A DNA stretch of 45,175 nucleotides, from NCBI GenBank assembly GCA_021841585.1, contig JAKBUS010000015.1:1-45175 (forward strand). Reading direction: 5' to 3'. How positions within the stretch are numbered: the stretch's first letter is position 1; every line of letters begins with the position of its first letter. This stretch comes from Pseudomonadota bacterium. GTDB lineage: Bacteria; Pseudomonadota; Gammaproteobacteria; Acidiferrobacterales; Acidiferrobacteraceae. A program made the translations under genes and the position numbers. The notes below the pieces were generated by a model, which was not told the DNA's origin, made no database searches, and saw nothing but the letters and a program-made list of their open reading frames with translations. Below are positions 1-45,175 of the stretch, piece after piece.

Positions 1-113
1 GCCTGATCCACCGCAGCCCTCGACGCCAGATGCAGGAATTCCTTGGGCGAGATCAAGCCTCCCTCCGGGAGGGCCTGGGCGGCGGACAGAATGGCTTCGC
101 TGAGGTGGCTCAT
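1..113 (-). CDS. AbiEi/DUF6088-like antitoxin-type regulator, N-terminal fragment
   Basis: Only the first 37 codons are inside the window; the gene runs off the left edge. The start ATG is the complement of 111-113, preceded by GGAGA at a 7-base distance. The peptide begins MSHLSEAILSAAQALPEGG and continues with ISPKEFLHLASRAAVDQA. This resembles the N-terminal winged-helix part of DUF6088/AbiEi-type proteins, which act as antitoxins and autorepressors in AbiE-like toxin-antitoxin systems (from memory). If so, a nucleotidyltransferase (AbiEii-like) toxin gene would lie just outside the window. The perfect palindrome over its promoter supports autoregulation. It sits downstream of the ssrA 3' end, a frequent integration site for genomic islands, so it may be accessory DNA. 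A different small winged-helix regulator is possible. Confidence 0.5.
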   Translation of the reverse strand, partial: MSHLSEAILSAAQALPEGGLISPKEFLHLASRAAVDQ

Positions 114-128
114 GGGGCGGTCTCCGTT

Positions 129-156
129 TGTCAGAAGTATATATCTGTTTCTGACA
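129..156. promoter_or_regulatory. Palindromic operator over the AbiEi-like promoter
   Basis: TGTCAGAA (129-136) and TTCTGACA (149-156) form a perfect 8+8 base inverted repeat around an AT-rich 12-base centre. It covers the -10 hexamer and most of the spacer of the promoter at 136-164, so a bound protein would block transcription. AbiEi-type antitoxins are known to bind inverted repeats in their own promoter; that the adjacent gene product binds here is inference. Confidence 0.6.
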
Positions 157-164
157 TCTTTCAA
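136..164 (-). promoter_or_regulatory. Promoter of the AbiEi-like gene
   Basis: Reading the minus strand, TTGAAA (complement of 159-164) and TATACT (complement of 136-141) are separated by exactly 17 bases. This is a strong sigma-70 match in an otherwise GC-rich context. The start codon at 113 is about 23 bases beyond the -10 hexamer, so the leader would be short. Confidence 0.6.
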
Positions 165-278
165 ACCGCCTCGGCGTCGGCATGAACGGTGTGGTTTCCT
201 TTGGTCGGGCGATGCTACGATCCAACCGCTTGATTCGTCCGCGCGTAACTCGTTGATTTTTAAGTGTGGCGATTGCGG

Positions 279-394
279 CCTTTGCGGACTTCGGGCCAGT
301 TTCCCGGAGCGAGGCCGGAGAGAACAACGGCCGGGAGAGAGAGGAAGGTGGCCCGGGACGGGGCCATGGGCCGGATGCCGAAGTCCGCAGGCTT
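279..394. repeat. Structured non-coding stretch with long-range inverted repeat
   Basis: TGCGGACTTCGG at 283-294 and its exact reverse complement CCGAAGTCCGCA at 378-389 bound a segment of about 107 bases. The match extends imperfectly outward (GCGG..CC versus its partner) to roughly 20 bases per arm. Inside are two near-direct copies of GGCCGG(G)AGAGA (about 313-323 and 329-340) and a GC-rich palindromic patch near 350-373. No convincing gene is present in 160-441; the open frames there are GC-rich overlaps with no start-site support. It lies directly downstream of the ssrA terminator and could be a small mobile element or recombination site. I do not recognise it. Confidence 0.35.
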
Positions 395-441
395 CCGCAA
401 GAACCCCCAAGAACACGCGGGAACCGGCGCGATCAGGCAAG

Positions 442-472
442 AAAAAACCCCAACCGAGAACGGTTGGGGTTT
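442..472 (-). terminator. Intrinsic terminator of ssrA
   Basis: A 12-base perfect stem (445-456 paired with 461-472) with the four-base loop AGAA. On the minus strand it reads AAACCCCAACCG, loop, CGGTTGGGGTTT, and then runs into further T residues. It begins 7 bases beyond the mature 3' end of the tmRNA. The stem is AT-capped on both sides, so it could also work from the other direction. Confidence 0.85.
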
Positions 473-478
473 CGTTAT

Positions 479-831
479 TGGTGGAGACGGCGGGAATCGA
501 ACCCGCGTCCGCAAATCCTCAGCCAGTCAGTTCTACATGCGTAGTCTGTCTACGGTTTCGCCCATCGCCCTCCGACAGACAGGACGGCTATGGGTTGAGC
601 CTGCTTGGATTTAATGGCGTCGTAACAGGCGCACCACGCCACGATCCTGCGTATATGACCGTTTCATCCAAGCCCACAGGAAGAACCCGGGAAACGGTTA
701 GCGGGGATTAAGCCGCTAAGGCGTAGTTGTCGTCGTTGGCAACTATAGTTTTTGCAGTTGGATTTACGAGGAGCCCTGCACCTCGGCATGCCCTGAAGGC
801 GTCGCAATCCACGTCGAAACCGATCGTCCCC
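479..831 (-). ncRNA. ssrA: tmRNA (ssrA), one-piece
   Basis: Transfer-messenger RNA rescues stalled ribosomes together with SmpB by adding a degradation tag to the nascent peptide. On the minus strand the 5' end GGGGACG pairs with the 3' end CGTCTCC (one G-U pair), followed by A and encoded CCA ending at 479. The T arm reads GCGGGTTCGATTCCCGC. The 5' region contains GGTTTCGAC, the usual tmRNA signature. The tag frame is read from the complement of 711-740, giving A-N-D-D-N-Y-A-L-A-A, with stop TAA at 708-710. The tag differs from the common ANDENYALAA by Glu to Asp at position 4. Length is 353 bases, within the usual range. smpB lies upstream on the same strand, but an IS remnant separates the two. 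Confidence 0.95.
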
Positions 832-841
832 AGAACGCCCT

Positions 842-870
842 ATTGTCGTACTGCGCGAGCCCGATTGCAA
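842..870 (-). promoter_or_regulatory. ssrA promoter
   Basis: On the minus strand TTGCAA (complement of 865-870) and GACAAT (complement of 842-847) are spaced by 17 bases and end 11 bases before the mature 5' end of the tmRNA. ssrA therefore keeps its own promoter despite the IS remnant inserted upstream. Confidence 0.55.
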
Positions 871-946
871 GGTCGCTGGGCGGTGTCCTCAGGGCTCCGT
901 CATCCATCTCCCCAAGTCCTTGATAAGGCGAAGGGCATCCGGTCCG

Positions 947-976
947 CTGACTTTTGGGTTTGCGCTCTGCTATAAC
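947..976 (+). promoter_or_regulatory. Possible promoter of the IS remnant
   Basis: TATAAC at 971-976 is a good -10 hexamer. CTGACT at 947-952 is a weak -35 at 18 bases. It lies just before the ATG at 984 of the broken DruA-like/transposase frame. No ribosome-binding site stronger than AGCAGG is visible. Confidence 0.35.
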
Positions 977-983
977 AGCAGGC

Positions 984-2074
984 ATGAACGATCTTGACCG
1001 GGATAACGCGGTGGCGGTGTCCCGGGTGCGAGTGCGGCTGATCGACGCCTCGGAGCGCCCCGTCTGGGACGCCCTCATGCGCACCCACCACTACCCGGGG
1101 CTGACCGCGCTCGTGGGGCGCAGTCTGCGCTTTGTGGCGGAAGCGGACCTGCCATCCGGCCGGCAAGGCGGGCAGTGGCTGGCGCTCCTCGGTTGGGCGT
1201 CGGCGGCCTTGAAGTGCGCCCCGCGCGATGCCTGGATCGGCTGGGCGAAGACCCTGCAATGGCAACGTATCGGGTTGATCGCCAACAATGCCCGCTTCCT
1301 GATCCTACCGGGGTGCGGGTCAAGAACCTCGCCTCGCGTATTCTGGGCCAGAACCTCGCGCGTCTCTCGGCGGATTGGCAGGCGGTCCACGGCCATGGCC
1401 TTATGCTCGCCGAGACCTTCATCGATCCGGCGCGCTTTGCCGGCACCTGCTACCGGGCCGCCAACTGGATCGATCTCGGGCCCACGCGCGGTTTTGCCAA
1501 GTCCAACGCCACCTATGTCGCGCATGGCGCGCCCAAGCGGATCTGGGTGTACCCCCTCCATCAGAAGGCCCGGCTCATCCTCTCACAGCCGAGCCCGCAC
1601 CGAGACCTACCCCGCCAGGAGGTAAAGACCATGATACTCACCGACGCGGACGCCGCTGCGCTCTTTGCTCGCCTGGGGTCCTTGGGGGACCCGCGCGCGA
1701 AGCGGGGGCTGCGTCACAGCCAGCGCTCGCTCATCGCCATCATTCTGTGCGCCGTGATCAGTGGGGCGCAGGGACCGACCGCCATCGGCGAATGGGTCAA
1801 ACGCCTCCCGCCGGCGATGCTGCGCCGTCTGCGTTGCCGCCGGACCGCCGATGGCCGCTATGAGCCCCCGTCCGAGCCCACGATCCGCCGCCTGCTCCAG
1901 ACCCTCGATATCGCGGCGTTGGAGGAGAATCTTGGGGATTGGCTACACGCGCGCGGGGCGGGGGACGAGCCAGTCGCGCTCGATGGCAAGACCTTGCGGG
2001 GATCGCAGGAGGAGGGGCGTCCCCGGCAACTGGTCGCAGCGCTCGGGCATACAAGCGGCATGGTTTTGAACCAA
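984..2074 (+). pseudogene. Broken DruA-like (DUF4338) plus ISAs1-type transposase
   Basis: The frame starts at ATG 984 (MNDLDRDNAVAVSRVRV) and reads a DUF4338/DruA-like protein up to ANNARFLILPG. One G is missing from the G run at 1310-1313; adding it restores GVRVKNLASRILGQNLARLS. The second frame then continues without a stop through the rest of the DruA-like part (FAGTCYRAANW, HGAPKRIWVYPLH) into an ISAs1-type transposase. This part has the N-terminal associated region (LGSLGDPRAKRGLRHSQRSL) and the first catalytic Asp in VALDGKTLRGS. An internal ATG at 1631 with AGGAGG at 1617-1622 could be a separate transposase start. Recognisable sequence stops near 2074 (GMVLNQ); the other catalytic acidic residues are missing. 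It is therefore doubly inactivated: frameshift and 3' truncation. Family assignment is from remembered motifs. Confidence 0.75.
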
Positions 2075-2082
2075 TCGCCGGT

Positions 2083-2113
2083 GATGGGGCCGGGTGGTCC
2101 CGGATGGCCCATC
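2083..2113. other. Imperfect hairpin between IS remnant and smpB
   Basis: GATGGGGCCGGG (2083-2094), a four-base loop TGGT, and CCCGGATGGCCCATC (2099-2113) form an imperfect stem with small bulges. It lies 11 bases beyond the smpB stop. No T run follows on the minus strand, so it is a doubtful terminator; it might instead mark old IS end sequence. Confidence 0.35.
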
Positions 2114-2124
2114 GGCGCGTGCGG

Positions 2125-2595
2125 TCAGTGTTGCTTGATTGCGCGCTCCTGCTCGCGGTTGGACTCGCGCTCCTTCAGGGCCGCGCGTTTGTCGTGCTGT
2201 TTCTTGCCCTTGGCGAGCGCGATCTCGATCTTGGCGCGCCCGACCTTCCAGTAGAGGGAGAGTGGCACGAGCGTGTAGCCGCGGCGCTCGACGGCGCCCA
2301 CGAGACGGCTGATCTCAAGCTTATGCAGCAGAAGCTTGCGGGTCCTCGTGGGGTCGGCCTTGATATGGGTCGAGGTCGTCTTGAGCGGCGAGAAGTGGGC
2401 GCCGAACAGAAAGATCTCGCCGTTCTGGACGATGACGTAACTTTCCTTTAGCTGCGCGCGCCCATCGCGGAGACTCTTGGCCTCCCAACCCTGCAACACG
2501 AGCCCGGCCTCGAATCGCTGTTCGATGAAGTAATCGTGCCAGGCCTTCTTGTTCTGGGCGATGATACGGGGTTCGGTGTCCTTGGGGCGGGCCAT
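2125..2595 (-). CDS. smpB: SsrA-binding protein SmpB
   Basis: SmpB binds the tRNA-like domain of tmRNA and brings it to stalled ribosomes. The product begins [20 protein letters not shown] and is 156 residues long, the normal size. Characteristic segments are [32 protein letters not shown] and the basic tail with [16 protein letters not shown], which becomes helical in the decoding site. The ATG at 2595 is preferred over upstream in-frame starts because homology begins at this point. It is transcribed toward ssrA, as in related genomes, but an IS remnant now separates them. The tail ends [10 protein letters not shown]. Confidence 0.95.
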
Positions 2596-2674
2596 GGTCG
2601 GGCATGGTGCCCAAGGATGTCCGGCTGCGCAAGGCCTATTCGTCATGCCGCCGATTCGTTTAGAGTGCCAAGTT

Positions 2675-4033
2675 ATGTCCCGCTCGCCTGACAAGACCAC
2701 CGCGATATGGTCGTCCCCCTCACGATTTTTTGTCGTGGGTCTGGGGGCGTTGGCCGGCATGGATTCGTTTTCCGAGTTTCCCTACCTTCTGACCCATTAT
2801 GGAGGGGGGACCTTTGTCGCGGCCTATGTCCTGGCCTTGCTGGCGGTTGCCTGGCCGCTGCTTGGGGCCGAGCTTGCCGTGGGGCGGCGAGCCGGAGAGG
2901 ATACGCGGACCGCCGATGCCATCGTGCGGGCCGTGCCCGGGCGCGCCTGGCGGTGGGCATTGCGCGCGGCCTCGCTCGGCGGGTTCCTGATGTTTTGCTA
3001 TGTGGCGGTGGTCGCCGGCTGGATGTTGTCTTATCTCCATGCCGCCCTGTCGGGTGATTTTCGGGGGGCGACGGCGGCCTTCGTGGAGATGCGATTCGCC
3101 CATCTGGCCGCGCATCCCGGGCCGCTCCTGGCGTGGGAGGGATTGTTTCTGCTGCTGGTGTTCCTGGTCAGCGCGGGGGGCTTGCGCGCCATCGAGGACC
3201 TGTCCTATCTCCTGGTGCCGGGTTTGCTGGCCCTGTTGGCCACACTCGTGGTATTTGCCGCGACCCTGGGGAGTTTTTTCGTAAGCGCGCCCGCTTTGCT
3301 CGCGCCGCACGCGCCGCCGTCAGGCCCCACATTGGCCCTGGTTGCGCTCTCGCAGGCGTTCTTCGGGCCTGGCCTCGGCACGGCCTCGCTGTTGGCCTAC
3401 GGGGCCTACCTCGGGAGCGCGGTGTCGGCCGGCCGGATGGCCCTGGCGCTGGTGCTGGCCCAGGTCTTCGCCGCCTGGCTCGGCGGCTTCGCGCTGGCGT
3501 CCTTGGCCTTTGCCGCGGGACTGAGTCCGCTTGCCGGCGGCGGATTTCTCTTTGAGACCTTGCCGCTCATGGGTGCGCGGCTGCCCCACGGCGTGCTCGT
3601 GATTGTGCTGTGTTATCTGGGGCTCATCTCCGCGGCCTGGCTTTCCGGGGTGGCCTGGCTCGAGCCTGCCATGCGGCTTTTGATGGCGCGGGGCATGGCG
3701 CGGGGGCGGGCGGCCTCAAGGCTCGGGCTTTCGGCGTTCGTGATCGGCGCGGTTCTTACGCTGTCTTTGAAGTCGTGGGCCTTTTCGTTTACTTTCTTTG
3801 GGCGACTGAAGACGCTCGGCCTGCTCGATGTCGTCATGATCATTGCCGTGAATGTCTTGTTGCCGTGGGGCGCGGGGGGCTTGAGTCTGCTCATGGGCTG
3901 GGCGCCGGCCGGGCTTTTCGCACGGCGCGCGCCGCTTGATGGCCGGCTTCGCCTCTGGCTCTGGGCCTTGCGCCTGCTTGTGCCCGCGGCGGTGTTGGCC
4001 GTGATTCTTACTGCACCCAGGTTGGTATTGTGA
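2675..4033 (+). CDS. SNF/NSS-family transporter, atypical
   Basis: Membrane protein of about 452 residues with ten to twelve hydrophobic segments, in the neurotransmitter:sodium symporter family, whose members import amino acids or similar solutes with sodium. The N-terminal signature aligns without gaps to the family: it starts WSS, continues to [14 protein letters not shown] and then [16 protein letters not shown]. The usual GLGNIWRFPY reads [10 protein letters not shown] here, so the sodium-site Asn is Ser and the extracellular-gate Arg is Glu. Substrate and coupling ion cannot be inferred. Start ATG 2675 is chosen because the homology begins soon after; ATG 2645 is an in-frame alternative. 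The stop overlaps the ratA start (GTGA), so the two are likely cotranscribed. It lies between smpB and ratA, which are neighbours in E. coli, so it looks like a lineage-specific insertion. Confidence 0.8.
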
Positions 4034-4464
4034 CAACGATTAGCAAAAGTGCACTCGTTCCCTATAGCGCCGAAGAGATGTATGAACTGGTAGCCGATGT
4101 CGAGAGCTATCCACGGTTTCTGCCGTGGTGCGCGGGCGCGCGGGTGCTGGAGCGTGATGATTCCGGGCTGGTCGCGGAGATCGACATGGCCTTCGGCGGC
4201 ATCCGCAAGACGTTCACCACCCGCAATACCCATGCGCCGGGGCAAATGGATATCCGCCTCGTGCGCGGACCATTCAGCCGGCTCGAGGGCTCATGGCGCT
4301 TTACCCAGGTGGGCGAACTGGGTAGCCGCATCAGCCTCAATCTCGAGTTCGATTTCGCGAACCGCCTACTGGCGCTCGCCGTGGGGCCGGTGTTTGGGAC
4401 CATCGCCAACAGCCTTGTCGACAGTTTCCAGAAGCGCGCCCGCGAGGTCTATGGCGCGCGTTGA
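4030..4464 (+). CDS. ratA: RatA family protein (COQ10/START-like)
   Basis: A 144-residue START/COQ10-like lipid-binding fold protein. In E. coli RatA has been described as a toxin that blocks 70S assembly, while homologues such as Coq10 bind ubiquinone; which role applies here is open. Family motifs include the N-terminal VPYSAEEMYELVADVESYP, FLPWCAGARVLERD, the central FTTRN and the C-terminal helix around SLVDSFQKRAREVYG. It starts with GTG at 4030, overlapping the transporter stop by four bases, and its end overlaps rnfH by 14 bases, so translation of all three is probably coupled. The ratA-rnfH pair next to bamE matches E. coli gene order. Confidence 0.9.
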   Translation: MTTISKSALVPYSAEEMYELVADVESYPRFLPWCAGARVLERDDSGLVAEIDMAFGGIRKTFTTRNTHAPGQMDIRLVRGPFSRLEGSWRFTQVGELGSRISLNLEFDFANRLLALAVGPVFGTIANSLVDSFQKRAREVYGAR

Positions 4465-4804
4465 GTGGCCGGTCGAGGTGGTCTACGGGGCCCCGGTACC
4501 CGATGTCCGCTGGGTGCGTCTCGCCCCGGGAAGCAGTGTCCTCGACGCCATTCGCCGGTCCGGGCTCCTCGACGACCATCCGGGGCTCGATATCCGCGCG
4601 CGCCGGGTCGGTATCTTCGGGCGGTTCGCGGCCTTGAGCGATCGGGTCCGGGCCTTCGACCGCGTCGAGATCTATGCGCCGTTGCCCGAGGACCCGAAGG
4701 AGGGCCGCCGCCGGCGCGCCGCCGTCAAGAAGAGGACTTCTTGTAAATGTGGTGCGGGGTCGGATGCGGCACCCCGACGATGCGCGCAAGCCTCCCGTTC
4801 TTGA
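4451..4804 (+). CDS. rnfH: RnfH family protein (ubiquitin-like fold)
   Basis: Small protein of the RnfH/RatB family with a beta-grasp fold; its biochemical role is not settled. Recognisable segments are VEVVYGAP, LAPGSSVLDAIRRSGLL, VGIFGRFAALSDRVRAFDRVEIY and APLPEDPKEGRRRRA, matching the family's conserved end (usually about 95 residues). Here the frame does not stop there but continues about 20 residues into the 3' end of the convergent bamE gene, giving 117 residues. The extension (KKRTSCKCGAGSDAAPRRC) is Cys- and Arg-rich and looks like read-through of antisense bamE sequence. Start ATG 4451 lies inside ratA. Confidence 0.85.
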   Translation: MARVEWPVEVVYGAPVPDVRWVRLAPGSSVLDAIRRSGLLDDHPGLDIRARRVGIFGRFAALSDRVRAFDRVEIYAPLPEDPKEGRRRRAAVKKRTSCKCGAGSDAAPRRCAQASRS

Positions 4805-5072
4805 AGTACAAGGTAAAGTGCTCGGCTATGAGCGGCTTGTAGTTGCGCTTTAGGGAGTAGTAATAGTCCCAGCGGTTCGGATGGAACGGGTCGTGAACCG
4901 CTGGTGCCCCGAGGTCATAAACCACCTCATTCTTGGTCATCCCGGGGTGCAGGCGGGCAATCATCCGCGCGGTGATGACGTTGCCCTGCTGGACCGTGGG
5001 GCGATAGAGCAAATGACAACCGCTCAGTGCCAGCGAAGCCAACACCAGAAAGAGCACGTTCGGTTTTTGCAT
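4725..5072 (-). CDS. bamE: Outer membrane assembly lipoprotein BamE
   Basis: BamE is a lipoprotein of the BAM complex that inserts beta-barrel proteins into the outer membrane. The 115-residue product has a lipoprotein signal peptide with lipobox LSGC (Cys at about residue 19), then the SmpA/OmlA domain with TARMIARLHPGMTKNEV, DLGAPAVHDPFHPNRWDYYY and LYFKNGRLARI. It converges on rnfH, and the last 80 bases of the two coding regions overlap. It is divergent from fur; about 84 bases separate their starts and must hold both promoters. In E. coli the equivalent gene lies between recN and rnfH. Confidence 0.93.
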   Translation of the reverse strand: MQKPNVLFLVLASLALSGCHLLYRPTVQQGNVITARMIARLHPGMTKNEVVYDLGAPAVHDPFHPNRWDYYYSLKRNYKPLIAEHFTLYFKNGRLARIVGVPHPTPHHIYKKSSS

Positions 5073-5156
5073 GGGAATCGTTCTAGTTTACACTGGGTTT
5101 TCGTGGGTCGAAGGTGACAAAGTACACTATCGACCTCGTCAAGGCAAAAGCGCGGG

Positions 5157-5624
5157 ATGAACGACATGAGCGACAGTACCGATCTCAAGAAGGCCGGTCT
5201 CAAGGCGACCCTACCGCGTCTCAAGATTCTCGGCATCCTGGAGGAGCCGCGGGCCCGACACATGACCGCGGAGGACGTCTACAAGGCGTTGCTGGACATG
5301 GGTGAAGAGGTGGGGCTCGCGACCGTCTACCGGGTCCTGACCCAGTTCGAGAGCGCGGGCCTCGTCATTCGCCACAACTTCGAGGGCGGGCGCTCGGTCT
5401 TTGAGATCAACCACGGCGGCCATCATGACCATGTCGTCTGCGTGGAATGCGGCGAGGTCTTCGAGTTCTACGATCCCGCCATCGAGGAGCGCCAGCGGCG
5501 TGTGGCCGAGGCCCTCGGTTTCCACGTCGACAGCCACTCCCTCTATATGTACGGCACCTGCCTTGGCATGAAGCGCGAAGGCCGGTGCTCGAAGAAGGGT
5601 ATTCCCGGGACCGGTGTGTCCTAG
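5157..5624 (+). CDS. fur: Ferric uptake regulator Fur
   Basis: Iron-responsive transcriptional repressor acting as a metal-bound dimer. The N-terminal winged helix includes LKATLPRLKILGIL, HMTAEDVYKALL and the recognition helix GLATVYRVLTQFESAGLV. The metal-binding part has HHDH at residues 89-92 and CVEC at 95-98, with GTCLGMKREGRC near the C-terminus. Length 155 residues is typical. ATG 5157 is taken as start; ATG 5166 is equally plausible, with GGGA about eight bases upstream of it. The 3' end overlaps the stop of the convergent GNAT gene by four bases. No Fur box was identified in the upstream region. Confidence 0.93.
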   Translation: MNDMSDSTDLKKAGLKATLPRLKILGILEEPRARHMTAEDVYKALLDMGEEVGLATVYRVLTQFESAGLVIRHNFEGGRSVFEINHGGHHDHVVCVECGEVFEFYDPAIEERQRRVAEALGFHVDSHSLYMYGTCLGMKREGRCSKKGIPGTGVS

Positions 5625-6097
5625 GGCCCCTGACGACTGAGATTGAAGAGCACCGCGACCTCATCGCAGTGGTTGTATTTGTAGCACTTCACGCATACGT
5701 TCCAGACCTTCTCCGGTAGGGTGTCCATGGCCACGGTGACGAACCCGAGCTTGTGGAAGAAGGCCGGGACATAGGTCAGGGCCATGAGTCGGCGCAGCCC
5801 CAGTTGCCGGGCCTCGGCGATGATGCGCTGGACCATGAGGCGCCCGAGCCCCCGGCGCTCATATTCCTCGGCCACGACCAGGCTGCGGACCTCGCCCAGG
5901 TCCTCCGTGAAGATCTCGAGCGCCCCGATTGCCGCCACCTGTCCATCGACCTCGATCACGAAGAAATCGCGCAGGTGGCGATAGATCTCGTTCATGGTGC
6001 GCGGCAGCAGGTTGCCCTTGGTCGCATAAAGCTCGAGAAAGTGGTGGATGATGGGGACGTCGGCGATGCGCGCCGGCCGTACTTTGGGGACTGCCAT
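5621..6097 (-). CDS. GNAT acetyltransferase, short N-acetylglutamate-synthase-like
   Basis: A GNAT-fold N-acetyltransferase of about 158 residues. The acetyl-CoA loop is seen in RSLVVAEEYERRGLGRLMV, and FFHKLGF is the typical end of the fold. The C-terminal NVCVKCYKYNHCDEVAV carries a C-x2-C-x5-C pattern that I associate with short, kinase-less N-acetylglutamate synthases (first step of arginine synthesis). That assignment is from memory. It follows recN with a four-base gap. An in-frame GTG at 6109 would overlap the recN stop; ATG 6097 is chosen. It is convergent with fur. Confidence 0.75.
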   Translation of the reverse strand: MAVPKVRPARIADVPIIHHFLELYATKGNLLPRTMNEIYRHLRDFFVIEVDGQVAAIGALEIFTEDLGEVRSLVVAEEYERRGLGRLMVQRIIAEARQLGLRRLMALTYVPAFFHKLGFVTVAMDTLPEKVWNVCVKCYKYNHCDEVAVLFNLSRQGP

Positions 6098-6101
6098 GCC
6101 C

Positions 6102-7754
6102 TTATCCACGGAGCATGTCTCGCGCTAAGGCGCGGGTGCGCGCGCTCACGGCTATGCCCCCCAGCATGCGCGCGATCTCCTCGATGCGCCGCGCCTGCGT
6201 CAGGACCTCGACCGAGCTTATGGTCCGCCCCCCGGTCTGGCCCTTTTCGACGAGCAGATGGGTGTCGCCTTGCGCGGCCACCTGCGGGAGGTGGGTGATG
6301 CACAGCACCTGACGGGTCTTTGAGAGTTCGTGAAGCCTCAGGCCCACGATCTCGGCGACCGCGCCGCCGATACCGACGTCGACCTCATCGAATATCAGCG
6401 TCGGGCCCGCGCACACGTCGGCAAGGACCACCTGCAAGGCAAGACTGATGCGCGAGAGCTCGCCGCCCGAGGCGATCCTGGCGAGCGGTTTGAAGGGCGC
6501 GTCAGGGGCCGGGCTCACCAGGAACTCGACGGCCTCGCAGCCATTGACCGACAGATCCTCCGGGGTCAAGGCCACCTGCAGGCGCGCTGACCCAAGCCCC
6601 AGGCGCCCCATCTCCTCGGTGACCGCTTGCGCGAGCGCGGGCGAGGCCGCGGCGCGTTTAGCGCTCAGGGCGTGGGCAAGAACCACGGCCTCGTGTTCGC
6701 GTTCGCTGATCTCCCGGGCGAGCTCCGCGATCGCGTCCCCGTCGCCTTGCAGGGATTCATGCTCGGCGGCGAGTTGCCCCCAAAGTTCCGGCAATTCCTC
6801 CGGCGGGACACGGTGCTTGCGCGCCAGATCATGCCAGCGGGCCACGCGGGACTCGAGCGCTGGGAGATCCAGGGGTTCGCTTTCGATATTGCCGGCGATG
6901 CGGTTCAGGGCGATCGCCGCTTCACCGATCTCGACCCCGGCGCTCGCAAGCAGGCCCTCGACCTCGGCGAGCCGCGGTTCATGGCGCAAAAGTTGGTGAA
7001 GGGTGCCTCTGGCCTTGTCGAGCGCCGAGGACAGGGCGTCGTCTCCGTCGCTTAGCAGCGCGATGAGGCCGCTGATGCCCGACATGAGCTCTTGGGCATG
7101 GCTCAAGCGGCGCTCCGTGGTGTTCAGGTCCTGCCATTCACCGACCTGCGGACGCAGGCCGTCGAGTTCGTCTAGCTGGTAACGCACGAGCGACGCCCGG
7201 GCGGCGCGCTGTTCGGCCGCCTCCTGCAGGGCGCGATGGCGGGCGCGTGCCGCCTGCAGTGCGGTTACCGCGCTTGCCAGCGCCTGGGCCTCGTGGCCGG
7301 CCCCGGCATAGGCGTCGAGGAGATTGCGTTGCACGTCCCGGCGCATGAGCGCCTGGTGTTCGTGTTGTCCGTGAAGATCGAGCAGCTGTTCTCCCAGCTC
7401 GCGCAGCAGTTGCAGGGGGACGGGGGTGGCGTTGATGAAGGCACGCGACCGGTCTGGCGCGATAACCCGGCGCACGATGCACTGGTCGGCATCGGCCGTG
7501 AGGTCGCGCTCGGCAAGCCAGGCGCGCGCCGGGCTTGTCGGCGCGAGATCGAAAGTGGCGATGACCTCGGCGGTGTCGGCCCCGGGCCTTATGACCCCGG
7601 CATCCGCGCGCGAGCCAAGCACGAGCCCCAGGGCATCGACGAGCAGGGACTTGCCGGCGCCTGTCTCGCCGGTCACGACCGACAGCCCGGGTCCGAGTGG
7701 GATACGTAGCTCGTCTATGACCACGAACGATCGGATCAGGAGCTCGGAGAGCAT
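6102..7754 (-). CDS. recN: DNA repair protein RecN
   Basis: SMC-like ATPase acting in recombinational repair of double-strand breaks. The 550-residue product (E. coli about 553) has an N-terminal Walker A, VVTGETGAGKSLLVDAL, after the start MLSELLIRSFVVIDEL. A long coiled-coil-rich middle follows, then the ABC signature region ARIASGGELSRISLALQ and Walker B LIFDEVDVGIGGAVAEIVG. The ATG at 7754 overlaps the nadK stop as TGATG, so translation is coupled. GTG at 7757 is an alternative start. No LexA box was noted upstream; nadK-recN coexpression is expected. Confidence 0.95.
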   Translation of the reverse strand: MLSELLIRSFVVIDELRIPLGPGLSVVTGETGAGKSLLVDALGLVLGSRADAGVIRPGADTAEVIATFDLAPTSPARAWLAERDLTADADQCIVRRVIAPDRSRAFINATPVPLQLLRELGEQLLDLHGQHEHQALMRRDVQRNLLDAYAGAGHEAQALASAVTALQAARARHRALQEAAEQRAARASLVRYQLDELDGLRPQVGEWQDLNTTERRLSHAQELMSGISGLIALLSDGDDALSSALDKARGTLHQLLRHEPRLAEVEGLLASAGVEIGEAAIALNRIAGNIESEPLDLPALESRVARWHDLARKHRVPPEELPELWGQLAAEHESLQGDGDAIAELAREISEREHEAVVLAHALSAKRAAASPALAQAVTEEMGRLGLGSARLQVALTPEDLSVNGCEAVEFLVSPAPDAPFKPLARIASGGELSRISLALQVVLADVCAGPTLIFDEVDVGIGGAVAEIVGLRLHELSKTRQVLCITHLPQVAAQGDTHLLVEKGQTGGRTISSVEVLTQARRIEEIARMLGGIAVSARTRALARDMLRG

Positions 7755-8623
7755 CACACCCTTCGGCCCCAGTGTAGTTTCTGGCGCAAGACCTCGTAGT
7801 GGTTGCGGCCTTCCGGGTGCAGCAGGATAAGGGGGGTCTCGGAGCGCCAGACGTTAAGGCGGTCGCCGTTTCTGAGACCGAAGTTCGATTGGCCATCGAA
7901 GGTCACGTGCGCGCTCTGATCACTCACGAGCACGATCTCGATGCGGCAGCCGCTATCCACCACGATCGGCCGGTTGCTCAAGGTCTGTGGGCATATCGGC
8001 ACGAGCACGATGGCCGCCAGTGTCGGGTGTAGGATGGGCCCGCCCGCGGACATGGCATAGGCCGTGGAGCCGGTCGGGGTGGCGATGATCACGCCGTCGG
8101 CGCGCGAGCCGCTCACGAGCTGGCCGTCGACATAGGTCTCAAACTCGATCAGGCGGGCAAGCTCGCCCTTGTTCACCACCGCGTCGTTCAGCGCCAGGCG
8201 CTCTACCAGTATCTGCCCGTCGCGGACCAGGGTCGCGGCCAGCAGAAAGCGTTCCTCGGCCTGATAGTGGCCGTCTAGGATGTGGTTGATCATGCCGATG
8301 TTGTCGGTGGATACGTCGGCAAGAAAACCCAGGCGCCCGGCATTGACGCCTATCAGTGGGACGTGATGGGGGGCGAGCGTGCGCGCGACGCCGAGCAGCG
8401 TCCCATCGCCGCCGAGCACGATGGCGAGGTCGATCGTCTCGCCGATGCGGTCGAGCGGACAGGTGGTCACGCCGGCGAGGTCGAGGGCCACGGCGGTGTC
8501 CTCCTCGACGGTGATCTCCAGCGCCCGCGCCTCCAGGAGCGCATAAAGGCGTTGCAGCAGTTCGCGTCCGCCCCGGTCACCATATTTACCGAATAAACCG
8601 ACGCGCGTCATCACCGCCTTCAT
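7754..8623 (-). CDS. nadK: NAD kinase
   Basis: Phosphorylates NAD to NADP in the cytoplasm. The 289-residue product contains the family motifs AIVLGGDGTLLGVAR, GVNAGRLGFLADV, ALNDAVVNKGELARL and the active-site SRADGVIIATPTGSTAYAMS. Start ATG 8623 is chosen for its GAGGGA ribosome-binding site; TTG 8629 is possible in frame. It is divergent from hrcA across about 160 bases and runs into recN with a TGATG overlap. Confidence 0.95.
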   Translation of the reverse strand: MKAVMTRVGLFGKYGDRGGRELLQRLYALLEARALEITVEEDTAVALDLAGVTTCPLDRIGETIDLAIVLGGDGTLLGVARTLAPHHVPLIGVNAGRLGFLADVSTDNIGMINHILDGHYQAEERFLLAATLVRDGQILVERLALNDAVVNKGELARLIEFETYVDGQLVSGSRADGVIIATPTGSTAYAMSAGGPILHPTLAAIVLVPICPQTLSNRPIVVDSGCRIEIVLVSDQSAHVTFDGQSNFGLRNGDRLNVWRSETPLILLHPEGRNHYEVLRQKLHWGRRV

Positions 8624-8710
8624 CGCCAATCCCTCATGATCACAACACTAGCATGGGTCCCTTTGGGCGGCCAGAGAGGGGGCGCTCTGTGGCCGTCGCG
8701 TGTTCATCTG

Positions 8711-8739
8711 TTGACACTCATGACGGCTATTGGTAGCGT
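8711..8739 (+). promoter_or_regulatory. hrcA promoter
   Basis: A perfect -35 TTGACA at 8711-8716 is followed after 17 bases by a weak -10, TAGCGT (8734-8739). It ends five bases before the CIRCE element, so HrcA bound there would overlap the start region of transcription. Confidence 0.55.
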
Positions 8740-8743
8740 GCCC

Positions 8744-8770
8744 CTGGCACTCGGAAAGCCGGAGTGCTAA
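8744..8770. promoter_or_regulatory. CIRCE operator (HrcA-binding site)
   Basis: TGGCACTC at 8745-8752, a nine-base spacer, and GAGTGCTAA at 8762-8770 match the CIRCE consensus TTAGCACTC-N9-GAGTGCTAA with two differences in the left arm. It lies 15 bases before the hrcA ATG, between promoter and ribosome-binding site, so HrcA should repress its own operon. Confidence 0.93.
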
Positions 8771-8785
8771 GAGGAGGGGTAGCTT

Positions 8786-9829
8786 ATGGTGTCGTTAACG
8801 CCTCGTGCCGAACGGCTCCTCAAGGCGCTTATTGAACAGTATATAGCCGAAGGTCAGCCCGTCGGCTCCCGGACATTGGTAAAGCAGGCCGGGCTGGAGT
8901 TTAGTCCGGCCACCGTGCGCAACATCATGTCCGACCTCGAGGAGTTCGGCCTTATCCGTTCGCCCCACACCTCGGCCGGGCGTGTCCCAACCGAGCGCGG
9001 CTATCGTTTTTTCGTGAACACCCTGCTTGCGGTCAAGCCACCGAAGACCTGGGATATGACCTCGATCGAGGACCGATTCCTGGCCGATCAGGATCCGCAG
9101 CAACTCATCGAGTCGGTGTCCGGCCTGCTCTCGCAGGTCACCAAGCTTGCCGGGATCGTGCGTGTCCCGCGGCGCGCCGATGTCGGTTTTCTGCAGCTCG
9201 ATTTTCTGGCGCTGTCGTCCACGCGGGTGCTCGTCATCCTGGTGACGCAGGATGGCCAGGTCCTGAACAGGGTCATACACCCCAAGCGGCCGTATTCGGC
9301 CTCGGAGCTGCAGCAAGCCGCCAATGTCTTCAATGGCGCCTACGCCGGCCTGTCCCTCGCCGAGGTCCGGCGCAGCCTGGTGGATGCCTTGCGGCGCGAC
9401 AGCGAGGACATGCAACAGATTCTGCGCTCGGCGGTGGAGATGGCCCATCAGGTTTTTGCCGGGGAGGCGATGAGCGAGGCGCCGCTGTTCGTGAGCGGCG
9501 AATCCAATCTGCTGGCCTTCCCCGAGCTTAGTAATACCGAGAAGCTGCGCCGTCTGTTCGAGGCGTTTACGGCCAAGCAAGACCTTTTGCACCTCTTGGA
9601 CCAGAGCATGGTCTCCCAGGGGGTGCAGATCTTCATCGGCGCGGAATCCGGTTACGAGGCCCTGGAGTCGTGCAGCGTCGTGACCGCGCCCTATGAGGTC
9701 GATGGCCAGATCGTGGGGACCGTCGGGGTGGTTGGACCGACACGCATGTCCTACGACCGCGTGATCTCGGTGGTCGATGTCACCGCGCGCCTATTGAGCG
9801 GGGCCTTGAGCCACGGCCTGCCGGGTTAG
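8786..9829 (+). CDS. hrcA: Heat-inducible transcription repressor HrcA
   Basis: Repressor of class I heat-shock genes that binds CIRCE and whose activity depends on GroEL in other bacteria. The 347-residue product starts MVSLTPRAERLLKALIEQYI with the winged helix (PVGSRTLVKQAGLEFSPATVRNIM), then SPHTSAGRVPTERGYRFFV. It ends with the conserved GQIVGTVGVVGPTRMSYDR region. GGAGG lies just before ATG 8786. It heads hrcA-grpE-dnaK-dnaJ. HrcA is absent from E. coli but present in many other gammaproteobacteria. Confidence 0.95.
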   Translation: MVSLTPRAERLLKALIEQYIAEGQPVGSRTLVKQAGLEFSPATVRNIMSDLEEFGLIRSPHTSAGRVPTERGYRFFVNTLLAVKPPKTWDMTSIEDRFLADQDPQQLIESVSGLLSQVTKLAGIVRVPRRADVGFLQLDFLALSSTRVLVILVTQDGQVLNRVIHPKRPYSASELQQAANVFNGAYAGLSLAEVRRSLVDALRRDSEDMQQILRSAVEMAHQVFAGEAMSEAPLFVSGESNLLAFPELSNTEKLRRLFEAFTAKQDLLHLLDQSMVSQGVQIFIGAESGYEALESCSVVTAPYEVDGQIVGTVGVVGPTRMSYDRVISVVDVTARLLSGALSHGLPG

Positions 9830-9893
9830 GCGTGCTTGATTTGCCGCGAGGCGATCCCCACATGCCGCTGGTGAATTCATGATGGAGCAGGTG

Positions 9894-10469
9894 ATGGCGG
9901 ACAACGACACGATGGCAGGCGAGAAGGAGACCGGGACGGGGACAAAGGCGCCGGCACGCGAGGAGCCGCAAGCGGCGCCCGCGGCCGGGGATGCGGCGGC
10001 ACTGGCAGCCGAGCTTGAACGGGCCCGGGCCGAGCTTGCCGAGAATCGCGAACGGCTTCTGCGGGTCGCCGCGGAGGCCGAGAACACCAAGCGGCGCGCC
10101 GAACAGGACGCCGCGAATGCGCGCAAGTTCGCGCTGGAACGCTTCGCGACCGAGCTTTTGCCGGTGCGCGACAGCCTGGAGCGGGCCCGCGCCGTTGATC
10201 GCGGTACCGCCGGCGGCGCCCTGGAGGCACTCTTTGCCGGCGTGGATCTGACCCTACAGCTGATGGATTCGGTACTCGAGAAGTTCGCCATTACGGTAAT
10301 CGACCCCGCCGGGGCGCGATTCAATCCTGACCAGCATCAGGCCATGTCCGTGGTCGAGAGCGTGGATGTGCCGGCCAATCACGTCGCGGAGGTCGTGCAA
10401 AAAGGGTTTTTGTTGAATGACAGGCTTTTGAGGCCGGCCCTCGTAGTGGTCGCCAAGTCCAAGTCCTGA
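9894..10469 (+). CDS. grpE: Nucleotide exchange factor GrpE
   Basis: GrpE exchanges ADP for ATP on DnaK. The product (191 residues from ATG 9894) has an acidic low-complexity N-terminus and a long coiled coil (AAELERARAELAENRERLLR, AAEAENTKRRAEQDAANA). The C-terminal beta domain has DPAGARFNPDQHQAMSVVES and GFLLNDRLLRPALVVVAK. ATG 9894 has GGAG at 9884-9887; in-frame ATGs at 9879 and 9882 are alternatives. It lies 64 bases after hrcA, probably in the same transcript. Confidence 0.95.
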   Translation: MADNDTMAGEKETGTGTKAPAREEPQAAPAAGDAAALAAELERARAELAENRERLLRVAAEAENTKRRAEQDAANARKFALERFATELLPVRDSLERARAVDRGTAGGALEALFAGVDLTLQLMDSVLEKFAITVIDPAGARFNPDQHQAMSVVESVDVPANHVAEVVQKGFLLNDRLLRPALVVVAKSKS

Positions 10470-10471
10470 CC

Positions 10472-10499
10472 CTTGAAAAACGCCCCTGGGTCCCCATCT
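10472..10499 (+). promoter_or_regulatory. Sigma-32 heat-shock promoter of dnaK
   Basis: CTTGAAA at 10472-10478 and CCCCATCT at 10492-10499 are separated by 13 bases, an excellent match to the sigma-32 consensus (CTTGAAA, 11-16 bases, CCCCATnT). It begins three bases after the grpE stop and lies about 56 bases before the dnaK ATG. dnaK can therefore be induced independently of the CIRCE-controlled promoter. Confidence 0.9.
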
Positions 10500-10554
10500 G
10501 GGAATCAGCGGCCTTACAACTATCTTCCCCAGCGGGAGCAAGAGGACAATAGCG

Positions 10555-12489
10555 ATGGCAAAGATTATCGGGATCGACTTGGGAACCACGAATTCGTGCG
10601 TCGCCGTCATCGAGAACGGAAAGCCGCGCGTCATCGAGAACAGCGAAGGTGACCGCACCACGCCCTCGATCGTCGCCTACGCCAGTGAAGGCGAGATCCT
10701 GGTCGGACAGTCGGCCAAGCGTCAGGCGGTCACCAATCCTCAGAACACGCTGTATGCGGTCAAGCGTCTCGTGGGCCGCAAGTTCGAAGACGACATCGTG
10801 CAGCGCGACATCAAGATGGTGGCCTACAAGATCGTGCGCGCCAAGAACGGCGACGCGTGGGTCGAGGTCAACGGCAAGCAGATGGCGCCTCCGGAGGTCT
10901 CGGCGCGCGTCCTTCAGAAGATGAAGAAGACCGCCGAGGATTATCTGGGCGAGGAGGTGACCGAGGCGGTCATCACCGTGCCGGCCTACTTCAACGACGC
11001 GCAACGGCAGGCGACCAAGGATGCCGGGCGGATCGCCGGACTAAATGTCAAGCGCATCATCAATGAGCCGACAGCGGCGGCTTTGGCCTTCGGTCTTGAC
11101 AAAAAGGAAGGCGATCGCAAGATCGCGGTCTACGATCTGGGCGGCGGCACCTTCGATATCTCCATCATCGAGATCGCGGAGGTCGATGGCGAGCATCAGT
11201 TCGAGGTGCTGTCGACGAACGGCGACACCTTCCTCGGGGGCGAGGATTTCGACCTGCGGCTGATCGATTACCTGGCCGAAGAGTTCAAGAAGGACTCGGG
11301 CATCGATCTGCACAAGGATCCCCTAGCGCTGCAACGCCTGAAGGATGCGGCGGAAAAGGCCAAGATTGAGTTGTCCTCGCGCGCCCAGACGGACGTCAAT
11401 CTGCCGTATGTCACGGCCGACGCAAGCGGACCGAAGCATTTGAACGTGAAGATCACGCGCGCCAAGCTCGAGAGCTTGGTGGAGGAGCTAATCCGGCGGA
11501 CGATCGAGCCTTGCAAGGTTGCCTTGAAGGACGCGGGCTTGAAGGTCACCGAGGTCGACGATGTGATCTTGGTCGGCGGCCAGACGCGCATGCCCAAGGT
11601 GCAGGAGGCGGTGCGGGATTTCTTCGGGAAGGAGCCGCGCAAGGACGTGAACCCGGATGAGGCGGTGGCGATCGGCGCGGCCGTCCAGGGTGGCGTGCTG
11701 GCGGGTGACGTGAAGGACGTCTTGTTGCTGGATGTGACGCCATTGTCTCTGGGTATTGAGACCATGGGTGGCGTCATGACCAAGCTCATCCAGAAGAACA
11801 CGACCATACCGACCAAGGCCGCGCAGGTGTTTTCGACCGCCGACGACAACCAGACGGCTGTTACCGTGCACGTCCTGCAGGGTGAGCGCGAGATGGCGGC
11901 CGGCAACAAGTCGCTGGGGCGTTTCGACCTCACCGAAATACCGTCGGCGCCACGTGGCGTTCCGCAGATCGAGGTGACCTTCGATATCGATGCCAATGGT
12001 ATCCTGCATGTGTCGGCGCGCGACAAGGCCACCGGCAAGGAGAATCGCATCGTCATCAAGTCGAGTTCGGGCTTGAGCGAGGCCGAGATCCAGCGCATGG
12101 TGCAGGATGCCGAGGCGCATGCCGAGGAGGACCGTCGCGCCCATGAACTGGTGGATGTCCGCAATCAGGCCGAGGCGCTCCTGCACGGGACGCGCAAATC
12201 CTTGCAGGACCTTGGCGACAAGGTGAGCGCGGCCGACAAGGGCGCGATCGAGGCGGCGATGCGGGATTTGGAGGCGGCGGTCAAGGGTGACGACAAGGCC
12301 GATATCACCTCCAAGACCGAGGCCTTGAGTCAGGCGAGCCACAAGCTGACCGAGCAGATGTATGCGCAGGCCCAGGCAGGCGCCTCGCCGGGCGGAGATG
12401 CCCAGCAGTCGGGCGGCGCACAGGCCGGTGGCGACAATGTCGTCGACGCCGAGTTCGAAGAAGTGAACGAGAATCGCCGCGAAAAGTAA
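10555..12489 (+). CDS. dnaK: Chaperone DnaK (Hsp70)
   Basis: ATP-dependent chaperone, 644 residues, usual length. The nucleotide-binding domain shows [15 protein letters not shown] at the start, the phosphate loop in [14 protein letters not shown] and [14 protein letters not shown]. The substrate-binding domain follows the linker [20 protein letters not shown], and the tail ends in a Gly/Ala/Gln-rich stretch and [14 protein letters not shown]. It has its own sigma-32 promoter upstream and a terminator-like hairpin downstream before dnaJ. Confidence 0.97.
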
Positions 12490-12508
12490 GGCCTTGGAAG
12501 ATCGCGGG

Positions 12509-12541
12509 GGCGCGGGCGGTGTTGACGCCCGTGCCTTTTTT
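12509..12541 (+). terminator. Terminator or attenuator between dnaK and dnaJ
   Basis: GGCGCGGGCG (12509-12518), a seven-base loop, and CGCCCGTGCC (12526-12535) form a ten-base stem with one G-U pair, followed by six T residues. It would end part of the dnaK transcripts and keep DnaJ below DnaK. Confidence 0.75.
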
Positions 12542-12551
12542 CTTCTATGGT
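12522..12551 (+). promoter_or_regulatory. Possible internal dnaJ promoter
   Basis: TTGACG at 12522-12527 and TATGGT at 12546-12551, 18 bases apart, could form a sigma-70 promoter overlapping the terminator hairpin and ending 25 bases before the dnaJ ATG. It rests on sequence match only. Confidence 0.3.
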
Positions 12552-12576
12552 CGGGCTTTAGCGGTTGTGCAGGGCT

Positions 12577-13734
12577 ATGACGACGCGACGCGATTATTAT
12601 GAAGTTCTCGGTGTGACCCGCGGGGCGGACGACACCGAAGTGAAGAAGGCCTATCGCCGCATGGCGATGAAGTACCATCCCGACCGCAATCCCGATGACA
12701 AGAGCGCCGAGGCCGTCTTCAAGGAGTGCCAGGAGGCCTACGAGGTCCTGAGCGACCCGCAAAAGCGCGCGGTCTATGACCAGTTCGGTCACGCCGGCGT
12801 GCAGGGCGGCGGGATGCCAGGTGGTGGACCGTTCGGGGCCGGGGGTGGGCCCTTTGCCGATATCTTCGATAACGTCTTTGGGGATATCTTCGGCGCGGGC
12901 GGTGGCGGTCGCCGCGGCAACCAGGTTTATCGAGGCGCCGATGTGCGTTTCACCCTAGACCTGTCCTTGGAGGATGCGGTCTTTGGCACCGAGGCGCGTA
13001 TCCGCGTGCCGACGATGGCGACCTGCGATCTGTGCAAGGGGTCCGGGGCCCGTGCCGGGAGCGTGCCGGTGACTTGCCCGACCTGCGGCGGTCATGGCCA
13101 GGTGCGTTTACAGCAAGGCTTCTTTTCGATTCAGCAGACCTGTCCCAATTGCCGCGGGAGCGGGCGGGCCATCAGTCAACCGTGCGTCGAGTGTCGTGGC
13201 GAGGGCCGCGCGCGGCGCGCCAAGACCCTCTCGGTGACCATTCCGGCTGGTGTCGACGAGGGTGACCAGATCCGCGTGAGCGGACAGGGGGATGCCGGCG
13301 AGAACGGCGGTCCGGCGGGCGACCTCTATGTGCAGGTCAAGCTGAAGCCGCATGCCTTGTTCCGGCGGGAACAAGATGACCTGTATTGCAAGGTGCCGGT
13401 GCGTTTCGGGATCGTGGTGCTGGGCGGCGAGATCGAGATCCCGAGCCTAGATGGGCGCATGACCTTGAAGATCCCGCCGGAGACGCAGACCGACAAGGTC
13501 TTTCGCGTGCGCGGCAAAGGGGTCAAGAATGTCCGCACGGGCCATGTCGGCGACCTTTTCTGCCAGATAACGGTGGAGACGCCGGTCAAGCTGACACGCG
13601 CCCAGCGCGAGCTCCTCGAATCTTTTGATGCCTCGGTGCGCGAGGGCGGGGAGCGCCACAACCCGGTTGAGCACTCATGGCTCGACAAGCTGCGGGGCTT
13701 TTTCGAGCCCAAGGCGCGCAGTTCCGGGGAATAA
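12577..13734 (+). CDS. dnaJ: Co-chaperone DnaJ (Hsp40)
   Basis: Stimulates DnaK ATPase and delivers substrates. The 385-residue product has the J domain ([20 protein letters not shown], the HPD motif in [10 protein letters not shown]), a Gly-rich linker, and four zinc-binding CxxCxGxG-type repeats: [24 protein letters not shown] and CVECRGEG. The C-terminal substrate domain follows ([20 protein letters not shown]). Start ATG 12577 fits the family N-terminus; an in-frame TTG at 12565 was not used. It is separated from dnaK by a terminator-like hairpin. Confidence 0.97.
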
Positions 13735-13782
13735 AACTAGGCGGCGGCCGTCTCTCCAGCATTACCGCAACGAGGGTTCGCT

Positions 13783-14280
13783 ATGGGGGACAAACGTACA
13801 TTCAATCCGGCGCGCCGGCGCGTCATCGTCGCCGCCGGTGGCGTAGCCGCGGCCATGGGGTCGGGCGCGGCCTTTGCCGGCTCTGCGGACAGCCTCGATC
13901 TGACCTTCCCCGGCCAGAAGGCCACCCACCATATCGTTTATCAGCTAAACCAGGCGGATCACGGCTATCAGCAGCATATCCTGTCGTCGGTACAGGCCAT
14001 GCTGCGGCGTTATGGGAGCTCTATCCATATCGTGGTAACCTGCTTTGCCGAAGGGATCAGCGTAGTCTTGAAAAAGCCCGTCCGGCCGGTGGCAAAGGGC
14101 ATCCGCGACGGGGTGGCGAGCCTTCACGACTATGGCGTGGAGTTTCACGGCTGCGGCAATACCCTGCGGACATTGAAGTTGACGAAATCAGCGCTGCTGC
14201 CGCTTGCCACCTATGTGCCGATGGGGGCCGCGGACCTGATGGAGCTCCAGCATAAGGGCTACGCCTATATTGCCTGGTAG
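13783..14280 (+). CDS. Tat-exported DsrE-family protein
   Basis: A 165-residue protein with an N-terminal twin-arginine-type signal: NPARRRVIVAAGGVAAAMG and then an AFA-like cleavage site near residue 32. The mature part resembles the DsrE/DsrF-like (COG1416) fold: THHIVYQLNQADHGYQQHIL, HIVVTCFAEGISVVL, VEFHGCGNTL and the end VPMGAADLMELQHKGYAYI. Members of the wider family take part in sulfur relay through a conserved Cys; two Cys are visible here (VVTC and HGCGN). The function of periplasmic members is not known to me. It lies between dnaJ and dapB, outside any sulfur-oxidation gene cluster. Confidence 0.75.
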   Translation: MGDKRTFNPARRRVIVAAGGVAAAMGSGAAFAGSADSLDLTFPGQKATHHIVYQLNQADHGYQQHILSSVQAMLRRYGSSIHIVVTCFAEGISVVLKKPVRPVAKGIRDGVASLHDYGVEFHGCGNTLRTLKLTKSALLPLATYVPMGAADLMELQHKGYAYIAW

Positions 14281-14342
14281 CGCCGATCGATCCCGGGTCC
14301 GTGTCCGATGAGGCGGGCGGAGCGGGCTTTCAAGGGGGAATC

Positions 14343-15140
14343 ATGAGGATTGCCGTGGCGGGCGCCACCGGTCGCATGGGTCGGGCGGTGCTTGCGGCAT
14401 TGCGCGGGCAGGCCGATGCGTGCCTCTCGGGGGCGCTTGTGCGCACAGGCGATGGCGCCCGCGGGCAGGATGCGGCGGCGCTCATCGGCGGCGCGCCCTT
14501 CGGCGTGCCGGTATCGGATGTTCCCGAAGAGGTGATCGCGGGCTGCGATGTACTGATCGATTTCACGGCCCCCAAGGCCACCGCGCATTACGCGGAAATC
14601 TGCGCGCGGCTCGGAAAGGGCGCGGTCATCGGCACCACCGGGCTTTCGGCGGCAATCAGCGAAGGGCTGGCGGCCCTGGCGGGCAACGGCCGTTTCGTGG
14701 TAGCCGCCAATATGAGCGTGGGCGTCAACCTGGCTTTACATTTGCTGGAGATCGCCGCCCGTGCCTTGCCGGACGCCGATATCGAGATCCTGGAGGCCCA
14801 CCACCGCCACAAGGTCGATGCCCCATCGGGGACGGCGCTGCGTCTGGGGGAGGTGGCGGCCGCCGCCCGTGGCCAGCGCCTCGCGGATGTGGCCGTGTAC
14901 GATCGCCATCGCGAGCGCGCGCCGCGGGCGGCCGGCAGCATAGGTTTCGCGGCCATTCGCGCCGGCGAGATCGTGGGCGAGCATCGCGTGTACCTGGCGT
15001 TGCCCTCGGAGCGTCTCGAGATCGCCCATATCGCCGATAACCGCGAGGTATTCGCCGAGGGCGCCTTGCGCGCGGCGCGCTTTCTGATGGGTCGCGCGCA
15101 CGGCCTCTACGATATGCAGGACGTGCTCGGTCTGCGTTGA
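14343..15140 (+). CDS. dapB: 4-hydroxy-tetrahydrodipicolinate reductase
   Basis: Reduces the DapA product with NAD(P)H in lysine and diaminopimelate synthesis. The 265-residue protein starts MRIAVAGATGRMGRAVLAAL (nucleotide-binding). It contains VIGTTGLSAA, the active-site segment ILEAHHRHKVDAPSGTALRL, and GEIVGEHRVYLALPSERLEI. ATG 14343 follows a purine-rich AAGGGGGAA ribosome-binding site. Its 3' end contains the -35 element of the carA promoter. Confidence 0.96.
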   Translation: MRIAVAGATGRMGRAVLAALRGQADACLSGALVRTGDGARGQDAAALIGGAPFGVPVSDVPEEVIAGCDVLIDFTAPKATAHYAEICARLGKGAVIGTTGLSAAISEGLAALAGNGRFVVAANMSVGVNLALHLLEIAARALPDADIEILEAHHRHKVDAPSGTALRLGEVAAAARGQRLADVAVYDRHRERAPRAAGSIGFAAIRAGEIVGEHRVYLALPSERLEIAHIADNREVFAEGALRAARFLMGRAHGLYDMQDVLGLR

Positions 15141-15165
15141 TTTTGCGCGGCCATTTCGTTACAAT
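15137..15165 (+). promoter_or_regulatory. carAB promoter
   Basis: TTGATT (15137-15142) and TACAAT (15160-15165) are separated by exactly 17 bases. The -35 overlaps the dapB stop codon. Transcription from about 15172 would give a leader of about 90 bases before carA. Confidence 0.65.
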
Positions 15166-15201
15166 CGCCGGACAAATCCTTGTGAATGACTCGTTTTCCG
15201 G

Positions 15202-15232
15202 GCGGGAGCGGCGCTGAGCGGCTCCCGCTTTT
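15202..15232 (+). terminator. Terminator-like hairpin in the carA leader
   Basis: GCGGGAGC (15202-15209) pairs perfectly with GCTCCCGC (15221-15228), followed by TTTTGT. It sits between the carA promoter and its start, so it looks like an attenuator rather than a dapB terminator. A short frame from ATG 15186 reads through the hairpin in the carA frame. Confidence 0.6.
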
Positions 15233-15260
15233 GTATGTAAACCCTGAGGCGGGAGGTACC

Positions 15261-16393
15261 GTGGCGCAACCGGCATTGCTTGCTCTCGCCGACGGCACAG
15301 TGTTCGTCGGGGAGTCTATCGGGGCCGCCGGGGCTTCCCAGGGCGAGCTTGTGTTCAATACCGCCATGACTGGCTACCAGGAGATCCTCTCGGATCCCTC
15401 GTACGCCAGCCAGATCGTCACGCTGACCTACCCGCATATCGGAAATACCGGCGTCAACGACGAAGACATGGAGGCGGCCGCCATCCACGCTGCCGGTCTT
15501 GTCGTGCGCGACGCGCCGAGCCGTTACAGCAATTACCGTGGCACGGGAGACCTGCAGGGCTTCCTGCAACAGCACGGGGTGGTGGCGATAGCCGGGATCG
15601 ACACGCGCGCGCTCACGCGCCGGTTGCGCGAGAAGGGCGCGCAAAACGCCGTGATCGTGGCGGGCGAAGGCGCCGGTGACCAAGCGGCGGCCGTGGCCCA
15701 GGCGCGTGCCTTTGCCGGTCTCGATGGCCTCGACCTCGCCAAGGTCGTGTCAACACCGCAAACCTACGCCTGGGAAGAGGGGCTCTGGGAGACAAAGGCC
15801 CCGCCGTCACGCTACCACGTGGTGGCTTATGATTACGGGGTCAAGCGCAACATCCTCCGCAGCCTCGCGCAGGCCGGCTGCCGGGTCACGGTCGTGCCGG
15901 CGCAGACCCCGGCCGCGCAGGTGCTCGCCTTGCGGCCCGAGGGCGTGTTCCTCTCGAACGGACCGGGCGATCCCAAGGCCTGCAGCTACGCCATCGACGC
16001 CACGCGCGAGCTCGTGGCCTCGGGCGTGCCGCTTTTTGGCATCTGTCTTGGTCACCAGCTACTCGGGCTTGCCTTGGGCGCCCGCACCGTGAAGATGAAG
16101 TTCGGCCATCATGGCGCCAATCACCCGGTGCTCGACATCGACTCCGGGCGCGTGCTCATCACGAGCCAGAATCATGGATTCGCGGTCGACGAGGCGAGCC
16201 TGCCCAGTTGCCTGCGTGTGACGCATCGCTCGCTGTTCGACGGCTCGGTCCAGGGGCTGGTCCATGCCGATCGGCCGGTATTTTCCTTTCAGGGGCACCC
16301 CGAGGCGAGCCCGGGGCCTCATGACGTGTGGCCGCTTTTTGCGCGATTCACGGCGCTCATGGATGCGGCGCAAAACGGGATTGCGAGGTCCTG

Positions 16394-16394
<1 letters not shown>
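15261..16394 (+). CDS. carA: Carbamoyl-phosphate synthase, small (glutaminase) subunit
   Basis: Releases ammonia from glutamine for carbamoyl-phosphate synthesis, feeding arginine and pyrimidine pathways. The 377-residue protein starts with GTG 15261 after GGGAGG. It contains [20 protein letters not shown], the class I amidotransferase Cys in [19 protein letters not shown], and the His/Glu pair in [13 protein letters not shown]. The stop overlaps the carB ATG (ATGA). Confidence 0.96.
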
Positions 16395-19628
<3,234 letters not shown>

Positions 19629-19636
<8 letters not shown>

Positions 19637-20105
19637 AGTTCCTCTCACGGTAAGCGGCGCCGAGAAGCTAAAGCAGGAGCTGCACCGTCTGAAAACCGTC
19701 GAGCGGCCGCGCATCATACAGGCGATCGCGGAGGCGCGCGCGCATGGCGATTTGTCGGAAAACGCCGAATACCACGCGGCCAAGGAACAGCAAAGTTTTA
19801 TTGAGGGGCGGATAAGCGATGTCGAGACCAAACTTGGCCACGCCCAGATCATAGATCCGCTGACCGTAAACGCCCAAGGCCGGGTCGTGTTTGGCGCGAC
19901 CGTGAATCTTTTCGAGGAAGAGGGGCAGCGCGAGGTCACCTACCAGATCGTGGGCGACGACGAGGCGGATATTCAGGACGGGAAGATATCGATCAGCTCG
20001 CCGATCGCGCGCGCTTTGATCGGCAAGGAGAGCGGCGATATCGTGGAGGTAAACGTCCCGGATGGCACTCGCCAGTATGAGATCCTCGACATCCGCTACG
20101 TCTGA
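19629..20105 (+). CDS. greA: Transcription elongation factor GreA
   Basis: Stimulates RNA cleavage by backtracked RNA polymerase. The 158-residue product has the N-terminal coiled coil with the acidic tip region ([17 protein letters not shown]) and the C-terminal FKBP-like domain ([34 protein letters not shown]). ATG 19629 lies inside carB and has AAGGAG upstream; the in-frame TTG at 19623 is less likely. Confidence 0.96.
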
Positions 20106-20115
20106 TCCGCCTAGG

Positions 20116-20523
20116 GTGTCATCATCCGGGCTTGCACGGGTCGCGGCGGTCTTGTGGATGGGTAGCCTGTGGACCATCGCGGGCGTCGTGCCCTTGCTGT
20201 TCTGGCGGCTACCACAGGCGGTAGCGGGTGGGCTCGCGGGCGATCTGTTCGTCGCCGGGCAGGGTTTAGGTCTCGTATTGGGCGGGATCGTCGCCGGTGC
20301 CGTGCCGGCGGGCCGTTGGCGGCGCCTGGCGCGCATCGCCTGGGGGCTTGACGGGGTGTTTGCGCTGCTCATTTTGCCGATCATGGCCATGCTGCGCGAT
20401 ACCCCGCATTTTGGGCCCGGAAGCCCCTCCTGGGGGCCGTTCATGGCCTTGCACCTCGTGTCCACGACCGTCTACCTCGCAGAGGGCGTCTTGGGACTTG
20501 TAGTCGTGGCCCGCGCCCTGTGA
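20116..20523 (+). CDS. DUF4149-type membrane protein
   Basis: Small integral membrane protein with four hydrophobic segments, resembling DUF4149 (TMEM205-like) proteins of unknown function. Examples are VAAVLWMGSLWTIAGVVPLL, AGQGLGLVLGGIVAG, FALLILPIMAML and the final YLAEGVLGLVVVARAL. The frame is open from ATG 20062, inside greA, but the hydrophobic core begins after GTG 20116, which is 11 bases past the greA stop. The start is uncertain. It sits between greA and rlmE, and co-transcription is likely. Confidence 0.65.
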   Translation: MSSSGLARVAAVLWMGSLWTIAGVVPLLFWRLPQAVAGGLAGDLFVAGQGLGLVLGGIVAGAVPAGRWRRLARIAWGLDGVFALLILPIMAMLRDTPHFGPGSPSWGPFMALHLVSTTVYLAEGVLGLVVVARAL

Positions 20524-20540
20524 AGGCCTGACACCGTCCC

Positions 20541-21167
20541 ATGGCCCGCAACCGCTGGATGGACGAGCACTTCGCCGACCCCTATGTGAAACGCGCGCAG
20601 GCCGAGGGCTACCGCTCACGGGCCGCCTACAAGCTCATGGAGATCGATGCCCGTGACCGCCTCATCCGCCCGGGGTCCGTGATCGCCGATCTCGGCTGCG
20701 CCCCCGGGGGGTTTGCGCAATACGCGGCGCGCCGCCTTGGGCCCGCCGGGCGGATCGTGGCGGTCGATGTCCTGCCCATGGAGCCCTTGCCTGGGGTGGT
20801 GTTCATTCAGGGGGATTTTACCGAGCCCGACTGCTATGAGACCGTGCGCCGCGCCCTCGGGGACCGAGTGGACCTTGTAATTTCCGACATGGCCCCCAAT
20901 ATGAGTGGTGTGGGCGCGTCTGACCAGGCGCGCGCCATGGGCTTGGCCGAGATTGCACTCGATTTCGCCGTCTCGTGCTTGACCCAGGAAGGGAGTTGTC
21001 TTATTAAGGTTTTTCAGGGTGCCGGATTCCCGGAGCTTTTGGCCGACATGCGGCGCCGTTTTCAACGGGTGGCCACGCGCAAACCGCCGGCGTCGCGCCC
21101 CCGAAGCCCCGAGGTTTACCTCCTCGGTACCGCGTTACGGCCTGTTGTGTCGGGACCGGAGTCGTAG
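20541..21167 (+). CDS. rlmE: 23S rRNA 2'-O-methyltransferase RlmE
   Basis: Methylates U2552 of 23S rRNA in the large subunit. The 208-residue product shows the SAM site VIADLGCAPGGFAQYAARRL, the DMAPNMSG motif, LIKVFQGAGF, and the start MARNRWMDEHFADPYVKRAQ. The catalytic K-D-K-E set is compatible with KLMEIDARD, SDMAP and LIKVF. It precedes ftsH as in E. coli; no sigma-32 promoter was found immediately upstream. Confidence 0.95.
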   Translation: MARNRWMDEHFADPYVKRAQAEGYRSRAAYKLMEIDARDRLIRPGSVIADLGCAPGGFAQYAARRLGPAGRIVAVDVLPMEPLPGVVFIQGDFTEPDCYETVRRALGDRVDLVISDMAPNMSGVGASDQARAMGLAEIALDFAVSCLTQEGSCLIKVFQGAGFPELLADMRRRFQRVATRKPPASRPRSPEVYLLGTALRPVVSGPES

Positions 21168-21212
21168 GAGAATGGCGGCAGGCGCGTCTTTTGGGGCGCA
21201 CGAGGTCACACC

Positions 21213-23135
21213 TTGAATAATCTAGCAAAAAATCTGCTCCTATGGCTCATCATCGCCATAGTGCTGATGTCGGTCTTCAACAGCTTCGGCAACCATCATC
21301 CGGCCGTCCGCTCCATTGCCTTCTCGCGATTCATCAATCACGTCAAGCAGGGGCAGGTGGGTGGCGTGGTCATCAAGGGCCACGAGATCACCGGGATCAC
21401 GAAGACCGGCCAGCGCTTCCAGACCTACGCGCCGACCGATTCGGGCTTGGTGAGTCAGCTCCTTAATAATGGTGTGAACGTCAACGCCAAGCCGCCTGCG
21501 CAGCAGTCCCTGTTGTTGCAGATCTTCATCAACTGGTTCCCGTTGCTGCTGTTTGTCGGCGTGTGGATATTCTTCATGCGCCAGATGCAGGGGGGCGGGG
21601 GCGGCCGCAGCGCCATGAGCTTTGGCAAGAGCAAGGCGCGCATGTTGACGGAGGACACCAATAAGGTGACCTTCGAGGATGTGGCTGGTGTCGAAGAGGC
21701 CAAGGAAGAGGTCAAGGAGCTCGTCGAGTTCCTGCGTGATCCGACCAAGTTCCAGAAGCTCGGTGGACGCATCCCGCGCGGCGTGCTCATGACCGGAAGC
21801 CCGGGTACCGGCAAGACCTTGCTGGCGAAGGCCATCGCCGGTGAGGCCAAGGTGCCGTTCTTCTCGATCTCCGGCTCCGACTTTGTGGAGATGTTCGTGG
21901 GCGTGGGCGCCTCGCGCGTGCGCGACATGTTCGATCAGGCCAAGAAGCATGCCCCGTGCATCATTTTCATAGACGAAATCGATGCCGTCGGTCGCCAGCG
22001 CGGCGCGGGTCTTGGTGGCGGTCATGACGAGCGCGAGCAGACCCTGAACCAATTGCTGGTCGAGATGGACGGTTTCGAGGGCAGCGAGGGCGTGATCGTG
22101 ATCGCCGCCACCAACCGGCCGGACGTCCTCGACCCTGCGCTCCTGCGCCCCGGGCGCTTTGACCGTCAGGTGTTCGTGCCGTTGCCGGATATCCGCGGGC
22201 GCGAACAGATCATCCGCATCCATATGCGCAAGGTGCCGGTCTCGGATGACGTGGTCCCGAGCATCCTCGCGCGTGGTACCCCCGGTTTCTCCGGCGCGGA
22301 TCTCGCCAATCTCGTGAACGAGGCGGCGCTGTTTGCGGCGCGCGCGAACAAGCGTCTCGTGGAGATGCAGGACTTCGAACTCGCCAAGGACAAGATCGTC
22401 ATGGGCGCCGAGCGCCGGTCTATCGTGATGCCCGAAAAAGAGCGCGTCAACACCGCGTATCACGAGTCGGGCCACACCGTGGTCGCGCGTCTTTTGCCCA
22501 ACACCGATCCCGTGCACAAGGTGACCATCATTCCTCGTGGAAGGGCGCTCGGGGTGACGATGCAGTTGCCCACCGAGGACCGCTACAGCCATGACCGCGA
22601 GTACCTCTTGTCGACCATCGCCGTGCTCATGGCCGGGCGCATCGCCGAGGAGGTGTTCATGCATCAGATGACCACCGGGGCCGCCAACGATTTCGAACGG
22701 GCCACGGAGCTTGCGCGCAACATGGTGAGTCGCTGGGGGATGAGCGACCGGCTCGGCACGCGTGTCTATGGCGAGAATCAGAGCGAGGTCTTTCTTGGAC
22801 GCGATGTCACCACTCATAAGAACCTGAGTGATGCCACGGCGCAGCTCGTGGATGCCGAGATACGGCGTATCGTCGACGAACAGTATGGCCGTGCGCGGCG
22901 CATCATCGAGACCAACAAGGACAAGGTGGAGGTGATGGCGGGCATGTTGCTCGAGTGGGAGACCCTCGAAACGGATCAGATTAACGACATCATGGAAGGC
23001 CGTAAGCCGCGTCCGCCCTACGGCTTCAACGATAGCAACACCACCACCCCGGGGGGCGACAGCAGCGAGCCCAAGGCCGCCGACCGGGCGCGCGTGAAGC
23101 CGCGCATGGATACGCCGGCCGGGGAATCGCGGTAG
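21213..23135 (+). CDS. ftsH: ATP-dependent zinc metalloprotease FtsH
   Basis: Inner-membrane AAA protease that degrades misassembled membrane proteins and regulators such as LpxC and sigma-32 in E. coli. The 640-residue protein has two membrane segments around a periplasmic domain (N-terminal [16 protein letters not shown], then [20 protein letters not shown]). It has Walker [13 protein letters not shown], Walker [13 protein letters not shown], the SRH region and the zinc site HESGH. It starts with TTG at 21213 after GAGGT; no in-frame ATG fits the family N-terminus. Confidence 0.97.
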
Positions 23136-23139
23136 AGCA

Positions 23140-23982
23140 GTGGCGGCGCGCGAGCCTAAGGCCGCCGCCTCGTGGCTGCGCACCGATGGCCGGGTGGCCA
23201 TCATGGCTATCCTAAACGTAACCCCCGATTCCTTTTCGGACGGGGGTCTTTTTTTGTCTCCAGACAAGGCGTTGCGCCACGCCGAGGCGCTGGTCGAGGC
23301 GGGTGCCGACATCATTGATGTCGGCGGGGAGTCGACGCGTCCCGGGGCGCGGCCGGTAAGCGCCGATGAGGAATGTGCGCGCGTGGTCCCGGTGGTGGCG
23401 GCCCTGCATGCGCGCGTGCCCGTGCCGTTATCGGTCGATACCTCGGAACCCCGCGTCATGAGCGAGGCGGTCGCGGCCGGGGCCTCCTTCATCAATGACG
23501 TGCGAGCCCTGACGAGACCCGGGGCGCTGGCGATGGCGGCGGCCCTCGAGGTGCCGGTTTGTCTGATGCACGAGCCGGCGGGGTCGTCCATGATAGGGAC
23601 GCGCATCGCCGGGCGGGATGTGGTGACCGAAGTCCTCTCCTATCTCGAGGCGCGTCTGCGGGCCGCGCAAGGCGCGGGAATCCCGCGCGCGCGCATCCTG
23701 ATCGACCCGGGTTTCGGTTTTGGCAAGGACTTGGCCGAGAACCAGGCGCTGCTGCGGGCGTTACCGAGGATCGCGGCGCTCGCGCCCGTGCTTGCGGGCT
23801 TGTCGCGCAAGCGCATGACCGGCGAGCCCTGGGATCTGCCGGTGGATGGGCGTTTGCATACGAGCATTGCGCTCGCGCTCGCGGCTATAAAGGGCGGCGC
23901 CCGGGTGGTGCGCGTCCATGATGTACGCGCGACCCGGGAAGCGGTACGCGCCTGGGAATGGGTATTCGAACCTAAGGAGTAG
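23140..23982 (+). CDS. folP: Dihydropteroate synthase
   Basis: Condenses p-aminobenzoate with the pterin precursor in folate synthesis; the sulfonamide target. The 280-residue product contains [63 protein letters not shown] and GLSRKRMTG. It begins with GTG 23140, four bases after the ftsH stop, as in other ftsH-folP-glmM clusters. Confidence 0.96.
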
Positions 23983-23987
23983 GTAGC

Positions 23988-25355
23988 GTGAAACGTCATT
24001 TCTTTGGTACGGACGGGATCCGTGGCCGGGTCGGCGAGGAGCCGGTGACGCCAGAGACCGTGCTTAAGCTGGGGTGGGCCGCCGGGCGCGTGCTGTTGGC
24101 CGAGGGTGATGGTGGCGGGAGCGTGCTGATTGGTAAGGATACGCGCATCTCGGGCTATCTCCTCGAGTCGGCACTCGAGGCCGGCTTGTCCGCGGCAGGC
24201 GCGGACATCCGCCTGATTGGACCCATGCCGACCCCGGGCATTGCCTATCTCACGCGCACGGCGCGCGCCCAGGCCGGCATCGTCATCAGCGCCTCGCACA
24301 ATCCCTACGAGGACAACGGCATCAAGTTCTTCTCGTCGTCGGGCACGAAATTGGCAGACGAGGTCGAATGCGCCATCGAGGCCATGATGCGCAGGCCCAT
24401 GCGCACCGTGCCCTCGGCCGAGCTTGGCAAGGTACGGCGTTTCGCCGATGCCGCTGGCCGGTATATCGAATTCTGCAAGAGTACCTTTCCCTGTCGGTTG
24501 GGGCTTGGCGGCCTCAAGGTCGTGGTGGATTGCGCGCATGGTGCCGCCTACCAGATCGCGCCCCATGTATTCGAGGAGCTCGGCGCGCATGTGGTCGCGA
24601 TCGGCAATGCCCCGGATGGCTTCAATATCAACCGCGAGTGCGGCTCGACCTGTCCGGAGACCCTACGTCAGGCGGTATTGAGCGAGAAGGCCGATCTCGG
24701 CATCGCCCTGGATGGTGATGGTGACCGCGTGATCATGGTTGATCACGCCGGCCACATCATCGATGGCGACCGCATCCTGTATATGATCGCCGCCCACCGC
24801 CAGCACATGGGTGTGCCCGTGCCGGGCGTGGCCGGTACGCTCATGAGCAATGTCGGCCTGGAGCAGGCCCTAAGACGCCTCGGCATCCCATTCGGGCGCG
24901 CCGCCGTGGGCGACCGTTATGTCATGGCGCTGCTCTCCGAGCGCGGCTGGGATTTGGGGGGCGAGGCCTCCGGACATGTGATCTGTCTCGACAAGGCGAC
25001 CACCGGCGATGGTGTCATCGCCGCGCTCCAGGTGCTGGCGGCGATGCGCGAGTCCGAGCACAGCCTGGCCGAGTTGAGCGAAGGCATGCACGTCTACCCG
25101 CAGACGATCGTGAATGTGAGCTTGAATCGCGGCGTGTCGGCGCGCGATGTCGTGCATGCCCCGGCGGTGCTTGCCCTCCTGAAGGATGTGGAGCGACTCC
25201 TGGGTCATGAGGGGCGCGTGGTCTTGCGGCCCTCGGGGACCGAACCTGTCGTGCGCGTCATGGTCGAGGCCGCCGAGGCGCGTACGGTGACGGAGTTGAC
25301 CGCACAGCTGGCATCGGCCGTGGCCAAGGCGGCCGCCGCCGCCGACGTCGTCTGA
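23988..25355 (+). CDS. glmM: Phosphoglucosamine mutase
   Basis: Converts glucosamine-6-phosphate to glucosamine-1-phosphate for UDP-GlcNAc and cell-wall synthesis. The 455-residue protein starts [19 protein letters not shown] and has the catalytic Ser in [19 protein letters not shown]. The metal site is [16 protein letters not shown], and the C-terminal phosphate loop is [17 protein letters not shown]. It starts with GTG 23988, five bases after folP. Confidence 0.96.
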
Positions 25356-25393
25356 CCGCGATCACGGAGGGGGATTTTCGCTGGTACGGGAAA

Positions 25394-25422
25394 TTGCTTT
25401 CCCGCCGGCTTGCCGGTAACAT
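25394..25422 (+). promoter_or_regulatory. Possible tpiA promoter
   Basis: TTGCTT (25394-25399) and TAACAT (25417-25422) are spaced by 17 bases in the 105-base gap between glmM and tpiA, the largest gap in this part of the cluster. Confidence 0.4.
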
Positions 25423-25460
25423 CGGCGCGCATTTTGTAGAGAATACTGAGAGGGGGAGGC

Positions 25461-26228
25461 ATGCGGCGGCCACTAGTCATGGGAAATTGGAAGATGAATG
25501 GCCGCCGCCACGTGGCGCAGTCTCTGCTGTCGGCGGTGGCGGCTGAGGCCACGACCTTCTCCGGCGTCGATGTCGTGGTGTGTCCGCCGCATTGCTATCT
25601 CGGGCTTGCCGCCGAACAGCTCGGAGATTGCGCGGGCATCGTCTGCGGGGCGCAGGATGTGAGCGCATACGGAGACGGGGCCTATACCGGCGAGGTCTCG
25701 GCGGACATGGCGCGCGACATGGGGTGCGAATTTGCTATCATAGGGCACTCCGAGCGGCGCACGCTCTTTGGGGAGACCGATGGTGTGGTCGCGCAAAAGT
25801 TCGCGCGCGCACTGGCCGCCGACATGACTCCCGTGCTGTGCGTGGGAGAGACCGCCGAAGAGCGCGATGCCGAGCGCACCCGCGAGGTCGTGCTACGGCA
25901 AATTGGCGCGGTGTTTGCCGTCTGCGGCGCGAACGCTTTTGACCGCGCGGTCGTGGCCTATGAGCCGGTGTGGGCGATCGGCAGCGGGCGTGCCGCAAGC
26001 CCCGATGAGGCGCAGGCGGTGCATCGCGACATCCGTGACGCCGTGGCGCAACAGAATCCCGAGGCAGCCGCCAGTCTCCGTATATTGTACGGTGGCAGCG
26101 TCAAGGCGCAGAATGCCAGAGAGCTGTTTGCGCGGGCCGACATCGATGGCGGCTTGATCGGGGGGGCATCCCTCGTCGCGGGCGATTTTGTGGGTATTTG
26201 CCGAGCGGCGTGTTCCGCATCGGCGTGA
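25461..26228 (+). CDS. tpiA: Triosephosphate isomerase
   Basis: Interconverts dihydroxyacetone phosphate and glyceraldehyde-3-phosphate in glycolysis and gluconeogenesis. The 255-residue product contains VMGNWKMNG, the catalytic His in FAIIGHSERRTLFGE, the catalytic Glu in VVAYEPVWAIGSG, and the phosphate-binding ILYGGSVK and DGGLIGGASL. GGGGGAGG precedes ATG 25461. Confidence 0.96.
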   Translation: MRRPLVMGNWKMNGRRHVAQSLLSAVAAEATTFSGVDVVVCPPHCYLGLAAEQLGDCAGIVCGAQDVSAYGDGAYTGEVSADMARDMGCEFAIIGHSERRTLFGETDGVVAQKFARALAADMTPVLCVGETAEERDAERTREVVLRQIGAVFAVCGANAFDRAVVAYEPVWAIGSGRAASPDEAQAVHRDIRDAVAQQNPEAAASLRILYGGSVKAQNARELFARADIDGGLIGGASLVAGDFVGICRAACSASA

Positions 26229-26243
26229 GATTTTAAGGACGTC

Positions 26244-26588
26244 ATGGCGACGGTTTTAATGGTCATACAGGTTTTGGTGGCGCTCGCGCTCATCGCTGTC
26301 GTGCTCATACAGCACGGCAAGGGGGCGGATATGGGCGCCTCCTTTGGCGGCGGGTCTTCGCAGACCCTGTTTGGCGCGCGCGGCTCAGCCACATTTCTGA
26401 GCCGCGTGACGGCCGTGCTCGCCACGCTGTTTTTCGCTACCAGTCTGGGGCTTGCCTACCTCTCGGCGCGCCCGCACTCGGTCCCGAGTGTGATAAGACT
26501 CGTGCAGCACAAGGCGCCGGCAGTCCCGGCGCCGCAGTCGGCTCCGCCGTCTTCCGTGCCGGGCATACCGGTTCACAAGGCCCCTTAG
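26244..26588 (+). CDS. secG: Preprotein translocase subunit SecG
   Basis: Inner-membrane subunit of SecYEG. The 114-residue protein has two membrane helices, [20 protein letters not shown] and [20 protein letters not shown]. Between them is the conserved [20 protein letters not shown] loop. A Pro/Ala-rich C-terminal tail follows. The tpiA-secG-tRNA-Leu order matches many gammaproteobacteria, including the secG-leuU link of E. coli. Confidence 0.95.
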
Positions 26589-26625
26589 AGTAGGGTCGGG
26601 AGAGGCGCGAGACAGCGTTACATTA

Positions 26626-26710
26626 GCCGAAGTGGTGGAATTGGTAGACACGCCGTCTTGAGGGGGCGGTGGCGCAAGCTGTGCGGGTTCGAGTCCCGCC
26701 TTCGGCACCA
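26626..26710 (+). tRNA. tRNA-Leu (GAG)
   Basis: Acceptor GCCGAAG (26626-26632) pairs with CTTCGGC (26700-26706), followed by A and encoded CCA. The anticodon arm CCGTC-TTGAGGG-GGCGG gives anticodon GAG. A long variable arm and GCGGGTTCGAGTCCCGC complete a class II leucine tRNA of 85 bases. It lies between secG and nuoA. Confidence 0.97.
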
Positions 26711-26790
26711 ATTTATAAGTCCTCCGGCCGACCCCTTCAGGGTGGGCTAACTGCTTGAAATAGAATAAAACCATCGCATGAGGCCGCGGC

Positions 26791-26820
26791 TTGACTTGGG
26801 TGCGCCGGGGTGCCTAGACT
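26791..26820 (+). promoter_or_regulatory. Promoter of the nuo operon
   Basis: TTGACT (26791-26796) and TAGACT (26815-26820), 18 bases apart, lie 52 bases upstream of nuoA in the only sizeable gap before the operon. No clear ArcA or FNR site was recognised. Confidence 0.6.
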
Positions 26821-26872
26821 AGCCGACTCGCCTGCGATCAGCTGGTTTGAGGCCCCATTTTGAGGAGAGCGG

Positions 26873-27229
26873 ATGTTAAACGATTATCTGCCCATTCTGA
26901 TATTCATAGGTGTCGGCCTTTTGGTCGGCGTCTTGCCAATGGTCCTAGGCCGCCTCGTCGCCCCGCATCACCCCGATTCCGCAAAGCTGTCGCCGTATGA
27001 GTGTGGCTTTGAGGCCTTCGAGGATACGCGCATGAAGTTCGATGTGCGCTACTATCTCGTCGCGATCCTATTCATCGTTTTTGATCTTGAGATTGCCTTT
27101 TTGTTCCCCTGGGCTGTGGCCCTGAAACAGATCGGACGCCCGGGCTTCCTGGCAATGGTCCTCTTTCTGGGAATTTTGATCGTGGGATTTGTCTACGAGT
27201 GGATGAAAGGGGCGCTTGAGTGGGAGTAG
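26873..27229 (+). CDS. nuoA: NADH-quinone oxidoreductase subunit A
   Basis: Membrane subunit at the hinge of complex I. The 118-residue protein has three membrane helices and the conserved loop [20 protein letters not shown], followed by [27 protein letters not shown] precedes ATG 26873. The stop overlaps the nuoB GTG by ten bases. First gene of the operon. Confidence 0.97.
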
Positions 27230-27696
27230 AAGGCGGTCTCGACAAGGGCTGGGTTGTCACCTCCGCCGACAAGCTCATTAATTGGACACGGACCGGTTCC
27301 CTTTGGCCCATGACCTTTGGGCTTGCGTGCTGCGCCGTGGAGATGATGCACGCGGGCGCCGCTCGTTACGATCTCGATCGTTTCGGGGTGGTGTTTCGGC
27401 CGAGCCCGCGCCAATCGGATGTCATGATCGTGGCCGGCACGCTCGTCAACAAGATGGCTCCGGCCCTGCGCAAGGTCTATGACCAGATGGCTGAGCCGCG
27501 CTGGGTCATTTCCATGGGGTCGTGTGCGAATGGAGGCGGTTATTATCACTATTCGTATTCCGTGGTGCGTGGCTGCGACCGGATCGTACCGGTGGATGTC
27601 TATGTCCCCGGATGCCCGCCGACGGCCGAGGCGCTCCTCTACGGCATCATTCAACTTCAAAACAAGATTCGGCGCACGAACACGATCGCGCGCTGA
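27220..27696 (+). CDS. nuoB: NADH-quinone oxidoreductase subunit B
   Basis: Carries the terminal [4Fe-4S] cluster N2 next to the quinone site. The Cys ligands are visible in [22 protein letters not shown] and [16 protein letters not shown]. The product is 158 residues, starting with GTG 27220 inside nuoA. Peripheral arm subunit. Confidence 0.97.
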
Positions 27697-27718
27697 ATCG
27701 GATGCAATCGTTTAATCC

Positions 27719-28321
27719 ATGACCACACAAGCGCATGAGGTCCTCCGCGACTACGCCCAAAAAACTCTGGGTGATGCCCTCGTCGCCGCCAAGATCGAGC
27801 ACGGGGAACTCACCCTCGAGCTAGCGCGCGAAAAGTGGCGATTCTGCGCTGGCATCCTGCGCGACGATCCAGGCTTTGGCTTCGAACAGCTTATCGATCT
27901 TTGCGGCGTGGATTATCTGACTTATGGGGAACGCGAACGCCGCGCGCCGCGATTTGCGGTGGTGGCGCATCTTCTGTCGCTGCGCTACAACCGGCGCGTG
28001 CGCCTACGCACCTTTCTCGACGACGAGGGCCCGGTCGTGGCGTCTTTGACCGAGGTGTGGAATTCCGCCGATTGGTACGAACGCGAGGCCTTCGACCTGT
28101 TCGGTTTCATCTTCGAGGGCCACAAGGATCTGCGGCGTCTTTTGACCGACTATGGTTTTGTCGGTCACCCGTTCCGCAAGGATTTCCCGATCTCGGGGCG
28201 GGTCGAGATGCGTTACGATCCGGATAAGCGGCGCGTCGTGTACGAGCCTGTCAGTATCGAGCCGCGTGTGCTGGTGCCGCGCGTAATCCGCGAGGAGGGC
28301 TACGGTGGCCGAGATTCGTAA
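27719..28321 (+). CDS. nuoC: NADH-quinone oxidoreductase subunit C
   Basis: 30-kDa-type subunit of the peripheral arm, 200 residues. It has the family signature [20 protein letters not shown] followed by [19 protein letters not shown]. It is separate from nuoD, unlike the nuoCD fusion of E. coli, and overlaps the nuoD start by 17 bases. Confidence 0.96.
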
Positions 28322-29558
28322 TTACACCATGAACTTCGGGCCCCAGCACCCCGCCGCCCACGGCGTGTTGCGTCTGGTCCTGGAGCTCGATGGCGAAGTC
28401 ATAGAGCGCGCCGACCCGCATATCGGGCTTTTGCACCGTGCCACCGAGAAGCTCGCTGAAACCAAGCCCTATAACCAGTCGATACCTTATATGGACCGGC
28501 TGGATTATGTGTCGATGATGGTCAATGAGCACGCCTACGTCATGGCCTTGGAGAAGCTGCTGGAGGTCGACGTCCCGATCCGCGCGCAGTACATCCGCGT
28601 GATGTTCGATGAGATCACACGCATCTTGAATCATTTGCTGTGGCTTGGGGCGCACGCCCTCGACATCGGCGCCATGACGGTCTTTCTGTATGCCTTCCGC
28701 GAGCGCGAGGACCTGATGGACGTGTACGAGGCGGTATCGGGCGCGCGCATGCATGCGAGCTACTACCGCGTGGGCGGGGTGTACCGCGATCTGCCAGACA
28801 GCATGCCGCGCTACAGCGAGTCGCGCTGGCATGATGCCGGGGACGTGGCGCGCATGAATGCCAATCGCGGCGGGAGTCTGCTCGATTTCCTGGGCGATTT
28901 CTGTGCGCGGTTCCCGGGTTACATCGACGACTACGAGACGTTGCTCACCGATAATCGCATCTGGAAGCAGCGCACCGTCGGCATCGGCGTGGTAAGTCCT
29001 GAGCGCGCCTTGCAGCTGGGGTTCACGGGACCGATGCTAAGGGGCTCGGGCGTGGAGTGGGATCTGCGCAAGAAGCAGCCCTACGAGGTGTACGACAAGC
29101 TGGATTTCGATATACCGGTGGGGGTCCACGGGGACTGCTACGACCGCTATCTCGTGCGCGTCGAGGAGATGCGCCAGTCCAACCGCATCGTGGCGCAATG
29201 CATCGGTTGGTTGCGCGCGAATCCGGGGCCGGTGATCGCTACGGATCACAAGATCGTGCCGCCCTCGCGCGCGGAGATGAAGGCCGACATGGAGGCCTTG
29301 ATTCACCACTTCAAGCTCTTTACCGAGGGGTATTCGGTCCCCGAAGGCGAGGCCTATGCGGCGGTCGAGCACCCCAAGGGGGAGTTCGGCATCTATCTCA
29401 TGTCCGACGGCGCCAACAAGCCTTTCCGCTTGAAGATCCGCGCCCCCGGATTTGCCCACTTGGCGGCGCTCGACGAGATGACCCGCGGACACATGATCGC
29501 GGACGTGGTGGCCATCATCGGCACCCAGGACATCGTTTTCGGCGAGATCGACAGGTGA
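28305..29558 (+). CDS. nuoD: NADH-quinone oxidoreductase subunit D
   Basis: 49-kDa-type subunit that helps form the quinone-binding pocket. The 417-residue protein starts with GTG 28305 and has the N-terminal [50 protein letters not shown], and the C-terminal [14 protein letters not shown] and [12 protein letters not shown]. The quinone-site His/Tyr region is intact (GPQHPAAHG). Confidence 0.97.
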
Positions 29559-29562
29559 GTTT

Positions 29563-30033
29563 ATGCTGACGAAAGAGTCGCTCGAGATGATCGACCAGGA
29601 GATCGCCAAGTACCCGCCGGAACACAAACAGTCGGCGGTGATGGCGGCGCTGCATATCGCCCAGGATGAGCACGGGTGGCTCAGCGTCTCGCTCATGGAT
29701 TTCATCGCCGGGCGTCTCGGGATGCGGCCCATCCAGGTCTACGAAGTGGCGACTTTCTACTCGATGTATGACCTGCAGCCGGTCGGGCGCCATAAGATAT
29801 CGGTGTGCACCAATATTTCATGCCTGTTGCGCGGCAGCGACGACATCGTCGCGCACTTGAAGAAACGGCTGGGCATTGGGTTCGGGGAAACGACGCCCGA
29901 TGGCCGCTTTACCCTGAAAGAGGTGGAGTGTCTTGCGGCCTGCGGGGGCGCGCCCATGTTTCAGGTCGACAAGACCTACTACGAGAACCTGACGCCCGAG
30001 CGGGTTGACGAAATCCTGACGGGCCTGGAGTGA
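29563..30033 (+). CDS. nuoE: NADH-quinone oxidoreductase subunit E
   Basis: 24-kDa-type subunit with [2Fe-2S] cluster N1a. Ligands are in CTNISC (C-x4-C) and [10 protein letters not shown] (C-x3-C). The 156-residue product shows [20 protein letters not shown]. Its stop overlaps the possible GTG start of nuoF. Confidence 0.97.
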
Positions 30034-30035
30034 TC

Positions 30036-31313
30036 ATGGCAAACGAGGTCTGTTTCCGGAATCGGCATCGCGATCGTTCATGGGCGCTCGACGTTTATGA
30101 GGCTGATGGTGGCTACCAGGCGTGGCGGCGCATATTGAGCGAGAAGACCCCGCCCGACGAGATCATTACCGAGATCAAGAAATCGGTCCTGCGCGGCCGC
30201 GGCGGCGCGGGATTCCCGACGGGTCTCAAGTGGAGTTTCATGCCGAGGAACGCGCCGGGCCAGAAATACATCGTCTGCAACTCCGACGAGGGGGAGCCCG
30301 GGACCTTCAAGGATCGCGACATCCTGCGCTATAACCCGCACGCCCTGATTGAGGGCATGGCGATCGCCGGCTACACCATAGGGGCAACAGTCGGCTACAA
30401 CTATATTCGCGGGGAATTCCACGAGCCCATCGCGCGTTTCGAGGAGGCGCTCGCAGAGGCCCGCAAGGCGGGTTATCTCGGGAAAGACATCCTCGGCTCC
30501 GGAATCGATTTCGAGCTGCATACCCACAGGGGTGGCGGCGCCTATATCTGCGGGGAGGAGACCGCGCTCCTGGAGTCGCTCGAGGGCAAGAAGGGCCAGC
30601 CGCGGTTCAAGCCGCCGTTTCCGGCGAGCTACGGCCTGTATGGGCGGCCGACGACCATCAACAATACTGAGACCCTGGCGTCGATCCCCTCCATCATGCG
30701 CCATGGTGGCCTGTGGTTCCTTGGGATCGGCAAGCCCAACAATGGGGGGTCGAAGATCTTCTCGGTGTCGGGGCACGTCAATCGGCCCGGCAACTACGAG
30801 GTGCCGCTCGGCACGCCGTTTGCGGAATTGCTCGAGATGGCGGGTGGCATTTGGCGTGGCCGCAAGTTGAAGGCGGTGATCCCCGGCGGCTCGTCGGTGC
30901 CGGTGGTGCGCGGCGAGATCATGATGGATGTGACCATGGATTACGACTCGCTATCCAAGGCCGGCAGCATGCTCGGCGCGGGCTCCGTGATCGTCATGGA
31001 TGATGCCACATGCATGGTGCGCGCGCTGGAGCGCATCTCGCATTTCTATTACGAGGAGTCGTGCGGGCAGTGTACCCCGTGCCGCGAAGGGACCGGGTGG
31101 CTTGCGCGCGTGCTGCATCGCATAGAGCACGGCCAGGGGCGCATGGAAGACCTCGACCTGTTGACGGACATGGCAAAGAAGATCGAGGGCCGGACGATCT
31201 GCGCCCTGGGTGACGCGGCCGCGCTGCCGGTCATAAGCTTCATCAAGAACTTCCGCGAGGAGTTCGAGCACCACATCCTTCACCATAGCTGTCCCATAGC
31301 GGCCGCGGCTTGA
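30036..31313 (+). CDS. nuoF: NADH-quinone oxidoreductase subunit F
   Basis: NADH-binding subunit with FMN and [4Fe-4S] cluster N3. The FMN/NADH segment is [18 protein letters not shown], with [15 protein letters not shown] and [18 protein letters not shown]; the cluster ligands are in [12 protein letters not shown] and the distal [10 protein letters not shown] 30036 has GGAG at 30027-30030; GTG 30030 in frame overlaps the nuoE stop. 425 residues. Confidence 0.97.
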
Positions 31314-31323
31314 GGTCTGGGAG

Positions 31324-33681
31324 ATGACGATGCTCCATATCGAAATCGATGGCAAACAACTCGCCGTGGAAGAGGGCGCCATGGTCATCGAGGCGGCCGA
31401 GGCGGCGGGCATCTACATACCCCGATTCTGTTATCACAAGAAGCTGTCGGTAGCCGCCAATTGCCGCATGTGCCTAGTCGATGTCGAGCGCGTGGCAAAG
31501 CCCGTGCCGGCGTGCGCCACGCCCGTGACCGAGGGCATGAAGGTATCGACGCGCTCGGAGAAGACGCGCACCGCCCAAAAGGGGGTGATGGAGTTCCTGC
31601 TCATAAACCATCCCCTGGACTGCCCGATCTGTGATCAGGGCGGCGAGTGCGACCTGCAGGATCTGGCCGTGGGTTATGGGCGGGATGTGTCGCGCTTCAC
31701 CGAGGCCAAGCGCATCGTGAAAGATCAGGATATAGGCCCGTTCATCGCCACCGAGATGACGCGCTGTATCCACTGCACGCGCTGCGTGCGCTTTGGCCAG
31801 GAGATCGGCGGCATCATGGAGCTTGGCGCGACCGGTCGCGGCGAGCATATGCGCATCGGCACCTATGTGGAGGCGAGCGTCGATTCGGAGCTGTCCGGGA
31901 ACATGATCGATTTATGCCCGGTGGGGGCCCTGACCTCGAAGCCGTTCCGCTACTCCGCGCGCCCCTGGGAGCTCGCCGCCAAGCGCTCCGTGAGCCCTCA
32001 CGATTGTGTCGGCACGAATCTGCTCGTGGAGACCCGCCGCAACAAGGTGATGCGGGTCCTGCCACAAGAAAACGAGGCGGTGAACGAGACCTGGATCTCG
32101 GACCGTGACCGTTTCAGCTACACCGCCCTGGATGGAGGCACCCGCCTTTCGACACCGCTTCTGCGTGTCGATGGGCAATGGCGCGAGGTCGACTGGGATG
32201 TGGCCCTCGAGGCCGCGGCCAACGGCCTGCGCGAGGTCGTGGCGGCAAACGGCGCGGCGGCGCTCTCGGCGCTCGCCTCCCCCCAGGCCACCGTCGAGGA
32301 GGGCTATCTGCTTGCGCGCCTCATGCACGGGCTCGGCTCCAACAACATCGATCACAGGCTGCGGGAAAGCGATTTCCGCGATGATGCCGGCGCCCCCACC
32401 TATCCGGACCTCGGCATGGAGATTGCCGAGCTCGAGCGGGTCGACGCGGTGGTGTTGGTGGGCAGCAATATCCGCAAGGATCAGCCGCTGCTTGCCCACA
32501 GGTTACGCAAGGCGTTCTTGGATGGCGCCCGGATAGCCGCGATCAACCCGGTGGATTTTGCCTTTACCTTCGATCTGGCCGCCAAGACCATAGTCGCCCC
32601 AAGCGGCCTGCCGGAGGCCCTGGGGCGCTTGGTGGTGGCCTCCGCGACCTGTACCGGATCGGAGTTGCCGGCGGATGTGGCGGCGTGGACCGAGGGCCTT
32701 GAGGTGACCGACACCGAGCGCCGGACCGCCCAATGGCTGTGCGTGGCCGAGCGCCCGCTCATTCTGCTCGGTACGCTCGCCGCCTGTCATCCGGAGGCCG
32801 CGGTGCTGCGAGCGCTGGCGGCGGCCCTGGGCGATATTACGGGCGCACCGCTCGGCTTTCTGCCGCCTGGCAATTCCGCGGGCCTGTGGCTTGCGGGCGC
32901 GGTCCCGCAGCGCGCGGCGCTCGGTGTCCGGCGGCCGGTCCCTGGGCGCGCGGCATCGGCGATGTGGGATGGTAGCCAAAAAGGCTTCCTGCTGGTCGAT
33001 GCCGAGCCCGTAACCGACGGTGCCGACGGCGGCCGCGCGCGCGCGGCCTTGCAGGCGGCGCGATTCGTCGTGGCGCTGTCGGCGTTTCGTTCCGAGGCCA
33101 TGGAATACGCCCACGTCTTGCTACCCATGGCGCCGTTTACCGAGACCGATGGTTCGTTCGTGAACGCCGAGGGGCGCTGGCAGTCCTTCGAGGCGGTGGT
33201 GGCGCCGCGTGGCGAGGCCCGTCCGGGCTGGAAGATCCTGCGCGTGCTCGCCGAGAAGTGTGGGCTAACGGGTCTTGCCTTTGATTCGACCGCGGCGATA
33301 CGCGCGGCGATCGGCGACTTGCCTCAGACGGTGGGGCGCTACGAGCCCGCGGTCCTTGAGGGCCGGCGTGCGCGCACGCGGGGTCTCGAGCGCATTGCCG
33401 AAGTCGGCCTGTACGATTCCGACAGCATCGTGCGTCAGTCCGAGGTCCTGCGCAAGACTGCCGACCGGGGGTCTCCGATCCTGGGCGTGAACGAGGCCGA
33501 GGCCATGCGCCTCAGTATTGCCGCCGGCGCCGGCGTGCGCGTGACGATGGGCGAGGCGCAGGCGGTGCTCGAGGTGGTGATCGACAACCGTATCCCGGAC
33601 GGCGCCGCCTATATCCCGGCGGCCCTTGAATCGACGGCCGCATTGCCGTGGTCCGGGCCCATTACCGTGAGCCGGACATGA
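31324..33681 (+). CDS. nuoG: NADH-quinone oxidoreductase subunit G
   Basis: Largest peripheral subunit, 785 residues. The N-terminal ferredoxin domain has Cys 36, 47, 50 and 64 ([2Fe-2S]). The His/Cys set in [18 protein letters not shown] and the ligands in CIHCTRC plus DLCPVGAL bind two [4Fe-4S] clusters. In the region where some species, including E. coli, bind the extra cluster N7, only one Cys is seen ([13 protein letters not shown]), so N7 is probably absent. A degenerate molybdopterin-oxidoreductase-like part follows. ATG 31330 with GGGAG is an alternative start. The stop overlaps the nuoH ATG. Confidence 0.95.
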
Positions 33682-34727
33682 TGGAAGGACTGGCGGCGCT
33701 GTGGGGGAGCATCCCCGCCTGGTCCCAGGTGTTGCTGTGGGATCTCGCGAAGATCGTGGCGATCGTGGTCCCGCTCATGCTGAGTGTCGCCTACCTGACC
33801 TTCGTGGAACGCAAGGTCATAGGCTATATGCAGGTCCGCATAGGCCCGAACCGCGTCGGTCCGCGTGGCTGGCTGCAGCCGATCGCAGACGGCCTGAAGC
33901 TCCTCTTGAAGGAGATCATCGTACCCGCGGGGGCCAACAAGGGTCTGTTTATCGTGGCGCCGGTGTTGGCGCTCATGCCGGCTCTGGTGGCGTGGGCGGT
34001 GGTGCCGTTCACCAGCACCTTGGTGCTGGCCAACGTCAATGCCGGGCTCTTGTTCGTGCTCGCGGTGACCTCCATGGGCGTCTATGGCGTGGTGGTCGCC
34101 GGTTGGGCCTCGAACTCCAAGTATGCCTTCCTGGGCAGCCTGCGCTCGGCCGCCCAGATCGTCGCCTACGAGATCGCCATGGGTTTTGCGCTCGTGGGCG
34201 TACTCATGGCCGCCGGCACCCTCAATCTGCGCAAGATCGCGCTCGCGCAGGCCGGCGGATTCTGGCACTGGCTGTTTTTGCCGCTCTTTCCGCTGTTTCT
34301 CGTTTATTTCATAGCCGGCGTGGCCGAGACCAATCGTGCCCCGTTCGACGTCGCCGAGGGCGAGTCGGAGATCGTCGCCGGGTTCCATGTCGAATATTCG
34401 GGGATGACGTTCGCGCTCTTTTTCCTGGCCGAATATGCGAATATGATCCTGGTATCGGCCTTGACCGCGGTCTTGTTCCTGGGCGGCTGGTTCCCGCCCT
34501 TCGACTTCGCGCCCTTTACCTGGATACCGCCGCTGGGCTGGTTCCTGCTCAAGGTCGCCGTAATCCTCTTTCTGTACCTGTGGTTGCGGGCGACCTTCCC
34601 GCGTTACCGCTATGACCAGATCATGCGTCTGGGATGGAAGGTGCTGATCCCGGTCACGCTCGTGTGGATCGGGGTCATGGGGTTTGTCATGTTCTTCACG
34701 CCGTGGGCTTTCGTGTTTTACCGCTAA
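33678..34727 (+). CDS. nuoH: NADH-quinone oxidoreductase subunit H
   Basis: Membrane subunit that links the quinone cavity to the proton-pumping arm. The 349-residue, multi-helix protein has [35 protein letters not shown] and [20 protein letters not shown] followed by FHVEYSGM. The start ATGATG overlaps the nuoG stop. Confidence 0.97.
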
Positions 34728-34738
34728 TGGAGGTCCCT

Positions 34739-35227
34739 ATGAAGGCGATACGCAAATACCTGCACAGCTTTCTGCTGATCGAGCTCTTGCAAGGCCTCAT
34801 GCTGACCGGCAAGCACTTCTTTGCGCCCAAGATCACGGTGCAGTACCCGGACGAACGCACCCCGCAGTCGCCACGGTTTCGGGGGCTCCATGCCTTGCGG
34901 CGCTATCCCAATGGCGAGGAGCGCTGCATTGCCTGCAAGTTGTGCGAGGCGGTGTGTCCGGCGCTCGCCATCACCATCGAGTCCGAACAGCGCGCCGACG
35001 GCACGCGTCGCACGACGCGCTATGACATCGATCTCACCAAGTGCATATTCTGCGGGTTCTGCGAGGAATCCTGCCCGGTGGACTCGATCGTGGAGACGCG
35101 GGTGTTCGATTATCACGGCGAGAAGCGCGGCGATCTCGTGTATACGAAGTCGATGCTGCTTGCCATCGGCGATGAGCACGAGAAACAAATCGCGGCCGAT
35201 CGCGCCGCCGATGCGCGGTATCGTTAA
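34739..35227 (+). CDS. nuoI: NADH-quinone oxidoreductase subunit I
   Basis: TYKY-type subunit carrying [4Fe-4S] clusters N6a and N6b. The two ligand sets are [12 protein letters not shown] and [12 protein letters not shown]. 162 residues. ATG 34739 has GGAGG at 34729-34733; ATG 34727 overlapping the nuoH stop is in frame but lacks such a site. Confidence 0.97.
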
Positions 35228-35239
35228 GGGTCGGGGGCG

Positions 35240-35851
35240 ATGACGTTCGAAAGCGCGGTCTTTTATTTTTTTTCGGTGGTACTGCTCGGGTCGGCGGCCA
35301 TGGTCGTGACCATCAGGAACCCGGTCAAGTCGGCGCTGTTCCTGGTGTTGGCCTTCGTCAGCGCGGCGTGCATCTGGATGCTCCTCAAGGCGGAATTCCT
35401 CGCCATCGTTTTGGTGCTCGTGTACGTGGGCGCGGTGATGGTGCTGTTTTTGTTCGTGGTCATGATGATCGACGTGAATCTGGCGGTATTGCGCCAGGGG
35501 TTCGGAGAGTACTTGCCGATCGGCGGGCTCGTGGCGGTGCTCATGGTGATGGAGATCGCGCTTGCGGTAGGTCCCCGGCAGCTCGCTCCGACACGCATCG
35601 CGGCGGCCGCCGTCCACGCGCCGGCGGCGCACGTCAGCAACACCCGCGCGCTCGGCCTGCTTCTCTATACCACCTACGTCTATCCATTTGAGATCGCCGC
35701 CGCGATCCTTCTGGTGGCGATCATCGCCGCGATTGCGCTTACCATGCGCAGAAGGCCGGACACCAAATATCAAGATCCGGCGCGACAGGTCGAGGTGCAA
35801 GCGCGTGACCGCATGCGGCTCGTCAAGATGCCGGCGGAGCCCAAGACATGA
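35240..35851 (+). CDS. nuoJ: NADH-quinone oxidoreductase subunit J
   Basis: Membrane subunit with five hydrophobic segments, 203 residues. The family pattern is [20 protein letters not shown] followed by [20 protein letters not shown]. The polar C-terminal tail ends [12 protein letters not shown]. Confidence 0.96.
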
Positions 35852-35885
35852 CGGCGAGTATACCTATAAACAGGGGGATAGATCC

Positions 35886-36191
35886 GTGGTTTCACTCTCG
35901 CAGTATCTGATCCTGGCGGCCGCGCTATTTGCCATAGGCGTGGTCGGTGTATTCCTCAATCGCAAGAACCTCGTTGTGCTGTTAATGGCGATCGAGCTCA
36001 TCCTGCTAGCCGTGAATCTGAATTTCGTGGCCTTCTCGCACTTCCTTTGGGGGATGTCGGGGCAGGTCTTCGTATTCTTCGTCCTGACGGTGGCCGCCGC
36101 CGAATCGGCCATCGGTCTTGCCATACTCATTGTCCTGTTCCGTAATCGTCGCACGATCAACGTCGACGATTTAGACACGCTGAAGGGTTAG
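35886..36191 (+). CDS. nuoK: NADH-quinone oxidoreductase subunit K
   Basis: Mrp-related small membrane subunit, 101 residues with three helices and conserved Glu residues ([30 protein letters not shown]). It starts with GTG 35886 after AGGGGG. The frame is open further upstream inside nuoJ, but homology begins here ([17 protein letters not shown]). Confidence 0.95.
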
Positions 36192-36195
36192 TCCG

Positions 36196-38157
36196 GTGAC
36201 TTCCTCGCTTGCGCTGTATACGGCGATCCCGCTCACGTGCCTTGCCGTCTCCCTTGCCGCCGGATTGTTCGGGCGCGTGCTAGGGACCGTCTGGACGCAC
36301 CGCATCGTGATCCTCGGGGTCGCGGTGGCGTTCGCCCTGTCGGCCTGCTTTGCGCTGCCGCAGGTGATGTCCGGCCATGATCTCAACGCCACGGTGTACT
36401 TGTGGGGGCGCGCAGCTAACTTGCCGCTCACGGTGGGATTCTTGATCGATCCGCTTACCGCCCTCATGATGGTCGTGGTGACGTTCGTGTCGCTCATGGT
36501 GCACATCTACACCATAGGGTACATGCGCGGGGACCCTGGCTATCAGCGCTTCTTCAGCTATATCTCGCTTTTTACGTTCGCCATGCTGATGCTCGTCATG
36601 GCCAACAACTTCCTGCAGCTTTTCTTTGGATGGGAGGCCGTGGGCCTCGTTTCGTACCTGTTGATCGGCTTTTGGTATACGCGCGAGTCGGCGATCGCCG
36701 CGAGCCTCAAGGCGTTTTTGGTCAACCGTCTCGGCGATTTCGGTTTCGTTCTTGGGATCGCGGCGATCTATACGGTGTTTCATAGCCTCGATTACGCCAC
36801 GGTCTTCGCCCATGTGGATGCCGCGCGACATGCGCGTCTGGCCGTGACCGATGGCACGTCCTGGCACATGCTCACGGTGATCTGCATCCTCCTGTTCATA
36901 GGCGCCATGGGTAAGTCCGCGCAGATGCCGCTGCATGTGTGGCTGCCGGACTCCATGGAGGGCCCGACGCCCATATCGGCCTTGATCCATGCCGCGACCA
37001 TGGTCACCGCCGGGGTCTTCATGGTGGCGCGCATGTCGCCGCTCTTCGAGCAGTCGCCGGTGGCGCGCAGCGTGGTGCTCGTGGTAGGGGCCACGACGGC
37101 GTTCTTCATGGCGTTGCTTGGCATGGTGCAGACCGACATCAAGCGCGTCATCGCCTATTCGACGCTGTCGCAGTTAGGCTACATGACCGCGGCGCTCGGC
37201 GCGTCGGCCTACGCCGCCGCCATCTTTCACCTCGTCACGCACGCGTTCTTCAAGGCTTTGCTGTTTTTGGCGGCAGGCTCGGTCATCATCGCCATGCACC
37301 ATGAACAGGATCTGCGCAAGATGGGTGGCCTCAGGCGTTACATGCCGGTCACGTTCGCGGCCACCTGGGTGGGGGCGCTCGCGCTCGCGGGCATCCCGCC
37401 GTTCGCCGGCTTTTTCTCCAAGGACGCCATCATCGACGCGGTCGCGCACTCGACTTTGCCGGGCGCCGATTATGCCTTCGCGGCGGTGCTCGCGGGGGTC
37501 TTCGTGACCGCGTTTTATACCTTTCGCATGCTGTTTATGGCGTTCTATGGCGAACCGCGCATGGACGCCAATGTCCGCCACCATCTCAAGGAATCCCCCT
37601 GGGTGGTGACGCTGCCGCTCGTGCTGCTCGCCATACCCTCGGTAGTGGCCGGCATGCTGCTCATGCGCCCACTGCTCTTCGGGCACTTCTTCCAGGGCGC
37701 CCTTTACGTACGGCCATCCGACAATCCGCTGCCGCGCATGGCCCTGCACTATCATGGCGTCCTCGCCTTCATCGGCGCGGCCTTTATCTCGCCGCCGCTT
37801 TACTTGGCGCTCGGTGGCATCGCCACGGCGTGGTATCTCTATATTCGCAGGCCTGAACTGCCGGCGCTGATGGCGCGCCGCCTACACGTTTTCTATGCGG
37901 TGCTGCGCGCCGGCTACGGCTTCGATGCCGTCTATCTCAGCGGGTTTGCCGCCGGCGCGCGCGCGGCCGGGCGTTTTCTGTGGCGCGTCGGTGATGTGCA
38001 GCTCATAGACGGGGCCATCGTGAACGGCACCGCGCGGCTCGTGGGACGAATCGCGGCGTTGGGCCGGCGCCTGCAGTCCGGCTACATCTACCATTATGCC
38101 TTCGCCATCATACTTGGGCTTTTTGTGCTCATGACATTCTTCCTTCACCGCGGATAA
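36196..38157 (+). CDS. nuoL: NADH-quinone oxidoreductase subunit L
   Basis: Large antiporter-like proton-pumping subunit, 653 residues. It shows HIYTIGYMRGDPGYQRFF, LQLFFGWEAVGLVSYLLIGF, MPLHVWLPDSMEGPTPISAL followed by IHAATMVTAGVFM, and a C-terminal amphipathic arm ending in a membrane helix. It starts with GTG 36196, four bases after nuoK. Confidence 0.97.
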   Translation: MTSSLALYTAIPLTCLAVSLAAGLFGRVLGTVWTHRIVILGVAVAFALSACFALPQVMSGHDLNATVYLWGRAANLPLTVGFLIDPLTALMMVVVTFVSLMVHIYTIGYMRGDPGYQRFFSYISLFTFAMLMLVMANNFLQLFFGWEAVGLVSYLLIGFWYTRESAIAASLKAFLVNRLGDFGFVLGIAAIYTVFHSLDYATVFAHVDAARHARLAVTDGTSWHMLTVICILLFIGAMGKSAQMPLHVWLPDSMEGPTPISALIHAATMVTAGVFMVARMSPLFEQSPVARSVVLVVGATTAFFMALLGMVQTDIKRVIAYSTLSQLGYMTAALGASAYAAAIFHLVTHAFFKALLFLAAGSVIIAMHHEQDLRKMGGLRRYMPVTFAATWVGALALAGIPPFAGFFSKDAIIDAVAHSTLPGADYAFAAVLAGVFVTAFYTFRMLFMAFYGEPRMDANVRHHLKESPWVVTLPLVLLAIPSVVAGMLLMRPLLFGHFFQGALYVRPSDNPLPRMALHYHGVLAFIGAAFISPPLYLALGGIATAWYLYIRRPELPALMARRLHVFYAVLRAGYGFDAVYLSGFAAGARAAGRFLWRVGDVQLIDGAIVNGTARLVGRIAALGRRLQSGYIYHYAFAIILGLFVLMTFFLHRG

Positions 38158-38168
38158 GGGCTGCCACC

Positions 38169-39665
38169 ATGGACGTCTATCGACATATAGCCCTCAGCAT
38201 CGCGATCTGGCTGCCCATCGCCTTCGGGCTCGTCATATTGGTCGGTGGCCGGCGTTATCCTGGACTCGTCCGTCCGCTCGCGGCGATAGGCGCAGGCCTC
38301 ACCTTCTTGGTGACCGTCCCGTTGTGGCAACTCTTTCACGCCGGCTCCTTCGCCATGCAGTTTCAGGAGCATATCCCCTGGATACCGGCGTTTCACATCA
38401 ATTATGCCCTTGGCGTCGACGGCATCTCGCTGCCGCTTGTACTGCTCACAAGCGTGGTGGGCGTGATCGTGGTGATGGCCGCAGGTCCCGCGGTCAAGGA
38501 ACGCGTGCCGGAGTACTTCGCCTCCTTCCTCATCATGGAAGGGCTCATGATCGGGGTCTTCAGCGCCCTCGATGCCATGTTGTTCTATGTCTTTTGGGAG
38601 GCGATGCTGATCCCGATGTTCCTGATCATCGGCATCTGGGGAGGGCCGAATCGGGTCTACGCCACCATCAAGTTCTTTCTCTATACCTTCCTCGGATCGG
38701 TATTGATGTTGGTGGCGTTGCTTTATCTCTATTTCCGCGCCGGAGAGACCTTCAATATCGTCTCGTTTTATCATCTGCCGCTCGCCGCGACCCCACAGAT
38801 CTTGATATTTTTGGCGTTTTTGATCGCGTTCGCGGTCAAGATCCCGATGTGGCCGGTCCATACGTGGCTCCCGGACGCGCATGTCGAGGCGCCCACCGGC
38901 GGATCGGTGGTGCTCGCCGCGATCATGCTGAAGATGGGGGCCTACGGTTTCGTGCGCTTCAGTCTGCCGATCGTGCCGCTGGCGAGCCATGAGCTCGCGG
39001 GCCTCATGATCACGCTTTCGCTCATCGCCGTGGTCTATATCGGTCTTGTGGCGCTCGTGCAAGACGACATGAAGAAGCTGATCGCCTATTCGTCGATCGC
39101 GCACATGGGATTTGTGACCCTTGGGATCTTCCTGTTCAGCCGCATCGCCATGGATGGCGCGCTCGTGCAGATGATCTCGCATGGATTCGTATCGGCCGCG
39201 CTGTTCCTGTGTGTCGGGGTCATGTATGACCGCCTGCACTCCCGCGCCATCCACGATTACGGCGGCGTGGTCAATCGCATGCCGATATTTGCGGCGTTCA
39301 TGATGCTCTTTGCCATGGCCAACTCCGGGTTGCCTGGGACCTCCGGTTTCGTCGGTGAGTTCCTGGTCATCCTTGGGGCCTTCAAGGCCGATTTCTGGTA
39401 CGCGGTGCTCGCCGCCACGACCTTGATCTCGGGTGCTGCCTACACGCTATGGATGTATAAAAGGGTCATCTTCGGGCCGATCACCAAGCCCGCCGTGGCG
39501 AGCCTCACGGACGTGACCGGACGCGAGCTATCGTTTCTCGCGGTGCTCGGCGCGGCGGTGCTGGTCCTGGGGCTGTGGCCCGCGCCCTTGCTGCATGTGA
39601 TGACGGCCTCCGTGCATCATCTTTTATGGCGCCCGGGCGTGCGGCTCGCTGGCGCGAACCCGTAG
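38169..39665 (+). CDS. nuoM: NADH-quinone oxidoreductase subunit M
   Basis: Antiporter-like proton-pumping subunit, 498 residues. It shows NYALGVDGISLPLVLLTSVV, FYVFWEAMLIPMFLIIGIWG, IPMWPVHTWLPDAHVEAPTG, and KKLIAYSSIAHMGFVTLGIF. ATG 38169 lies 11 bases after the nuoL stop. Confidence 0.97.
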   Translation: MDVYRHIALSIAIWLPIAFGLVILVGGRRYPGLVRPLAAIGAGLTFLVTVPLWQLFHAGSFAMQFQEHIPWIPAFHINYALGVDGISLPLVLLTSVVGVIVVMAAGPAVKERVPEYFASFLIMEGLMIGVFSALDAMLFYVFWEAMLIPMFLIIGIWGGPNRVYATIKFFLYTFLGSVLMLVALLYLYFRAGETFNIVSFYHLPLAATPQILIFLAFLIAFAVKIPMWPVHTWLPDAHVEAPTGGSVVLAAIMLKMGAYGFVRFSLPIVPLASHELAGLMITLSLIAVVYIGLVALVQDDMKKLIAYSSIAHMGFVTLGIFLFSRIAMDGALVQMISHGFVSAALFLCVGVMYDRLHSRAIHDYGGVVNRMPIFAAFMMLFAMANSGLPGTSGFVGEFLVILGAFKADFWYAVLAATTLISGAAYTLWMYKRVIFGPITKPAVASLTDVTGRELSFLAVLGAAVLVLGLWPAPLLHVMTASVHHLLWRPGVRLAGANP

Positions 39666-39674
39666 GGTGGTCTC

Positions 39675-41108
39675 ATGATGCATATAAGACCGGTTTTGCC
39701 GGAAATCGTCGTTTTTTCCATGGCCTGCGTGATCCTGCTCGCGGACCTGTTCTGGAAGCGGCGATTCAAGGGTCTGATGTATGGGCTCACGCAGGCCACG
39801 CTCATCGCCGCGGCGATCATCGCCTATTCGTTGCGCAACGAGGCCCCGCGCGTGGTGCTGCATGGCATGGTGATCGGCGATCGGCTGAGCATCGTCCTGC
39901 AGATCGCGATCTTCATGCTGACCGCCATCGTGCTTGCCTACTCGCGGACCTATATCGCCGAGCGCGGGGTGTTTCGCAGTGAATATTTCGTGCTGGCGCT
40001 CACCGGCGTTGTCGGCATGTGCGTGATGGTAAGCGCCGCGCACTTTCTGTCCTTGTATCTGGGGCTCGAGCTTTTATCGCTCAGCCTCTATGCGCTGATC
40101 GCGCTGCAACGCGATTCGATTGCGGCCACCGAGGCTGCCATGAAGTATTTTGTGCTGGGCGCGCTATCCTCGGGGCTTTTGCTCTATGGCCTGTCCATGC
40201 TCTATGGCGCCACCGGCAGTCTCTCGATCAGCCGGGTGGCGACGGCGCTCGCCGCGCTCCCGCGCCATGACATGGTGGCCACGCTCGGTCTCGTATTCGT
40301 TCTGTCGGGGCTTGCCTTCAAGCTCGGCGCGGTCCCCTTCCATATGTGGGTCCCCGACGTGTACGAAGGGGCGCCGACGGCCGTGACCCTGTACGTGGGT
40401 GCGGCCCCGAAGGTCGCCGCATTCGCGCTGTTTCTGCGCCTGCTCGTAGAGGGTCTCCATGGCCTGTCCGGCGCCTGGCAGGAGATGCTGGTGCTGCTCG
40501 CGTTTTTGTCGATGGCGATCGGTAATGTCGTTGCCATCGCCCAGACCAATTTGAAGCGCATGCTCGCCTACTCGGCGATCGCGCACATGGGCTTTCTGTT
40601 GCTTGGGCTTTTGAGTGCTCGCACAAGCGGCTATGCCGATGCCCTGTTCTATGCCCTGGTCTATGCTTTCATGACCCTCGGGGCCTTCGGCGTCATCATC
40701 CTGCTTTCGCGCAAGGGTTTCGAGGCCGAACGCCTGGAGGATCTGCGCGGCCTCTATCAGAGGAGCCCATGGTATGCGTGGGTGATGTTGCTGATCATGT
40801 TCTCAATGGCGGGCGTGCCCCCGACCATAGGATTCTATGCCAAGTTCGCGGTCATCCAGGCGGCGGTTAGCGCCGGATTTTACGGACTGGCGGTGGCCGC
40901 CGTGCTGTTTTCGGTGATCGGGGCCTTCTATTACCTGCGCATCGTAAAGCTCATGTTTTTTGATGCCCCGGTGGACTCAAGCCCCTTGCGCCAGGGGCGC
41001 GATCTGCGCTGGATCCTGAGCGCCAATGGTATCGCCATGGTGCTGGCCGCGCCGTGGGCCGGGACCCTCATCGCCATCTGCCGGGCGGCGGTGCGCGGCC
41101 TCCCCTAA
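39675..41108 (+). CDS. nuoN: NADH-quinone oxidoreductase subunit N
   Basis: Antiporter-like proton-pumping subunit, 477 residues, last gene of the operon. It shows FLSLYLGLELLSLSLYALIA, FHMWVPDVYEGAPTAVTLYV, KRMLAYSAIAHMGFLLLGLL and GVPPTIGFYAKFAVIQAAV. It ends at 41108, followed by a 212-base gap. Confidence 0.97.
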   Translation: MMHIRPVLPEIVVFSMACVILLADLFWKRRFKGLMYGLTQATLIAAAIIAYSLRNEAPRVVLHGMVIGDRLSIVLQIAIFMLTAIVLAYSRTYIAERGVFRSEYFVLALTGVVGMCVMVSAAHFLSLYLGLELLSLSLYALIALQRDSIAATEAAMKYFVLGALSSGLLLYGLSMLYGATGSLSISRVATALAALPRHDMVATLGLVFVLSGLAFKLGAVPFHMWVPDVYEGAPTAVTLYVGAAPKVAAFALFLRLLVEGLHGLSGAWQEMLVLLAFLSMAIGNVVAIAQTNLKRMLAYSAIAHMGFLLLGLLSARTSGYADALFYALVYAFMTLGAFGVIILLSRKGFEAERLEDLRGLYQRSPWYAWVMLLIMFSMAGVPPTIGFYAKFAVIQAAVSAGFYGLAVAAVLFSVIGAFYYLRIVKLMFFDAPVDSSPLRQGRDLRWILSANGIAMVLAAPWAGTLIAICRAAVRGLP

Positions 41109-41194
41109 GGGGGGCGCTGTCTGCGACCGCGTGGGCACAAGCGCTTTCTGCCGTACGGACCAATGGCCCGGCGGCCCCCTTCCTGCCCGGCCGC

Positions 41195-41217
41195 GCCTGC
41201 GTTCAGTCGGCGCAGGC
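41195..41217 (+). other. Hairpin downstream of nuoN
   Basis: GCCTGCG (41195-41201) pairs with CGCAGGC (41211-41217) around a nine-base loop. Only TTGG follows, so it is at best a weak terminator of the nuo operon. The rest of the 41109-41320 gap shows no gene and no confident promoter. Confidence 0.35.
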
Positions 41218-41320
41218 TTGGCGGTTCGCCGCCGTCACCGTTTCGTCATGCATCCTCCGTAGTATCGCGCCACGCGGCCCCCGATGGACCGCGCCATCCC
41301 CCAAAGGAGATTTCCAACCC

Positions 41321-41773
41321 ATGAAATACCTGAAGAAGGTCATGGCCGTGTGCGCCGTGGCCGCGGTTCTTGCGCCCACTGCGGTCCTGGCAGAGACCCG
41401 CATCCAGTCCGACATTGCCTATCGCCGCGAACTCATGGTGGCGATGGACTGGAATCTCGTGCGTATCGCGCAGACGCTCCGCCATCAGCGTCCTTACGAT
41501 CCGAGCCGCATCGCCGGAGAGGGTCAAGCGCTGGCGGCCCTCGCCCGCCTGCCGTGGGTGGCGTTTGTGCCAGGGTCCGATCGTGGGGCCACCAAGGCAT
41601 CGGTGCGTATCTGGCAGCAGCCGCGCGCCTTTGCGGCGGCGGTCAGCCATTTCGAGGCGCTTACGCGCACGCTCGCGCAGGCCGCCGCCCATGCCCCGCT
41701 TGCGGCATCCGCGCGCCCGCTCGAACGCGTGGCCGACGCCTGCCGCTCCTGCCATCACCGCTTCATGCGCTAG
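41321..41773 (+). CDS. Cytochrome c' (class II c-type cytochrome)
   Basis: Periplasmic heme protein of 150 residues with a Sec signal peptide (KYLKKVMAVCAVAAVLAPTA, cleavage after ALA). The mature part follows the cytochrome c' pattern: IAYRRELMVAMDWNLVRIAQ, ALAALARLPWVAFVPGSDRG and IWQQPRAFAAAVSHFEALT. Covalent heme binding is at the C-terminal CRSCHH. The family binds NO and is linked to nitrosative-stress protection; a role here is inferred. AAAGGAGA precedes ATG 41321. It converges on a b-type cytochrome with only 13 bases between stops, and the two may work together. Confidence 0.9.
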   Translation: MKYLKKVMAVCAVAAVLAPTAVLAETRIQSDIAYRRELMVAMDWNLVRIAQTLRHQRPYDPSRIAGEGQALAALARLPWVAFVPGSDRGATKASVRIWQQPRAFAAAVSHFEALTRTLAQAAAHAPLAASARPLERVADACRSCHHRFMR

Positions 41774-41786
41774 GCGGTCCGCCCAG

Positions 41787-42482
41787 TCATATTTGGAGAA
41801 TGAGCCAGGTCCCGAGGCCCGATAGCGCTAGCGCGAGCACGCTCACCCACGGGCGCGCGAAGGCGTGATTCGGGACCGGGCTCGCCATGGGCCTTGCCGC
41901 GCGCCCGGTGATCATGGGGCGTACGAGATCGTGGCCCGCTACCACGCGATGCAGGATTACCGCGCTTACGTGCGTCACGATGAGGGTTAGCAGGACATCG
42001 AAATTCCACTTGTGGATGGTCGTAAGCAGGTCGCCCATATGGCCCCCGACCAGTGGGTTCAAGGGGCCGGCGGTCAAGACGTCGTCGGTCGCAAAAAGCC
42101 CGGTTCCGACCTGAACCATCAATGACACCAGAAAGGCGATGACGGCCCATCCGCCCAACGGATTATGCCCGTGAATGTCGGGTGCCCCCCGGCGCCACGA
42201 TTTGATGTATTCCCAGGTGCCGCGCGGCGAGCGCAGAAAATGCGCAAAGCGCGCGGTATGGCTTCCGACAAAGCCCCATGACAGGCGAAACAGGATCAAC
42301 GTGAGGACCGCGTAGCCACCCCACATGTGGTAGCGCATCAAGCCATGCCCTAGGTGGGCCGAGGCCCACTCCCAAGCTACAAGGGCCGCCAGTGTCCAAT
42401 GAAATGCACGCGTCGGAACATCCCAGATCCGCGGGCGCTCGCCGCTTTGCGCGCCTCGGTTGCCCGGTGTCTTGCCATTCAT
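41787..42482 (-). CDS. Cytochrome b561-family diheme membrane protein
   Basis: A 231-residue protein with four main membrane helices, related to the b561/hydrogenase b-type cytochromes. His candidates for heme binding are in VPTRAFHWTLAALVAWEW, LMRYHMWGGYAVL, TTIHKWNFDVLLTLIVTHVS and VILHRVVAGHDLV. Such proteins often pass electrons from quinol to small periplasmic cytochromes and are frequently neighbours of cytochrome c' genes. Here the pair is convergent rather than an operon. A GAGG ribosome-binding site precedes ATG 42482. Confidence 0.85.
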   Translation of the reverse strand: MNGKTPGNRGAQSGERPRIWDVPTRAFHWTLAALVAWEWASAHLGHGLMRYHMWGGYAVLTLILFRLSWGFVGSHTARFAHFLRSPRGTWEYIKSWRRGAPDIHGHNPLGGWAVIAFLVSLMVQVGTGLFATDDVLTAGPLNPLVGGHMGDLLTTIHKWNFDVLLTLIVTHVSAVILHRVVAGHDLVRPMITGRAARPMASPVPNHAFARPWVSVLALALSGLGTWLILQI

Positions 42483-42501
42483 ACCCGTTGATACCTCATG
42501 A

Positions 42502-42616
42502 AAAGGGGCGGACGCCCCATGTTATCCAATTAACGATCGACAATATCATGAATGCCGTAATGGTAGCCGATCTTCCGTCGCCTGACGAGGCCTAGCCGTC
42601 GGTTCGACATGGGGCG
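42502..42616. repeat. Inverted repeats in the receptor upstream region
   Basis: A local palindrome at 42505-42518 (GGGGCGGACGCCCC) is followed on its right by ATG. CGCCCCATG at 42513-42521 recurs in exact reverse complement as CATGGGGCG at 42608-42616, about 86 bases away. The enclosed sequence is AT-richer than its surroundings and has no convincing gene. It may be alternative RNA structure, an operator pair or a relic. Confidence 0.35.
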
Positions 42617-42631
42617 CGGGACCCGCAAGTT

Positions 42632-42649
42632 CTGTCAAAAAACTGTCAT
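42632..42649 (+). promoter_or_regulatory. Pho box upstream of the TonB-dependent receptor
   Basis: CTGTCAA (42632-42638), AAAA, CTGTCAT (42643-42649) reproduces the PhoB-binding consensus of two seven-base direct repeats separated by four A/T bases. A third related half, TTGTCAC at 42665-42671, lies exactly 22 bases (two 11-base turns) further on. It is about 90 bases upstream of the receptor ATG and on its coding strand. No clear -10 hexamer was seen, as is common when PhoB replaces the -35. Confidence 0.8.
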
Positions 42650-42739
42650 CGAAAAAGGCCGTGGTTGTCACAGCCCTACGGCAGAGTACGCCGCAGAAAG
42701 TTCCCAACATGAACAAAATCAGTGGAGGAATGTCGCATC

Positions 42740-45124
42740 ATGCCGTCGCTTAATCGCCCGTTACCGGCCAGTCCGGGTCGACTGTCGGTGTTAAGTTCGC
42801 TTGTGTTGTGCGCGCTCGCCGCCACTCCGGCCGGCGCCGCCGCTCATGATACATCGTCTGTAAACGTCGGGACCGTGAACGCGCAAAGCCGCAAGAAAGC
42901 CGAGGCGCTCTTGAAGGCCACCAGCACCAAGCTCACCAAGCGCAAGATCCTGAAGTCGACACAGACCGAGCGCTTCATAGGACGTCGTCAGATCGCCGCC
43001 AATGGACCCGTGGCGGGCTCCGCGCAGGCCCTGGCCATGGCCCCAGGGGTGGCGGTGCGTGGGTATGGCGGTATCAGCGGATCGGCGCGCTACGAGATCG
43101 CGCTGCGTGGGGTCAAGGTCGGTTGGTCGAGCGTGAACGGCGATGTCGAGCGCAATGGCATCACCGTGCTGTTTGACGGGGTGCCGATGAACAATCTCAT
43201 CTCCCATAACGGCGGGTGGGATTCGAATGAAATCCCGATCATGCAGCTCATCTCCGGCGTCAATGTCATCTATGGGCCGGGTAATCCCGCGAGCCGCTGG
43301 TATGACAGCGTCGGCGGCACCATCAACTTTGTCCCCGTTCAGCCCACGAAGCAGGCGGGGGGCAGTCTGGGGTTGACGTACGGCAGCAATCAGACCGAGG
43401 GCGCGGACCTTATCGCCAACACCGGCACGCACGATAACTGGTCGACGGTGGTGGCCGCGGGCTTCGTGCGGGACAACACCTTCCGTACCGGTTCCTTCTC
43501 GGCACCTAGCCGTTCGTCGGCGTTGTTTGCCAAGACCGTGAAGACCTTTAGTGACGGGTCGTTTAGCGTCGGCGGCTATGAAGACGACAATACCGAGTTT
43601 CGGCCGAATTTCATTCCCGTCTCGCCCATAACCGCCGGGCCGGGCGGCAGCGCCATTACCGTGGATGGCACGCCCAACACGCCGCTCTATAGCCAGTCGA
43701 CCACCGGGTATTACTCATCGTTGCCCGAGTCGGTGTGGTTTAAGCAGATCGTGGTGCGCGATCGCATGCTGTATTCGCAGATCAAGCTTGGTCTCGCACC
43801 CAATCTGTCGGTGCACGACCTCGTGTGGTATCGCCATGGACACAGGGTCCACTGGCGCGTAGACAATTACAATTACAACGGCGCGCCGCCCGGCACCGTG
43901 AATTCCGAGTACTACAACCCGCGCTCCGATACTTATGGGAATCGTCTGGTATTCGACCTGACTCTGCCCATGAACCGCGTGAAGTTCGGGGGGTCGTGGA
44001 TCAATCAGACGTATTCGACACCCTATACGGGCTATAACGAGACCTACGGAACGAGCCCGGCGAATCCGGTCCAGTACAATAACGACACGCTCGACAATAC
44101 CTATTTGACGGGCTTTGTGCAGGACGCGATCACGCCGATCAAGGCCTTGACGATCACCCCGGCGGTCGCTGGCGTCGATTTCCAGACGCAGTTCTTCAAC
44201 AACGGCGCAAGTTATACGCCGCCTGGGGCCGCCAACCAGACGATTGCGCCGAGCGATAGCAAGGTCTTTACGCGCATGGAACCGTCGCTGGGCGCGCGCT
44301 ACATGATCGCTCCGCATTGGTCGGTGTACGGCAATGCCGCCGAAACCTACCAGAACCCCGGCGACAATGCCTTCGGCGCCTATAGCGGCAGCAACGTCAT
44401 CGATCTGGCGACGCTAAAGCCCGTCAAGAGTGTCGACTACGAGCTGGGGACGCGGCTTTTGATCCGGCGCTCGGGCCTGTTGCGTCATTTCGTGATGAAT
44501 GCGGATGTCTATCGCGACACGTTGAGCAACGAAACCCTGACCACCTATATATCGACGGGTGGCGGTTTCGCGACTACCCAGTTCGCCTCGGCAAGCGCCA
44601 CCTATCAGGGCTTGAACGTAAGCGCGCAGGACAGCCCGACGTGGCATTGGCATGTCTTCGGGACCGCCTCGTTCACGCACGCGCATTTCGACTCCTACGT
44701 GCCAGGTGGCAGCACGACGAACTACGCGGGTTATCCGATCTCCTATAGCCCCAACGTCACGGCATCCTTGGGTCTCAATTACCGCGTGGCCTTTGGTCGC
44801 TATCTAGTGTCGCCCGGCGTGTCCGATCAATACACGGGCACGCAGTACATGTTCAGCAACCTGGTCAATGCACCGACCAACAATGTGCAGATGGCGTCTT
44901 ACAACATCGTCAATACACAGGTGGCCATCAAGGCCGGGACCGGTATGGCCGGCCTGTCCGCGGTGACCGTGACGGTGGGCGTGACCAATCTCTTCAATAA
45001 GCACTACGACCCTATCCAGTACATCACGAGCGGCGGCTATTTTGGTGGCAACAGCGCCGGGGCCGTGCTCGCCGATCCGGGGGCACCGCGGCAATACTTC
45101 ATCAATCTGAACGCGCGCTTCTGA
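42740..45124 (+). CDS. TonB-dependent outer-membrane receptor
   Basis: Ligand-gated outer-membrane barrel of 794 residues. A signal peptide (LSSLVLCALAATPAGAAAH) is followed by a possible TonB box around SVNVGTVNAQ. The plug domain contains RYEIALRGVKVGWSSVNGDV, ITVLFDGVPMNNLI, GVNVIYGPGNPASRWYDSVG and GTINFVPVQPT. The rest is Tyr/Asn-rich beta-strand sequence, ending VGVTNLFNKHYDP and the C-terminal Phe of NLNARF. ATG 42740 is chosen with GGAGG at 42724-42728; GTG 42722 is in frame. The ligand is unknown. The upstream Pho box suggests phosphate-starvation control rather than Fur control. Confidence 0.9.
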   Translation: MPSLNRPLPASPGRLSVLSSLVLCALAATPAGAAAHDTSSVNVGTVNAQSRKKAEALLKATSTKLTKRKILKSTQTERFIGRRQIAANGPVAGSAQALAMAPGVAVRGYGGISGSARYEIALRGVKVGWSSVNGDVERNGITVLFDGVPMNNLISHNGGWDSNEIPIMQLISGVNVIYGPGNPASRWYDSVGGTINFVPVQPTKQAGGSLGLTYGSNQTEGADLIANTGTHDNWSTVVAAGFVRDNTFRTGSFSAPSRSSALFAKTVKTFSDGSFSVGGYEDDNTEFRPNFIPVSPITAGPGGSAITVDGTPNTPLYSQSTTGYYSSLPESVWFKQIVVRDRMLYSQIKLGLAPNLSVHDLVWYRHGHRVHWRVDNYNYNGAPPGTVNSEYYNPRSDTYGNRLVFDLTLPMNRVKFGGSWINQTYSTPYTGYNETYGTSPANPVQYNNDTLDNTYLTGFVQDAITPIKALTITPAVAGVDFQTQFFNNGASYTPPGAANQTIAPSDSKVFTRMEPSLGARYMIAPHWSVYGNAAETYQNPGDNAFGAYSGSNVIDLATLKPVKSVDYELGTRLLIRRSGLLRHFVMNADVYRDTLSNETLTTYISTGGGFATTQFASASATYQGLNVSAQDSPTWHWHVFGTASFTHAHFDSYVPGGSTTNYAGYPISYSPNVTASLGLNYRVAFGRYLVSPGVSDQYTGTQYMFSNLVNAPTNNVQMASYNIVNTQVAIKAGTGMAGLSAVTVTVGVTNLFNKHYDPIQYITSGGYFGGNSAGAVLADPGAPRQYFINLNARF

Positions 45125-45147
45125 CGCGTCCCTTTTTCTCCTCATTG

Positions 45148-45175
45148 AAGGCCTCAAGGGTGGTCCTTGGGCCTT
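45148..45175 (+). terminator. Terminator hairpin after the receptor gene (cut by window end)
   Basis: AAGGCC (45148-45153) and AAGG (45156-45159) pair with CCTT (45165-45168) and GGCCTT (45170-45175), with a small internal bulge. It lies 23 bases after the stop. Any T run would be outside the window. Confidence 0.6.

Follow-up and report, generated by a model that had tools for sequence, protein, structure and literature searches.

The promoter of the TonB-dependent receptor gene that closes the window (the whole 45,175-nucleotide stretch of DNA analyzed here, which is one contig, C14, of the 2.57-Mb genome of an acid-mine Acidiferrobacteraceae bacterium, in 124 contigs and 99.67% complete) is very likely under PhoB control, judging from its sequence, and it shares its layout of half-sites with the promoter of an unlinked exbB-exbD-tonB operon in the same genome. 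Our preferred reading, to which we assign a probability of about 0.8, is that the receptor is monocistronic and PhoB-activated, that it works with an unlinked PhoB-activated motor, and that it takes up a phosphorus-bearing ligand from which phosphate is released for the Pst transporter. The features of the receptor gene and its surroundings, by position in the window, are as follows:

41232..41249, + strand: weaker Pho-like pair in front of the cytochrome c' gene, CCGTCAC-CGTT-TCGTCAT, with TAGTAT 10 bases further on
41321..41773, + strand: cytochrome c' gene (PF01322)
41787..42482, − strand: cytochrome b561 gene (PF01292), adjacent to and divergent from the receptor gene
42632..42649, + strand: distal Pho box, half-sites CTGTCAA (42632-42638) and CTGTCAT (42643-42649) separated by AAAA, 11-base period
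42665..42671, + strand: third, promoter-proximal putative PhoB half-site, TTGTCAC, +22 from the second half-site and +33 from the first
42682..42687, + strand: probable -10 element, CAGAGT, 10 bases past the proximal half-site, assigned by eye, function putative
42709..42753, + strand: 14-codon frame overlapping the ribosome-binding site and the receptor start, probably there by chance
42724..42729, + strand: ribosome-binding site GGAGGA, kept in close orthologues
42740..45124, + strand: TonB-dependent receptor, 794 aa, plug PF07715 and barrel PF00593
45153..45175, + strand: probable terminator hairpin, cut by the contig end; complete counterpart at L092:10246-10264

The receptor frame runs from the ATG at 42740 to the TGA at 45122-45124, and its product has both a plug domain (PF07715, E 3.2e-8) and a beta-barrel domain (PF00593, E 7.2e-29). 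Near the N terminus, where a TonB box would be expected, is a VNVGTV stretch (residues 41-46), in which G44 and V46 are invariant in 27 sequences. Foldseek matched an AlphaFold model of the protein (pLDDT 80.8) to PqqU, Fiu, FecA, and FhuA at about 15% identity. At this identity the matches reflect the general TonB-receptor fold and do not tell substrates apart, so we dropped a substrate assignment from the predicted structure; when the sequence was compared with solved structures, none matched with an E value of 0.001 or lower.

The contig ends 51 bases past the receptor stop codon. No phosphate genes lie next to the receptor in its own genome, where the sole phosphoesterase-domain match is on another contig, near receptors that have no Pho boxes. 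Downstream of the receptor in three relatives (L092, L093, and L097) are unidentified frames followed by what we read as translation and RNA-metabolism genes, so the receptor stands alone in those relatives. A cluster of phosphatase, ExbBD-TonB, and PhoB-like genes is likewise absent beside the window receptor and its orthologues in L092, L093, L094, and L097.

The near-consensus Pho box, CTGTCAA-AAAA-CTGTCAT, and the in-phase third half-site at 42665 are present as the earlier note described them, giving half-site offsets of 0/11/33. Throughout the 2.57-Mb genome, the receptor site is the only perfect CTGTCA-N5-CTGTCA. When up to two mismatches are allowed there are 85 sites, compared with 55 for the reversed pattern; TGTCAY-N5-TGTCAY with at most one mismatch occurs 18 times against 5. 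Four CTGTCA-N5-CTGTCA pairs have a single mismatch. Three of them precede genes, namely pstS, an OprD-type porin gene (about 5 kb from phoB), and a family-4 glycosyltransferase gene; the fourth is inside a frame that we read as aroE, and we take it to be a chance match. The distance from half-site to -10-like hexamer (assigned by eye) is 10 bases at the receptor, pstS, and OprD-type porin promoters alike. The genome encodes PhoB itself (TIGR02154, 341.5 bits, cut-off 296.2), and its pstS gene has a Pho box.

The pstS gene is a classical PhoB target, and we trained a half-site matrix solely on pstS promoters, taken from the 17 family genomes in which pstS was matched over its full length, leaving out a pstS fragment (G007) and five order-level genomes. 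All 17 of these promoters have a pair with 11-base spacing in nearly the same place. Scored on both strands of the 45-kb window, the receptor site ranks first (17.8), and only one other pair reaches 12.5 or more, a 13.3 before the cytochrome c' gene.

The three-site layout was defined from the window alone, and we looked for it upstream of the receptor's orthologues, which are present in 14 of the 18 family genomes (none in G003, G011, G012, or G017). Three promoters were left unscored: in G005 the contig ends within the leader, in G006 the gene is partial, and in G008 it is spread over three frames. The remaining family genomes, with L109 from the named collection, make up 12 scorable orthologues. 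The array is found upstream of all 12, and in each case none of 1000 dinucleotide shuffles reached its score. It is strong in seven (the window, G004, G013, L109, G009, G010, and G001) and weak in five, being degenerate but in register in G002 and partial in G016, G014, G007, and G015; the automatic match in G016 lies at a different distance from the start. With a test of two sites only, 6 of the 11 orthologues scored (the window included) beat all 400 dinucleotide shuffles, and the shuffle fractions of the other five were 0.0025-0.04. As background, we took 18 sources, which include loci chosen for holding Pho genes; there the lowest orthologue score, 14.2, was reached by 7/17 receptor frames and by 3/202 non-receptor frames (the exbB of L100, pstS, and the glycosyltransferase).

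Outside the orthologue group, all 400 shuffles were beaten in the pair test by 5/9 family paralogues, 0/5 receptors of the order-level genus g7, and 2/22 further named rows. Scores directly upstream were low for the partial relative L140 (63%; score 2.1) and for two Acidithiobacillus sister copies, L120 (5.4) and L132 (7.1). L120 has a pair scoring 18.9 about 600 bases upstream, before a small frame, and in the cluster of L132 the receptor comes after exbB and exbD. As a negative control, the window's own genome has the C104 receptors, which lack a Pho box (best pair in the stretch, 12.0). One check that the earlier note had asked for, a search for the Pho box upstream of orthologues, returned the array in every scorable case, and its proposal of PhoB control is strongly supported by that conservation, by a matrix built from pstS only, by the layout held in common with exbB-exbD-tonB, and by the negative controls, all of this at the level of sequence.

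Binding of these sites by a different regulator of the OmpR/PhoB type would account for the same repeats, and candidates exist: PhoB-like winged-helix proteins adjoin receptors, paralogous ones among them, in L099, L100, L101, L121, and L132 (by PF00486 for L099 and L132, by BLAST clustering for the rest). We consider this quite improbable, since the matrix was trained on pstS promoters, the genome has a true PhoB, and no such regulator is near the window gene; moreover, in L099 the regulator is adjacent, yet no pair scoring 10 or more is present at the receptor.

A further alternative makes iron the object of the system. According to a model proposed for Acidithiobacilli and Leptospirilla (Osorio et al. 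2008), phosphate would serve as an iron chelator, and a ferric receptor would be coordinated through PhoB-like regulators together with Fur. TonB-receptor clusters with phosphatases, ExbBD-TonB, and PhoB-like regulators described in the consulted portion of that source (PMC2631029) agree with it, as does a match of the window receptor to the siderophore-receptor model TIGR01783, but at 94 bits the match is below the cut-off of 223.5. In 10 of 11 leaders no Fur-like 19-mer exceeds 12 of 19 positions, the exception being G015 with 14 of 19; the best in the window leader is 12 of 19 (shuffle fraction 0.08). On these leaders we rejected Fur control. The array, furthermore, is common to pstS-type sites and to the motor operon. 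We thus regard iron acquisition as unlikely to be what this receptor is for.

The earlier note had also raised translational control by the 14-codon frame. The frame does exist at 42709-42753 and does overlap the ribosome-binding site and start of the receptor, but it recurs in 0 of the 10 other orthologous leaders examined (1/11 in all), and in the closest relative the ATG is retained whereas the stop is not. We rejected this form of control as not conserved and give it almost no credence.

The genome has two perfect TGTCAY pairs, one at pstS and one at C100:46835. The latter lies upstream of exbB-exbD-tonB (PF01618, PF02472, and PF03544) and extends into a 0/11/33 array like the receptor's. 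A search of the 18 family genomes gave 18 exbB loci from 17 of them (none in G017), and all 18 orthologous exbB promoters carry the array 38-44 bases before the start. In no case did any of 500 shuffles reach its score, even though L216 and L217 have individual half-sites that match poorly. The exbB paralogues from the same search serve as a negative control: the array is present in 0/7, with shuffle fractions of 0.11-0.75. The shared promoter sequence makes it look as if the receptor and the motor belong to a single uptake system under Pho control, and because the same phosphate-starvation switch stands on the receptor and on motor genes able to power it, the receptor probably scavenges phosphorus. 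Three genomes in which the search gave no close orthologue of the receptor (G003, G011, and G012) nevertheless retain the motor with its array, so that the motor is not tied to the window receptor alone.

The unlinked motor with the same layout, the linkage to b561 described below, and the weaker box before the cytochrome c' gene were either not visible to a reading limited to the window or not remarked there. In the open-access literature on Pho and TonB, covered as titles and partial abstracts and as portions of PMC11208175, PMC2631029, PMC4971064, PMC2621215, PMC8889020, and PMC2996285, we found neither a Pho-controlled exbB-exbD-tonB operon with this layout nor a link to b561.

The neighborhoods of related receptors bear on the substrate. 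Three Acidithiobacillus receptors (52-55%) form a group with the window clade that leaves out the other rows (support 96/95, midpoint root). In A. ferrianus, the first sister copy has a box scoring 21.8, and after it come genes for a beta-propeller protein carrying a phosphoesterase domain (PF04185), for TonB, and for cytochrome b561. The cluster of the second sister copy encodes a phosphate:H+ symporter-like protein (TIGR00887, 305.6 bits, under the 610.3 cut-off), two PhoB-like winged-helix proteins (PF00486, one of them just under the cut-off), proteins grouping with ExbB and ExbD, another receptor, a phosphoesterase-domain protein, and TonB-like and b561 proteins. Among paralogous receptors, that of L100 adjoins a phosphoesterase/phospholipase-C-like protein, and others adjoin TonB and an ABC transporter of 2-aminoethylphosphonate type (the one tested, L107, is under the NCBIfam cut-off). 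The earlier suggestion that the receptor takes up a phosphorus compound or a metal-phosphate chelate thus gains support from the genomic context of relatives. We conclude that a phosphorus substrate is likely, with an organophosphate and a ferric-phosphate chelate as candidate ligands.

A b561 gene recurs beside receptors of this clade. It adjoins the receptor in 10 of the 12 loci that have flanks (divergent in eight, downstream and co-directional in two), and in A. ferrianus each of the two sister copies has one in its same-strand cluster. This count takes duplicate loci once (L093-L097 with L110-L112, L114, and L115) and leaves out L119, L122, and L140, which are cut contigs or partial genes with no b561 in the DNA there. 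In the available DNA, b561 is missing near the orthologues of G007 and G015 and near two sister copies, L120 and L121. Among other receptor loci (n = 39, some of them duplicates), b561 is absent save for one marginal match at an edge (L191, E 4.9e-5). Pho-like pairs also occur at the adjacent cytochrome c' gene, with raw matrix scores, taken without shuffle comparison, of 13.3 in the window and 16.8, 16.0, 14.9, 12.2, and 11.6 in relatives; the L113 gene, which begins at a contig end, was left out of the scoring. A Pho box for the divergent b561 gene itself was considered and rejected: the best reverse-strand pairs in five loci score 6.7-9.4, and the 18.3 at L097 belongs to the box of the receptor itself, since this locus is oppositely oriented.

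This setting is consistent with a reductive step on an iron-phosphate ligand. Acid mine water holds abundant iron, which binds phosphate. The ligand could then be an Fe(III)-phosphate or Fe(III)-organophosphate chelate whose iron is reduced by b561, with cytochrome c', freeing phosphate for Pst, so that phosphorus would be the gain and iron the handle. The recurrence of b561 in two arrangements and in both A. ferrianus clusters, its near absence from other receptor loci, the pairs at the cytochrome c' gene in several relatives, and the iron-rich habitat speak for this possibility. Against it, b561 and cytochrome c' are an ordinary, common respiratory pair and may be no more than unrelated neighbors, the divergent b561 lacks an own-strand Pho box in the loci examined, and four of the loci named above have no b561 in the available DNA. 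We therefore put the ferric ligand forward only tentatively. A bolder version, in which a dedicated PhoB-controlled TonB system (the receptor, its own ExbB-ExbD-TonB, b561, and cytochrome c') extracts phosphorus from ferric-phosphate or ferric-organophosphate chelates by import and reduction, is more speculative still.

The preferred reading, PhoB-controlled uptake of a phosphorus ligand, suggests the following sequence of events. Under phosphate starvation, phosphorylated PhoB would activate the receptor promoter by occupying the 0/11/33 array, whose last half-site, 10 bases before the -10, would take the place of a -35 element. PhoB would also switch on the unlinked exbB-exbD-tonB operon through the same promoter layout, and we propose that receptor and motor are consequently produced at the same time; other, related receptors under Pho control probably draw on this motor too. 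The receptor would carry into the periplasm a phosphorus-bearing ligand too large for porins, such as an organophosphate or a metal-phosphate chelate, and phosphatases there would free phosphate for the Pst transporter.

The TonB receptors of iron-oxidizing acidophiles are catalogued, in the consulted portions of two papers, as ferri-siderophore receptors (PMC2631029 and PMC2621215), labels that are puzzling where soluble iron abounds in the water. The conservation of a Pho array on both a receptor clade and a motor operon points to a role in phosphorus supply for some of these receptors, and the result yields a list of genes and promoters that can be tested directly. If the b561 link is functional, it would point to a route for using iron-bound phosphate; were the dedicated import-and-reduction system real, bacteria of iron-saturated acid water would be using iron as the handle and phosphorus as the prize.

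Three precedents, each drawn from the consulted portions of its source, indicate that this kind of system is already known. In Caulobacter crescentus, PhoB controls various TonB receptors that are thought to import phosphate-containing compounds (PMC11208175). Like the window receptor, these are placed in the PhoB regulon, there by transcriptome, and are assumed importers of alternative phosphate donors; here, by contrast, the array is traced through orthologues and is common to an unlinked exbB-exbD-tonB operon, the comparison being one of systems. In Pseudomonas aeruginosa, the TonB-receptor-like protein VreA of PUMA3 is PhoB-controlled via a pho box (PMC4971064). VreA has no barrel and acts in signaling with a sigma factor, whereas the window protein has a plug and a full barrel. 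Osorio et al. (2008) described clusters of acidophiles in which TonB receptors occur with phosphatases and PhoB-like genes, and proposed that phosphate chelation mediates iron uptake (PMC2631029). In these clusters, of Acidithiobacillus and Leptospirillum, receptors lie by phosphatases, a surface-layer protein, ExbBD-TonB, and PhoB-like regulators. Surroundings of this kind are also those of the window receptor's relatives in Acidithiobacillus, and the A. ferrianus sister copies have the phosphatase, ExbBD-TonB, and PhoB-like gene in part. Those clusters were read as iron uptake under Fur and PhoB, with no mapped Pho boxes in the portion consulted (PMC2631029), whereas the window gene lies away from phosphate genes, with a Pho array and no Fur box upstream. 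What is new here, relative to all three, is an unlinked exbB-exbD-tonB operon with the receptor's own Pho layout, together with the link to b561.

The three-half-site array of predicted PhoB sites found upstream of the window receptor (offsets 0/11/33) also precedes an exbB-exbD-tonB operon on another contig of the same genome (G000:C100, locus L198:4835-6722), where it is conserved in all 18 of 18 orthologous promoters. The receptor orthologue of the related genome G008 (L053, G008:C2:994136-996515) is broken into three reading frames and may therefore be decaying or misassembled.

In genomes of the Acidiferrobacter family and of Acidithiobacillus, a PhoB-like winged-helix protein is encoded next to receptors that are paralogous or sister copies, at the following loci:

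L099:8945-9724, PhoB-like winged-helix protein beside receptor
L100:7379-8209, the same
L101:6833-7615, the same
L121:4104-5003, the same
L132:3125-3985, the same

Pfam detected no receiver domain in the two examined (L099 and L132).

Further Pho boxes and Pho-like sites were observed in G000. A Pho box precedes an OprD-family porin gene about 5 kb from phoB (G000:C57:92483-92499, L004), with TATGAT 10 bases downstream. A Pho-like box (L194:5075-5092, C110) lies 5′ of a family-4 glycosyltransferase gene with a possible role in phospholipid replacement, divergent from an MFS transporter gene. A weaker site (L098:6020, C10; score 13.4 with the half-site matrix from pstS promoters of 17 family genomes) lies 5′ of a frame whose sequence reads as a putative exopolyphosphatase (Ppx/GppA). 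In the window, a Pho-like pair with TAGTAT (41232-41265) stands upstream of the cytochrome c′ gene, and comparable pairs occur in L092, L093, L095, L096, and L097.
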